From positions 1 to 46,174 of IMG/VR virus record IMGVR_UViG_3300042147_000021: a DNA stretch of 46,174 bases. One strand, given 5' to 3'. Origin of the DNA: a virus. Shown piece after piece: positions 1 through 46,174 of the stretch (position 1 is its first letter; each line of letters begins with the position of its first letter). Position numbers and translations under genes: made by a program. The notes below the pieces were generated by a model. The model was not told the origin of the DNA. It searched no databases and saw only the letters and a list, made by a program, of their open reading frames with translations.

Positions 1-127
1 CGTCTTCCCCTAGCAGCTACCCAGGCATGACGGTCATGACCTGCGACATCCGTGGCGGTGACCGCATTTCGTCGCAAAGCGAAAGCTTGGTGAACCTGGC
101 CTGCACCCGGATTCTGCCGGTACTCCG
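1..127. repeat. 127-bp direct repeat of the window ends (left copy)
   Basis: Bases 1-127 are identical to 46048-46174. A repeat of exactly 127 bp is what a de Bruijn assembler with k=127 leaves when it closes a circle. It lies inside a coding gene whose frame continues across the join. I read it as the sign of a circular or circularly permuted genome, not as a biological terminal repeat. Confidence 0.9.
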
Positions 128-1130
128 CGGCGGCGTATGGCAAGACCCCGAACCTACCCGGGAGATCTCCGCGGCAGTCGGACACATCATCCGTAACGTC
201 GGGTACTCGGACACCGCAGATATCGACCTGGTCGAACTGGATCGCCTTGAGTCGACTCGCTGGACGCCGCGCGGAGACACCTACGACCGCATCGTCATGG
301 ATTCGAAGACCGTTAAGTCGAACCTCCTGGACGCGCTGACTGTCGGCTTCTCAGAACTGACGATCGATCGCGGCCTGCTGGTGCCAGTGCGAGACGAGCC
401 CCGCGGGCCATCGTTCGACCATGTTTACAATCCTCACGTCATGCTTGAACCATTGTCCTACGAGTTCACCATGCCGGATCAGCCGGACGACTTCGACGGC
501 GTGGACGTTGAGTACTACGACCACGTTACGAAGCAAGACGAGACGGTCGAGTGCCGTTTGCCTGGCGACGCCGGAGAGCGAGTCGAGAAGCTGAAGCTTG
601 AAGGCGTCGGTAACCGAACCAAAGCGTGGCAGTGGGGGATGCGTAGACGACGCGGCCAGTTGTACCGCCAGCGGCAGTACAGCTTCAGAACGGAACTGGA
701 CGCGTTGAACAGCGCCTACTTTGACTACGTGGCGCTCGGCGTTGCGACGCCCGGGTACGGGCAGAGTGCGGAAGTCGTCGGGTACACCGCAGGTCCGCCG
801 GTCACACTGGAATCGTCGCAGCCACTCGACTGGTCCGTACCCGGCGTGTACAAAGTCGTGGTGCGCCGTTTAGATGGATCGGCATCGGGACCTTACGATG
901 CGACCCGCGTAGACGACTACACGTTCACGATCCCGACCCTTGACTTCGTGCCGGACTTGTCAGGCAACATCGACACGCCGCCTATCATCCAGTTTGGGCA
1001 TGAATCGACGTGGGCGTTCCCCGCGCTAATCACTGACGTATCGCCAAGCGGAACGCGGACGTGCAGCGTTAAAGCGGTGAACTATGATCCACGGATGTAC
1101 CTGAGCGACGACGCGTTGCCGCCATCCTGA
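1..1130 (+). CDS. Tail-tip / host-specificity J-like protein, C-terminal part
   Basis: This is the 3' part of the gene that begins at 44469. The codon phase is kept across the join (codons start at base 3 here), so the whole protein is 902 aa. It should form the tip of the tail below the tape measure and contact the receptor. The visible C-terminal part has repeated beta-rich stretches typical of fibronectin-like or tip domains, and no enzymatic motif that I recognise. The lysis genes follow after 41 bp, so lysis proteins are probably made from the same late transcript. The family is inferred from position after an NlpC/P60 gene, and from size. Confidence 0.75.
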   Translation, partial: SSPSSYPGMTVMTCDIRGGDRISSQSESLVNLACTRILPVLRGGVWQDPEPTREISAAVGHIIRNVGYSDTADIDLVELDRLESTRWTPRGDTYDRIVMDSKTVKSNLLDALTVGFSELTIDRGLLVPVRDEPRGPSFDHVYNPHVMLEPLSYEFTMPDQPDDFDGVDVEYYDHVTKQDETVECRLPGDAGERVEKLKLEGVGNRTKAWQWGMRRRRGQLYRQRQYSFRTELDALNSAYFDYVALGVATPGYGQSAEVVGYTAGPPVTLESSQPLDWSVPGVYKVVVRRLDGSASGPYDATRVDDYTFTIPTLDFVPDLSGNIDTPPIIQFGHESTWAFPALITDVSPSGTRTCSVKAVNYDPRMYLSDDALPPS

Positions 1131-1171
1131 TCATGCGTGGTATCATCCCTGAAACACACTAGGGGTGGGAT

Positions 1172-1555
1172 ATGCGGGAGCAATGTGAACTTTACGCATA
1201 CCTTTGGGTCTGCGCTCTGCTGGCGGGCGTGAACGGGTACGCGGCGGCCGGTGCGGCTATCGGTTGCTGTTTTTTCCTCGCTGCGCCGAAAGCCACCACG
1301 TTACGGGAACGCTTTCTGCTTTCCGTGTTCTCATACGGTATGGGCTACGGCGGCGGGGTTTACTGGTACGGCGGCGGCCCTCCATTCGATGAACGGGCTT
1401 TATTCGTCGCTGGCGCCGTGGCAGCGCTGATCGCCGTGGTGTTTACAGCACTTGGTTATATGGTTGAGAAAGATGGCCCAGTGCCAGAGTGGATAAAGAC
1501 CATCATCGGTCTGATTCCATTTTTCAAAAGCCGGGGTGGCAACGATGGAGCTTAA
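1172..1555 (+). CDS. Holin-like membrane protein (127 aa)
   Basis: Small protein with about three hydrophobic segments (near residues 8-25, 45-63 and 77-97) and a charged C-terminus ending in KSRGGNDGA. The start is supported by a GGGGTGGG ribosome site just upstream. It opens the lysis cassette: a second membrane protein, a lysozyme-like protein and Rz/Rz1 follow. In such cassettes this position belongs to the holin, which opens the inner membrane to release or trigger the endolysin. The role is inferred from context; there is no diagnostic holin motif. It overlaps the next gene by 11 bp. Confidence 0.6.
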   Translation: MREQCELYAYLWVCALLAGVNGYAAAGAAIGCCFFLAAPKATTLRERFLLSVFSYGMGYGGGVYWYGGGPPFDERALFVAGAVAALIAVVFTALGYMVEKDGPVPEWIKTIIGLIPFFKSRGGNDGA

Positions 1556-1850
1556 CGTTATTCTGCTTTGGGTAGAGTGCGTGATCCACTTTGCCACTTT
1601 CCTAATCTTATGGGTCTACCGCGACCACAGTTCTCGGCAACGCTGGGGCGTCTCTATGTTGGCCGTAGGGATCGCCGCATCTAATGTCGGGCTCTTCACC
1701 CTCATCCTTTTCCACATCGTAAAACCCGGTCCGGCCATGGTTCACGCGTTGCTGATCTTGGCCTTCGGCTGTGTGTTAGGTTTGTTGATCCGGGCGAAAG
1801 GTAACGTGGCGAAGATGATCCCTCCTATCAATACGAGAATGTTTCTATGA
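1545..1850 (+). CDS. Second small membrane protein of the lysis cassette (101 aa)
   Basis: Three predicted membrane segments (about residues 5-22, 36-58 and 66-84) and a basic C-terminal tail. The ATG at 1545 is chosen over the GTG at 1536 because GGGGTGG lies 5-6 bases before the ATG, whereas the GTG has no ribosome site. It may be a second holin, an antiholin or a pinholin-type partner of the preceding protein; the sequence does not decide. It overlaps the next gene by 4 bp (ATGA). Confidence 0.55.
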   Translation: MELNVILLWVECVIHFATFLILWVYRDHSSRQRWGVSMLAVGIAASNVGLFTLILFHIVKPGPAMVHALLILAFGCVLGLLIRAKGNVAKMIPPINTRMFL

Positions 1851-2329
1851 CTCTTAAAGCGGATATCGCGGCGGGTCTCGCGTTGCTACCGGCCAAGATG
1901 AATTCCGAAGACGCTGCGGTGTTGCTTTACGCCACGTCTAGACAGGAGAACCCTCAGCGGCTTCCTCAGCAAGTTGGCGGACCGGCCGTTGGCGATTACC
2001 AGTTCGAAAGGGGCGGTGGCGTTAGAGGCGTAGTGGAGCATTCTGCGGTATCCGAACTGACAAGATCAGTTTGCCGAGCGCGCAAAGTGCAGTGCGATAC
2101 GGGTTCGATCTATCAAGCCCTTAAGACTGACCCAATCATAGCCGCTGCACTAGCCCGTCTTCTCTATTACACCGATCCTAAGCAACTGCCGTATGTCGGT
2201 GATGAACTGACCGCATGGCAACTCTATCTGCGCACTTGGCGCCCGGGTGCTTATGCTCGTCAGCCGGAAGAACTTCGCGCCAAGTGGACTAAGAACTACG
2301 CGGACGCGATGAAAGCGTATGGTCTTTAA
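1847..2329 (+). CDS. Lysozyme-like protein, putative endolysin (160 aa)
   Basis: The N-terminal half has a pattern I recognise from a phage family found beside spanin genes: a helical start, then 'ATSRQEN', 'GGPAVGDYQFE' and 'GGGVRGVVEH', with a later 'YTDPKQLP' and 'YLRTWRPG'. In relatives the glutamate of the QES-type motif (here RQEN) sits in a lysozyme-like fold. It has no signal peptide, so it would need the holin to reach peptidoglycan. It overlaps the holin-like gene upstream and Rz downstream, which is the normal order of a lysis cassette. The activity is inferred. Confidence 0.6.
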   Translation: MTLKADIAAGLALLPAKMNSEDAAVLLYATSRQENPQRLPQQVGGPAVGDYQFERGGGVRGVVEHSAVSELTRSVCRARKVQCDTGSIYQALKTDPIIAAALARLLYYTDPKQLPYVGDELTAWQLYLRTWRPGAYARQPEELRAKWTKNYADAMKAYGL

Positions 2330-2783
2330 CTCCGCTTACGGCTACGCGCTGGCGCTTCTGGTAGGTGCGGGGGGCGCGTGGTACGTCCAGGGGTTGCGCT
2401 GGGAGACGGATGTACAGGAACGCGATCTGGCAACCGCTACGGCGATCAGCGCAAATGTGGGCGCAGTGAACCAACAACTAATCGCGTCGCGCGCACAGAC
2501 AGAAGCCATCCGGCAAACCTTCATCGAGTACAAGGCGGGTAAAGAGAATGAGACGAGTGCTCTTGAGCGGGCTGTTGCTGATGGTTCTAAGCGGCTGCGG
2601 GTCAAAGCCAGTTGTCCAGCGGTGCGCGCCGATGGAACCGTTCCCGGCGGAGCTGTCAGCGGAACCGCAGAACTTGACCCCGCTGTTAGATCGGATTATT
2701 TCGAATTGAAGAAAGGACTCGACCGGCAGTACGCCGAGTTGCAGTTCTGCCGGTCGGAATTGAGGAAGCGGTCAGTTAAGTAA
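2319..2783 (+). CDS. Rz: Rz-like inner-membrane spanin (154 aa)
   Basis: An N-terminal membrane anchor (about residues 5-23) is followed by a long helical periplasmic region. Near the C-terminus lies 'DYFELKKGL', like the 'DYFTLRE' region of lambda Rz. Inner-membrane spanins pair with an outer-membrane lipoprotein and fuse the two membranes at the end of lysis. The partner, Rz1, is nested in the +1 frame (2548-2709). The stop codon overlaps the end of the opposing early operon by 8 bp. Confidence 0.8.
   Translation: MVFNSAYGYALALLVGAGGAWYVQGLRWETDVQERDLATATAISANVGAVNQQLIASRAQTEAIRQTFIEYKAGKENETSALERAVADGSKRLRVKASCPAVRADGTVPGGAVSGTAELDPAVRSDYFELKKGLDRQYAELQFCRSELRKRSVK
2548..2709 (+). CDS. 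Rz1: Rz1-like outer-membrane spanin lipoprotein, nested in Rz (53 aa)
   Basis: This short ORF lies wholly inside Rz in the +1 frame. It starts MRRVLL, has a hydrophobic signal core and an LSGC lipobox with the lipidated cysteine at residue 17. The mature part is proline-containing (KPVV, APMEPFP, EPQNLTP), as in Rz1 proteins. The embedded arrangement is the classical one of lambda. It should be an outer-membrane lipoprotein that joins the C-terminus of Rz across the periplasm. It is below common ORF length limits and easily missed. Confidence 0.85.
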   Translation: MRRVLLSGLLLMVLSGCGSKPVVQRCAPMEPFPAELSAEPQNLTPLLDRIISN

Positions 2784-3162
2784 ATTCTTTCGGAACAGCG
2801 ATCTTGTCCCCGAACTTCGTAGCAACGATTGCTTGACACGCGGCGATTAAAGCGTGATCGCAGGCGTCGGTAGAATACTGATCCCCTCCACCGTAATAGA
2901 TATTCGCGAGCCATCGTTCTGACATTTCCGTACCCTCTCGCCCGTCGTGCGCTTCCGGCGTAAGAGCGACTTGGAAACTCTGAACGAGTGGCCCTCCGAA
3001 GTCCCAGTCAGACGAATAGCATGGTGGGATGTGGTGCCAGCGGTTCGTGTAGCCGTCACTGTTGAAGAACAGCTTCTCTTGATCGTTCAGAACCATAGCG
3101 ACGAGACAATCCAGAAGTCTGCCTCTCAGGTCCGCTGTTTTTACTTCTACCGTTTCACTCAC
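2776..3162 (-). CDS. DUF2591-like early protein (128 aa, GTG start)
   Basis: The opening 'VSETVEVKTADLRGRLLDCLVA' pattern (shown here in pieces: VSETVEVKTA, LRGRLLDCLV) and the later 'WHHIPPCYSSDW' resemble the DUF2591 family of small phage proteins of unknown function. The GTG at 3162 is preferred to the ATG at 3189, because AGGAG lies 7 bases before the GTG and because this start overlaps the upstream stop (GTGAGTGA). It is the last gene of the early operon and its stop overlaps Rz convergently. Confidence 0.6.
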   Translation of the reverse strand: MSETVEVKTADLRGRLLDCLVAMVLNDQEKLFFNSDGYTNRWHHIPPCYSSDWDFGGPLVQSFQVALTPEAHDGREGTEMSERWLANIYYGGGDQYSTDACDHALIAACQAIVATKFGDKIAVPKEFT

Positions 3163-3301
3163 AGTAATACTCCTCTTCCTCAGTTGCATTTTGTGCAGCG
3201 GCTGTCGCCTGGCAGATAACCTGGGCGTCCTGCGTGAAGTACGCGGCCACTGGCACCGGGCCGTTTGCGGTTAGCATGTAGAGCATGGCTAGGATTTTCA
3301 T
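3155..3301 (-). CDS. Small protein with hydrophobic N-terminus (48 aa)
   Basis: ATG at 3301 overlaps the stop of the upstream gene (ATGA), and its own stop overlaps the downstream GTG start. It begins MKILAMLYML, is followed by a neutral stretch with one central cysteine (QVICQA), and ends acidic (EEEEYYCE). The N-terminus could be a weak signal or membrane segment. Function unknown. Coupling on both sides is the main evidence that it is real. Confidence 0.6.
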   Translation of the reverse strand: MKILAMLYMLTANGPVPVAAYFTQDAQVICQATAAAQNATEEEEYYCE

Positions 3302-3501
3302 TGTCTAAGGTTCTCGTCCGGGTCGAATCCAAATTCCCGGCATAGAGCATTCGCAACCCCGGACCCGCAACCGAAAGCGTCACGCACCAAAACCCAACGG
3401 GCAGTGCCGTATTTACTTCGGTACTTGCTAGGTCCTTTTACGTTTCGGACAACACGTTCGATCAGTTCGCGCTCCTTGATTTCAACACCAGATAACATCA
3501 T
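3298..3501 (-). CDS. Small basic hypothetical protein (67 aa)
   Basis: Charged N-terminal helix, then 'KGPSKYRSKYGTARW' and 'GCGSGVANALCREFGFDP'. The second part could form a helix-turn-helix-like unit, but I do not recognise the family. It is coupled to both neighbours through ATGA-type overlaps. Confidence 0.5.
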   Translation of the reverse strand: MMLSGVEIKERELIERVVRNVKGPSKYRSKYGTARWVLVRDAFGCGSGVANALCREFGFDPDENLRQ

Positions 3502-3917
3502 TCCGCTTCACTCCTTTTCGCGGCCCGCACCATGCGAGCGCCGAAGAATTCGACTTTCTCAGCGTTGTATAACGCTTTGTTGTCTGCCTTTACCGCGCCG
3601 CCCATGCGGCCAGTGCAGGTGCGCCAGATCGCTTTAAACGCTTCGCCTTCTGCGAATGTCATCCCGAGCGCTTCGATAATGTCGATGCTCTCGGCGGTGT
3701 AGGGTTTTGAGGTAGGGTCAATGGGATCAGCGACGTGGCATTTGTAGTAGTCGACGCTGCCGCCGGTTTTCTGCTCCGGGCTCTCGGTGCGCGGCCAAGG
3801 CTTATCGGGCTGTATGGTCGCCTTTCTGCGTTTTGACGTATCGCATCCCGGACAGTCCGGCGCCCGGTTAAGCGTTCCACCGTGCCTCGTACACGCCTTA
3901 GTTTTGTCGATCTTCAT
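3498..3917 (-). CDS. DUF3310-like protein with N-terminal Cys/His motif (139 aa)
   Basis: An N-terminal Cys/His patch (ACTRHGG, CPGC) is followed by a linker. Then 'VDYYKCHV', 'SIDIIEALGM' and 'FAEGEAFKAIWR' match the pattern of DUF3310 (nucleotide-kinase-like or SaV-like) proteins that accompany phage replication genes. The family assignment is from memory of the pattern; the biochemical role is not established. It overlaps the helicase gene upstream by 4 bp. Confidence 0.55.
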   Translation of the reverse strand: MKIDKTKACTRHGGTLNRAPDCPGCDTSKRRKATIQPDKPWPRTESPEQKTGGSVDYYKCHVADPIDPTSKPYTAESIDIIEALGMTFAEGEAFKAIWRTCTGRMGGAVKADNKALYNAEKVEFFGARMVRAAKRSEAE

Positions 3918-5314
3918 GCTGCATCCTCTGTGATTGTTTTGAACCCGCGTTCTTTCATCGCTTCCATCAAGATGTCCTGCACCTCGCGCTTGCTGTGCAG
4001 CCGCTCCAATACCAGTTCATCCACTGTGTCCGCCGCCATGATCATGTGCATGAACACCGGACGCTTGAAGCCGGCCTGCAACTGGCGGGTAGGCCCGATG
4101 CGTTCGATGAACTGTAGGTAGTTCTCCAGCGACCAGCTATACCCGAAGAAAGCCATGATGTTCGTGTGGTACTGCAAACCGTCGACCCCGTGGCCCATTG
4201 AAGCCGGGTGGCCGAACCAAACCCTTCCTTCGCCCGCCTGAGCGCGTTCCAGTCCACCTTTGGCCGACAGGTCAATGCCGTCCGGGAAACGCTTCTTGAG
4301 GCGTGCCAGGTCGCTCTTGAAGTGATACGCGGTCAGTACCGGCATGCCGGCGGCTTCCTCGATGATTTCCTCCAGCGCGTCCAGCTTCTCGTCGTGGATC
4401 TTCTCCCACGTACCGTCACCGTCTGTATAGGATGCTCCGTTGCAGATTTGGAGGAGCTTCATAGACTTAGCGGCCGCATTCAACGCTTCGATCTGCACCC
4501 CGCTCTCAAGCTCCATGAAGAACTGCTTCTCCATCTGCTTGTACATAACCTTGGCCGACGCCGGCAGCTCGACCATGATCCGGTTGATGATTGGCTCTTC
4601 CAGCGCGAACCAGTCGGCCGCGTCGATCGTTATGCACACGTCCTTTAGCGCTGCCTGGATCTCGCCTTGCGCTTGGTCGGTCGCCTCTACGCCGAACCCG
4701 GTATGCGAAGCCCGAAACCAGCGCTGCTTGAAGGCGTCAAACGTTCGGCCGAGGCGATCGCCCTTGTCCACGAACCACATCTGCCCCCACAGATCCTGTA
4801 AGCCGTTAGGGCTGGGCGTACCGGTCAACAGGATGATCCGCTTGATCTTGGTATGCGCGACACGCGCAAGCGCCTTGGCGCGCTGCGTGCCCTGCCGTAA
4901 GCGAAACCCCTTCAACTTGGTCGCCTCATCCGCTACGACGGTCTTGAAGGGCCAGCGGTCGCCCAACTCTTCCGCAAGCCATGGTAATTGCTCGAAGTTG
5001 GTCGTATAGATGTCCGCCGGAATGCGTAATGCGGCGCGGCGTTCCTTCAACGTACCGGTGACGACAACGACGCGCAGATGCTTGAGGTGGTTCCACTTAC
5101 GCACCTCGTTAGGCCAAGTGGTGCGCGCTACCCGAAGCGGTGCCACAATCAAGGCCGGGTACACGTCTTCTACGAAGGTCAGGTCTTCGAGCGCCGAGAG
5201 CGTTGCCCCCGTCTTGCCTGTCCCCGGGCTAGACCAGACAGCGCAACGCTTATTGCCGACGATGAAGCCGCCGATCAGTTCCTGATAGCGGCGCGGTATG
5301 AAGTCAATTGCCAT
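3914..5314 (-). CDS. SNF2-type DNA helicase/ATPase (466 aa)
   Basis: Superfamily 2 helicase of the SNF2 type. Walker A SSPGTGKT lies at residues 29-36, motif II DEAT at 129-132, motif III TGTP at 164-167, and a motif VI-like FIERIGPTRQ near 402-411. It probably remodels DNA or helps replication and recombination as part of the module with the polymerase and VRR-NUC protein. The ATG at 5314 overlaps the upstream stop (TGATG); a longer reading upstream would only be shadow of the DUF1643 gene. Confidence 0.85.
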   Translation of the reverse strand: MAIDFIPRRYQELIGGFIVGNKRCAVWSSPGTGKTGATLSALEDLTFVEDVYPALIVAPLRVARTTWPNEVRKWNHLKHLRVVVVTGTLKERRAALRIPADIYTTNFEQLPWLAEELGDRWPFKTVVADEATKLKGFRLRQGTQRAKALARVAHTKIKRIILLTGTPSPNGLQDLWGQMWFVDKGDRLGRTFDAFKQRWFRASHTGFGVEATDQAQGEIQAALKDVCITIDAADWFALEEPIINRIMVELPASAKVMYKQMEKQFFMELESGVQIEALNAAAKSMKLLQICNGASYTDGDGTWEKIHDEKLDALEEIIEEAAGMPVLTAYHFKSDLARLKKRFPDGIDLSAKGGLERAQAGEGRVWFGHPASMGHGVDGLQYHTNIMAFFGYSWSLENYLQFIERIGPTRQLQAGFKRPVFMHMIMAADTVDELVLERLHSKREVQDILMEAMKERGFKTITEDAA

Positions 5315-5808
5315 CAGACGAGGTCCTCCGTCCAGGGGAGTAACGGCGTGTTGTACCCCAGCATTAGACAGTGCATCGGCTGCTTCGAATCCGTAACGCC
5401 GAAATGCAAAACCGGTTTGCCAGCGTCCAAAAGCCTGTTCAAAAGCGCGGCGGGTGAATCGCGGAGCGCTTTCGGCATTTTGTTTAGGTTGCCCCAGCAT
5501 GGAATCAAAACGTCTGCTTCGCCGATGATCTGTTCCAAATACTCGTAGCGCTCCGGGCCGAACGGATCGTCGGTGAATTGAAGACCTTTAGGATCGGTTG
5601 AGCGAAATGCGAAGACGTTGCCGACGATAAATTTTCGACAACCGTTGCGCAAAGCAAAGCCTCTCCATTTCTTTACAGTTGGGTCGTCTTTCGCGGCGTC
5701 AGCCGTGGAAGGGTTGATACCAAAGAAGGCGAACACCAAACCTTCCGGCTGTACGTCTCTGTCTAGCCTATATCGATAAAGGCCGCATTCGCTAATCACG
5801 GCGCTCAT
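5314..5808 (-). CDS. DUF1643 family protein (164 aa)
   Basis: The pattern 'YRYRLDR', 'FFGINPSTADA', 'DDPTVKKW' and 'GNVFAFRSTDPKGL' is characteristic of DUF1643, a family of unknown function common in phages and mobile elements. The ATG at 5808 is preferred to the TTG at 5814 because AAGGTGG lies about 8 bases upstream and the start overlaps the previous stop. It sits between nuclease and helicase genes, so a role in DNA metabolism or nucleotide handling is possible but unproven. Confidence 0.75.
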   Translation of the reverse strand: MSAVISECGLYRYRLDRDVQPEGLVFAFFGINPSTADAAKDDPTVKKWRGFALRNGCRKFIVGNVFAFRSTDPKGLQFTDDPFGPERYEYLEQIIGEADVLIPCWGNLNKMPKALRDSPAALLNRLLDAGKPVLHFGVTDSKQPMHCLMLGYNTPLLPWTEDLV

Positions 5809-6128
5809 CAGCAAACCACCTTGAAGTCTTCGTCAACTCGAACCGCCTGTTTCCAAGCGCCCCAAACCAAAACCAACTGATCCACAGCCTCTTTGCTATC
5901 CAGCCAAACCACTTCGGCACCCGCAGCACGCCGACGCTCGTGGTCGCGCACCTGAGCTTCCGTAGGCTTTTTGCCGGTCGCTTTCAGCTCAACGAACAGC
6001 ACGCGACCACTGAAGGTGATCAGCCGATCGGGCACCGAACGACGCTGGGGGCTGGTGAACTTGTCGCACAGCGCGCCAATCTCTTTGCAGCGCTTGACGA
6101 GGTACGCTTCGATATCGCGTTCTAACAT
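5808..6128 (-). CDS. VRR-NUC domain nuclease (106 aa)
   Basis: Compact PD-(D/E)XK nuclease. VPDRL holds the first acidic residue (D34) and ELK the E47/K49 pair, with 'FTSPQRRSVPD' before them. Stand-alone phage VRR-NUC proteins are known or predicted to cut branched DNA such as Holliday junctions. Neighbouring SNF2 and polymerase genes fit a role in replication intermediates. It overlaps both neighbours. Confidence 0.85.
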   Translation of the reverse strand: MLERDIEAYLVKRCKEIGALCDKFTSPQRRSVPDRLITFSGRVLFVELKATGKKPTEAQVRDHERRRAAGAEVVWLDSKEAVDQLVLVWGAWKQAVRVDEDFKVVC

Positions 6129-6361
6129 GGCTCAACTCCTGAAGCGCCGATCAGCTCTTGCAGCACGGAAGGCGCCCAATTTAGTTCTCCGGCTCGTTCG
6201 AGCAATTCACTGCGTGACGCTTTCCATACAGTCCAAAATTCATGGACATAGGTATCGGTGTACTGCCCGCGCTCATCGAGATTAAAGCTGTTCAGAGGCT
6301 CTCCACCGGCTTCACCCCATGACGCTGAATACCATTTCTCAAACTGTTTTCTACTGTCCAT
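6122..6361 (-). CDS. Small aromatic-rich early protein (79 aa)
   Basis: Starts MDSRKQFEKWYS and carries 'HEFWTVWKASRSEL', a layout seen in many small unnamed phage proteins. The ATG at 6361 is chosen because GAGGAGG lies just upstream; a start at 6388 would overlap the promoter. It is the first gene behind promoter P6.4. Confidence 0.6.
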   Translation of the reverse strand: MDSRKQFEKWYSASWGEAGGEPLNSFNLDERGQYTDTYVHEFWTVWKASRSELLERAGELNWAPSVLQELIGASGVEPC

Positions 6362-6387
6362 CACAAACCCTCCTCTAGATGTACGCA

Positions 6388-6416
6388 AGCTTATGCAAGA
6401 TTTGACTTGTAGTCAA
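6388..6416 (-). promoter_or_regulatory. Putative sigma-70 promoter P6.4
   Basis: On the minus strand TTGACT (6411-6416) and TAAGCT (6388-6393) are 17 bases apart. It lies at the end of the polymerase gene and before the 79-aa gene with its strong ribosome site. The -35 box overlaps the polymerase stop codon region. Confidence 0.5.
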
Positions 6417-7405
6417 CCTTTCCGGTAGCGATATGCTTCGAAGCCGGCTGCGGCGAGCGGTAGGCCTTCTGTCCAGTCGCAGCCGGCAGACATCAGTTCG
6501 GCTAGGTGCTCGTGGTTATAGGATGGATCGTCCGGCGCTTCGCTGATGATCTCGTCGTGCACGGTCAAGACGATTTCGTAACCGGCTTTCTCGATTGAGG
6601 GGAGGGAATACGCCAGTACGTCACGCGCGACTGCCTGGCAAATATTTTCAACTAGCCGGCCCCCGTATGTGCGTAGCCGCTCCCACTTGCGAGTGAACTG
6701 GTTAACGCCCATGAACGTAATGCCGCCGTCGTCTTCCACGCGGGGGTTCGGGTAGCACAGGTAGCGGCCGCTCGGCAGCATGATACGGAGCCACGCACCG
6801 TCGCGGCGGATCTTGTGCATACGACAGGTAAGCGTTTGGCCGGGGTTGTTGATCGCACGTCGCACAACGTCTTCGAGTTCCTTCCACCAAGCAGCGATAG
6901 CGGGGTTAGTCTCGCGCCACAGGCGCTTGAAGCTATCACAGACGATGAATGCGCGATCACTAAGTCCGAACTGACTCTTACCCTGGCCGAGCTGCCATTC
7001 CAGAAAGCTAGCGGCGTCGTCGCGTGTGGCGGACGGAATAACCTCCCATGCTTTTTCGGCCATGTCTTCCAGGTCGATGCGATAAGTAAGTGCTCCGGTT
7101 ATATAGGCACCTACACCACCCCCGTATCCGAGCATAAGCTCCAAAACTTTTCCGATGGCCCTTTCGTGCTTGCCTACATCCTCGGGACGGATACCGAAAG
7201 CTTTCGCGTAGGCGAGCTTATACATGTCGTGGCCGTCGCGCAGATCGAAATCCAGGAACGCTTCAAGCTTCCAGGCTTCACCCGCGAGCCAGGCCAGTAC
7301 GCGGTTCTCAATACCTGCCAAGTCGGCTACTACGAATTTCTTGCCGGGCGACGCGATGAAAACCCCGCGTATCGCACTTGAGCACTTGTCCATGACGTTG
7401 CTCAT
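6413..7405 (-). CDS. Family A DNA polymerase, C-terminal (palm/fingers) half (330 aa)
   Basis: The catalytic half of a PolA-type replicative polymerase. Motif A VVADLAGIE lies at residues 25-33 (metal-binding Asp28). Motif B is R82-K86-Y94 within 'ERAIGKVLELMLGYGGG', and motif C VHDE is at about 282-285. It lacks exonuclease and template/primer-binding parts, which are encoded separately at 7938-9011. Its ATG at 7405 overlaps the HNH gene stop (ATGA) and has AGGAG eight bases upstream. The two halves join cleanly at one point, so the gene was split by insertion of the HNH gene. Confidence 0.9.
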   Translation of the reverse strand: MSNVMDKCSSAIRGVFIASPGKKFVVADLAGIENRVLAWLAGEAWKLEAFLDFDLRDGHDMYKLAYAKAFGIRPEDVGKHERAIGKVLELMLGYGGGVGAYITGALTYRIDLEDMAEKAWEVIPSATRDDAASFLEWQLGQGKSQFGLSDRAFIVCDSFKRLWRETNPAIAAWWKELEDVVRRAINNPGQTLTCRMHKIRRDGAWLRIMLPSGRYLCYPNPRVEDDGGITFMGVNQFTRKWERLRTYGGRLVENICQAVARDVLAYSLPSIEKAGYEIVLTVHDEIISEAPDDPSYNHEHLAELMSAGCDWTEGLPLAAAGFEAYRYRKG

Positions 7406-7941
7406 ACGCCGAGCTCCTGACGAAGATCTTTCAAATGCACACCGTGGTTGACGTAAGCGCCGTGAATACTTTCGCGAAAAGCACGAACTGCCGCGGCTGC
7501 CTCCTCGCGCGTATCGAATACGCCTAGGTTATGCTGCACTTTGCGCAGGCCACACCGGGCTCGCCACTTTCCGCTAGGTGCATGCCAACTTACCCCTTTA
7601 AAACCTGACGTGTTGTCAAACGGGGTTTGCATATTGCAGAGGTTTTGGGACTGACTGCAGGCGCGCAGATTCTCGATCCGGTTGTTCTGCTTGTCGCCGT
7701 CAACGTGGTCGATTACCTCCGGCCATTCGTTGTAGTGCCAGAACCAAACCAATCGGTGATAGAGGTATTTTTTAACGTCGGCCCCCACTGCCGCGTAACC
7801 GTTAGGGCCGAGGTGGCGCGGCCGATCGCCTTTTCTGTTAAGCCCCAAACCGCGAACGTTGCAACGCCGAACGAGTTCCCCGGTATCGGCGTCATAGTCG
7901 AAAAGCTCAAGCAGCTTTTCGTGGGTGATTGGATCTTTCAA
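7402..7941 (-). CDS. HNH homing-type endonuclease with AP2 domain (179 aa)
   Basis: HNH_3-type core: HRLVWF near residue 62, DH at 78-79, then asparagines in 'KQNNRIENLR' (about 85-93). Residues 108-170 look like an AP2 DNA-binding domain (NTSGFKGVSW, GKWRARC, GVFDTREEAAAAV). It starts at TTG 7941, which overlaps the stop of the polymerase N-terminal half (TTGA); GGAGGA is 5-6 bases upstream. It ends overlapping the start of the C-terminal half. It thus sits exactly between two polymerase halves as a free-standing, translationally coupled gene. Confidence 0.9.
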   Translation of the reverse strand: MKDPITHEKLLELFDYDADTGELVRRCNVRGLGLNRKGDRPRHLGPNGYAAVGADVKKYLYHRLVWFWHYNEWPEVIDHVDGDKQNNRIENLRACSQSQNLCNMQTPFDNTSGFKGVSWHAPSGKWRARCGLRKVQHNLGVFDTREEAAAAVRAFRESIHGAYVNHGVHLKDLRQELGV

Positions 7942-9011
7942 AGCAAATCCTCCGCATCGTTGAGTAGCTCCTCAATTGCATAATCGACGCCTTCAGGGCT
8001 AAGCGTACCCCTTGGCAGGTTCTGAGGCTGAATTAGGCGCCCTGCCCATCTGCCTGTACGCAACGCCCCGCAGAACGCCAGCAGGCCGCGTAGGCGGCCG
8101 TCAGAGCTCACGCCGTTGATAACCCGGCTGTACTTGCTGTTGGAAGACTTGCTGGACTGCTGACGGACGCGTAGCAAATCCTTTAGCTCTTCGGGCATGT
8201 CCTCGTTTTCCAGCGCCTTCTCCAGGGTGCTGCCCTTCAAGTCCTTCAGCGCTATGCCGTAAGCTTCCAGAATGTGCTCCAGCATCCTGTCGCGCTGGTT
8301 GGCGCTACTAACTGCTCCATCCGTCATTTCGTTGGCCTGCCGGGATAACTCTTTCTGCGCTCGATCGGAAGCTCGAATGGCGGCGTGCGCCAAGTCGAGA
8401 TCCATTAGTACACCGCGCTCATTGATGCGCTGGTCGAGGTGCCACAACTCCTTCTCTGCGCCACGGTAATTCCACCGTGGCAGCTTCTTGTAGATCTCGC
8501 GCATGGCCTCGATATCAAGGCGCCCGTACTCGCGAAATGCCTCCCACTCGACAGGATGCGTTTCGCGAGTAGCGCGCCGGAGTATCTGATTCTTTGGCCG
8601 CGGCTTGCAGAACAACTGGATCAGCGCCTTGCCGGCCTTGTCCTTCGCCTTGTCCTTCGCGATCCCCAGGATGTCGCCAAGCTTCTCCAAAGCCCCCGGC
8701 AACGAATGCGCCATAGCGCAGACCATCGTATCGAACGTCTCCTCTACTGGAATCGTGAAGCCGATCGCGTGAGTCATGACGGTACGGTCAAACGCGCTGT
8801 TCTGGATGACTTTCTCGTAAGACGGATCGGCCAGTAGCTCCATCAGATCCGAAACGTCTTCATCCCCATCGCGAATCTCTACAGGCCCTTCGCCGACCGC
8901 CCACTGCCACATGATGATCTCGGCGCCTTCTGCATAACGGTGCGTCCCGTTGTTGATCGGCGTTTCGCAGAAGGTTTCCGTGTCCAGGAAAATGCATTTG
9001 TCGAGGTTCAT
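7938..9011 (-). CDS. Family A DNA polymerase, N-terminal (exonuclease/thumb) half (357 aa)
   Basis: Begins MNLDKCIFLDTET, with exonuclease residues D10 and E12. It continues through a DEDD-type 3'-5' exonuclease and the thumb, up to RTGRWAGRLIQPQNLPR at about 318-334, the conserved primer-template binding motif. It stops about 20 residues later, just before motif A, which is in the next polymerase ORF. The ATG at 9011 overlaps the upstream stop; the in-frame extension to 9080 belongs to the neighbour. An intact relative would be about 690 aa. Confidence 0.9.
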   Translation of the reverse strand: MNLDKCIFLDTETFCETPINNGTHRYAEGAEIIMWQWAVGEGPVEIRDGDEDVSDLMELLADPSYEKVIQNSAFDRTVMTHAIGFTIPVEETFDTMVCAMAHSLPGALEKLGDILGIAKDKAKDKAGKALIQLFCKPRPKNQILRRATRETHPVEWEAFREYGRLDIEAMREIYKKLPRWNYRGAEKELWHLDQRINERGVLMDLDLAHAAIRASDRAQKELSRQANEMTDGAVSSANQRDRMLEHILEAYGIALKDLKGSTLEKALENEDMPEELKDLLRVRQQSSKSSNSKYSRVINGVSSDGRLRGLLAFCGALRTGRWAGRLIQPQNLPRGTLSPEGVDYAIEELLNDAEDLL

Positions 9012-9208
9012 CAGCAATGCGCCTGTCTTTCGCTTGCCCACACGACTATTCCGGTAACCGTGTCGACGATATGCGCCCAATCGCCACCTGTTAGGAGCTT
9101 ATCCGCTTGCTCGCGAGCATCGGCTAGGTTGGTAAAACTATCTTGAAAATCTCGCCATCCGCCGCCGGCGTAACAGACGTACCCGTAGAAAACTAAAAAC
9201 CTTCGCAT
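9011..9208 (-). CDS. Small hypothetical protein (65 aa)
   Basis: Starts MRRFLVFYGYVCYAGGGW and contains 'LADAREQADKL' and 'VDTVTGIVVW', a layout common in small early phage proteins of unknown function. AAGGAG upstream of 9208 decides the start. Confidence 0.55.
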   Translation of the reverse strand: MRRFLVFYGYVCYAGGGWRDFQDSFTNLADAREQADKLLTGGDWAHIVDTVTGIVVWASERQAHC

Positions 9209-9218
9209 ATTCGTCTCC

Positions 9219-9362
9219 TTAATTAATACGTTGGGCGATCGCTTTGATAAGCGCTGTGCGTTCCCAAGATACATGGCGGGTTATAGCCTTCCACGATAAG
9301 CCCTCGCATCGCAGCTCATAGGCGAAAGCCAAGTCAGCAAGTGGAATATTAGGCCTCGCCAT
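9219..9362 (-). CDS. Small helix-turn-helix-like protein (47 aa)
   Basis: Starts MARPNIPLADLAFAYELR and continues 'EGLSWKAITRHVSWERTAL', which reads like a recognition-helix unit of a tiny HTH protein. GGAGG lies 9 bases before ATG 9362. It overlaps the upstream gene by 14 bp, and its TAA adjoins the ribosome site of the next gene. It could be a DNA-binding regulator; that is inference from the helix pattern. Confidence 0.6.
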   Translation of the reverse strand: MARPNIPLADLAFAYELRCEGLSWKAITRHVSWERTALIKAIAQRIN

Positions 9363-9573
9363 ACCCGTAGGCCTCCAAAGCTTTATCCAACCTGGGCGAC
9401 CATTGGCGAGCTTGGTGCGCCGCTTCCAGTAGCTCTTCCAGTAGTGCCTTACGCCGTGCGTGATTCGCCTTGGAGCGCTCGTTGTGGCACTTGATGCAGT
9501 TATTGCTAAGCAGGTATCGCCGGCCTGCTAGCTCGGGGTGCTTGGCGCACACTTGGCCGTACTTGGACTTCAT
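9349..9573 (-). CDS. Cys/His-rich small protein, HNH-like zinc motif (74 aa)
   Basis: The pattern VCAKHPEL-x-GRRY ... NNCIKCHNERSK places Cys/His pairs as in a recurrent phage protein related to HNH zinc fingers. The C-terminal half is a charged helix. The ATG at 9573 overlaps the micropeptide stop (ATGA). No complete nuclease active site is visible. Confidence 0.6.
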   Translation of the reverse strand: MKSKYGQVCAKHPELAGRRYLLSNNCIKCHNERSKANHARRKALLEELLEAAHQARQWSPRLDKALEAYGYGEA

Positions 9574-9641
9574 GATGCTAACCAGTACATGGTCGGCGCC
9601 CATACGAAGATCAGGCAGAAGAGAACGCATTTGGTGATCAT
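9570..9641 (-). CDS. Membrane micropeptide (23 aa)
   Basis: A 23-codon ORF starting MITKCVLFCLIFVW and ending WLAS: almost entirely hydrophobic, enough for one membrane span. Its ATG overlaps the stop of the upstream gene (ATGA) and its stop overlaps the start of the downstream gene (ATGA). A GGGGTG stretch lies eight bases upstream. Function unknown. Similar coupled micropeptides occur at 14066-14128 and 15228-15296. Confidence 0.55.
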   Translation of the reverse strand: MITKCVLFCLIFVWAPTMYWLAS

Positions 9642-9850
9642 GAAAAGCACCCCGGCGGAACGCCGTCCGCGATTGCCTGGTTAACCTTCTCGCAGGCCGT
9701 GTCCAGTGTCTTGGCAAACGTGGCCGGTACGCTGAGAACGACGTTACCGCGCAGGTACTCGATGCTTACCGGGACATGTAGGTCGACCAGTTGGGCGAGC
9801 ACATGGCGCGCGGCGGATTGAGGGACGGTGCTGTTTGCGAAAGTGGTCAT
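9638..9850 (-). CDS. Hypothetical protein (70 aa)
   Basis: Starts MTTFANSTVPQSAARHVL, a helix-strand small protein with no motif I can name. AGGAAG is placed well before ATG 9850. Coupled to the micropeptide downstream. Confidence 0.5.
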   Translation of the reverse strand: MTTFANSTVPQSAARHVLAQLVDLHVPVSIEYLRGNVVLSVPATFAKTLDTACEKVNQAIADGVPPGCFS

Positions 9851-9862
9851 TCTTGACTTCCT

Positions 9863-10048
9863 CTATTCGTGGAGTGCGTTGTCTTCTACCGCGGCGACGA
9901 ATGCTTCGAACTCGCGCTGCATCTCTTTAAACTTGTCGCCGTCTTCACGACAGTAATACGTGGTGAGCATCGATTTTATTTCGCCTTTAGCCCTTTCCCA
10001 AGCCATGGCGCGCATAGCGGGTAGGATTCGCGAACTATGATCTGACAT
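9863..10048 (-). CDS. Small helical hypothetical protein (61 aa)
   Basis: Starts MSDHSSRILPAMRAMAW and is mostly charged helix (EDGDKFKEMQREFEAFV). GGAGAAGGG upstream fixes the start at 10048. No recognisable domain. Confidence 0.5.
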   Translation of the reverse strand: MSDHSSRILPAMRAMAWERAKGEIKSMLTTYYCREDGDKFKEMQREFEAFVAAVEDNALHE

Positions 10049-10059
10049 TTCCCTTCTCC

Positions 10060-10203
10060 TCAACGATAGAAAATTGGACAGTAGCACCCGTGGTCGCCGA
10101 GCATGTAGAACTGCTCGGTAACGTAGAAAGTGGCAACGCGTCGTGCGTAGCCGGCGGACATATCGACGGTTTGGATTCCGCTGTGAAGGCGACGGTTATT
10201 CAT
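10060..10203 (-). CDS. Small hypothetical protein with C-terminal CYC (47 aa)
   Basis: Starts MNNRRLHSGIQTVD and ends in an aromatic segment with GCYCP. The ATG at 10203 overlaps the upstream stop (ATGA), and its stop adjoins the ribosome site of the next gene. Too short for usual gene callers. Confidence 0.5.
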   Translation of the reverse strand: MNNRRLHSGIQTVDMSAGYARRVATFYVTEQFYMLGDHGCYCPIFYR

Positions 10204-10328
10204 TTGAACGAGCCCCAAAACTTCCAAGCAGCACGGTGGAACTCCACCGCATCACGATCTACAGCGATCAGCGCCAAGCCGTACTGGTGACGGTGGTAAG
10301 CAGCGTTTGCCGAAGTGGTAGCGTTCAT
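10200..10328 (-). CDS. Small hypothetical protein (42 aa), first gene behind P10.4
   Basis: Starts MNATTSANAAYHRHQYGLA and ends AAWKFWGSFK. A strong GGGAGAAGGGG ribosome site lies before ATG 10328. It overlaps the next gene by ATGA. Function unknown. Confidence 0.55.
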   Translation of the reverse strand: MNATTSANAAYHRHQYGLALIAVDRDAVEFHRAAWKFWGSFK

Positions 10329-10366
10329 AATTCCCCTTCTCCCTACTGTTTGGTTTCGATAAGCCA

Positions 10367-10395
10367 ACTGTACAACGTGTTACTTGTGTTGTCTT
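10367..10395 (-). promoter_or_regulatory. Putative promoter P10.4
   Basis: On the minus strand AAGACA (10390-10395) and TACAGT (10367-10372) are 17 bases apart. The spacer ACACAAG...GTTG resembles that of P18.5. It lies after an intrinsic terminator and before a strong ribosome site, so it would restart transcription for the small genes. Confidence 0.5.
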
Positions 10396-10418
10396 GCGTA
10401 TCCCGACGAGCGGTCAAC

Positions 10419-10445
10419 AAAAAGCCCGACGCAAGCCGGGCTTTT
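10419..10445 (-). terminator. Intrinsic terminator after the 97-aa gene
   Basis: Inverted repeat AAAAGCCCG / CGGGCTTTT with an 8-base loop; on the minus strand the right arm runs into TTTTTGTTG. It should end transcripts of the SSB-nuclease gene group just after the 10462-10755 gene. The A/T arms could make it bidirectional. Confidence 0.8.
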
Positions 10446-10461
10446 CGAATTGCTTTAGTCG

Positions 10462-10755
10462 TTAGACCTTCCCGAAAGCAGGCTTTTCAGCGGCGCCCTT
10501 GTTGCCTTTCGCCACTTCGCCGAATTCGAAATTGGGACGGTTCATCACCGGCGCATCAGAAACGATTTCGAGGCGGTTAACGTCGAACCAAGACTGATCG
10601 CCCAGTTTGCCGTCCGCCTGCAAACCCGGATGAACGATCGCTTGAATGCAGCCATAAAGATCGAAGCAGACGGAAGCTACTACGCCTTCGAATCCGGATA
10701 CACGATCTCGTACCCGAAGCCCTAGCAAGTTCAAATGTTGTTTAGGTTGCGACAT
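10462..10755 (-). CDS. Conserved phage protein beside the SSB gene (97 aa)
   Basis: Contains 'LLGLRVRDRVSGFEGVVASV', 'DLYGCIQAIVHPG' and 'SWFDVNRLE', a pattern I know from an unnamed protein that often accompanies DUF2815/DUF2800 genes in phages. The N-terminal part reads as a small beta-barrel. Role unknown; it may act with the replication proteins. Confidence 0.65.
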   Translation of the reverse strand: MSQPKQHLNLLGLRVRDRVSGFEGVVASVCFDLYGCIQAIVHPGLQADGKLGDQSWFDVNRLEIVSDAPVMNRPNFEFGEVAKGNKGAAEKPAFGKV

Positions 10756-10773
10756 GCGTTTCTCCTTTAAGCT

Positions 10774-10791
10774 GCCCGGCTTTCACCGGGC
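10774..10791 (-). other. GC-rich stem-loop between two replication genes
   Basis: GCCCGG / CCGGGC with a 6-base loop lies between the SSB gene and the 97-aa gene. No U-run follows on the minus strand, so it may stabilise mRNA or attenuate rather than terminate. Confidence 0.35.
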
Positions 10792-10798
10792 GGTTGAT

Positions 10799-11347
10799 TT
10801 AGGCCAGGTCGTCCGCGTCAGCGCCGTCTGCGATCTCTTCGAAGTCGCTGGCGTCTGCCGAGGTGCCGCCACCGGAGAACGCTTCGCCATCCTTCACAAA
10901 CTGGATACCCTGCAGTTGGGCGTTTACGCGCTTGCCGTACTTGTTCTCCTGCGCCCACACATCGATGATCACGTTGACGTAAGAGCCCGAGTACGGTTTG
11001 CCGTCAGCGGCCACCAGTGGGCTGCGATCGCGGTCTACGACGGTAGGTCGCACGGTGTTGTAGGCGTTGAAGTACAGGTTACCTTCATAGCCGGCCAGGG
11101 ACGCTTTGCTGTCGCCGTTGTGGGTCAGCAGCTTGTCACCCGCCTTGAGTTCCTTCTTGACCGCGCCCCACTTGTCGCCCCACTTAGCTTTGCCCACCTG
11201 GTCGATCACCGCATCGAGGCCGGCGATACCTTTGTGATCAGGTGCGAACAGGAAAGCTGCGCTGAACTGCAAAGAACCGCTTTCGGAAGCCTTCGGTTCG
11301 AAGATGTTCGGGAAGGAGATGCGCGCGTCTTGGAAAGTATGTTTCAT
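10799..11347 (-). CDS. DUF2815 (Enc34-type) single-stranded DNA-binding protein (182 aa)
   Basis: Begins MKHTFQDARISFPNIFEP and contains 'FSAAFLFAPDH' and 'YVNVIIDVWAQENKYG'. This is the DUF2815 family, which includes the phage Enc34 single-stranded DNA-binding protein. The tail is acidic (FEEIADGADADDLA), as in many replication SSBs that recruit partners through it. It lies directly downstream of the DUF2800 gene, the usual pairing. It should coat single strands during replication and recombination. Confidence 0.85.
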   Translation of the reverse strand: MKHTFQDARISFPNIFEPKASESGSLQFSAAFLFAPDHKGIAGLDAVIDQVGKAKWGDKWGAVKKELKAGDKLLTHNGDSKASLAGYEGNLYFNAYNTVRPTVVDRDRSPLVAADGKPYSGSYVNVIIDVWAQENKYGKRVNAQLQGIQFVKDGEAFSGGGTSADASDFEEIADGADADDLA

Positions 11348-11384
11348 GGTAAATCCTCAGTATATGTCGTTGGCGTTTCAGTGG

Positions 11385-12836
11385 TTAAACGAGATCGTCG
11401 AAGTTGTCTTCGGCGACGGATTCTTGCTCTACTGCTACCAGCGCTTCGACAATCATCGACGCGCCGCTTTGGAATTCTTCTACTTCTTCCGGCAGCTCTT
11501 CGAACTGCTCAGCAATCGCCAGGTTCAGCGCCGGACGCTTATCGCTGGCCGGTGCTACGGATGGCTTGCCATCGCTACGGCCAATCAGCGGCTGCAGCTT
11601 GTTCCACTTACGTGGGTTGGCTTCCTTCAAGACCTTCTCAGCCGTTGTGGGGCTGATCAGCTTGAAGTCGTACATTTGGTCGACCTTCAATCGCATCGCC
11701 TTCAGCGCGGCTTCGGCTTCCTCCTCGTTGGTCCAGCTACGCGCACCCTGGCGACCTTCGACCAGCTTGTAGCGAGCATCTGTGAACTTGCCGGCCAGTA
11801 GGCGTCGCTCAACTTCAGCGCGTACCGCTTTGGCGAACCCTTCGATCATGTCGGCCGCGTCCATCAGGGTCGCCAAACGCTCATCGTCAGCCGTTGCTAC
11901 CGCTTCGGTTGCCGCTTCCAACGATGGCCGAATGCTTGGCTTCTTGACGGTGAAGTGGCTGCTCAGGCCTTCAGCGTCTTCGTGGTATGTGATCGCTTTC
12001 GGGGTAACGCCGAACGATTGCGCCAAAAGCTTTTCAGCCTGCGGCATTTCGACCTTGATGAAACCCTTATCAAGATCAAGAAATCCGCCCACGATTAGCT
12101 CCATGGTGTGATCGGTACGCTCGTTGCAAGTCGCAGACGCTTTGCAGAACTTGCACTGCTTGTCGCCAGGTACTGCGGTCAAGCCTTCAGGGCCTGCCAG
12201 GATGCGTTTAGCAGTTTGCCGAATCACTTCGATCCGCTCGTGCATTTCACCAACGCTCAACTTCCAAACGTCGAAGTGGTTCAGACGCGGTTGCAGGATG
12301 TGAAGCTCGACATGCTCAATCTCGCCAAGTGCGTCGAAATCTGCTACCGCCGAGGCGCCGTAGATCAGCAACTGTTCGTTGCCTTCTGCGAAAACCTGGA
12401 CGCGTCTTCCATATTTCAAATCGGCGATGATCGCCGTGTCGCCTTTGATAATAACGGTGTCGCTGGTGCCGGTAGCTCCTTCCTCGCCGGTGATTAATTC
12501 GATCGACAAAACCTGCTCCGGGTAAACCGTAGCACCGTCGGCCAGTGAGTAAATCACGTCCAGGGTCTTCTGAATTTCGTTGATCATGTCGAGCCCGACA
12601 GGGTAAGCGCCGGAGGTATGGAACTCGGCGTGCCCATTCTCAACCTTGATACGCGTACCTTGAAAATGCCTCGCTTCTTTCTGCCCGGCCAGGCACCTTT
12701 CGAGCAAGAAGTGCGCTGCTGTACCTTCATCGGATGCGTCGTTACCCATATCGGGGAACTCCTTTTCTCGCCACGGCTTTACGTTACAAAGCATCGCGGC
12801 AGGCGCGCCGGATGGCGCGAAAAATGCGTGTGCCAT
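11385..12836 (-). CDS. DUF2800 nuclease-like protein (483 aa)
   Basis: Contains 'DEGTAAHFLLERCL', 'GEEGATGTSDTVII', 'AIIADLKYG' and 'QLLIYG', the order of a RecB/Cas4-like PD-(D/E)XK nuclease core: Asp in TSD, then D-x-K in ADLKYG. A cysteine cluster (CKFCKASATC, about residues 217-226) could bind a metal or iron-sulfur cluster. The C-terminal half is charged and helical. DUF2800 proteins accompany DUF2815 SSBs in many phages and probably work in recombination or replication. The ATG overlaps the upstream stop (TGATG). Confidence 0.8.
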   Translation of the reverse strand: MAHAFFAPSGAPAAMLCNVKPWREKEFPDMGNDASDEGTAAHFLLERCLAGQKEARHFQGTRIKVENGHAEFHTSGAYPVGLDMINEIQKTLDVIYSLADGATVYPEQVLSIELITGEEGATGTSDTVIIKGDTAIIADLKYGRRVQVFAEGNEQLLIYGASAVADFDALGEIEHVELHILQPRLNHFDVWKLSVGEMHERIEVIRQTAKRILAGPEGLTAVPGDKQCKFCKASATCNERTDHTMELIVGGFLDLDKGFIKVEMPQAEKLLAQSFGVTPKAITYHEDAEGLSSHFTVKKPSIRPSLEAATEAVATADDERLATLMDAADMIEGFAKAVRAEVERRLLAGKFTDARYKLVEGRQGARSWTNEEEAEAALKAMRLKVDQMYDFKLISPTTAEKVLKEANPRKWNKLQPLIGRSDGKPSVAPASDKRPALNLAIAEQFEELPEEVEEFQSGASMIVEALVAVEQESVAEDNFDDLV

Positions 12837-12994
12837 CAGGCCGGCTCCTTTGCTTCAGAAACATCACTCAGAAGTTTGAGCAATTCGTAATTGGTGAGCG
12901 CGTTGATGTAGCGCTCCGCGTAGTTGCCGGTTTGGATCTGCTCCTCACTGGCGCCCGCCTCGACGTACTGGACGATCTCTTCGAGAGCTGTCAT
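12836..12994 (-). CDS. Small acidic helical protein upstream of DUF2800 (52 aa)
   Basis: Starts MTALEEIVQYVEAGAS and ends LLSDVSEAKEPA. Its stop overlaps the DUF2800 start (TGATG). Such a short ORF often precedes DUF2800 genes. Function unknown. Confidence 0.6.
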   Translation of the reverse strand: MTALEEIVQYVEAGASEEQIQTGNYAERYINALTNYELLKLLSDVSEAKEPA

Positions 12995-12997
12995 GGC

Positions 12998-13438
12998 TTA
13001 CGCCTCCAGTGCCTGCAGATCCGCGTAAACCGCTTCGAGCTTGGCTTGGTCGTTCACGGTGCTGAAGTCGTCTTCTTTGTCCAGAAGCACTTTGAGGTTT
13101 GCGATACCGTGCTTGGCGTTGAGCGCCTTGATCGCGTCACGCTGCGTCGGGGCCAGCTTGAGCACCAATGCGCGGACGGTCTCGTAAGGAACGGCGACGG
13201 TAGCGTCAATGCCTTCCTCGATGTTCACGACCGTTTCATCCTTCGGCTCTTCTTTCTTAGCCGGCTTATGTTCTTCCTCCAGCTTTTTCACATCGTGAAC
13301 CATCGGTTCAGATTTAGCCTTGGGCTTATCTTCCGCTTTAGGAGTACGGCCGGCCAGGGAGAGGGTCAGCAGCTTGACGGCTTCCGTGTTAGCGAGCAGC
13401 GCTTCAGTATGGGCTTGGATCAGGGCTTCAATGGACAT
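12998..13438 (-). CDS. Hypothetical replication-module protein with charged linker (146 aa)
   Basis: Starts MSIEALIQAHTEALLAN, has a lysine/glutamate-rich linker (about residues 32-70) and a folded C-terminal part ('TVRALVLKLAPTQRDAIKAL'). The start at 13438 fits an AAGGAA site; upstream is a good promoter. I do not recognise the family. It leads the transcript of the DUF2800-SSB genes, so a partner role in replication is plausible. Confidence 0.55.
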   Translation of the reverse strand: MSIEALIQAHTEALLANTEAVKLLTLSLAGRTPKAEDKPKAKSEPMVHDVKKLEEEHKPAKKEEPKDETVVNIEEGIDATVAVPYETVRALVLKLAPTQRDAIKALNAKHGIANLKVLLDKEDDFSTVNDQAKLEAVYADLQALEA

Positions 13439-13473
13439 GTTGCAAGTTCCTTTTTGGTTAAGGTGTGCCGCAG

Positions 13474-13502
13474 ATGGTAGAGAGCAGCACAAGGTATGTC
13501 AA
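13474..13502 (-). promoter_or_regulatory. Putative sigma-70 promoter P13.5 for the DUF2800-SSB unit
   Basis: Minus strand TTGACA (13497-13502), perfect consensus, 17 bases before TACCAT (13474-13479). It precedes the 146-aa gene and the replication genes behind it. About 15 bases upstream of the -35 box lies CTACAAG, an element also seen at P6.4 and P16.0. Confidence 0.6.
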
Positions 13503-13527
13503 GTGGTTTAGTTGCTAATACTTGTAG

Positions 13528-13758
13528 CTATTTACCGGCGCGGAGATCCGCCAGTTTACGCGTCAGGTCGAGCGAAGCGCGTTTTGCTGCGGAATGCTCT
13601 TTAACGCATTCGCGGATCTGAACCCATTCGTGGTTCTCGTACTTCCGCCCGGATGAATCGTGCGAAACTTCTTTTCGCTTGGCGCACAGTGCTTCCAGGG
13701 CTTTCTTTGTGCGCATGATCTCGATCAGCGCTTCGTCAATCGTTTGGTCTTTGATCAC
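13528..13758 (-). CDS. Paralogue A of a small protein pair (76 aa, GTG start)
   Basis: Starts (GTG) IKDQTIDEALIEIMRT and ends HSAAKRASLDLTRKLADL plus RAGK. Both ends are almost identical to the protein at 14125-14406, but the middle (about residues 25-53) is charged and lacks its zinc motif. AAGGAG lies before GTG 13758. The start overlaps the end of the upstream gene. The two ends probably form one helical unit. Function unknown. Confidence 0.7.
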   Translation of the reverse strand: MIKDQTIDEALIEIMRTKKALEALCAKRKEVSHDSSGRKYENHEWVQIRECVKEHSAAKRASLDLTRKLADLRAGK

Positions 13759-14069
13759 TCTGTTTCTCCTTTCCAGTGGTTGCAGTACCAACCGTTCGAT
13801 GGGCTGGCGCTGCCTTTGCGGTGGGGTGCGCCGTACAGCTCCCAGGGGAAGCCGGAGCAGTAGCACCCTAGTTGTTTGTGTTCGACCCTCATCCGGTAAC
13901 GGTCTACCCGGTACGTGCCGCCGCAGTCGCAATGCACGATCGGCTCTATACCTTTTGCTCGTGCTTCCCGGCACGCTTTGCACTTGCAGCCGTTGCGCAT
14001 GTTTTCGGGTAGCTGCGTAAGCGTTCTGCGGCCATCGCAAGACCGGCAGCGGCATGGGTAGCGGTTCAC
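13755..14069 (-). CDS. Cysteine-rich multi-zinc-ribbon protein (104 aa)
   Basis: From GTG 14069 it reads NRYPCRCRSCDG, then GCKCKACREA, HCDCGGTYR and GCYCSG: at least four CxC/CxxC pairs, enough for two or more zinc sites. The GTG overlaps the micropeptide stop (GTGA). A TTG at 14123 would add 18 residues but would run through the micropeptide. Possibly a nucleic-acid- or protein-binding adaptor; no enzyme motif. Confidence 0.55.
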   Translation of the reverse strand: MNRYPCRCRSCDGRRTLTQLPENMRNGCKCKACREARAKGIEPIVHCDCGGTYRVDRYRMRVEHKQLGCYCSGFPWELYGAPHRKGSASPSNGWYCNHWKGETE

Positions 14070-14128
14070 GATGAACAAGCGACCATTAGGAGGATCACTA
14101 CGAAAATCCCTATCATTAGCCAAATCAT
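14066..14128 (-). CDS. Membrane micropeptide with lipobox-like end (20 aa)
   Basis: A 20-codon ORF starting MIWLMIGIFVVI and ending MVACSS: a single hydrophobic span with a cysteine three residues from the end in a lipobox-like setting. ATG 14128 overlaps the upstream stop (ATGA) and its stop overlaps the downstream GTG (GTGA). GAGGG lies 8-9 bases upstream. Confidence 0.5.
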   Translation of the reverse strand: MIWLMIGIFVVILLMVACSS

Positions 14129-14406
14129 CGCCCGGCCCTCAGATCAGCTAATTTTCGCGTCAGGTCGAGTGAAGCGCGCTTGGCGGCTGAATGCTCAACA
14201 ACTGGGTTCATGCACAGCGTTAAAAGTCCCCCACAGTGGAGGCACTGGTCGCCAAGTCGGAACGATCTCGGCTTCCAAGCTGCTGAGCAAGAACTGTTAG
14301 GGCAGCGGCGATCGCAGGTCTTACGGAACTTGCGCAACGCTTCCAGGGCTTTCTTGGTACGCATGATCTCGATCAGCGCCTCGTCAATCGTTTGGTCTTT
14401 AATCAT
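14125..14406 (-). CDS. Paralogue B of the small protein pair, with central zinc motif (93 aa)
   Basis: The first 24 residues (MIKDQTIDEALIEIMRTKKA and on) and the last 22 match the protein at 13528-13758. The middle instead holds CDRRCPNSSC and CLHCGG, a probable zinc ribbon at about residues 31-62. The DNA of the shared ends differs by few, mostly silent changes, so duplication or conversion is recent. Overlaps both neighbours by 4 bp. Confidence 0.7.
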   Translation of the reverse strand: MIKDQTIDEALIEIMRTKKALEALRKFRKTCDRRCPNSSCSAAWKPRSFRLGDQCLHCGGLLTLCMNPVVEHSAAKRASLDLTRKLADLRAGR

Positions 14407-14690
14407 TCCTCCTTCTCCTTTATCAGTTCGGTACGCAGGATCTGTACGTCCCGCGGTGCGGTGAAATTGAGCTTTGCGTGGCCTTTGGCCAGGTCCACAA
14501 CCTGGACGCTGATCCCTTCAGCAATTTGCAGGGAGTCACGGAACCGGACGCGTTCAACTTGGAGCGTGGACAAGATCCGCATTTTGCAGAACCCGCCGCA
14601 CACATCGAGGATGTCAACGTATTCCGTCTTGTCGCCGGTCAGGAGGCGGACAGACGTTCCGGCTTTGCGTGTCAATACGAGATTGGTCAT
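14403..14690 (-). CDS. CsrA-like RNA-binding protein with apparent internal repeat (95 aa)
   Basis: The N-terminus LVLTRKAGTSVRL matches the first strand of CsrA/RsmA (LILTRRVGETLMI in E. coli). Residues 60-90, including VDLAKGHAKL, APRDVQILRTEL, match CsrA strands 2-5 (VKGNQVRI, APKEVAVHREEI). Between them, residues 24-54 (VDILDVCGGFCKMRIL, VERVRFRDSL) look like a second, diverged copy of strands 2-5. CsrA proteins bind GGA sites in mRNA leaders; here it could redirect host or phage translation. The key R of the RNA-binding face (R86) is kept. Family match from memory; the repeat is inference. Confidence 0.6.
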   Translation of the reverse strand: MTNLVLTRKAGTSVRLLTGDKTEYVDILDVCGGFCKMRILSTLQVERVRFRDSLQIAEGISVQVVDLAKGHAKLNFTAPRDVQILRTELIKEKEE

Positions 14691-15037
14691 ACGTCCTCCT
14701 CGACGATTTCGAATTTACGGTAGCCGGCGGCAAAAAGTTTGGTGGCATCGCGTCTACTGGCTTCGAAGGAAGCGTCCCAACCAAGTAATTCACAGATACC
14801 CGTTATGAATTTCTCCAGTTCCTCTTGATCAGAGGCTTTCAGTACAGGTCGGAGAACAGAACCGAAAGGGAAATCGCGACGGCCGCCCATGTCTTGCCAT
14901 GTATGTACGCCAGCGCCAGGGCAGATCTGCTCTACAGTGCCGTCCGCGGCTTTGCGATACCAGGCAGAGTAAAGATGGCGAGACCCTTCGTAACCAGCTT
15001 CAGTGCCTTCCGGTGCCTTGCTCCAATCGATATTCAT
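14687..15037 (-). CDS. Hypothetical protein (116 aa)
   Basis: Starts MNIDWSKAPEGTEAGYEG and contains 'WYRKAADGTVEQICPGAG', a beta-rich N-terminal half seen in small unnamed phage proteins. The rest is helical (EELEKFITGICELLGW). Overlaps both neighbours by ATGA. Function unknown. Confidence 0.55.
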   Translation of the reverse strand: MNIDWSKAPEGTEAGYEGSRHLYSAWYRKAADGTVEQICPGAGVHTWQDMGGRRDFPFGSVLRPVLKASDQEELEKFITGICELLGWDASFEASRRDATKLFAAGYRKFEIVEEDV

Positions 15038-15219
15038 TTGCGCATCACCTCTGCGATTATCAGATCAACTTCGAAAACAGCAGCTTGCTTATTCATTCTG
15101 TCTACCGGGTCGTTTCGTAGAGCGACCGTCAGGTCACGTTCGTTCAGTGCGTAACCGGTTTGCGTGATCCAGTGGCCGGGCAGCCATGGGGTTAAGTCAG
15201 ATACTGGCGGCTGAAGCAT
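15034..15219 (-). CDS. Hypothetical protein (61 aa)
   Basis: Starts MLQPPVSDLTPWLPGHW, with a helical C-terminus (AVFEVDLIIAEVMRK). A perfect AGGAGG precedes ATG 15219 and overlaps the stop codon of the micropeptide upstream. No recognisable family. Confidence 0.55.
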   Translation of the reverse strand: MLQPPVSDLTPWLPGHWITQTGYALNERDLTVALRNDPVDRMNKQAAVFEVDLIIAEVMRK

Positions 15220-15227
15220 GGCGCCTC

Positions 15228-15296
15228 CTAGGCGAAGTAGAACGCGATGAGGATAAGGCAGAGCACGGTCAGGAACATGAAGTCGGCGTCGTCCAT
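15228..15296 (-). CDS. Membrane micropeptide (22 aa)
   Basis: Starts MDDADFMFLTVLCLILI and ends AFYFA: an acidic N-terminus followed by one hydrophobic span. The start is one base after the upstream stop (TGACATG), and its TAG is part of the AGGAGG ribosome site of the next gene. Third coupled micropeptide of the early operon. Confidence 0.5.
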   Translation of the reverse strand: MDDADFMFLTVLCLILIAFYFA

Positions 15297-15297
15297 G

Positions 15298-15507
15298 TCA
15301 GGTCTCGCTCTTTGGGATCAGCGCGTTGACAGCGAGTCGAATCGATATAGCGCTGAAGCAATCCATGTGATGTTGATACCCACCTATGTCGATCGACGCT
15401 GAATCGCACGCTGTTTCAGGGAGGTCTAGGAAAATGCCAATCCGATGGCAAGCTTCCAGCGACTCGGCCAGGGTCAATAACGCTTCAGCCTGTGCGCGGT
15501 TGATCAT
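15298..15507 (-). CDS. Hypothetical protein (69 aa)
   Basis: Starts MINRAQAEALLTLAESLE and contains 'IDIGGYQHHMDCF'. AAGGAG upstream and the ATGA overlap with the upstream gene fix the start at 15507. Function unknown. Confidence 0.55.
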   Translation of the reverse strand: MINRAQAEALLTLAESLEACHRIGIFLDLPETACDSASIDIGGYQHHMDCFSAISIRLAVNALIPKSET

Positions 15508-15659
15508 TCGAAAGTGCTCCTTTCCCTGAAGTCTGCTAGGCAGTTGATGGCCCAAACTGCATCGATCCAATTGGCGCAAGGGCAAACGTTGCGCCAGAAG
15601 ATAAGGCCCTTCTTTTGCATGTAGCCGGCTTTCCACCGATAGTTGTTCACTCGGTACAT
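15504..15659 (-). CDS. Aromatic-rich hypothetical protein (51 aa)
   Basis: Starts MYRVNNYRWKAGYMQ and contains 'FWRNVCPCANWIDAVW'. The start at 15659 is within a longer open frame; GGAAG just upstream and the small-protein context favour it. Function unknown. Confidence 0.45.
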   Translation of the reverse strand: MYRVNNYRWKAGYMQKKGLIFWRNVCPCANWIDAVWAINCLADFRERSTFE

Positions 15660-15838
15660 AAGTGCTTCCACGGCTTGCGTACTCCTAGCAGTTGTTCGGG
15701 GACGACGCGCAGGCGGGTGGCGCCTACCGTTACGTCGTAGCTCTTCGTACCGACCTTCACGACACGCGCCAGGCACTTGTGGTACTCGCTCTGCGTGTCG
15801 TTAATGCGGACGGTCTGTTCTGGTTTGAAGCGGTTCAT
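15647..15838 (-). CDS. Small SH3/KOW-like protein (63 aa)
   Basis: Starts MNRFKPEQTVRINDTQ, followed by strands 'CLARVVKVGTKSYDVTVG' and 'RLRVVPEQLLG'. The alternation of short strands suggests a small beta-barrel. The ATG at 15838 overlaps the stop of the disrupted membrane frame upstream. Function unknown. Confidence 0.5.
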   Translation of the reverse strand: MNRFKPEQTVRINDTQSEYHKCLARVVKVGTKSYDVTVGATRLRVVPEQLLGVRKPWKHLCTE

Positions 15839-15983
15839 ACGTTTAGCTCTGCTATCGCGATTACGGTGCAAACAGACGCCAATGCGTAAAGCAGAATGTC
15901 TATCCCCGGGATGCTGCTCGGCACGAAAAGAGCCGTGCCAATTAAGAGCGCGATTAGCCCTAGAAAGAATATGAATACCGCAT
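15835..15983 (-). pseudogene. Small membrane-protein frame broken near its start
   Basis: A strong ribosome site (AGGAGAAGGG) precedes ATG 15983, but that frame stops after seven codons. A second frame running to TGA 15835-15837 encodes a convincing two-span membrane protein (VFIFFLGLIALLIGTALF, then DILLYALASVCTVIAIAEL), and that stop overlaps the next ATG (ATGA). One added base just after the ATG would join them into about 49 aa. Either a one-base deletion, a sequencing error, or an unusual start. The first gene behind promoter P16.0. Confidence 0.5.
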
Positions 15984-16016
15984 TTCCCTTCTCCTATTCG
16001 CTTACTGTGTGACTGC

Positions 16017-16045
16017 ACTATACAACACGAAACTTGCGATTGCTT
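16017..16045 (-). promoter_or_regulatory. Putative promoter P16.0
   Basis: Minus strand TATAGT (16017-16022) with AAGCAA (16040-16045) 17 bases upstream. The -10 is good, the -35 poor. CTACAAG lies next to the -35 box. It lies between the DHH gene and the cluster of tiny genes. Confidence 0.4.
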
Positions 16046-16062
16046 GTAGGTCCGACGAACGG

Positions 16063-16980
16063 TTAGCTTTTTGCCAACTCATGTTCAAAAGGCACGCGGA
16101 AACCGGAAGCGTTACGATGGCCTCCACCGCCATAGGAAGCCGCGATCTCAGATACGTCTAGTCCTTGCTCGGTGCTGCGCAGGCTGAATACACGTCCTGT
16201 TGGCGTATCCCAGTAACAGGCGGCGAAAGGTTCGCCTTTCGCCATAAGGTGACCGGCATCGCTGGTAAGGGTGTAGGGGAGACTGGCTGCCGGTACGTCA
16301 TAGCCGCCGATCTTCATACGGCGCTTAGTTACCCCTACCAGTTCTGCCACGTCTTTGTGATGCTTACGCTCAATAGCAGCTCCGTCCGATACTAGGCTAA
16401 GCACATCGGCTTCCATCAGCTTGTCCCATACTTCGAAATCGTAGGGGTAGCTGAATAGGTTGGCTTGGATCTCCCGGGTACCCTCCAGTTTGAACAGCCA
16501 CAAGTCGCGGTCTTCGATATGGAGTAGCAACGCCGGTGGCTCTTGATCAGGGAAGAAATGATCCCAAGCTAGCATCGCTCCACTGCGCTCCATATCGAAG
16601 CAGCAGGCAATCGCGGGTCCGTTCTGTAAGCACGCCATGTCGTGCGCTGTCTTCCATCCTAGCAGCACCGAACCATCGTCGTGCTTCGTGTCCTGCTCAA
16701 TACCCGCGTGGAAAGGTTCGAAGCGTGATAGATCAGCCGCTGCGCTTTTGTGATGATCGAGAACAATGATGCTGTTGGCTTTGTAAGCCAAGCTTGAAAG
16801 AACGTCGTACTTATAGCTGAAGTCGACGAGGATGACGTTTTTACCAGTTACGTCGGGCGGCTCTTCGCCGTAAACTCCTGGTACGAACTCAACCTGGTCG
16901 CCTAAAGCTTTCCTTACAACCCACGCAGCGCCGAAGCCGTCTGCACAGTTTCCATGATATATGCACATTGTTTTAGTCAT
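16063..16980 (-). CDS. DHH-family phosphoesterase (305 aa)
   Basis: N-terminal metal-binding motif YHGNCADG (H9, D14), an ILVDFSY motif at about 50-56 (Asp), and the name-giving DHH at 75-77 in 'IIVLDHHKSA'. The C-terminal 'GGGGHRNASGF' at about 285-295 is the DHHA1 substrate-binding glycine motif. Such proteins hydrolyse phosphodiester bonds in small nucleotides or short oligonucleotides. The substrate is not predictable: nucleotide recycling and removal of host signalling nucleotides are both possible. A GAGGAG site supports the start. Confidence 0.85.
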   Translation of the reverse strand: MTKTMCIYHGNCADGFGAAWVVRKALGDQVEFVPGVYGEEPPDVTGKNVILVDFSYKYDVLSSLAYKANSIIVLDHHKSAAADLSRFEPFHAGIEQDTKHDDGSVLLGWKTAHDMACLQNGPAIACCFDMERSGAMLAWDHFFPDQEPPALLLHIEDRDLWLFKLEGTREIQANLFSYPYDFEVWDKLMEADVLSLVSDGAAIERKHHKDVAELVGVTKRRMKIGGYDVPAASLPYTLTSDAGHLMAKGEPFAACYWDTPTGRVFSLRSTEQGLDVSEIAASYGGGGHRNASGFRVPFEHELAKS

Positions 16981-17135
16981 TTCTTACGATCTCCTCGGCT
17001 GGTATTGATCAAAGGCTTCTGGCCGTCCTTCAACGGCCAGGGTGATTCGGTATGGCAATCCGGGCAGTGGATAGTGCGCAGGCTGCTCATGCGTATCACG
17101 TCCGGGTTACCGCACTTGGGACATTGGAGGGTCAT
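16977..17135 (-). CDS. Zinc-ribbon protein (52 aa)
   Basis: Starts MTLQCPKCGNPDVIRM and continues 'TIHCPDCHTE': two CPxC pairs spaced as in a zinc ribbon. ATG 17135 overlaps the upstream stop (ATGA) and its stop overlaps the DHH start. Likely a nucleic-acid- or polymerase-binding adaptor; function not known. Below usual ORF cutoffs. Confidence 0.7.
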   Translation of the reverse strand: MTLQCPKCGNPDVIRMSSLRTIHCPDCHTESPWPLKDGQKPLINTSRGDRKK

Positions 17136-17335
17136 TTAGGAGGTTCCGGCAAAGGCATCCAGTGCGTTATCTCTCCGGTGTAGGCGATATTCGGAATGTT
17201 CGAGCTAAGAAAACCGTCCGCGAACCACTTACCTTCGTCGTAGAACATGTTGGCTACGCTTCCGCCTACAGTAGCTACGAGTACCGAGGCGCATTCCGTC
17301 GGCATACTTTCTTTGACGCTTATCCACTGGCTCAC
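17132..17335 (-). CDS. DUF551-like protein (67 aa)
   Basis: Opens 'WISVKESMPTE', passes 'VLVATVGG', and ends 'ITHWMPLPEPP', the typical frame of DUF551 phage proteins. Function of the family is unknown. Confidence 0.75.
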   Translation of the reverse strand: MSQWISVKESMPTECASVLVATVGGSVANMFYDEGKWFADGFLSSNIPNIAYTGEITHWMPLPEPPK

Positions 17336-17457
17336 GCTATAAATCCCCCTGGCATGGTTCGCACAACCTTCAACGCGACGGCGTCATGCATCTGGCCTTT
17401 GGCGCAGTCGCTGGTGTTTACTTTTGACATCTTGGGTTTAACCGGGCGCTTTTTCAT
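17332..17457 (-). CDS. Small basic protein (41 aa)
   Basis: Starts MKKRPVKPKMSKVNTSD. The ATG at 17457 overlaps the upstream stop (ATGA), which favours it over a start further upstream. Strongly basic N-terminus; may bind nucleic acid. No known family. Confidence 0.45.
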   Translation of the reverse strand: MKKRPVKPKMSKVNTSDCAKGQMHDAVALKVVRTMPGGFIA

Positions 17458-17663
17458 TCGAAAGCTCCATTCATTTCTTCGACCAGTCGATCCGCCGATA
17501 CGGTCTTCAGGGTCTCGGAGCAAGTTTGGCAGCCGAGTACGAAAACGCAGGTGATCTCGTGAGTGCGCAGCCGGCCTTCCGTAACGCCGGATTTATTCTC
17601 GTTGGCCGTAAACCAAAAGAGGTCCGTTCCGCCACAGGCTTTACAGGATTTAGGAACCTTCAT
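17454..17663 (-). CDS. Zinc-ribbon-like protein (69 aa)
   Basis: Starts MKVPKSCKACGGTDLFWF, and 'VLGCQTCSETL' follows about 35 residues later: two CxxC pairs that can hold one zinc. Coupled to the 41-aa gene; it lies only 2 bp after the lipoprotein gene. Function unknown. Confidence 0.6.
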   Translation of the reverse strand: MKVPKSCKACGGTDLFWFTANENKSGVTEGRLRTHEITCVFVLGCQTCSETLKTVSADRLVEEMNGAFE

Positions 17664-17665
17664 TT

Positions 17666-18037
17666 TCAGTAAGTCCCTTTCACGTTATCAGGAAGCGAAA
17701 ACATATCGCCGGTAGCAGGATCGACCATCAGGCCCGACACCACGCTGATACAAAAGCCTACCCAGTACCATGGGGTAACGTGCGAGTCGAGTTCCACGGT
17801 AGGGCCTTTGTCATAGGCCACCTGGTAGGTCTGCCCGTCGAAGAAACCCGCTGCAGCGTCCAGGTTAACTTTAGCCGGCGTGACGCCTGTAGCGACGCGC
17901 TTACCATCTTCGTCGGTAATGCTGAAGTGCTGACCCGATGGCTCGGACGTGACCTGCACGTCAGTCATACGGTCGTTCATTATGGTCGAGCACCCGGAAA
18001 GGGTAAGGACGGCAATTGCGGCGATGATGCGTTTCAT
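17666..18037 (-). CDS. Phage-encoded lipoprotein (123 aa)
   Basis: Signal peptide MKRIIAAIAVLTLSGC with lipobox LSGC (lipidated Cys16). The mature part is beta-rich ('VQVTSEPSGQHFSI' and 'VATGVTPAKVNL' resemble a PEGA-like domain) with a later hydrophobic patch (WYWVGFCISVVSGL). It should be anchored to a membrane facing the periplasm. As one of the first genes of the early operon it would be made soon after infection, which fits superinfection exclusion; that is inference. Confidence 0.7.
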   Translation of the reverse strand: MKRIIAAIAVLTLSGCSTIMNDRMTDVQVTSEPSGQHFSITDEDGKRVATGVTPAKVNLDAAAGFFDGQTYQVAYDKGPTVELDSHVTPWYWVGFCISVVSGLMVDPATGDMFSLPDNVKGTY

Positions 18038-18082
18038 GGTTGGGGCTCCGAGGGTTAAGGGGTTTGAGGTGGGAGGGTTTGG

Positions 18083-18313
18083 TTACATGCTAAGGATGCC
18101 TTCAATGCTCGCTTCGAACATTTCCAGAAACTCGACAGGGTGTGTTTTAGGGTTGAAGTCTGCGCCTGCATTTTCACCGGCAGCGGTGCAAATGTCGTCA
18201 TAGTCGCGGATGTTGCCGGCCGAGCCTGTAGCGATAACCTTGGCAATGCCGGAATGCTTGGCGTAGGCCGCTACGATCTTGGCGCTTTTTGCTTCGAATT
18301 CTTCGTTGGTCAT
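18083..18313 (-). CDS. First gene of the early minus-strand operon (76 aa)
   Basis: Starts MTNEEFEAKSAKIVAAY and is mostly helical and acidic ('HPVEFLEMFEASIEGIL'). AAAGGAGCGG lies upstream of ATG 18313. It is the first recognised gene of the leftward operon behind P18.5; such positions often hold host-takeover proteins. No family recognised. Confidence 0.55.
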   Translation of the reverse strand: MTNEEFEAKSAKIVAAYAKHSGIAKVIATGSAGNIRDYDDICTAAGENAGADFNPKTHPVEFLEMFEASIEGILSM

Positions 18314-18360
18314 TTCGGCCGCTCCTTTGGATGTCTTAGTGTTCGGTGTAGGCCCGTTCT

Positions 18361-18418
18361 TTTACTCGGTGGGCTAGACCTGAGAAGTACCTTTACTCGG
18401 CTTCGACTTTCGGTCTAG
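18361..18418. repeat. Direct repeats TTTACTCGG enclosed with an inverted CTAGACC repeat
   Basis: TTTACTCGG occurs at 18361-18369 and 18392-18400. CTAGACC (18374-18380) and GGTCTAG (18412-18418) form an inverted repeat around the second copy. This lies in the leader of the leftward transcript, so it could be an RNA structure or protein site. Confidence 0.5.
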
Positions 18419-18525
18419 GCACTATCCTCGTCTTCTTAGGAGGCTTGGTATGCTTAACGCTTCCAAGTCCGGCTTAACTCGCTGCCGGTCCAGCGTTCCC
18501 ACTCCGTGTCACCTGTTGGGCTTGG

Positions 18526-18538
18526 TTGTAGATTACAA
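18526..18538. promoter_or_regulatory. Possible operator TTGTA-GAT-TACAA
   Basis: Perfect 5-bp inverted repeat with a 3-bp centre, covering the -10 box of the leftward promoter P18.5. A repressor bound here would block that promoter. Confidence 0.4.
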
Positions 18539-18558
18539 GCAGTTGATTGTGTTGTCTA
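18530..18558 (-). promoter_or_regulatory. Putative main leftward early promoter P18.5
   Basis: Minus strand TAGACA (18553-18558) and TAATCT (18530-18535) with 17-bp spacing. Its spacer (ACACAATCAAC...) resembles that of P10.4. It is the only good candidate upstream of the whole early operon. Confidence 0.5.
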
Positions 18559-18595
18559 GTACTATTTTCACCGTTCGTCGTGTTTGCCTCATAAG

Positions 18596-18624
18596 TTGCG
18601 TTTTCTTGTGAATAGCCGTACGCT
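18596..18624 (+). promoter_or_regulatory. Putative rightward promoter for the Cro-like gene
   Basis: TTGCGT (18596-18601), 17 bp, TACGCT (18619-18624), about 34 bp before the start of the Cro-like gene. The same -10 hexamer recurs at 21213-21218. Confidence 0.45.
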
Positions 18625-18657
18625 GCGCACAAATACCCAACCTATGAGAATTACCCG

Positions 18658-18972
18658 ATGGACAAGAAGCTTAAAGAGTTGAACCAATACGCGGCGAACA
18701 ACGGCGCCACCCTGGCCGTGATGAACGCTCTCCTGGAAGCTAAGAAGTACACCGGCATTCTGGATGCCGTCGTACGCGCCGGCAGTCTGCAGAACCTGGC
18801 GTCGGAACTCGGCGTTACCTATCAGGCAGTCCAGCAGTGGCTGAAGCTCGGTTACGTTCCTCTGGCCCGTATCCCGGAGATCGAAAGCCTTTACGGCGTA
18901 CCTCGCGCCGCCCTGATGAACCCGAAGTACGCAGCCGCCTTGGCAGAGCCTAACTTCTCGTCCGACGTATAA
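18658..18972 (+). CDS. Cro/YdaS-like helix-turn-helix regulator (104 aa)
   Basis: Residues 43-66 (SLQNLASELGVTYQAVQQWL) form a helix-turn-helix, followed by 'GYVPLARIPEIESLYGVP', the usual sequence in Cro/YdaS-type proteins. The N-terminal 40 residues are an extra charged helical part. It faces the divergent control region and probably regulates the early leftward promoter and itself. No CI-type partner is visible. Confidence 0.75.
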   Translation: MDKKLKELNQYAANNGATLAVMNALLEAKKYTGILDAVVRAGSLQNLASELGVTYQAVQQWLKLGYVPLARIPEIESLYGVPRAALMNPKYAAALAEPNFSSDV

Positions 18973-18990
18973 GCCGTGGGAGCCGCGAAG

Positions 18991-20976
18991 ATGGCTACGA
19001 AATTTGAGAGCCTGCAGGCGCCGGACGCGCTGCGGGACTTGAAGCAATGGCTCGTATGGAAGTTCGAGCCCAACCCTAAACCGGGAAAGAAAGACCTCAA
19101 GGTTCCGTATTACGCCAAGTCCGGCACCAAGCGCGGATGGATGCCAGGGCCACGCAGCAAGAAGGTCGGCCAGGGTTCTCCTGAAGAACTGCCGCTGCTG
19201 GTCACTTTTGAGGAAGCCAAAGCCGCTGCAGTTGAACGCGGCATGACCGGCGTCGGTCTGGCAATGGTCGACGGCTGTCCAGTCACGGCGCTGGACTTCG
19301 ACCACTGCGTTACTGATGGAGTGATCCATCCTGACGTTGAAGCGCTTATCGTCGGCACCTACGCCGAGATCAGTCCGTCCGGCACCGGTGTGCGCGCCTT
19401 CGTCAAGGGTAATCTCGGCGATCGCAGCGACGCGCATCCCGATGACGGATCGTTTGGCTTTGAGACATATAGTTCGTCCCGGTTCGTGACCTTCACTGGC
19501 GACATGACCGGCGACACAATAACCTTCGGCTGCGAGAACGAAGTCTCCGAACCTTCCCCTTTGCTTCTTGAAACGTGCGAGAAGCGCTTCGGGCCGAAAG
19601 TCGTTCGTCAGATATCGATCGGCAAGAGCGACAAGGAACGTGTGGGCCTTACAGATACGCAAATAGCTGAAGTCCTGAAGTGGACCGCCGGCGGCGACCA
19701 CAACCGCTGGATGGCTGTTGGGATGGCTGTGCACCACGAGACGGAAGGTGAGGGCGAATGGCTTTGGGATGAATGGAGCCAAGGCATCGCCGATTACGAA
19801 GGCCCTGACGAGATCCGCTATAAGTGGTCGACCATGGGCAACTACACCGGCAATGAAAAGACCTTTTGGTCAGTGCTGCGTGAGGCGCAAGCGCTCGGCT
19901 GCCCGGTAAATGTCGATACGGCTTCACCTGATGAATTCGAAGCTTTGCCTATGCCGGTTGGTGGCCGCTTCAATATCCGTTCGCAAGGCGAATTCTCCCG
20001 CCAAGTTCGGTCGGTCCGCTGGATCATTAAAGACTTTTTGCCACTCGCGACCCTTGGCGTGATCTTCGGGGAATCCGGCTCTGGTAAGTCTTTCCTCTGT
20101 TACGACCTCTGCGCCGCCGTAGCCCGTGGCATGGAAGATTGGAACGGCAAGCGAATCACCAAAGGCCGCGTCCTTTATGTCGTCGCGGAGGGTGAAGCAG
20201 GCTTCGTCAATCGGATCAATGCTTATTGTCACCAGCAGGGGATTTCCCCCGATGACTTTCAAGTCGATTACATCAGCGATCTTACGCCTAACCTTTTGGA
20301 ACCGGCGATGATCACCGACCTCATAAAGGACATCAAGAAGCGCGAGGCGTATGACCTGATCGTCATGGACACCTTCGCCCAGGTGATGCCCGGCGCCAAC
20401 GAGAACAGCGGTGAGGATGTGGGCAAGGCCTTGGCCGAATGCAAGCGTATCCACCGTCACACCGGTGCCATGGTGCTGCTCGTCCACCACAGTGGTAAGG
20501 ATGCGTCGAAAGGCGCTCGAGGCTGGTCCGGTCTCCGCGCGGCCGCTGATGTAGAGCTTGAGGTGCTTCGTGCTGACGACATGCGTAGCGTCTCGGTAAC
20601 CAAGCTCAAGGACGGGCAGGACGGTACTCAGATCGGCTTCAAGCTCCATACCGTGATCCTTGGGGAGGACGAGGATGGCGACGACATTACGAGTTGCATC
20701 GTCGAATACACCGACACCGGACGCGTTAAAGCGACAGGCACCAAACGTATAGGGAAAAACGAACTGCTGGTTTTGAAGGTCGTCCATGAGGTCTGCGGTC
20801 TGGAAGTCGGGTCGAAGGTGCCTCTCGATACAGTTTTGGATGCCGTCGTAGCGCAAACTGCAGAACCCGGACGCAACACAAGGGGTAACGCGAACCGATC
20901 CTTGAAAGCTCTATCTGCAAAAAACAGCGTGTTCGTCGAAGATGGAATGGTTTGGATAGCGGAAAGCAATGCGTAA
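18991..20976 (+). CDS. Primase-helicase (661 aa)
   Basis: The N-terminal part ('DLKQWLVWKFEP', 'LDFDHCV', 'ISPSGTGVRAFVKG', 'SSRFVTFTGD') is a primase-polymerase-type domain. A PriCT-2-like segment follows ('VLKWTAGGDHNRWMAVGM'). A RepA-like ATPase has Walker A FGESGSGKS at about 358-366, 'VLYVVAEGEAG' and the Walker B-like 'YDLIVMDTF'. It primes and unwinds the phage origin. The ATG at 18991 has GGGAG upstream and is preferred to the GTG at 18976. The candidate origin lies immediately downstream. Confidence 0.85.
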   Translation: MATKFESLQAPDALRDLKQWLVWKFEPNPKPGKKDLKVPYYAKSGTKRGWMPGPRSKKVGQGSPEELPLLVTFEEAKAAAVERGMTGVGLAMVDGCPVTALDFDHCVTDGVIHPDVEALIVGTYAEISPSGTGVRAFVKGNLGDRSDAHPDDGSFGFETYSSSRFVTFTGDMTGDTITFGCENEVSEPSPLLLETCEKRFGPKVVRQISIGKSDKERVGLTDTQIAEVLKWTAGGDHNRWMAVGMAVHHETEGEGEWLWDEWSQGIADYEGPDEIRYKWSTMGNYTGNEKTFWSVLREAQALGCPVNVDTASPDEFEALPMPVGGRFNIRSQGEFSRQVRSVRWIIKDFLPLATLGVIFGESGSGKSFLCYDLCAAVARGMEDWNGKRITKGRVLYVVAEGEAGFVNRINAYCHQQGISPDDFQVDYISDLTPNLLEPAMITDLIKDIKKREAYDLIVMDTFAQVMPGANENSGEDVGKALAECKRIHRHTGAMVLLVHHSGKDASKGARGWSGLRAAADVELEVLRADDMRSVSVTKLKDGQDGTQIGFKLHTVILGEDEDGDDITSCIVEYTDTGRVKATGTKRIGKNELLVLKVVHEVCGLEVGSKVPLDTVLDAVVAQTAEPGRNTRGNANRSLKALSAKNSVFVEDGMVWIAESNA

Positions 20977-20979
20977 AAA

Positions 20980-21119
20980 TTGCGTCTTCACGTCTTCACT
21001 TGCTTCAATGAAGATAAATGAAGCAAGTGAAGTCTTCCTTCACTTCACCTCCCTTTAGGGGTGAAGAGAATGAAGTAAGTGAAGAGAAGTAAAAACCGGG
21101 AAACCATGTGAAGACGCAA
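20980..21119. repeat. GTGAAG/CTTCAC repeat array, candidate replication origin
   Basis: Within 140 bp there are four CTTCAC (20986, 20994, 21038, 21043) and four GTGAAG (21027, 21061, 21079, 21108) plus several TGAAG variants. The array is bounded by a 12-bp inverted repeat (TTGCGTCTTCAC at 20980-20991 and its complement at 21108-21119). Inside is a 14-bp perfect inverted repeat (20994-21007 and 21019-21032). It contains no gene and directly follows the primase-helicase gene. Iterons near a replication gene suggest an origin; not proven. Confidence 0.6.
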
Positions 21120-21189
21120 GAAATGCAGATTCACTGATACACGCAGAAATTGCGCGTTTAGCTGTTAACGACCTCTGGCCGATCCGCTA

Positions 21190-21218
21190 TTCACTGGTGG
21201 CTGGTTCTCGGGTACGCT
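21190..21218 (+). promoter_or_regulatory. Putative rightward promoter P21.2
   Basis: TTCACT (21190-21195), 17 bp, TACGCT (21213-21218), about 26 bp before the next small gene. Same -10 as the Cro-like gene promoter. Confidence 0.4.
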
Positions 21219-21243
21219 GATCGCACATCAGCGGAGAATTGAA

Positions 21244-21417
21244 ATGGCATGCTCTGGATGCGCTCGGCGTCGCGCGAAACTCAAAAAACTATTGGACTTA
21301 GCCAATGAACGATTCCAAATGCTTGTTAGTTCTAAAGACCGCTCAGCACCTGAGCAAAGCGCAGATCGAAAGCCTGACGGATCTGATCACGCCGACAGCG
21401 GAAGCCCTGGGCGCTGA
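21244..21417 (+). CDS. Small Cys-containing basic protein overlapping the next gene (57 aa)
   Basis: Starts MACSGCARRRAKLKKL, a CxxC plus arginine/lysine run. CGGAG lies 8-9 bases before ATG 21244, stronger than the signal of the next gene. The last two thirds overlap 21305-21718 in another frame and are probably disordered (KPDGSDHADSGSPGR). Function unknown. Confidence 0.5.
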   Translation: MACSGCARRRAKLKKLLDLANERFQMLVSSKDRSAPEQSADRKPDGSDHADSGSPGR

Positions 21418-21718
21418 GCCCATGGTTCTCGGCAGTGGGTTCGACGTAGAGCTGCATACCGGCAGTCAGGCTTTGCTGGAGCGCGTATGCGCGGCGCTAG
21501 AGGCACTGGTCAAGCAAGGAGAGCCACCAGAGGTTAGCGAGGCTCAGATCGCACCACAGGCGCTCAACGCTAGGCCGACAGGGTTGAACACTCGTGAAGC
21601 GGTCTGCAAAGGCGCATGGGAGTTAGGCACGGCATGCGGTAAGTGCGAACGATGCCGGACTACACGACCAGTAAACGCGGCAACGCTAGCCGATATGTGG
21701 GCCCGTCGAAATGAGTAA
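21305..21718 (+). CDS. Hypothetical protein with C-terminal zinc motif (137 aa)
   Basis: A ferredoxin-like N-terminal part (LLVLKTAQHLSKAQIESL, GSGFDVELH) is followed by a linker and 'ACGKCERCRTT', a CxxCxxC motif. The end overlaps the HNH gene start. The start has only a weak ribosome site, so it may be coupled to the 57-aa gene. Function unknown. Confidence 0.6.
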   Translation: MNDSKCLLVLKTAQHLSKAQIESLTDLITPTAEALGAEPMVLGSGFDVELHTGSQALLERVCAALEALVKQGEPPEVSEAQIAPQALNARPTGLNTREAVCKGAWELGTACGKCERCRTTRPVNAATLADMWARRNE

Positions 21719-22064
21719 GTCCCGCGTCACCATGCAGCCCACACGCGCCAAGGAGGTCAGCACGCAGGCTGTGCAGATGCTGAACCCTGACGCATGGCGC
21801 GAAGGGCTGACTACTGCACAACGGGGCTACGGGTATCGATGGCAGAAGGCGAGGCTCAGTCATCTTTCCAAGTTCCCTTTGTGCTGGTACTGCGAACAGG
21901 AAGGACGCGTCACAGCGGCCAACGTGGTGGACCATAGCGTGCCGCATCGAGGCGATCAGAAGATCTTCTGGGATAAGGCGCTGTGGAGATCGAGCTGCCT
22001 ACCCTGTCACTCGGTCAAGACAGCGCGTGAGGAAGGCGGCATAGGCGCTCAACGCAAAGGCTGA
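21711..22064 (+). CDS. HNH endonuclease upstream of the terminase (117 aa)
   Basis: Zinc pair CWYC (58-61) and CLPCH (96-100) frame the HNH core: DHSVPHRGD with DH at 74-75, then 'FWDKALWRSSCLPCHSVKT'. This is the small HNH protein that lies next to terminase genes in many HK97-like phages and takes part in DNA packaging cleavage with the terminase. The location immediately before terS supports it. Confidence 0.85.
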   Translation: MSKSRVTMQPTRAKEVSTQAVQMLNPDAWREGLTTAQRGYGYRWQKARLSHLSKFPLCWYCEQEGRVTAANVVDHSVPHRGDQKIFWDKALWRSSCLPCHSVKTAREEGGIGAQRKG

Positions 22065-22071
22065 GCCGGCA

Positions 22072-22096
22072 AAGGCTGCGCATTCGTAGCAGCCTT
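22072..22096 (+). other. Stem-loop after the HNH gene
   Basis: AAGGCTGC / GCAGCCTT, 8-bp stem, 9-base loop, just after the stop codon. No U-run follows, so it is a weak terminator candidate at best. Confidence 0.35.
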
Positions 22097-22121
22097 CAAC
22101 CAAATGCGTAATGCTTGCGCA

Positions 22122-22151
22122 TTGATAGTCAATAACCATTCGTCGTAATCC
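22122..22151 (+). promoter_or_regulatory. Weak promoter candidate before terS
   Basis: TTGATA (22122-22127), 18 bp, TAATCC (22146-22151) in the 268-bp gap before the small terminase gene. The rest of the gap (22065-22332) holds no gene that I can support. Confidence 0.35.
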
Positions 22152-22332
22152 AAAATCCATTTCACGATAGGGAAACCTAATCAGAACCAGGAAAACCGAT
22201 AGCGGGGGGCTATCAGAAGGCCAGAATACGACCGGATGGCTGATCGCGCCGACCTCTTCGAGAGGGAATAAAACCTCCATGCTTTGTTACCCGTGTTAGC
22301 CTAGTCTCGTGAGTAACAACAGGACAGACGCA

Positions 22333-22806
22333 ATGCTTAACGAAACCCAAGAACTTTTCTTCAAGGCGACCCTGCGTGGCGAAAAGCCGGAACAGGCTGC
22401 TATCAGCGCCGGGCTCAGCGCGAAGACCGCAAAGGCGGCAGGGCACCGAATGCGTAAACACCCTGCAATCGTGGCAGCACTAGCAGCTATCGGTATTGGT
22501 ACTAAGGCGGGAACCGCCAGTAAACCAGAAGCTTCGGGCGACCATTCAGAGCCTGATATCGTGACGGTAGAAATACCTGAGACGGACGACCCAAAGGTTT
22601 TCCTGGCCGCGCTTATGAATTGCCCGAAGGCCGGAGTGAAGGCCCGACTGGAAGCGGCCAAAGCGCTGCTGCCTTTTGAGCATGCGAAGATGGGGGAGAA
22701 AGGCAAGAAGGAAAAACTAACCGACGCGGCGAAAGGTGCGTCGGCCGGCGGAAGATTCGCCCTGGCCGCACCGCCAAAGCTTGTCGTGAACAACACCGAG
22801 AAGTAG
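22333..22806 (+). CDS. terS: Terminase small subunit (157 aa)
   Basis: N-terminal 'LNETQELFFKATLRGEKPEQAAISAGLSAKTA' region (quoted in parts: FFKATLRGEKPEQAA, ISAGLSAKTA) is the helix-turn-helix of small terminases, followed by 'RMRKHPAIVAAL'. The C-terminal half is charged. It recognises phage DNA and loads the large subunit. ATG 22333 is preferred to GTG 22309 because AGGA lies about 10 bases upstream. Confidence 0.75.
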   Translation: MLNETQELFFKATLRGEKPEQAAISAGLSAKTAKAAGHRMRKHPAIVAALAAIGIGTKAGTASKPEASGDHSEPDIVTVEIPETDDPKVFLAALMNCPKAGVKARLEAAKALLPFEHAKMGEKGKKEKLTDAAKGASAGGRFALAAPPKLVVNNTEK

Positions 22807-22813
22807 AATGACG

Positions 22814-22849
22814 AAACCCCGCGGTGCGCTAACACCTGCGGGGTTTCTT
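22814..22849 (+). terminator. Intrinsic terminator between terS and the second HNH gene
   Basis: AAACCCCGC-GGTG, 6-base loop, CACC-T-GCGGGGTTT followed by CTT. A 13-bp stem with one bulge directly after terS. It would reduce readthrough into the HNH and terL genes. The symmetric A/T ends could work in both directions. Confidence 0.7.
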
Positions 22850-22873
22850 ACCGATCCGCATCTGAGGTGCTTC

Positions 22874-23782
22874 ATGGCTGCAGCGAATTCTACACAACAT
22901 ATTATCCCCGGCGAACTAAAAGTTTGCACAAAGTGCTCCGAAGCGAAACCGCGCGGGGAATTCCACATCGGCAAGGAATACCCTGACGGGCGTAAGGCGT
23001 CATGCAAAGTGTGTATCCAGGCTCAACGACGCGCCAAGTATCACAGTCAGCGAGAGGACGAGATAGAGAAGCGTCGGGCCAGGAAAGCGACTGAAGAGTG
23101 GCAAGCTTTAAAACCCGAGCGTAAAGCGGCAGCGAAGGTTCGCTTGAAGAAACGAATCGCTGAAACCATGCCGGACGATAAGTGCTGCACTTCCTGCGCC
23201 AGCATACTCCCCGCCACGACCGCGTATTTTCACCGCGCCCCCACCGGCAGCTTCGGTTTAACGGCGACTTGCGTAGACTGCGTACGCATCGCTTACCAGA
23301 AGAGAGCAGCACAAGACAGGGACAAGATTAGAGAGACCGCCAGGGCTTCTTACGCTAGAAATGCCCCGCGTAAACTTGCTCAGCAGAGAATAAAAAGGCG
23401 TACGGACCCAGCATTCGCTATTCACATGAGAGTTTCTAGCTCCGTGCGAAATAGCCTCGGCAGATCAAGATTAGAAACTTCGTGGATTAACCTTCTAGAT
23501 TTTAGCGCAGCGGAATTGCACGCCCATCTTGAGCGGCAATTCACCGAAGGCATGACGTGGGAACTCTTCATGGCCGGAGAAATAGAGATAGATCACGTAA
23601 TCCCTGTGTCATTCTTCCGCCCTAGCGCAGTTGACTCTGTAGAGTTCCGCATGTGCTGGAACCTGAAAAACCTGCAACCGCTTTGGCGTTTAGATAACCG
23701 CCTTAAGCGCGATACTCTCCCGGCTAACTTCACTGAGCTGTGGAACGAACTCTATTACGAGGCGAACCGATATGCAGCTTGA
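22874..23782 (+). CDS. HNH endonuclease with zinc-finger pairs, between terS and terL (302 aa)
   Basis: N-terminal zinc pairs (C18, C21 in VCTKC and C44, C47 in CKVC), a basic helix, a second set (CCTSC, CVDC), and a C-terminal HNH core 'IEIDHVIPVSFF' with 'WNLKNLQPLWRLDNRLKRD'. This looks like a mobile homing-type nuclease. ATG 22874 has GAGGTG upstream and lies after the terminator; an in-frame start at 22808 would run through the terminator hairpin. Its end overlaps the terL start by 11 bp. Confidence 0.8.
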   Translation: MAAANSTQHIIPGELKVCTKCSEAKPRGEFHIGKEYPDGRKASCKVCIQAQRRAKYHSQREDEIEKRRARKATEEWQALKPERKAAAKVRLKKRIAETMPDDKCCTSCASILPATTAYFHRAPTGSFGLTATCVDCVRIAYQKRAAQDRDKIRETARASYARNAPRKLAQQRIKRRTDPAFAIHMRVSSSVRNSLGRSRLETSWINLLDFSAAELHAHLERQFTEGMTWELFMAGEIEIDHVIPVSFFRPSAVDSVEFRMCWNLKNLQPLWRLDNRLKRDTLPANFTELWNELYYEANRYAA

Positions 23783-25439
23783 GTGGACAACCCAGAACCC
23801 AACGTGGGAAAGCGATATTGTCGCCGGCCGTAGCCTCCTGCCGTGCGCGCCGCTGTTCCCAGACGAAGCCCTAGCCGGCCTGGACGTTATGCAACAACTT
23901 CGGATTGTCGACGCGCCGGGTAGCCCGACCATAGGTGAATCGTGCGCCCCTTGGGTAAGCGACTTCGCTGGCTCTGTGTTTGGCGCCTACGATCCGGATT
24001 CAGGTATTCGGCACATTAAAGAATTCATGTTGACTATTCCGAAGAAGAATTCGAAAAGTACGATCGCCGCGGCCATCATGCTGACGCTGCTGATCCGCAA
24101 CTGGAGAACGTCTGCCGAGATGATCATCCTGGCGCCGACGATCGAGGTAGCGAATAACGCCTACGCCCCTGCGCGCGACATGGTTAAGCATGACCCTGAA
24201 CTAGCCGAACTGCTCCAGGTTCAAGACCATCTGCGCACGATCACCCACCGCGGCACGGGCGCCACGCTGAAAGTGGTAGCGGCCGACTCGAACACGGTGT
24301 CCGGCAAAAAGGCCAGTTTTGTTCTGATAGACGAGATCCACCAGTTCGGCGCTATGCCAAACGCGGAAAACATGTTCCGTGAAGCGACCGGCGGCCTAAT
24401 CGCCCGGCCCGAAGGTTGCATCATCTACTTGACCACGCAATCCGATAAACCGCCTGCAGGAGTATTCCGCCAGAAGCTCATGTACGCCCGCGGTGTGCGT
24501 GACGGCAGGATTGATGACAAACGTTTCTTGCCGGTGATCTACGAATTCCCGCAACACATGCTGGATTCTGGCGAAGCTCGAAACCCTGAGAATTTCCATA
24601 TCGTTAACCCGAACATGGGCTATTCGGTCGACCGCGGTTATCTGGAACGCGAGTACGCCAAGGCCCAAGAAACCGGAGAGGAATCCGTCTTAGGCTTCTT
24701 GAGTAAATTCCTGAACATCGAAATTGGCCTGGCGCTAAGAACCGATCGATGGGCTGGCGCCGACTTCTGGCAAGAGCAGTCCGACAAGTCCGTTACGCTC
24801 GACTCTATGCTCGAGCGCTGCGAAGTGATCGATGTAGGTATCGACGGCGGCGGACTGGACGACCTTCTCGGGCTCTCCCTGGTCGGTAGAGAGAAGGACA
24901 CGGGAAACTGGCTTACGTGGGCGGGCGCATGGGCTCACCCCTCCGCACTCGCCAGGAATAAGCAAGAGGCCGCCCGCTTCCACGATTTCAGCCGCGATAA
25001 AGATCTCGTCTTAGTCAACCGCATCGGGGAAGACGTAACGGAAGTGTGCGACATCGTCGAACGCGTTTATGACTCAGGGCTACTCGACAAGATCGGCGTT
25101 GACCCGGTCGGTATCGGCGCCATCTTCGACGAACTGGTCGCGCGGTCTATACCTGAAGACAAGATCGTGGGTATCAGCCAGGGTTGGAAACTCGGAGGCG
25201 CGATTAAGACCACTGAACGCCGCCTAGCTGAAGGGAAGTTGAAGCACGCCGAACAGCCTTTGATGTCGTGGTGCGTATCCAACTGCCGTGTAGAGCCGCG
25301 GGCAAACTCGATCCTGATCACGAAGCAGGCTTCAGGCTCGGCGAAGATTGACCCGGTGATGGCGCTGTTCAACGCCGTGTCGCTGATGGCGCTTAACCCG
25401 GCAGCAGCGCACAAAAAGTTTCAAATGCTGTTTTTATGA
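23772..25439 (+). CDS. terL: Terminase large subunit (555 aa)
   Basis: Terminase_1/HK97-type motor. The Walker A-like IPKKNSKST is at about 89-97, Walker B VLIDEIH at 184-190, the coupling motif 'YLTTQS' follows, and the nuclease Asp motif VGIDGGGLDD is near 354-363 with a further 'IGVDPVG'. It pumps DNA into proheads and cuts the concatemer. It overlaps the HNH gene and precedes the capsid gene, the normal HK97-like order. Confidence 0.92.
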   Translation: MQLEWTTQNPTWESDIVAGRSLLPCAPLFPDEALAGLDVMQQLRIVDAPGSPTIGESCAPWVSDFAGSVFGAYDPDSGIRHIKEFMLTIPKKNSKSTIAAAIMLTLLIRNWRTSAEMIILAPTIEVANNAYAPARDMVKHDPELAELLQVQDHLRTITHRGTGATLKVVAADSNTVSGKKASFVLIDEIHQFGAMPNAENMFREATGGLIARPEGCIIYLTTQSDKPPAGVFRQKLMYARGVRDGRIDDKRFLPVIYEFPQHMLDSGEARNPENFHIVNPNMGYSVDRGYLEREYAKAQETGEESVLGFLSKFLNIEIGLALRTDRWAGADFWQEQSDKSVTLDSMLERCEVIDVGIDGGGLDDLLGLSLVGREKDTGNWLTWAGAWAHPSALARNKQEAARFHDFSRDKDLVLVNRIGEDVTEVCDIVERVYDSGLLDKIGVDPVGIGAIFDELVARSIPEDKIVGISQGWKLGGAIKTTERRLAEGKLKHAEQPLMSWCVSNCRVEPRANSILITKQASGSAKIDPVMALFNAVSLMALNPAAAHKKFQMLFL

Positions 25440-25473
25440 GTTACAGTGCGCGTAATTTACCGGAGCTGTATAC

Positions 25474-27465
25474 ATGAACAGAGCCTACAGTTTTCTTGAG
25501 GTTAAGGCCGTCGGCGAGGAAACTCGAACGATTACCGGGATTGCGACAAGCCCCGAAGTAGATCGCGTGGGCGATGTTGTCGAGCCGCTCGGGGTCCGTT
25601 ATAAAAACCCTTTGCCGCTCCTGTGGCAGCACGAGCACGACAAGCCCATCGGCCTGGTAGAGTTCGGCAAGCCAACTGCGAAGGGCGTACCGTTTACCGC
25701 AACGCTGCCACGCATCGAAGAACCTGGCGCTTTGCAGGATCGGATTGAAGAGGCATGGCAGTCGATCAAAGCCGGCCTGGTCCGCGCAGTGTCGATCGGT
25801 TTTCGCTCCATTGAGTCGGAGAACATCGCCGGCACTTGGGGCACCCGCTACATGCAAACCGAAGTTTATGAGCTCAGCGCCGTGACCATTCCGGCGAACG
25901 CTTCTGCTACGATTAACACCGTCAAGTCTTTCGATACTGGATTACCTGCCGCGTCCGGCAAAAAGGAATTCACTGTCGTAAAACTTGCGAAACCCGCCGG
26001 CGCTTCGGCAACCAAAACCGTTACTAAATCCGTTCCGAAGCCCCAGGAGGGCCAAGACATGAATTTCGCAGAACAAATCAAGTCCTTCAAGGACACCATG
26101 GTGCAGAAATCCGCGCGCCAAAAAGAATTGATGGAAGCCGCCGAGGGCCGCACCCTGGACGAAGCGGAGTCGGAAGAGTTCGACACCATCACCGACGAAC
26201 TGAAAGCCGCTGAAGTCCACATCAAGCGCCTGGAAGTCATGGAAAAGGCTAACGTAGCCGCCGCCGCTCCAGTCACCGACGTGACCAACCAGGTTCACCG
26301 CGCGCCGCTCGTTGCCAAAAACACCGAGAAGCTGGAACCCGGCATCCTGTTTGCCCGCTACGCCATGTGCAAAATGGCCTCGCAGAATAACCCAGCAATG
26401 GCCGTAGAAATCGCGAAGTCGAAGTATCCACAGCACGAAGGCATGATCAAAGCCTTGGACCTGGAAGCTCGCGGCCAGAAAATGCAAGGCTTGATGAAAG
26501 CCACTGTGGAAGCTGGCACTACCCTGGACGCCACCTGGGCGGCCCCACTGGTCCAGTACCAGAACTTCGCCGGTGATTTCGTCGAGTATCTGCGTCCTCG
26601 CACCATCCTCGGCCAGTTCGGCACCGGCGGCATCCCGTCGCTGAACCGTATCCCGTTCAACGTCCGCATCGCGGGACAGACCACTGGCGGCCAAGCGTAC
26701 TGGGTAGGTGAAGGCGCGCCGAAGCCGCTGACCGCGTTCGACTTCAACGACACCGAACTGCGCTGGAACAAAATTGCGACCATCGCGGTTCTGACCAACG
26801 AACTGATCCGCTTCAGCGATCCTTCGGCTGAACGTCTCGTACGTGACGGCCTGGCCGCTGCGGTAATCGAGCGTGCGGACATCGACTTCGTTGATCCGGC
26901 CAAGGCTGCTGTTGCCAACGTGTCGCCTGCTTCGATCACCAACGGCATCGCCGGCATTCCTTCCAGCGGCAACACCGCTGAGGACATCCGCGCGGACATC
27001 GCCGCTCTGTGGGCTCCATTCATCGCCGCACGTAACGCCCCGCGTAACGCTGTGTACTTGATGGACTCGACCACCGCGCTGGCGCTGAGCATGATGGTAA
27101 ACCCATTGGGCCAGTCGGAGTTCCCGGGTATCACTATGAACGGCGGCACTTTCATGGGCGTCCCGGTGATCGTGTCCGACTACCTGCCTGTTGATTCGGG
27201 CGGCGGCATGGTGGTTCTGCTGAACGCTTCGGACATCTGGCTGGCTGATGATGGCCAAGTGACCATCGACGCTTCCCGTGAAGCCTCCTTGCAGATGCTG
27301 GACAACCCAACCAACAACAGCGGCACCGGTACTCCTACCACCATGGTGTCGATGTTCCAAACCAACAGCACTGCCTTCCTGGCAGAGCGCTTCATCAACT
27401 GGCAGCGTCGCCGCGCATCGGCGGTGTCCTACCTCACCGACGTGAACTGGGGCGCCGGCGCGTAA
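25474..27465 (+). CDS. Prohead protease - major capsid protein fusion (663 aa)
   Basis: Residues 1-150 are an S78/HK97 gp4-type prohead protease, with the His in LWQHEHDKP (His53 or His55) and Ser107 in VSIGF. After a linker, residues 200-265 are a coiled-coil delta (scaffold) region ('ELMEAAEGRTLDEAESEEF'). The rest is an HK97-fold capsid protein ('FVEYLRPRTILGQFG', 'AYWVGEGAPKPLT', 'WNKIATIAVLTNELI', 'MNGGTFMGVPVIVSDYLP'). CGGAG precedes the start. Fused forms occur in other phages. An internal start at 26059 probably yields capsid protein alone. Confidence 0.9.
   Translation: MNRAYSFLEVKAVGEETRTITGIATSPEVDRVGDVVEPLGVRYKNPLPLLWQHEHDKPIGLVEFGKPTAKGVPFTATLPRIEEPGALQDRIEEAWQSIKAGLVRAVSIGFRSIESENIAGTWGTRYMQTEVYELSAVTIPANASATINTVKSFDTGLPAASGKKEFTVVKLAKPAGASATKTVTKSVPKPQEGQDMNFAEQIKSFKDTMVQKSARQKELMEAAEGRTLDEAESEEFDTITDELKAAEVHIKRLEVMEKANVAAAAPVTDVTNQVHRAPLVAKNTEKLEPGILFARYAMCKMASQNNPAMAVEIAKSKYPQHEGMIKALDLEARGQKMQGLMKATVEAGTTLDATWAAPLVQYQNFAGDFVEYLRPRTILGQFGTGGIPSLNRIPFNVRIAGQTTGGQAYWVGEGAPKPLTAFDFNDTELRWNKIATIAVLTNELIRFSDPSAERLVRDGLAAAVIERADIDFVDPAKAAVANVSPASITNGIAGIPSSGNTAEDIRADIAALWAPFIAARNAPRNAVYLMDSTTALALSMMVNPLGQSEFPGITMNGGTFMGVPVIVSDYLPVDSGGGMVVLLNASDIWLADDGQVTIDASREASLQMLDNPTNNSGTGTPTTMVSMFQTNSTAFLAERFINWQRRRASAVSYLTDVNWGAGA
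26059..27465 (+). CDS. Major capsid protein from an internal start (468 aa)
   Basis: In-frame ATG at residue 196 of the fusion (MNFAEQIKSF) with a perfect AGGAGG at 26045-26050, eight bases upstream. Initiation here would make the delta-domain plus HK97-fold capsid precursor without the protease, at far higher level than the fusion. This would give many capsid subunits and few protease copies. Seen directly: the ribosome site and frame; use of the start is inference. Confidence 0.65.
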   Translation: MNFAEQIKSFKDTMVQKSARQKELMEAAEGRTLDEAESEEFDTITDELKAAEVHIKRLEVMEKANVAAAAPVTDVTNQVHRAPLVAKNTEKLEPGILFARYAMCKMASQNNPAMAVEIAKSKYPQHEGMIKALDLEARGQKMQGLMKATVEAGTTLDATWAAPLVQYQNFAGDFVEYLRPRTILGQFGTGGIPSLNRIPFNVRIAGQTTGGQAYWVGEGAPKPLTAFDFNDTELRWNKIATIAVLTNELIRFSDPSAERLVRDGLAAAVIERADIDFVDPAKAAVANVSPASITNGIAGIPSSGNTAEDIRADIAALWAPFIAARNAPRNAVYLMDSTTALALSMMVNPLGQSEFPGITMNGGTFMGVPVIVSDYLPVDSGGGMVVLLNASDIWLADDGQVTIDASREASLQMLDNPTNNSGTGTPTTMVSMFQTNSTAFLAERFINWQRRRASAVSYLTDVNWGAGA

Positions 27466-27487
27466 TGCGCTACGCTGAGTGAACTGG

Positions 27488-27513
27488 AAAGGCCCTTCGG
27501 GGCCTTTTCTTTG
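27488..27513 (+). terminator. Intrinsic terminator after the capsid gene
   Basis: AAAGGCCC-TTCG-GGGCCTTTTCTTT: an 8-bp stem with a UUCG tetraloop and a T-rich tail, 20 bp after the capsid stop. It would cap the abundant capsid transcript. Confidence 0.85.
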
Positions 27514-27538
27514 AGTAATTTTCTGAAACCCGTATACT
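27511..27538 (+). promoter_or_regulatory. Putative promoter after the capsid terminator
   Basis: TTGAGT (27511-27516), 16 bp, TATACT (27533-27538), just after the terminator and about 25 bp before the next gene. It would restart transcription for the portal and connector genes. Confidence 0.5.
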
Positions 27539-27563
27539 CACCCTAAATTAGAGGGTTTTTCGC

Positions 27564-27854
27564 ATGAGCAAAGTCGAATTCAGCTATAGCCAAGCCCGAG
27601 GCGGTAAAACCGTACCGATGGCGAAGCGCTACGCTGAGACCCTGCGTAAGATGGGTTTTGGCACCTACCAGACCCGTATGCTTACCGCCGCAGAGCCAAA
27701 GACCAACGATGAACCGGAAGGCCCTCTCGTTTCCAAAGAGATCGCCGCGTTCGCCGCCGAAAACAATGTGGATCTGACCAAGGTTACCGGCACCGGTAAA
27801 GACGGCCGCATCAAAAAATCCGATGTTGAAGCCTTTATCGCTGTGCAGGTGTAA
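27564..27854 (+). CDS. Small protein with E3-binding (PSBD)-like domain (96 aa)
   Basis: The C-terminal 40 residues ('VSKEIAAFAAENNVDLTKV' and 'GTGKDGRIKKSDVEAFI') match the peripheral subunit-binding domain of 2-oxoacid dehydrogenase E2 proteins (pattern A..LA.E..VDL..V.GTG..GRI.K.DVE). The N-terminal part is basic with 'GFGTYQTRML'. It lies between capsid and portal genes, so it may be a minor head protein. The fold match is from the pattern; the role is unknown. Confidence 0.6.
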   Translation: MSKVEFSYSQARGGKTVPMAKRYAETLRKMGFGTYQTRMLTAAEPKTNDEPEGPLVSKEIAAFAAENNVDLTKVTGTGKDGRIKKSDVEAFIAVQV

Positions 27855-27856
27855 CG

Positions 27857-29233
27857 ATGCGTCTATTCGGCCGAGAACTGACCCTGAGCTTCAAGCGCGC
27901 GCCGATGTCGCCGCCCGGTACGGGCATGGGCGGTTGGTGGCCGATGATCAAAGAGCCGTACTCCGGCGCATGGCAAAAGAACGATACCTGGACCAACGAA
28001 ACGGTCCTGGCGCACTACGCGGTATACGCCTGCATCACCCTGATCGCGAATGACATCGGAAAGTTGCGTCAACGTTTGATGCAACTCGATCCGAACGGTA
28101 TCTGGAAAGAGACGACCAGTGCCGCTTTCAGCCCAGTGCTGAAAAAGCCGAACAACTATCAGAACCACATCCAATTCAAGCAGTGGTGGCAGACTTCCAA
28201 ACTGATCAGCGGCAACACCTACGGATTGAAGAAACGCGACCAGCGCGGCGTTGTCACATCGATCTATCTCCTCGATCCATGCCGCGTGCTCCCCCTAGTC
28301 GCCGAAGACGGTTCGATTTACTACCAGCTGAGCAACGACAATCTGAACCGGGTAGGAGACGGCGTTACCGTCCCGGCGTCGGAGATCATCCACGACCGGA
28401 TGAATTGCCTGTTTCACCCACTGGTCGGGGTATCCCCCCTGTACGCCGCCGCACAAGCCGCGTGCCAGTCGTTGAAGATGCAAAGCGATAGCTCTACGTT
28501 CTTTGAGAACGGAGCACGTCCTAGCGGCATCTTGTCGGCCCCTGGCGCTATCAGCGATGAAACGGCGAAACGGCTGAAGTCGCATTGGGATACAGAGTAC
28601 ACCGGAGCAAACTCCGGCCGAGTAGCCGTATTGGGCGACGATCTGAAGTTCCAGCAGATGAAAATGTCTGCCACGGATTCGCAGTTGATTGAGCAGTTCA
28701 AAATCACGGCGGAAATGATTTGCACCGCGTTCCACGTACCGCCGTCTAAAGTTGGGGTGACCATCGCGCCGACCGGCACGACCGCCGCGCAAGAGAACCA
28801 GAAGTACTATTCCGACTGCATCCAAGTGCTTGCGGAAGAGTACGAAGCCTGTATGGACGACGGGTTGTCTCTGCCGCCTGAATATGGCGTAGAGTTAGAC
28901 GTTGATGGCCTCCTGCGCATGGACATGGGCGCACTCGTTGAAACCCTAGCCGCTGGCGTGAAAGGTGGAGTAATGACCCCTAACTATGCTTTGCGCCGGT
29001 TGAATCAAGCGCCGGTTGAAGGTGGAGATACGATTTATTTGCAACAGCAAAACTATAGCATTCAGGCACTTTCCAGGCGCGACGCGCAAGCGGACCCGTT
29101 CGCTACCGGCACGACCGCTGCGCCAGTTCCGGAACCCGCTGCGCCGGCAGAACCAACTGACGAACAAATCCAAGACAGCGCGAAAATGCTCGCTCTGCTG
29201 ATCGAAAAGAGGCTCGCTAATGAACCTGCGTGA
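27857..29233 (+). CDS. Portal protein (458 aa)
   Basis: HK97-family portal: 'VLAHYAVYACITLIANDIGKL' near the start, 'YGLKKRDQRGVVTSIYLLDPCRV', 'EIIHDRMNCLFHPLVGVSPLY', and 'AEMICTAFHVPPSKVG' followed by 'AAQENQKYYSDC'. It forms the dodecameric ring through which DNA enters, and binds TerL. The C-terminus is alanine/proline-rich. It overlaps the next gene by 14 bp. Confidence 0.9.
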   Translation: MRLFGRELTLSFKRAPMSPPGTGMGGWWPMIKEPYSGAWQKNDTWTNETVLAHYAVYACITLIANDIGKLRQRLMQLDPNGIWKETTSAAFSPVLKKPNNYQNHIQFKQWWQTSKLISGNTYGLKKRDQRGVVTSIYLLDPCRVLPLVAEDGSIYYQLSNDNLNRVGDGVTVPASEIIHDRMNCLFHPLVGVSPLYAAAQAACQSLKMQSDSSTFFENGARPSGILSAPGAISDETAKRLKSHWDTEYTGANSGRVAVLGDDLKFQQMKMSATDSQLIEQFKITAEMICTAFHVPPSKVGVTIAPTGTTAAQENQKYYSDCIQVLAEEYEACMDDGLSLPPEYGVELDVDGLLRMDMGALVETLAAGVKGGVMTPNYALRRLNQAPVEGGDTIYLQQQNYSIQALSRRDAQADPFATGTTAAPVPEPAAPAEPTDEQIQDSAKMLALLIEKRLANEPA

Positions 29234-30125
29234 ACTTGAAGCGCAAGCCGAATTCCTCGCGCCGGTTATCGCCGCAGCGGTGGCGAGGGCTGTTGCACCG
29301 CTGAATATGGAACTGGCCGACCTGCGAAAGTGTTTAGCCGATCGGCCGATGCCTGCAGAGCCGGAACCGGTCGACGTAGACGCTATCGCGCAAGCCGCCG
29401 CCGCTCTCGTCGTGCTGCCCGAAGTGAGGGACGGCAAAGACGCTGATCCGGTCGACCTGGAAGCGTTGGCGAAGGCTGCTGCTGAGTTCGTCCAGTTGCC
29501 TACTATCGACATTGCTTTGTTAGCTGCGGAAGCGGCAAAACTCGTCGACGTCCCTGAACCGCTGCCAGGCAAAGACGCTGATCCGGTAGACCTCCAAGCT
29601 TTGGCGCGTTCCGCTGCCGAGCTGATCGCCGTTCCTGAAGTTCGCCAACCGCAAGACGGTCGCGATGCGCTGCACCTGGAAATCTTGCCGACCATTGACG
29701 AAGCGAAGACCTACGCGCGCAACACCTACGCCAAGCACGACGGCGGCCTGTGGCGCAGCTTTGAGCAGACCAGCAGTATGCGTGGCTGGGAATGCATCGT
29801 GGAAGGCCTGAAAGCGGTATCAGTGACTCAGGACGGCGATCGTGAGTTCTCGGTTACCCTGTCGAAGTCTAGCGGTGCTGAAGTCGTCCAGAAGTTCGCC
29901 ATGCCGATACAGATTTACAAAGGCGTGTACCGCGAAGAGCAAGCCTACGATTTGCATGACAACGTGACGTGGGCGGGCAGCCAGTGGACGTCGACTAAGG
30001 CCGAGAACACCGACAAGCCAGGTTCTAGCGACGCGTGGACCCTGGTCGTCAAGGCCGGACGCAATGGCAAAGACCTTCGCGAGAACGCGAGCACCTATGA
30101 CCCGGCAAAAGGGGTCAAGTTATGA
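29220..30125 (+). CDS. Repeat-containing structural protein with C-terminal carbohydrate-binding-like module (301 aa)
   Basis: Three similar blocks of about 30 residues ('GKDADPVDLEALAKAAAEF', 'GKDADPVDLQALARSAAEL', and a first one with 'VDVDAIAQAAAAL') alternate helix and proline-rich LPEV-type strands. The C-terminal 'IYKGVYREEQAYDLHDNV' followed by 'WAGSQWTS' and 'SDAWTLVVKAGRNGKD' resembles CBM5/12 carbohydrate-binding modules. Beside the portal gene this pattern fits a head fibre or decoration protein. Overlaps the connector gene by 4 bp. Confidence 0.55.
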   Translation: MNLRELEAQAEFLAPVIAAAVARAVAPLNMELADLRKCLADRPMPAEPEPVDVDAIAQAAAALVVLPEVRDGKDADPVDLEALAKAAAEFVQLPTIDIALLAAEAAKLVDVPEPLPGKDADPVDLQALARSAAELIAVPEVRQPQDGRDALHLEILPTIDEAKTYARNTYAKHDGGLWRSFEQTSSMRGWECIVEGLKAVSVTQDGDREFSVTLSKSSGAEVVQKFAMPIQIYKGVYREEQAYDLHDNVTWAGSQWTSTKAENTDKPGSSDAWTLVVKAGRNGKDLRENASTYDPAKGVKL

Positions 30126-30496
30126 TGTACGTCACGCTCGCCCGGGCGAAACAGCACTTGAACATGGACCACAACGAAGACGATTCGCTGATCGAGGTCT
30201 ACGTCCAGGCGGCGTCTGGTGCGGTGAAAAACTACCTGAAGTCAGGAAGCCCGTATGAGGTCGAGCGCGACAGCAACGACGATCCGATCTTGGATAGCTC
30301 GGGTGACCCGATTTATGTCGTTGACAGCTCCGGCGACAAAGTTGTGAGCTATCCTGTACAGGCCGCCGTGCTACTGATGGTAGGCTTTCTCTACAAAGAC
30401 CGAGACGAGAATCCGGACAGCGCGTTTGACAGAGGCTACCTGCCAAAGCCGGTCACCGCTTTGCTTTACCCACTTCGAGATCCAGCACTGAGGTAA
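30122..30496 (+). CDS. Head-tail connector (HK97 gp6-like, 124 aa)
   Basis: Begins 'MYVTLARAKQHLNMDHNEDDSLIEVYVQAASGAV' (read in parts), the typical opening of gp6/gp15-type connectors, and ends 'PVQAAVLLMVGFLYKDRDE' and 'VTALLYPLRDP'. It contains an extra hairpin of SSGDP repeats at about residues 50-72. It forms the ring under the portal. Confidence 0.85.
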   Translation: MMYVTLARAKQHLNMDHNEDDSLIEVYVQAASGAVKNYLKSGSPYEVERDSNDDPILDSSGDPIYVVDSSGDKVVSYPVQAAVLLMVGFLYKDRDENPDSAFDRGYLPKPVTALLYPLRDPALR

Positions 30497-30502
30497 ATGG
30501 TC

Positions 30503-31156
30503 ATGGCAGACAAATTCGCGCGCGTATTCGGAAGCTTCCTGCGCAAGATCATCGACATGAAGGACGGCACATGGGCTGAGCGTGTTATCGCTCATCCCCC
30601 TTTCGATCTGCTGACTGACGGCGGGACAGGTCCGAACCGCCGCCTGCGAGTGGACACAGGGCAAACCGGATTTTTCGGCAGACGCATGTGGTCCCTGAAC
30701 TACGAATTCGCTGCGGCGAACCCGATCGCCGGCACGCCGTTGGTTTTCCGGTTCACCATTCCGACGAACTTCATTATCCACGCCCATACGTTGACCGTTG
30801 ATCAAGGGGGCCTGACTCTCCGCACCTACACAGCGGCCCAGGGTGTCGCCGGTGGCGTTTTCGGTACTGCGCATACCCCTTCGTCTGAAAACTCGATGAC
30901 CGAAGCGGCGTCTTACGCGTTCCAAACGCAGATCGCTTCAGGCGGCACGTTCACCCCTAATGTGAATGAGCTTCCACTTACTCCGCTTCGGGTAAGGACA
31001 TCGGGGGCGACAGCTCAGCAATCGAGCGTAGGTGGCGCAGCCGTGTCGGAGAAAGCTAGACTGGCGGGAACTTATTACGCTGTTCTCGCCAGGATGACGG
31101 CTGTGAGTGGCGACTGCACAGGTGTGTACACGATTGTCATCGAGGAACGCCCATGA
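30503..31156 (+). CDS. Structural protein near the connector (217 aa)
   Basis: After a helical N-terminus ('MADKFARVFGSFLRKI') the protein is strand-rich ('VFRFTIPTNFIIHAHTLTVD', 'GTYYAVLARM'), like head decoration or neck proteins. GAGG about 9 bases before ATG 30503 is better placed than for 30497. No family assigned; structural role inferred from position. Confidence 0.55.
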   Translation: MADKFARVFGSFLRKIIDMKDGTWAERVIAHPPFDLLTDGGTGPNRRLRVDTGQTGFFGRRMWSLNYEFAAANPIAGTPLVFRFTIPTNFIIHAHTLTVDQGGLTLRTYTAAQGVAGGVFGTAHTPSSENSMTEAASYAFQTQIASGGTFTPNVNELPLTPLRVRTSGATAQQSSVGGAAVSEKARLAGTYYAVLARMTAVSGDCTGVYTIVIEERP

Positions 31157-31491
31157 GTCGCGCCGGTCAGTACCGCCATCGTGTGGACATTCAGGACTGG
31201 ACCGAGATCCGCGACGAGGAAACCGGAGCGTTCACCGAGGCTTGGGTAACCGTCTTCGAGAACGTTCCGGCCCGCATTGCCCCGGCAAGCGGTCGTGAAT
31301 TCCTGGCCGCAGCGGCGATCCAGTCCGAGATCATCGCGCGCATCGTGATCCGCCAGCGCCCCGGCCTGAATGCCAAGCAACGCATTTTGCACAACGGCGA
31401 TATTTACAACGTCCACGCCTGGCTTCCGGATCAGGAAAGCGGGAAGGACTATGTTTCTGCACCATGCTCGGCCGGCCTGAATGAAGACTAA
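31153..31491 (+). CDS. Head-closure / head-tail adaptor protein (112 aa)
   Basis: 'GQYRHRVDIQDWTEIRDEETG' at the start, 'VPARIAPASGREFLAA' and 'RILHNGDIYNVHAWLPD' are the pattern of SPP1 gp16/HK97 gp7-like head-closure proteins (Phage_H_T_join). It stacks below the connector ring. It overlaps the next gene by 11 bp. Confidence 0.85.
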   Translation: MSRAGQYRHRVDIQDWTEIRDEETGAFTEAWVTVFENVPARIAPASGREFLAAAAIQSEIIARIVIRQRPGLNAKQRILHNGDIYNVHAWLPDQESGKDYVSAPCSAGLNED

Positions 31492-32038
31492 CACCTTCGT
31501 CTGCATCGCCTCCGGCCCCAGCCTCAACGCGCACGACTGCGAACTGGTCCGTGCGTCCGGCCTTCCCACAATCGCTGTGAACAACTCCTGGCAGCTAGCC
31601 CCATGGTGCGATCACCTTTACGCAGGTGATCTCGCGTGGTGGGATTCGTACGGATCGCAGGCGCCTACCACTTGCCAGCGGTGGAGCTGTACGCGCCAGG
31701 CAGTGGCAAAGCACGGGTTGAACTGGCACGAGGCTTATGGGGAGTACAACAGCGGCCTCAGAGCGATCGAACTGTCCTTCAAGCTCGGCGCAGAACGCGT
31801 CCTGCTTCTTGGGTACGACTGCACGGTGCAAGGCGGTACGCACTGGCACGGCGACCACGCAGACACGAAGAACCCCGACGAAGCGTTGTGCAGGAAGTGG
31901 AACGCGCAGCACGCTAGGCTGGCACGGAAGGCTGACGTAGTGAACTGCTCGCGTGACACTGCGCTGACCGCGTACCGTTTAGGGTACCTAGAAAAAGAGT
32001 TGCAAAAGGTTGTTGACACTTGTGATGCGCGCGATTAA
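31481..32038 (+). CDS. DUF115/sialyltransferase-like protein (185 aa)
   Basis: Opens 'TFVCIASGPSLNAHDCELV', the nucleotide-binding GPSL motif of DUF115 / motility-associated glycosyltransferase-like proteins. It continues 'TIAVNNSWQLAPWCDHLYAGD' and 'ERVLLLGYDCTVQGG'. It lies inside the morphogenesis genes, followed by a GT9-like and a methyltransferase gene. It may transfer or prepare a sugar. The fold assignment is by pattern; substrate unknown. Confidence 0.65.
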   Translation: MKTNTFVCIASGPSLNAHDCELVRASGLPTIAVNNSWQLAPWCDHLYAGDLAWWDSYGSQAPTTCQRWSCTRQAVAKHGLNWHEAYGEYNSGLRAIELSFKLGAERVLLLGYDCTVQGGTHWHGDHADTKNPDEALCRKWNAQHARLARKADVVNCSRDTALTAYRLGYLEKELQKVVDTCDARD

Positions 32039-32244
32039 AGTTCGTTTCAGAGGCAGCTAGCTATCAGGCGCACAACGTGAAGCCGGACGAGAATGCAGAG
32101 TTCCGGATTAAAGTGCAGTCTCTAATTGATCAGCCAACGCCGCAAAGAGGACCGGGAGCCTCGATAAAAATTCCCGGGCCTATTCCTCGCCGTGCCCTCA
32201 CTTGACCCCGCTTCGGCGGGGTTCTTTTTCAGAGGAGTTGACCA
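32039..32244 (+). other. Gap with a possible short ORF and a terminator
   Basis: A GTG-started frame at 32077-32205 would encode 42 aa (starting VKPDENAEFRIKVQSL), but it has no clear ribosome site. It ends against the terminator at 32206. I see nothing else here. Confidence 0.3.
32206..32229 (+). terminator. Intrinsic terminator upstream of the small membrane-type gene
   Basis: CCCCGC-TTCG-GCGGGG followed by TTCTTTTT: 6-bp GC stem with a UUCG loop and T-run. Stops transcripts of the head genes and the DUF115-like gene, before the ribosome site of 32245. Confidence 0.85.
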
Positions 32245-32409
32245 ATGGCAAAAGTTAATCTTACTGCCGACATAAAACAGAAATGGTGGGTAAAACCCTT
32301 GGTGTATACCGCGGCGTTTGCGTTCACCATAGCGGGTAAAAGCGAATTCCCTGAAGCGTTCACGGACTTCATTGTGCAATACGGCTTTAAGATCGAGATC
32401 AAACGATGA
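32245..32409 (+). CDS. Small conserved phage protein, possible membrane peptide (54 aa)
   Basis: Starts MAKVNLTADIKQKWWVKP, then a hydrophobic segment ('LVYTAAFAFTIAG') and ends 'QYGFKIEIKR'. AGAGGAG precedes the ATG; the stop overlaps the next ATG. The pattern 'WW.KPL.Y' with a final IKIE-type end recurs in unnamed small phage proteins. It is below common ORF cutoffs. Confidence 0.65.
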   Translation: MAKVNLTADIKQKWWVKPLVYTAAFAFTIAGKSEFPEAFTDFIVQYGFKIEIKR

Positions 32410-33239
32410 TCATCCACTGCCATCGCGGCCTAGGCGACAACATCTACGAACGGGCTTTCATAAAGCAACTACCGAAGCCTGTCTACCTAGACACCCCATG
32501 GCCGGAGATCCATTCCGATATTCCCGGCGTGCATTTCATCCGCCCGCAAACCAATCTGCGCACACAGGCGAAGAACATCGCGCGCCATACAACCTGGACG
32601 ATGCCGCCCACGCGGCAACCGACTCGACAGATCCGCTACGGCGCCGAGGGAATTATCCCAGGGATGGTTGCCAGCTTCGGCGTAATGCCGGGCGCGTTTG
32701 ACCTTCCGCCACTACCCCCTTCGCCAGAAACCGGCCCGTACGTCGTTGTACGCCCCGCTACCGTGCGCAGTGAGTGGCGCGCCGATACGCGTAACCCTGA
32801 TCCGATGTACATCGCTGAAGCTGCTGTCGTAGCTAAGATGCGAGGTTATCGGGTAATTTCCGTAGCCGACCTTCAGGAAGGCGTCGAGTGGATGATCGGA
32901 GGGCTGATGCCTTACGCCGACGTGCGCTACCACAAAGGCGAACTGCCGGTTGAACAACTGCTGGCGCTCGTCAAGGGTGCGGCTGCCGTCATCGGCGGTA
33001 TCGGCTGGTTGGTTCCAGCAGCGCTCGCGGCCAAGGTTCCCGCTTGGATCATCTGTGGCGGCCAGGGTGGTTTCAATTCGCCGAAGCAGATCTGCCCGGA
33101 CGGAAGTACAATTACCTTTGCGGTGCCGGACAACTTTTGCCGGTGCAAACTCAAGCAGCACAACTGCGACAAGAGGATTTCGAATTATGACGCTAAGCTT
33201 GCCGACTGGGCTGACAAAGCCCTCCCTGTGGTGGTCTGA
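32406..33239 (+). CDS. Glycosyltransferase family 9-like protein (277 aa)
   Basis: Starts 'MIIHCHRGLGDNIYERAFIK', the GDxL/GLGD start of heptosyltransferase-like GT9 enzymes. Later come 'YADVRYHKGELPVEQLLALVKGAAAVIGG' (in parts: ADVRYHKGELPVEQ, GAAAVIGGIGWLVP) and 'PAWIICGGQGGFN', the acceptor and nucleotide-sugar region. A cysteine cluster sits near the end ('NFCRCKLKQHNC'). It probably moves a sugar onto a phage or host surface component. Substrate unknown. Confidence 0.65.
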   Translation: MIIHCHRGLGDNIYERAFIKQLPKPVYLDTPWPEIHSDIPGVHFIRPQTNLRTQAKNIARHTTWTMPPTRQPTRQIRYGAEGIIPGMVASFGVMPGAFDLPPLPPSPETGPYVVVRPATVRSEWRADTRNPDPMYIAEAAVVAKMRGYRVISVADLQEGVEWMIGGLMPYADVRYHKGELPVEQLLALVKGAAAVIGGIGWLVPAALAAKVPAWIICGGQGGFNSPKQICPDGSTITFAVPDNFCRCKLKQHNCDKRISNYDAKLADWADKALPVVV

Positions 33240-33807
33240 GGAACTCGGCTACGGTTGGCATTCATCGCCGCCGATGCAATACAGTGGGGAATATTTCGCC
33301 CACTACCAGAAGCTAGACGATACGCCGATGGGCGCTGCTCTGACAAAGGCTAGGCTCGAACTGGTCGAGAAGTACACGAAGGCTTCGCTCGGCGTGGACA
33401 TCGGTATCGGCGGCGGACGCTACGTCAAGGAGTCGTGGGGGAACGGGTACGACGTAAGCAGCGAGGCCGTAGAGTGGCTCCAGCGTATCTACTCCTATGT
33501 CGACCCCTACGCAGCGCCGGTCGATCACATCACATGCTGGGACAGCCTGGAGCACATCCCCGAGCCTGAAAAGCTTTTGGCGAACGTGCGCGACTGGTTC
33601 TTCGTTTCGCTGCCGACGTTTGAAAACGCTGAAGAGGCTCTACAGTCGAAGCATTTCAAGCCGGCAGAACACCTCTGGTACTTCAGTATCCCCGGGCTGA
33701 TTCGATGGGCTGAGGATCAGGGGTTCCAGGTCATGGAGGTCAACCACGCCGAAACGGAACTAGGCCGCGAAGGCATTACGTCCTTTGCTTTTAAACGCGT
33801 CGGCTGA
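33187..33807 (+). CDS. SAM-dependent methyltransferase (206 aa)
   Basis: The glycine motif 'LGVDIGIGGGRYV' (about residues 68-80) binds S-adenosylmethionine; 'ITCWDSLEHIPEPEKLL' is the class I motif IV-like segment. The C-terminal 'GLIRWAEDQGFQVMEVNH' also fits. ATG 33187 gives the whole domain and overlaps the GT9-like gene by 53 bp. Methylation of a sugar made by the two upstream proteins is the simplest reading, but not shown. Confidence 0.8.
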   Translation: MTLSLPTGLTKPSLWWSEELGYGWHSSPPMQYSGEYFAHYQKLDDTPMGAALTKARLELVEKYTKASLGVDIGIGGGRYVKESWGNGYDVSSEAVEWLQRIYSYVDPYAAPVDHITCWDSLEHIPEPEKLLANVRDWFFVSLPTFENAEEALQSKHFKPAEHLWYFSIPGLIRWAEDQGFQVMEVNHAETELGREGITSFAFKRVG

Positions 33808-33813
33808 TAGAAT
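33785..33813 (+). promoter_or_regulatory. Putative promoter of a short non-coding unit
   Basis: TTGCTT (33785-33790), 17 bp, TAGAAT (33808-33813), at the end of the methyltransferase gene. Start of transcription would be near 33820. Confidence 0.5.
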
Positions 33814-33819
33814 CGGCGC

Positions 33820-33979
33820 CGTGACTGTATCTAGTGGTACGGATCTTACGTTCATACGCGGCGTAAGACGTTGACGAGTAGCCGAGGATGTTCAGCCATC
33901 ACGCTAGATTCAATTTGGCCTTAACTGGTACAAGTCTAGTGGCTCTACGAGATTAGCCGCCTTCTCAGGCGGCTTTTTC
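33820..33979 (+). ncRNA. Candidate small RNA of about 160 nt
   Basis: The region lies between a promoter (33785-33813) and a strong terminator (33956-33979) and has no credible ORF. It contains an inner hairpin (TCTTACG 33844-33850 with CGTAAGA 33862-33868) and two TCTAGTGG copies (33830-33837 and 33935-33942). It does not fold as a tRNA in any way I can see. The same facts would fit an ordinary leader with a terminator. Confidence 0.4.
33956..33979 (+). terminator. Intrinsic terminator before the tail-completion gene
   Basis: GCCGCC-TTCTCA-GGCGGC followed by TTTTTC: 6-bp GC stem with T-run, 40 bp before the next start. Confidence 0.85.
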
Positions 33980-34018
33980 TTGCCTGTGATAAACTCCCGG
34001 CAAACCGAGGGCGACGCC

Positions 34019-34465
34019 ATGGCCGACTGGATCACGTACAAACTGAAAGGCGCTGAGGATCTGTCACGCGTTTTTAAGACGCTGCCGCAGGAACTACAGC
34101 GCCAGGTTGTCGTGCCTGCTGCCAAGGAAGCGATGCAGATTGTCCTATCCGCCGCGAAGGATAACGCTTCACGCCTCGACAACCCGAACACGCCCAACTA
34201 CATCCCGAAGAACCTGGACATGATCGAAGACAAAAAGTTCTTCGCAGAGACAGGTTCGACGAAGATCTCCGTTGGCGTGCGCAAGCGTCGGCGCGGCGTC
34301 GGAGGAGGGAACACATACTACGCCGCCCTGTTTCTAGAGTTGGGTACGAGTCGCAGTCGGGCTTTCCCGTTCATGCGGAATGCTCTCGGTCAAAACCAGC
34401 AAGCCGTGTTTCAAGAATTCCTTTCTAGCGCGAAATTCCAACTTGTGAAATTGGGGCTCAACTGA
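34019..34465 (+). CDS. HK97 gp10-like tail completion protein (148 aa)
   Basis: 'MADWITYKLKGAEDLSRVFKTLPQELQRQ' (in parts) and 'YYAALFLELGTSRSRAFPFMRNAL' are the pattern of gp10/neck-type proteins (Phage_HK97_gp10). It joins head and tail. GAGGG precedes ATG 34019. Overlaps the next gene by one base (TGATG). Confidence 0.85.
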   Translation: MADWITYKLKGAEDLSRVFKTLPQELQRQVVVPAAKEAMQIVLSAAKDNASRLDNPNTPNYIPKNLDMIEDKKFFAETGSTKISVGVRKRRRGVGGGNTYYAALFLELGTSRSRAFPFMRNALGQNQQAVFQEFLSSAKFQLVKLGLN

Positions 34466-34833
34466 TGGACGTACCTTTCTACACGGTTTGCAAAGCTGAT
34501 CCGACCGTCCAAGCGCTGCTCGGCGGTACGTCGCCGCGCATATACCCGTTCGGCATGGCGCCTCAGACCGTCGCCAAACCCTACGTCGTCTACCAGTGGA
34601 TCGGCGGTTCGCCGTTCAACATGCTGAACTGCCGGCCTGATGCCGACCGCGCCAGCCTCCAAGTGGACGTGTACGGCCTGACTACACAGTCTACGACTAC
34701 GGTTGCAAAAGCGATCCGCAATGCGATAGAACTCGACTCGTACATCACTGGGTACCGGGGCGACATGCGCGACGAAGAAACACTGCTCTACCGAACCAGC
34801 TTCGATCTCGACTGGCTGGTCGAACGGACCTGA
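34465..34833 (+). CDS. Tail terminator / completion protein, DUF3168 (122 aa)
   Basis: 'YTVCKADPTVQALLGG' and 'RIYPFGMAPQ', followed by 'PYVVYQWIGGSP' and 'SLQVDVYGLT', are typical of DUF3168 tail-completion proteins. It caps the tail tube and gives a stop to polymerisation. Confidence 0.85.
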   Translation: MDVPFYTVCKADPTVQALLGGTSPRIYPFGMAPQTVAKPYVVYQWIGGSPFNMLNCRPDADRASLQVDVYGLTTQSTTTVAKAIRNAIELDSYITGYRGDMRDEETLLYRTSFDLDWLVERT

Positions 34834-34834
34834 T

Positions 34835-34862
34835 TTGCGAAACCCCCGGCGCGTGATATGCT
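34835..34862 (+). promoter_or_regulatory. Putative promoter for the tail tube gene
   Basis: TTGCGA (34835-34840), 16 bp, TATGCT (34857-34862), about 36 bp before the tube gene. A dedicated promoter fits the high demand for tube protein. Confidence 0.45.
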
Positions 34863-34898
34863 TCCGTCGAACGTTCATTACTCCACGAGGCAACACCC

Positions 34899-35381
34899 AT
34901 GACCATCAAGAGCCAGGGAACAGACCTGTATACCATCGACCCGGATACCGGCGCCCTGCTGGACGTGGGTTGCATCACTTCCATCGACGGTATTGATACC
35001 GCGATCGACCAAATCGAAACGACCTGTCTGAACGACCTGTCGCGCACCTACGAAGCTGGCCTGGCCACTCCTGGCGCCGCTACCTTCGGCCTGCAGTTCG
35101 ATCCGGCTGACGTGAACCACATCCGTCTGCACCAACTGAAGACCGCCGGCGTAACCCTGCAATGGGCAATCGGGTTCTCCGACGGCACCGCAGCGCCGAC
35201 CACTGCTACAGACTCCGCCGGTGACGATGAATTCGTTCTGCCGCCTACCCGTAGCTGGCTGACCTTCGAAGGCTATATGAACAGCTACCCATTCACCTTC
35301 GCGCTGAACACCATGGTCACCTCGACTGTCGGTATTCAAGTGTCGGGCGAACCAATCCTCGTTCCTAAGTCGTCGAGCTAA
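34899..35381 (+). CDS. Major tail tube protein (160 aa)
   Basis: Beta-rich protein with 'CITSIDGIDTAIDQIETTCL', 'GLATPGAATFGLQFDP' and 'SWLTFEGYMNSYPFTFALNT', as in lambda V-like tube proteins. Its place between terminator and chaperone genes supports this. It builds the hollow tube. Confidence 0.85.
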   Translation: MTIKSQGTDLYTIDPDTGALLDVGCITSIDGIDTAIDQIETTCLNDLSRTYEAGLATPGAATFGLQFDPADVNHIRLHQLKTAGVTLQWAIGFSDGTAAPTTATDSAGDDEFVLPPTRSWLTFEGYMNSYPFTFALNTMVTSTVGIQVSGEPILVPKSSS

Positions 35382-35384
35382 CCA

Positions 35385-35762
35385 ATGGCCCTGAACCTTA
35401 AAGACCTCGTTGCTCAAGGCGCATTTGTCAAAGAGCCTTTCGTGAAGCGCCAGATCAAATGGCACAACACGGAAGGCGAAGAACTGACCGCAGACATCTG
35501 CGTGCGCTTGGCGTCGTACCACACGATCACCAACACTTGGAAAGCGGCTGAAGGCAATCAGGAGCACCTGGCCGCACGGATCGCGACCATGGTGTGCGAC
35601 GATGAGGGAGGCCCGATCTTTTCTACGGCTGACATTCTCGGCACAACCGGGATCGAAGGCCGTGGCGCGATGTGCGACACGCTGTTTCTCGCACTGATCA
35701 CCGCGGTTAACGAAGCGCAATCGGCAAAGACGAACCCCCGGAAGACCTCTGGTTCGAACTAG
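35385..35762 (+). CDS. Tail assembly chaperone, G-like (125 aa)
   Basis: 'LKDLVAQGAFVKEPFVKRQIKW' and 'SYHTITNTWKAAEGNQ' are the pattern of G-type tail chaperones. It ends in 'TNPRKTSGSN', just after a C-run (35735-35739). The T-part lies in the -1 frame and is reached by ribosomal slippage. Binds the tape measure during tail assembly. Confidence 0.8.
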   Translation: MALNLKDLVAQGAFVKEPFVKRQIKWHNTEGEELTADICVRLASYHTITNTWKAAEGNQEHLAARIATMVCDDEGGPIFSTADILGTTGIEGRGAMCDTLFLALITAVNEAQSAKTNPRKTSGSN

Positions 35763-36046
35763 TTATGAACGGCATAGGCGGTCGCACGATCGCCGAAGCC
35801 CAACAGAACATGTCACTGGTCGAAGCGCGGCAATGGGCTCGGTACTTGCAGCGCCACGGGGGACTGAACATTGCTGAACGGATCGAGCAAGCCGCCGCGC
35901 TGATCTGCACCACGGGCGCGCAGCTGATGGGCAACAAAAAAGTAAAGGTCGCAGATTTCATCCCTAACCGGGAATCGGACGACGAACTCAGGTACGCCAC
36001 GCCGCAAGACTTCTTGCGAGTGTTGCAAGCATCCAGGAAGCCATAG
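35738..36046 (+). CDS. Tail assembly chaperone T-part of a G-T frameshift product
   Basis: The -1 frame after CCC at 35736-35738 continues 'PEDLWFELVMNGIGGRTIAEA' (one residue more than quoted in parts: PEDLWFELV, MNGIGGRTIAEA) and ends at 36046. EDLWFELVMNG is conserved in T-parts. The tRNA on CCC can re-pair with CCC one base back (C-run 35735-35739), giving a 220-aa G-T protein. A separate start at 35765 has no ribosome site and is probably not used. Confidence 0.7.
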   Translation, partial: PEDLWFELVMNGIGGRTIAEAQQNMSLVEARQWARYLQRHGGLNIAERIEQAAALICTTGAQLMGNKKVKVADFIPNRESDDELRYATPQDFLRVLQASRKP

Positions 36047-36048
36047 CC

Positions 36049-38829
36049 GTGCCGACTAACAGCCTGGGCCAGTTGACGGTGGATCTAGTTGCAAATACCG
36101 CCGGTTTCGAACGCGGTATGGATCAGGCCGAACGCGCTTTAGCTTCGGCCACTCGCGAAGCCAAGAAGCAAGGCGATGCACTTGATCGACTGGTCGGGCA
36201 GATCGACCCGACCATTGCTGCGTATTCCCGCCTCGACAAGATGGAGCAGCAGCTCAAAGCGCACCGTGACGCCGGGCGCTTGCCGACCGACGACTACAAC
36301 GCCTACCTCGCCAAGCTCAACGAAACCCGTAAGTCCGTTGAGTCCACTAGCAACGTTTTGGCCAAGAACGCCAAGCAGTTCGACGCCAACGGTCTGACGG
36401 CCAAACAACTGGCCGCTAACCTCCGGGGCGTCCCCGCCCAGTTCACCGACATCGCTACGTCTATCGCTGCCGGGCAGAACCCGCTGACGGTGCTCCTGCA
36501 GCAAGGCGGCCAGCTCAAAGACATGTTCGGCGGCATCGGCCCGGCGGCACGCGCTTTAGGAGGCTACGTCCTCGGACTAGTAAACCCATTCACCCTGGCC
36601 GCAGCGGCCGCCGCTGTGCTCGCGCTCGCTTATAAGCAGGGTAGCGATGAGACAACCGCGTTCACCAACGCGCTGATCCTGAACGGCAACGCCGCAGGGA
36701 CGAACGCGGACGCCCTCGCCAGTCAAGCGCAGTCGGTAAGCCAGTCCGTTGGTACTGTCGGCGCTGCTGCGGCTGTCTTAGCGCAATTGGCAGCCTCTGG
36801 AAAGATCCCGGCGTCCTCGTTCGACAGCATCGCTATCGCCGCGCTGAAGATGCAGGAAGCCACCGGCAAAGCAGCGTCTGAAACGGTCAAGGATTTCGAG
36901 AAGCTGGCTAAAGATCCGGTCAAGTTCTCGAAAGAGTTGAACGACTCTCTGAACTACTTGACCACGTCGACCTACGCGCAGATCGAGGCACTGCAACGCC
37001 AAGGCGATGCGCAGGGCGCCGCCAACCTGGCCGAACAGGCTTATGCCGAAGCGCTGACTACCCGAGCCAACCGTGTACGCGAGAACCTCGGGTACGTCGA
37101 GTCGGCGTGGCTGACAGTGAAGAACGCCGCTAAGGAAGCGTGGGATGCGTTCCTCGACATCGGGCGTGAGTCTACGCTCGAGCAGAAACTCAAAGTGCTG
37201 AATGACCGGCTGCAAGATATCGCCAATGCGGACGCGATCAACAACGCCCCGGGCAGCGGATTTGGTGCCACGCCAAGCGATGACTTGCGCCGAGAGCAAA
37301 CCGAAAAGGAAATTACAGATCTGCTCGTGCAGCAGGAAGAGAGTCGCAAGCGCGCTGCCGTTCAGGCGAACGTTGTCGCCCAGGACAAACGCGGCATCGC
37401 TGCTGTAGAAGCCCTGAACAAGTCCCTGGACGAAACGGCACCGAAGACTGACAAGCTCGCCAAGCGTTTTGCGGAAATAGACAAGCAAGTCGCCGCCGCG
37501 GCGGCCCGTGGAGTTCAGTACAGCGAAGCGCAGATCGCCCAGTTGCGTAAGGCCGCTGAAGAGCAGTACAAAGCCGCCGCGGCGCCGAAGGTTAAAGCAG
37601 TTCGTGAAGACGCCGGCCAGAAGATGCTAGACAGCTTGCGTCAGCAGGCAGCCGCGCTTCAGCTCCAGTCGGAGACCAGCGAAAAGCTCGGCGCCCAGGC
37701 GCAAGCTCTCGCCAAGTTCCAGCAAGAAATTGCCGACATCAAGTCGAAGGACATTCAGACCGCTGACCAGAAGTCGCTCCTCGCCAGCGAGGCCCTGATC
37801 ACGGCCCAGCTAAAGCGCAACGTGGCACTAGAGCAGGAAGTCGCCGCGCGTAAGCAGGCGACGGAGGAAGCCGGCAAGCTGGCCGCGTTCCAAGAGAACC
37901 AAGCGTCGAAGCTGCAAAGCGCGCAAGAGGGCCTAGACTCGCAACTGACCGGACTCGGCTCCGGCGAGAAGCTGCGCGAGCGGTTGAAAGAAGACTTGGC
38001 GATCCGCAAGGAGTACCAGTCGGAACTCGACAAGCTGAACGCTCAACTGAACAAAGGGCAGATCAGCGAAGACCTGTACCAGCAAGAGACCGACATCCTT
38101 GAGGAGGCCCTGGCTTCTCGTTTGGTGCTGCAGCAGGACTACTACAACCAACTGGACGAAGCCTCGGGCTCGTTCTTCCTAGGTGCCTCCGAATCGTGGA
38201 ACAACTACCTGACGGAAGCCATTGACGTGGCTGCGCAAACACAAACGCTTTTCGATGGTGCTTTCAGCGGCTTGACTGACGCGCTGTACAACTTCGTGAC
38301 CACAGGCAAACTGTCGTTCCAAGACCTGGCCGCCAGCTTCGCGCAGACCGCTTTGAAAATGCTGATCCAGTACGCTGCCGCGCAAGCCATTTCCGCCGGC
38401 CTGAACGCGTTCTCGTCCACTGCTGCGATCCCTATCGTTGGTCCTCTCGCCGCACCAGCGGCAGCTGCATCCGCCCTGGCCTTTGCTGGCGGCCTGTCAT
38501 CGCAGATCGCGGGTCTCGCCGGTATGGCGCACGACGGCATCGATTCCGTGCCGCAGACCGGCACTTGGCTGCTCCAGAAAGGGGAACGCGTGACCACGGC
38601 GCAGACCAGCGCTAAGCTGGACAAAACGCTAAACGATATGAAAACCCCAACCGGGACAGGCGACACTACGGTAAACTTGATCGAAGACGCATCCCGCGCC
38701 GGGCAGACTGAGACCCGGGAAGAGGACGGTCAGAAGTTTATCGACCTGTGGATCGCCAAACTCTATTCGGATGACGATGTGATGGAAGCACTGAACCGCA
38801 AAACCGGCTTGCAAGGCGTGGGGCGCTGA
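36049..38829 (+). CDS. Tape measure protein (926 aa, GTG start)
   Basis: Long helical protein typical of lambda H-like tape measures: 'LGQLTVDLVANTAGFERGMDQ' at the N-terminus, coiled coils throughout, one hydrophobic stretch near residues 165-190 and another close to the C-terminus ('FSSTAAIPIVGPLAAPAAAA'). 'HDGIDSVPQTGTWLLQKGERV' near the end is a known tape-measure C-terminal motif. AGGAAG precedes GTG 36049. At about 1.5 A per residue it suggests a tail near 140 nm (rough inference). Confidence 0.9.
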   Translation: MPTNSLGQLTVDLVANTAGFERGMDQAERALASATREAKKQGDALDRLVGQIDPTIAAYSRLDKMEQQLKAHRDAGRLPTDDYNAYLAKLNETRKSVESTSNVLAKNAKQFDANGLTAKQLAANLRGVPAQFTDIATSIAAGQNPLTVLLQQGGQLKDMFGGIGPAARALGGYVLGLVNPFTLAAAAAAVLALAYKQGSDETTAFTNALILNGNAAGTNADALASQAQSVSQSVGTVGAAAAVLAQLAASGKIPASSFDSIAIAALKMQEATGKAASETVKDFEKLAKDPVKFSKELNDSLNYLTTSTYAQIEALQRQGDAQGAANLAEQAYAEALTTRANRVRENLGYVESAWLTVKNAAKEAWDAFLDIGRESTLEQKLKVLNDRLQDIANADAINNAPGSGFGATPSDDLRREQTEKEITDLLVQQEESRKRAAVQANVVAQDKRGIAAVEALNKSLDETAPKTDKLAKRFAEIDKQVAAAAARGVQYSEAQIAQLRKAAEEQYKAAAAPKVKAVREDAGQKMLDSLRQQAAALQLQSETSEKLGAQAQALAKFQQEIADIKSKDIQTADQKSLLASEALITAQLKRNVALEQEVAARKQATEEAGKLAAFQENQASKLQSAQEGLDSQLTGLGSGEKLRERLKEDLAIRKEYQSELDKLNAQLNKGQISEDLYQQETDILEEALASRLVLQQDYYNQLDEASGSFFLGASESWNNYLTEAIDVAAQTQTLFDGAFSGLTDALYNFVTTGKLSFQDLAASFAQTALKMLIQYAAAQAISAGLNAFSSTAAIPIVGPLAAPAAAASALAFAGGLSSQIAGLAGMAHDGIDSVPQTGTWLLQKGERVTTAQTSAKLDKTLNDMKTPTGTGDTTVNLIEDASRAGQTETREEDGQKFIDLWIAKLYSDDDVMEALNRKTGLQGVGR

Positions 38830-39344
38830 TGGCGATTCCAGTCTACCCGGAAGGGCTGCCCTGCCCGCTGCGGGAGAACTACGGGTTCACACCGACGAAT
38901 AACATTCGCCGCACGCCTATGGACAGCGGTCGTGCTCGCCAGCGTATCGAGTTCCCGAACGCTCCGGCCATGGTGTCGCTTAGCTGGCTCATGACGGGAC
39001 CGCAGGCCATGTTGTTCGAAGCGTGGGCCGCGCAGATCGTAGGCGCTGGCTGGTTCACGATGACGCTTCTGAGCCCTATGGGGTTCAACGAGGCCGAAGT
39101 AAGGTTCACCGAAGTTCCAGTGGGCGGCGAGCTGACGGGGAAATTCCTGTGGCGCTACCGAACTACCTGCGAATTGCGTAACCGCCCATTGTTGCCACCA
39201 GGGTGGGCCGAATTGCTGCCATCGTTCGTGCTGAACCCGGAAATTTTCGATTACGCCATGAACGACGAATGGCCGCTTAACCCCTGGCAGGTGTACATTT
39301 TAGAAACCGATCAAGCAATTAATGAGGAGTGGCCGACGCCATGA
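38829..39344 (+). CDS. Minor tail / distal tail protein (171 aa)
   Basis: 'MAIPVYPEGLPCPLRENYGF' and 'RIEFPNAPAMVSLSWLMTG', then 'FEAWAAQIVGAGWFTMTLLSP', are a pattern I know from unnamed tail-tip proteins directly after the tape measure in Pseudomonas-type siphophages, in the position of lambda M. Overlaps the tape measure by one base and the spike gene by ATGA. Confidence 0.65.
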   Translation: MAIPVYPEGLPCPLRENYGFTPTNNIRRTPMDSGRARQRIEFPNAPAMVSLSWLMTGPQAMLFEAWAAQIVGAGWFTMTLLSPMGFNEAEVRFTEVPVGGELTGKFLWRYRTTCELRNRPLLPPGWAELLPSFVLNPEIFDYAMNDEWPLNPWQVYILETDQAINEEWPTP

Positions 39345-41512
39345 GTTTTTACAATACTGGTAACCCGGTCCCTTCGATCGACCCTCGTGACCTGGACGAC
39401 AACGCCAAACATATTGATGAGCTGACGAACAGTACCTTCCCGACATTTGTCGATAGGCTCGGCACCACGCGCCGCACACTGGCTGGCATCGAGGCAGACG
39501 CTGATGCGATTGTTTTGCGGGATGAACTCGCTGAACCGGATGGGGCAGAGCTTAGCGGATACCGGAATTCAAACCTATACGAGAAACTGTCTGATTTCAT
39601 CAGCGCGTCAGATTTCACAGGTACGGATGCAGAGGCTATAGCTGCCGCTGCCGCACACTGCTTTACAAATAAAAAACAATTGAGGATTGACAGGGATGTA
39701 AATATCCCATCACTGGCTACGCCAATCGAGTTGAAGTGCGGGCTGTATCAGCAACCTGGGACAACTATAAATATTACAAACTCTGGCATAACGAACGGCC
39801 TATTTAAATTTACCACCAGCCAGGTCGGCACTGTAATTGTGGGTGTCGGCGGCCTCACCGAGGGCAGCACCAAACTCACTGGGCTGCCCGCCACTCCGCC
39901 TGGCAGTTGGCTGCTGATCGAAAGTTCTGAGGAGCTGATCAAAGACACCTCTGCCAGCTTCTACGTAAAGCAGGAAGTAGCGACCATTGCCGATATGCTT
40001 GGTGGCCTACTGTCGCCGCTGAACACCACTTACTCAGCCCCGACTATTACCTTATTCCTCCCAGAACCGAGCTTAGCTATCGAAGGGCTATCTATTCAGG
40101 GCAGCGGGACGGAAATAACAAATACCTCCCACAACCTTATCGAAATCTATCGAAGATCCTCAAAAATCGATGGCATTCACGTTCAGGGCGTCCCGAATCA
40201 GGGGTCGCAGATTAAAATAAATCAGAGCGTTTCATGCTCTATTTTAAACCCTGAGATTTCTGGGGGCGTAAACGGAAATGGCTACGGGATTCTGGCATTT
40301 ATGACGGAAAACCTATCCATAGAGAACCCGGTTATCACCAATTGTCGCCATGCATATTCGGCCCGCCACGACAAAAATACGACGATCACCGGTGGGGCTG
40401 TTTCTGAAATTATTGACTCTCACTGGGGTCAAAATTTAATCGTCAAAGGGACGACCATTATTGGACAGATCCAATACGCCGGCCGGGACTTGAGCGTCAC
40501 CAAATGCCAGCAGACCCCAAAGGACTATTGCATCCGCATTCGCAATACAAGTCCAGAGCTGAAAGGTAGAGTCGAGTACAAAGACAACGTTGTCAATGTC
40601 GACTCGACAGTAATGGCAGGGACTCATTTTGCCTACATAACATCCGGGCTTTCCTCCGGGTCTTTCGTATTCGGAAGAAACTTGGCGCAACCTAGTTTGG
40701 TGGCAATCAAGGACAACCAGTTAAACATTATCTCGATGCCGACCAACATAACCTATGCCAGGATGCTGACGTCTCAAGGGTTTACGTATTCTCTGCCTAC
40801 TCGGTATGAAATTGAAGGAAATAAACGCACAGATTATACAAAAACCATTGATATTTTAACGGGATTCGTGAAGGCGGATAACGTAGATTTCACGGCTAAC
40901 CCCAGTGTCTATGTACGGGGGGAAGTGAACTGTCGGGTCAGCGTTACGAGCCAAAACACGGCGGCTGATACTGGAAAGGGGTTCTCCCTTGACCTGCATG
41001 ACCTGAGTAGCTTCATTCTGTTCATGGCCCCAAATACGATAGTAGACTCGAGACTGACAGATGTCTCATGCTCCGGCTGGGCGATCCCCTCCGGCGGTGC
41101 ACAAACTAACGTAGATAATGGCCGGCTCGTCCAGTGGGGCATGTCCTTTACTGGGGCCGTCCCTGTCGAGATCAGCAGGATTATGAGTGGGGAAATTTTC
41201 TTCAGGACGCTTGGCGATGACACGGCCTCATATTTCCGGCCCGGCAAAGAATTCGGCCATTTGTCTGTGGTATCACAAAGCTCGCTGCAATGGTCCGGTC
41301 TAGCGGGGTACGATGTCCAAGCCGGCGGGGCCTTCAACAACACAATTTTCAACGGCACATCATTCGCGACTACAACGGGCGTACTAACGGGGACTACCGG
41401 AACTGATGGAAACCTTACGCTTAGCCCGGCAACAGACGGAAGGGTATATGTAGAGAATAGGGCCGGTGCGGGATTGACGTTGCAAATTAAAGAAATGAAC
41501 TTCGGCCAGTGA
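39341..41512 (+). CDS. Tailspike 1 with beta-helix body (723 aa)
   Basis: The N-terminal 'DPRDLDDNAKHIDELTNS', 'TRRTLAGIEADAD' and 'LRDELAEPDGAELSGY' match the start of the next protein and form a shared tail-attachment part. The centre repeats short strand motifs ('IKINQSVSCSILNPEISGGV', 'LSIENPVITNCRHAYS', 'NTTITGGAVSEI') as in right-handed beta-helix spikes. ATG 39341 overlaps the upstream stop. The body region 39.65-40.9 kb is clearly more AT-rich than its neighbours, suggesting recent acquisition. Likely binds or cleaves a surface polysaccharide. Confidence 0.75.
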   Translation: MSFYNTGNPVPSIDPRDLDDNAKHIDELTNSTFPTFVDRLGTTRRTLAGIEADADAIVLRDELAEPDGAELSGYRNSNLYEKLSDFISASDFTGTDAEAIAAAAAHCFTNKKQLRIDRDVNIPSLATPIELKCGLYQQPGTTINITNSGITNGLFKFTTSQVGTVIVGVGGLTEGSTKLTGLPATPPGSWLLIESSEELIKDTSASFYVKQEVATIADMLGGLLSPLNTTYSAPTITLFLPEPSLAIEGLSIQGSGTEITNTSHNLIEIYRRSSKIDGIHVQGVPNQGSQIKINQSVSCSILNPEISGGVNGNGYGILAFMTENLSIENPVITNCRHAYSARHDKNTTITGGAVSEIIDSHWGQNLIVKGTTIIGQIQYAGRDLSVTKCQQTPKDYCIRIRNTSPELKGRVEYKDNVVNVDSTVMAGTHFAYITSGLSSGSFVFGRNLAQPSLVAIKDNQLNIISMPTNITYARMLTSQGFTYSLPTRYEIEGNKRTDYTKTIDILTGFVKADNVDFTANPSVYVRGEVNCRVSVTSQNTAADTGKGFSLDLHDLSSFILFMAPNTIVDSRLTDVSCSGWAIPSGGAQTNVDNGRLVQWGMSFTGAVPVEISRIMSGEIFFRTLGDDTASYFRPGKEFGHLSVVSQSSLQWSGLAGYDVQAGGAFNNTIFNGTSFATTTGVLTGTTGTDGNLTLSPATDGRVYVENRAGAGLTLQIKEMNFGQ

Positions 41513-41555
41513 GCCGGTATAGAATTTAGGCATAATGTGAAGCCAGAGAGCCAAA

Positions 41556-43583
41556 ATGACCAATACATACCCAACGACTCAATTCCCGCTCGGCTCGACG
41601 GAAGTCAAGGTCTTGTTCAACAACGCCTCGAATTTTGACGAGGCGATGAACTCCGAAAGCCCAAGCTTCTACGACCGGTTTCTGAAGCGTCGTGAAACCT
41701 GGGCCGGCATGGAAAAGATGGTGTCCGATTTCCTTGAGGCAATGGGTTTCGAGGCGACCCATCTTGTCTACGTGGACGGCACGCCGCTAACCGTGCTGCG
41801 TCCGACTCAGCTTATCGACCGTGCGGGATCGGTTTACAAGGTGAAGATGCCAGCTAGCTTCCCGGTTAACCTGACAGGCACCTGGGCCACCGACCAGCTC
41901 TTGCTTGTCGACGTTGGTGACGCAGCACTTCGTGCCGAACTGGCATCAGCGGATGGCAGCACCTTTATCGGATTCGGGGACCGCACAGTATTCGAAAAGC
42001 TCAGCGAGCACGTCAGCGTAAAAGACGCCCCGTTCAACGCCATAGGTGATGGCGTGGCTGACGATACGGCGGCGATTCAAGCCCTGGCCGATTACATCAT
42101 CGCGCAAACAGAATCAGGCCTAACCACTTCCGGCGCCTTGACTGCTGCGTATTCCGGCACTTCGCCGATCGCGTATTTCCCGACCGGCACATATCGAGTC
42201 ACATCCGCTATCAACTGGGGACCGTACCTGCATATCGAGGGCGACTCTGCGATCATCAAACAGGACGATCCTGACGCTGACATTTTCGATGTTGACTTCT
42301 ACCAGTTCAAGATGTCGGGCATGCAATTCGTTGGCGGTCGTCACCACGTCAGGGTGCACAACGCCAATATCAACTCATCGATGTTTGAGATCGATCACTG
42401 CCAGTTCTTCTTGTCTAGCAGCTATTCGATCAAGACTCAGGCGACTGGCGGCGTTTGGACGCATATGTCAGCTAACGGCACCATGAGCAACTGCCGTTGG
42501 ATTTCCTGCCGTCGCATACTTGATAACTGCTTCGACAGCATGGTGATCAACGATCCTTGGCTGCAAGCTGACTCCACCAACCTGGACGCCAGTGCGGCCT
42601 CGATTAACAACCGTGGCGCAACTCCGACGGACCCGGGTGCACAAACCAGGCTGTTCATCAATCGCGGGTTCGCCATCCCTGATGTAGGCACGTATAGCGT
42701 AGACAGGCCCGCCCAAGTACGATGGGTCGACAACTGGGGCAGCTTCATTTCTACCGACGTGCGTTGGGGCGGCGAGTTCGGCGGTATGCGGATTGTCGAC
42801 CACTTGGCCGTACCTGACGTGTCCTTCCCTTGGAACAAGACGGAAGTTAGCGTAACTGGCGGCTTGGCATTCTGCGGCCCTAGCGATGACCCTAACGCTT
42901 GCATCATGGGCATTCAGGGACAAGTTCCGAACAGCATGACTTTCGGTGACTACAGCGGACAGGTTAGCAGCCCTCTGATTCGGAATATCTCTTCTCTAGA
43001 TCTGCCGGCTTACTTTGCAGCGTTCCAAGGAACCACCGGCAAGCTCGCCAGCGAGTACTTCAAGCTGGACGCGCGGAACATAATTACGGACCTGCGTGCG
43101 TACACTCCGCTTCGGCCATTCCTGCCGGATGGACTGTATCCGTACCTGATCAACGGGCGAAACACTCGGGTTATCCGCACAACGCAAAACCTCACCAATG
43201 GGAGCGTCGATAACATCGTGTCGTTTAGCACGACGCCGGAATACGACATGGTAGCCGGCGCATTCGTTCCGGCCAGTCCTACTAGGCTGAACATGCCCAA
43301 TGGCTGTTCAAAAATGCGCATTGAGGTCGATATCGTTATCGACTCGGCGGACGCAGTGGCAAAAGCGATTTCTGCGCAGATCGAAACATCCGCCGGCAGC
43401 CGCTGGAAAGGAGTTTCGCAGAGCTTCGGAGTCAACCCTTACGGTGACAATATCCACTTCACCACGGATGTTTACGGCCCACCTGGAACATACTGGCAGC
43501 TAAACATCATTCACAACGCGCCGACCGACCGAAACTTGGTCAGCTGCCAAGTCGTGATGACACCACTGGATATGATCATCTGA
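41556..43583 (+). CDS. Tailspike 2 with pectate-lyase-like fold (675 aa)
   Basis: N-terminal 'NNASNFDEAMNSESPSFYDRF' and 'RRETWAGMEKMV' correspond to the N-terminus of spike 1. 'PFNAIGDGVADDTAAIQAL' (about residues 150-170) is the pectate-lyase_3 entry motif of polysaccharide-degrading spikes. Aromatic 'YFPTGTYRVT' follows. The C-terminus is compact. It is probably a receptor-binding depolymerase. The 43 bp before it hold no clear promoter. Confidence 0.8.
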   Translation: MTNTYPTTQFPLGSTEVKVLFNNASNFDEAMNSESPSFYDRFLKRRETWAGMEKMVSDFLEAMGFEATHLVYVDGTPLTVLRPTQLIDRAGSVYKVKMPASFPVNLTGTWATDQLLLVDVGDAALRAELASADGSTFIGFGDRTVFEKLSEHVSVKDAPFNAIGDGVADDTAAIQALADYIIAQTESGLTTSGALTAAYSGTSPIAYFPTGTYRVTSAINWGPYLHIEGDSAIIKQDDPDADIFDVDFYQFKMSGMQFVGGRHHVRVHNANINSSMFEIDHCQFFLSSSYSIKTQATGGVWTHMSANGTMSNCRWISCRRILDNCFDSMVINDPWLQADSTNLDASAASINNRGATPTDPGAQTRLFINRGFAIPDVGTYSVDRPAQVRWVDNWGSFISTDVRWGGEFGGMRIVDHLAVPDVSFPWNKTEVSVTGGLAFCGPSDDPNACIMGIQGQVPNSMTFGDYSGQVSSPLIRNISSLDLPAYFAAFQGTTGKLASEYFKLDARNIITDLRAYTPLRPFLPDGLYPYLINGRNTRVIRTTQNLTNGSVDNIVSFSTTPEYDMVAGAFVPASPTRLNMPNGCSKMRIEVDIVIDSADAVAKAISAQIETSAGSRWKGVSQSFGVNPYGDNIHFTTDVYGPPGTYWQLNIIHNAPTDRNLVSCQVVMTPLDMII

Positions 43584-44077
43584 TGAGCCAAATCCTTGCT
43601 GAAGTAAACGCGGGGGCAAACGGGCGTCTTGATGCGATCATCAGGACGCTTGAGCTCAACTGTGACGCATGGGCCGAACCGGTGTTTATCTGCAACGGCT
43701 TCGAGGACGTAACGGCGGTCACTGAAGACGCCCGCGCCGTTACGTTCATCGGCGCGAACATTGACATCGCCTTGGCCTCGAAGAATAACAAGGGGAACCA
43801 AACCCTGGCCTTCGCGGTAGACAACACGACCGGCGAAGCGTCACGCCTGATTGATGCGGCCATCTCTGCGAACGCCCGGGTAACCGCCGTTTACCGGACG
43901 TACCTGAATACCAATCTGTCCGCCCCGGCGGAGCGACCTTACTTCCTGACATTGCTGTCCGGCTCCATCCAGGGGCAAGAGGCGCAGTTGCAAACCGGGT
44001 ACTACAACATGATCGGTGTCGCCTGGCCGCGCTCGTTGTACACTACGACCTTCGCACCGGCACTCAGGTATCTGTGA
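43583..44077 (+). CDS. DUF1833 minor tail protein (164 aa)
   Basis: 'DVTAVTEDARAVTFIGANIDIAL', 'QTLAFAVDNTTGEASRLIDAAI' (quoted in parts) and 'VTAVYRTYLNTNLSAPAE' are the pattern of DUF1833 proteins that occupy the place of lambda L before the NlpC/P60 gene. Part of the tail tip. Confidence 0.8.
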   Translation: MSQILAEVNAGANGRLDAIIRTLELNCDAWAEPVFICNGFEDVTAVTEDARAVTFIGANIDIALASKNNKGNQTLAFAVDNTTGEASRLIDAAISANARVTAVYRTYLNTNLSAPAERPYFLTLLSGSIQGQEAQLQTGYYNMIGVAWPRSLYTTTFAPALRYL

Positions 44078-44472
44078 TGGATTGGATCAATAAATACCTC
44101 TCCTGCACGTATGAGGACGGCGCCAGGGGACCTCACCTTTATGACTGTTGGGGTCTCGTCCGGCACGTCCGCCATGCGGAACTAGGAAAGCGACTACTGG
44201 CCGAATACGGCAGCTTGCGCAACACCGATCCGAGAGAGTTCACCCGGGCCTACGAAGCCGAATCCTCTCAGATGGAGTTGTGCGATCCTGAAACGGGTGC
44301 GATCGCCTCGGTAATGATCGGCCGCATCTGCACACACGTTGCGTTAGTGGTAGAGTCGCCGGATGGTCTGAGGATTCTGGAGATCAATCCTGCCAGGGGG
44401 CCGCGCTGCCTTCCGCTGCACCGCTGGCTGCGGGACCACTCAACGGTTACTTTTCACCGGGACAAACCATGA
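44077..44472 (+). CDS. NlpC/P60 (C40) tail-tip peptidase (131 aa)
   Basis: Papain-like fold: Cys24 in YDCWGLVRH, His87 in CTHVALVVE, and N104 in EINPARG complete the triad. It is the lambda K-like C-terminal domain, which cleaves peptidoglycan stems during DNA entry. ATG 44077 directly follows a GTG at 44074; I prefer the ATG. It overlaps the J-like gene by 4 bp. Confidence 0.85.
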   Translation: MDWINKYLSCTYEDGARGPHLYDCWGLVRHVRHAELGKRLLAEYGSLRNTDPREFTRAYEAESSQMELCDPETGAIASVMIGRICTHVALVVESPDGLRILEINPARGPRCLPLHRWLRDHSTVTFHRDKP

Positions 44473-46174
44473 TCGAGATTTACGCCAGCCGCTTGTCGGA
44501 TGAAGGCAAAGAGACCTACAAGATCCGTAAGCCGCAGACGATGGTCGAGTGGCTGTACCGCCACGGTATCTCCCGCGATACGGACTTGGGCAAGCTGGCG
44601 ATAAGCCTTTACGTGAACGGCGAACGCCTTCTGCCGCGCCAGTGGAAGACAACCCGAATCTCAGCCGAAGACAAAGTAGAGATCTACCGAGAGCCGAAGG
44701 GCACCGACCCATTCACTATCACCTTCGCGCTGATCTTCGCGGCCACTGCCGCTATCGCGTTGCTGACGCCGAAGATCCCCGGCATCAGCGCATCGCGATC
44801 AACCGGAGGTAATCCACTTGATCAGGGAAGCAGTAAGGGCAACAAGGTCAAGATTAACGACGTGCGGCCGGAGCTTTTCGGCTACAACCCACAGCGCTTC
44901 CCGGATTACTTAATCCCCCCACGGGCGTACTTCGCTAGCCTTCGCGAGCCCCGCACTGAGATGTGCCTGGGTGTCGGCCAGGGTTCATACCAGATCGACC
45001 TTGAAGACGTTAAAACAGGACAGACCCCACTTCTGGCCCTTGGCGCGGATGCCTCCTTCTCGATCCACGCGCCCGGCACCGACATTTCCTCAGAACCGGC
45101 CCACCTTTTCTGGTATACCGCGCCGGAAGTGGGCGCCAGCAACACTGGGGCCGCTGGCCTGGAGCTGACGGTCGAAACTACCTTGACCGCATCTGCCACG
45201 GCATCCGTTTTTAACTTTAACGGGGATGTCGTCAGTATTCCTGTGGGCTCAGGATCCTTCCCCGCTGACTGGGTAGCAGGGACGCTGATCAACCCGGTAG
45301 CGCCGTACAGCTTCACCGTTGCCGATGGTACGGGCACAGGGGGACGTGACGTAATCAACGGGCCTATCGCCCAGTTCAACTTCGTGATAGGCGATGAGAT
45401 CCAGATCATCGGTGACAACGAAGGGTTTTATGTCGTAAGCGACGTGACGGCTACCACGTTGGAACTTGACTATGATGGTGGGGCGCCCGGCATAGGTTTG
45501 GTGATCGGCCCGGTCGTTATGGGGATGTCCTACCGCGGCTTCCGGTTCCGCATCCTCAGCTACGCCGCTCAAGCGTTGCAGGTTAAACGTCTGACTGCGG
45601 GGGGCGTGGATGACAACGCATGGCCGGGATGGGACAGCCTTTCGTCCAACGTGGCGCAAGTCCGCTTGGATAGCTCTAACCTGCAGGGCGGTTATCGCGG
45701 CCCGTTCCCGGCGTGTCCTGAAGGTGAAGTCGTTACCGATATCGAGTTCGATATGTTCTTCCCGAGCGGCATTGTTGGCCTTGGATCACAAGGCGAGTAC
45801 ATCTACATACAGGCGAACTACTCTTTCGAGTATCGCGACATGGCGATCGGCGGCGCATGGACGGCGGCGACGTTCTTCACGATTAACAATTCGCTGGACG
45901 CGGTAGGGACTACGCATCGAGTGGCGTTGCCGTATTCGATGCGTCCTGAATGTCGGATGAAGAAACTGAACATTCCTCAGGGCAGTCTAAGGCCGGAGGA
46001 GGTCCACGACGTTACGATGTGGCTACGGCTTAAAGGTTTGATCGCCACGTCTTCCCCTAGCAGCTACCCAGGCATGACGGTCATGACCTGCGACATCCGT
46101 GGCGGTGACCGCATTTCGTCGCAAAGCGAAAGCTTGGTGAACCTGGCCTGCACCCGGATTCTGCCGGTACTCCG
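44469..46174 (+). CDS. Tail-tip J-like protein, N-terminal part (runs into position 1)
   Basis: Starts MIEIYASRLSDEG, with a ubiquitin-like first part ('VEWLYRHGISRDTDLGKL'), a hydrophobic segment near residues 79-100 ('FTITFALIFAATAAIALL', which resembles lambda I), and then beta-rich domains ('GTGTGGRDVINGPIAQFN'). It thus looks like an I-like part fused to a J-like body. Together with bases 1-1130 the protein has 902 aa. It completes the tail tip and presumably contacts the receptor with the spikes. Confidence 0.75.
   Translation, partial: MIEIYASRLSDEGKETYKIRKPQTMVEWLYRHGISRDTDLGKLAISLYVNGERLLPRQWKTTRISAEDKVEIYREPKGTDPFTITFALIFAATAAIALLTPKIPGISASRSTGGNPLDQGSSKGNKVKINDVRPELFGYNPQRFPDYLIPPRAYFASLREPRTEMCLGVGQGSYQIDLEDVKTGQTPLLALGADASFSIHAPGTDISSEPAHLFWYTAPEVGASNTGAAGLELTVETTLTASATASVFNFNGDVVSIPVGSGSFPADWVAGTLINPVAPYSFTVADGTGTGGRDVINGPIAQFNFVIGDEIQIIGDNEGFYVVSDVTATTLELDYDGGAPGIGLVIGPVVMGMSYRGFRFRILSYAAQALQVKRLTAGGVDDNAWPGWDSLSSNVAQVRLDSSNLQGGYRGPFPACPEGEVVTDIEFDMFFPSGIVGLGSQGEYIYIQANYSFEYRDMAIGGAWTAATFFTINNSLDAVGTTHRVALPYSMRPECRMKKLNIPQGSLRPEEVHDVTMWLRLKGLIATSSPSSYPGMTVMTCDIRGGDRISSQSESLVNLACTRILPVL
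46048..46174. repeat. 127-bp direct repeat of the window ends (right copy)
   Basis: Second copy of the end repeat, identical to bases 1-127. Removing one copy gives a 46047-bp circle and restores one uninterrupted tail-tip gene. Confidence 0.9.

Follow-up and report, generated by a model that had tools for sequence, protein, structure and literature searches.

In the stretch of viral DNA analysed here (IMG/VR record IMGVR_UViG_3300042147_000021; 46,174 nucleotides, hereafter the window), a family A DNA polymerase is encoded in two open reading frames (ORFs), here named PolN and PolC, and a gene for an HNH-AP2 endonuclease lies exactly at the joint between them. We consider it highly probable that this is an old, lineage-wide two-chain polymerase, split at a flexible loop, and that the HNH gene is a later occupant of the joint. 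It appears that this essential enzyme has settled into two stable parts, with exchangeable cargo lodged between their genes.

Gene organization of the polymerase in the window

The original prediction had described three ORFs that overlap through the stop-start sequences TTGA and ATGA, each downstream ORF with a ribosome site of its own, and all of this was borne out by the sequence, on the minus strand (Table 1): a GGAGG Shine-Dalgarno sequence stands 6 nt upstream of the TTG of the HNH gene, a start that is retained in L068, L071 and L094, and AGGAG stands 8 nt upstream of the ATG of PolC. PolN matched Pfam DNA_pol_A_exo1 (5.9e-09) and positions 670-989 of phrog_17, and PolC matched DNA_pol_A (6e-13) and positions 993-1232 of the same profile. 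The middle ORF, in which the HNH_3 domain and a conserved HNH core are present, matched HNH_3 (2.4e-13), AP2 (1.6e-06) and phrog_99 (1.4e-61). More specifically, PolN carries the 3'-5' exonuclease, the thumb and the RTGRW/QPQN stretch, and PolC the palm and fingers with motifs A (D28), B and C (HDE 283-285, PolC numbering); the break lies, as predicted, between RTGRW/QPQN and motif A. The predicted sharing of the active site by both chains did not hold, as all three catalytic motifs are on PolC and the catalytic carboxylates are unshared. Together, the two pieces show the marks of a family A DNA polymerase: a Klenow fold, the domains for 3'-5' exonuclease and polymerase A, and the three motifs.

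Table 1. Features of the window and its relatives, with the genes found at the polymerase joint
Feature	Sequence	Position	Strand	Description
PolN	window	9011..7938	-	357 aa, ATG 9011 to stop 7938, C-terminal end EDLL-stop
HNH-AP2 endonuclease gene	window	7941..7402	-	179 aa, TTG 7941 to stop 7402; in the polymerase joint
PolC	window	7405..6413	-	330 aa, ATG 7405 to stop 6413
TTGA overlap	window	7941..7938	-	HNH start TTG and PolN stop TGA (joint 5' side)
ATGA overlap	window	7405..7402	-	HNH stop TGA and PolC start ATG (joint 3' side)
Variable boundaries near polymerase	window	9012-10324; 5315-5806		gene content differs among close relatives
Terminal repeat	window	1-127; 46048-46174		127-bp direct repeat
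Neighbouring ORF pair	window	13528-13800; 14125-14406	-	same start (IKDQTIDEALIEIMRTKKALEAL) and same end (EHSAAKRASLDLTRKLADLRAG), different middles
HNH-like ORF	window	22808-23782	+	324 aa, many CxxC pairs; HNH-like by eye
ORF preceding HNH-like ORF	window	22309-22806		
NUMOD4-HNH insertion locus	L100	5001-6564		same polymerase point
Second PolC split	L070	3125-3322		upstream of motif C
Second PolC split	L078	8622-8819		upstream of motif C
Second PolC split	L081	5014-5211		upstream of motif C
Second PolC split	L084	7701-7898		upstream of motif C
Second PolC split	L086	5388-5585		upstream of motif C
Apparent intein in PolC	L063	6071-7885		
Apparent intein in PolC	L091	4737-6548		
Apparent intein in PolC	L078, L089			
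Apparent intein in PolC	L172 (APSE-1 P45)	918-3899		
Joint cargo: N6/N4 methyltransferase PF01555/phrog_67	L058, L062, L085, L076, L078			L076 and L078 by visible similarity, the others scanned
Joint cargo: phrog_757 methyltransferase	L070, L081, L084, L089, L091, L074			L070 scanned, the others by visible similarity
Joint cargo: overlapping C5-methyltransferase pair phrog_363 + phrog_1008	L077, L075, L079			L077 both scanned, L075 partly, L079 by similarity
Joint cargo: NUMOD4-HNH	L066, L073			L066 scanned, L073 69% identical
Joint cargo: HNH-AP2	window, L068, L071, L074, L094			
Joint cargo: phrog_839	L067			
Joint cargo: phrog_12600	L087, L080			L087 scanned, L080 by similarity
Joint cargo: 40-aa ORF	L088			
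Joint cargo: 33-aa ORF	L096			

Alignment of both halves with an intact homologue, Bbp42 of phage BPP-1, covers both pieces with 0 residues missing (ADLL-FANVMEL against EDLL-stop and MSNVMDK), and the phrog_17 profile runs on across the joint, from 989 in PolN to 993 in PolC. Bbp42 and P45 of APSE-1, which belong to the same polymerase subfamily (56-59% and 48-57% identity, respectively), are both intact at this point.

Elsewhere in the window, the direct repeat at the two ends makes it probable that the contig represents a phage genome that is complete or circularly permuted. Two neighbouring minus-strand ORFs that share their start and end are a local duplication with a swapped core. The 324-aa ORF with CxxC pairs, for which there was no Pfam match, stands between another ORF and the gene for the terminase large subunit.

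A split shared by the whole clade, and its history

To collect relatives, viral contigs were scanned with PolN, with PolC and with an alignment; one genome scan returned 25 loci in bacterial genomes. The members of the clade are metagenomic contigs; the phage collection yielded no isolate of it, its best matches being about 59% identical over the full length. We defined a close set of 36 sequences, window included, in which PolN is at least 60% identical. The split falls at exactly PolN 357 / PolC 1 in 34 of the 36, an insert being present in 25 of them and absent from nine (L061, L063, L064, L072, L082, L083, L086, L093 and L095), while L059 and L060 have a single ORF. Among loci less than 60% identical, about 109 are one intact ORF and four score as split, namely L108 and L111, which break at other points, L158, whose PolC match extends only to residue 82, and L100. 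A sequencing error or a chance break was rejected, as the same break is found in 34 related sequences from many independent contigs.

Phylogenetic analysis placed the split sequences in one clade (100/100 in the PolN tree, 98/83 in the PolC tree), with the fused L059 and L060 nested inside it in both trees. The minimum number of split/fused changes was 3 for PolN and 4 for PolC, with 23-25 cassette changes. The fused joint, EDLIGGPTVMD, is 2 residues longer than that of the intact outgroups (ADLLFANVMEL), which, together with the nesting, points to a secondary re-fusion in these two phages. Six phages (the window, L058, L059, L060, L061 and L067) that share 94% or higher identity in both halves, with the window and among themselves, display five states of the joint: HNH gene, methyltransferase, empty, 99-aa gene and, twice, fused.

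The HNH gene had been predicted to be what splits the polymerase. It does sit at the exact joint, but its role as the cause is not supported in the window's lineage, since L061, the nearest relative (98%/97% identical), and eight others are split without an insert, and other genes occupy the same point. A direct split of an intact gene, made by an HNH homing endonuclease that entered it within the window's own lineage, would be in keeping with the outgroup L100, where a NUMOD4-HNH gene, 51% identical to the cassette of L066, lies at the same point of the polymerase while sibling phages are intact; it would also fit the selection acting on the HNH-AP2 genes of the joint (dN/dS 0.07-0.10). The tree disfavours it, however, as the whole clade is split and the HNH gene would have to have been replaced or precisely lost in each of L061, L058 and L067, and we judge this origin improbable. 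Breakage of the gene by an endonuclease was found only in L100, whose insertion is independent of the split in the window's lineage. Because it occurred in an otherwise intact lineage, it indicates that an HNH gene can make such a split in one step. The split would predate the HNH gene now in the window's joint; a site-specific insertion of an HNH gene is the probable source of the first split, although this could instead have arisen by a point change followed by capture of cargo.

The insert-free relatives raise a further possibility, a programmed -1 frameshift at ATGA that yields a fused polymerase and leaves the two-chain form as a by-product that is tolerated. In all insert-free cases the frame of PolC is -1 relative to that of PolN, and in most of them a polymerase of native length would result from such a shift (one residue more in L061). 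However, no canonical slippery heptamer was seen by eye at the joint, and a frameshift is impossible across the inserts of the cassette phages, which measure 100-1248 nt and whose flanking halves are equally conserved in the close group; in the window, it is ruled out by the 535-nt gene in between. We therefore regard a frameshift as quite improbable.

Group I introns bearing HNH genes are frequent in phage polymerases (PMC3428280 for Pf-WMP3; PMC2988022, a review), and by this precedent the HNH ORF might lie inside such an intron, or another self-splicing element, from which a continuous polymerase is made. Against this, no Rfam intron match was found in the window region (E up to 5), nor at gathering score in 14 insert-bearing loci; the insert is wholly coding, with a 4-base overlap at each end, and the insert-free relatives are split all the same. 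An intron is thus very unlikely, with a slight chance left to unrecognised splicing in the cassette-bearing window. A split intein was rejected as well, since PolN ends straight in EDLL and PolC starts with MSNVMD, with no intein or other extra sequence at the joint. These results support the predicted reading of two polypeptides made with neither intron nor intein.

Conservation and inferred assembly of the two halves

Within the close group, dN/dS of PolN and PolC was 0.019-0.055 at dS 0.6-1.0, alike in split and fused phages (by half, 0.02-0.055 for PolN and 0.02-0.05 for PolC). Both halves are under strong purifying selection, whether split or fused. A polymerase in pieces might be taken for a pseudogene, a broken and non-functional gene in a phage that another enzyme replicates, but the low ratios in both halves at synonymous distances near saturation, the catalytic motifs, which the window retains and the family conserves, and a split common to 34 related sequences leave this reading hardly any probability.

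For the L060 protein, which is fused in nature, AlphaFold gave a model (pLDDT 92, pTM 0.90) whose best Foldseek match was Klenow (1d8y, E 9e-18). In it, residues 351-361 form a loop that contains the joint and connects helices 339-350 and 362-373; the pLDDT of the block 351-360 is 80. In profile alignments, the joint falls within about 30 extra residues that are absent from Klenow and Aquifex Pol I. The split would thus be placed in a flexible loop between two helices, and no residue would be lost because this segment is one that Klenow-type polymerases lack. Two chains meeting at the joint loop could, judging from the model, plausibly form the same enzyme. PolN and then PolC would be translated in turn through stop-start coupling, and the exonuclease and thumb of the one would assemble non-covalently with the palm, fingers and all catalytic motifs of the other. 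Purifying selection on both halves and natural re-fusion are indirect indications of this assembly, and the split polymerase is presumably catalytically functional.

In some relatives PolC is itself divided a second time, upstream of motif C (Table 1; also L063, L091 and L088). PolC1 ends in MPRIEAWRP-stop, and a 65-aa ORF (METVKQFDQGFEIVVTVHDEI..) with its own GAGGA site bears motif C; among the five sequences of L070, L078, L081, L084 and L086, its dN was 0.007-0.013 against a dS of 0.4-0.8. The separate motif C ORF means either a three-chain polymerase or a frameshift. Apparent inteins were observed in PolC at two sites other than the joint (..MELA/CLGGDT..AHN/CGYAGG and ..AEN/CIAEGT..VHN/C), and in L063, L091 and APSE-1 the apparent intein contains a second ORF, HNH-like and in another frame.

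Exchangeable cargo at the joint and comparison with known systems

Cargo is exchanged at the joint: at least nine kinds of insert are found among the 25 carriers, mostly DNA methyltransferases and HNH genes, part of them assigned by visible similarity to a scanned member (Table 1). The insert genes are unrelated to one another and are packed with overlaps of a few bases. Many of them finish with a similar GGAGAYCTCGTATGA-like border (..DLV-stop), like the end of PolN itself, and two related phage methyltransferases located elsewhere have different ends; the shared borders suggest that cargo is exchanged by recombination within them. Four HNH-AP2 carriers (L068, L071, L074 and L094) form one group in the PolC tree (100/96) and stand in two places in the PolN tree, an indirect hint that the HNH gene of the joint may be capable of homing. 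The PolN tree and the PolC tree disagree (AU p 0.004 and 1e-44, for groups picked after the trees were seen). Recombination does not always break exactly at the joint, as breakpoints were also found within PolN, for example where the window and L085 switch near residue 240. Nor is the joint a unique hotspot, since the gene content of close relatives varies at several further boundaries in this region as well (for example, the two listed in Table 1). It behaves like any other gene boundary of a mosaic genome and is not a uniquely active site. As such an ordinary boundary, it would take in and exchange homing endonucleases, DNA methyltransferases and small unknown genes. More tentatively, and with somewhat less than even confidence, we propose an obligate multi-chain polymerase, of two chains here and three in several relatives, whose joint would give a docking place to exchangeable genes, mostly of anti-restriction (methyltransferase) type, that are expressed together with replication and travel with the polymerase.

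Split phage polymerases are already known, namely gp43A/B of T4-like phages and the PolA of MEP401. MEP401/MEP402 and related Methylophilales (OM43) phages (PMC10580990; OP830906) have a split family A polymerase. As in the window, two ORFs separated by a small one encode the MEP401 enzyme, and its split also falls between the TGR..QN stretch and motif A, but at a different residue; the insert encodes a 77-aa unknown protein, and the ORFs are 1 nt apart, whereas those of the window overlap. The authors chose neither an intron nor a split, and the passages considered here mention neither empty joints nor swapped cargo nor re-fusion. Two genes, gp43A and gp43B, encode the polymerase of the T4-like Aeromonas phages 25 and 44RR (PMC2988022, citing Petrov et al. 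2010); they are separated by a homing endonuclease in 25 and an untranslated stretch in 44RR; the halves co-purify and are active, and the review notes that the endonuclease may have entered an already split gp43. Unlike the window's, that polymerase belongs to family B, its endonuclease is of the Seg type, and the split point is another. The same review cites phage Aeh1, whose nrdA is divided by mobE (Friedrich et al. 2007, via PMC2988022) and in which an inserted homing endonuclease gene made an essential enzyme a functional two-chain protein; this is a ribonucleotide reductase, and it is described there as one insertion, not as a lineage-wide split with exchangeable cargo. No description of a split PolA with exchangeable cargo was found in the open-licence literature. 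The exchangeable-cargo joint, the re-fusion and the three-piece forms are new details, and the window's clade is set apart from known splits by its lineage-wide character, the swapping of methyltransferases and HNH genes, re-fusion, and an independent insertion at the same site.

In conclusion, this family offers a dense natural series of polymerases (intact, split and empty, split around at least nine kinds of cargo, re-fused, three-piece), which shows the path of an essential replication enzyme from one chain to several and back. Close relatives differ by single changes, making the series testable at the bench. A broken gene is usually attributed to a selfish endonuclease; here the break outlasts the endonuclease and becomes a stable boundary that is used by other genes.
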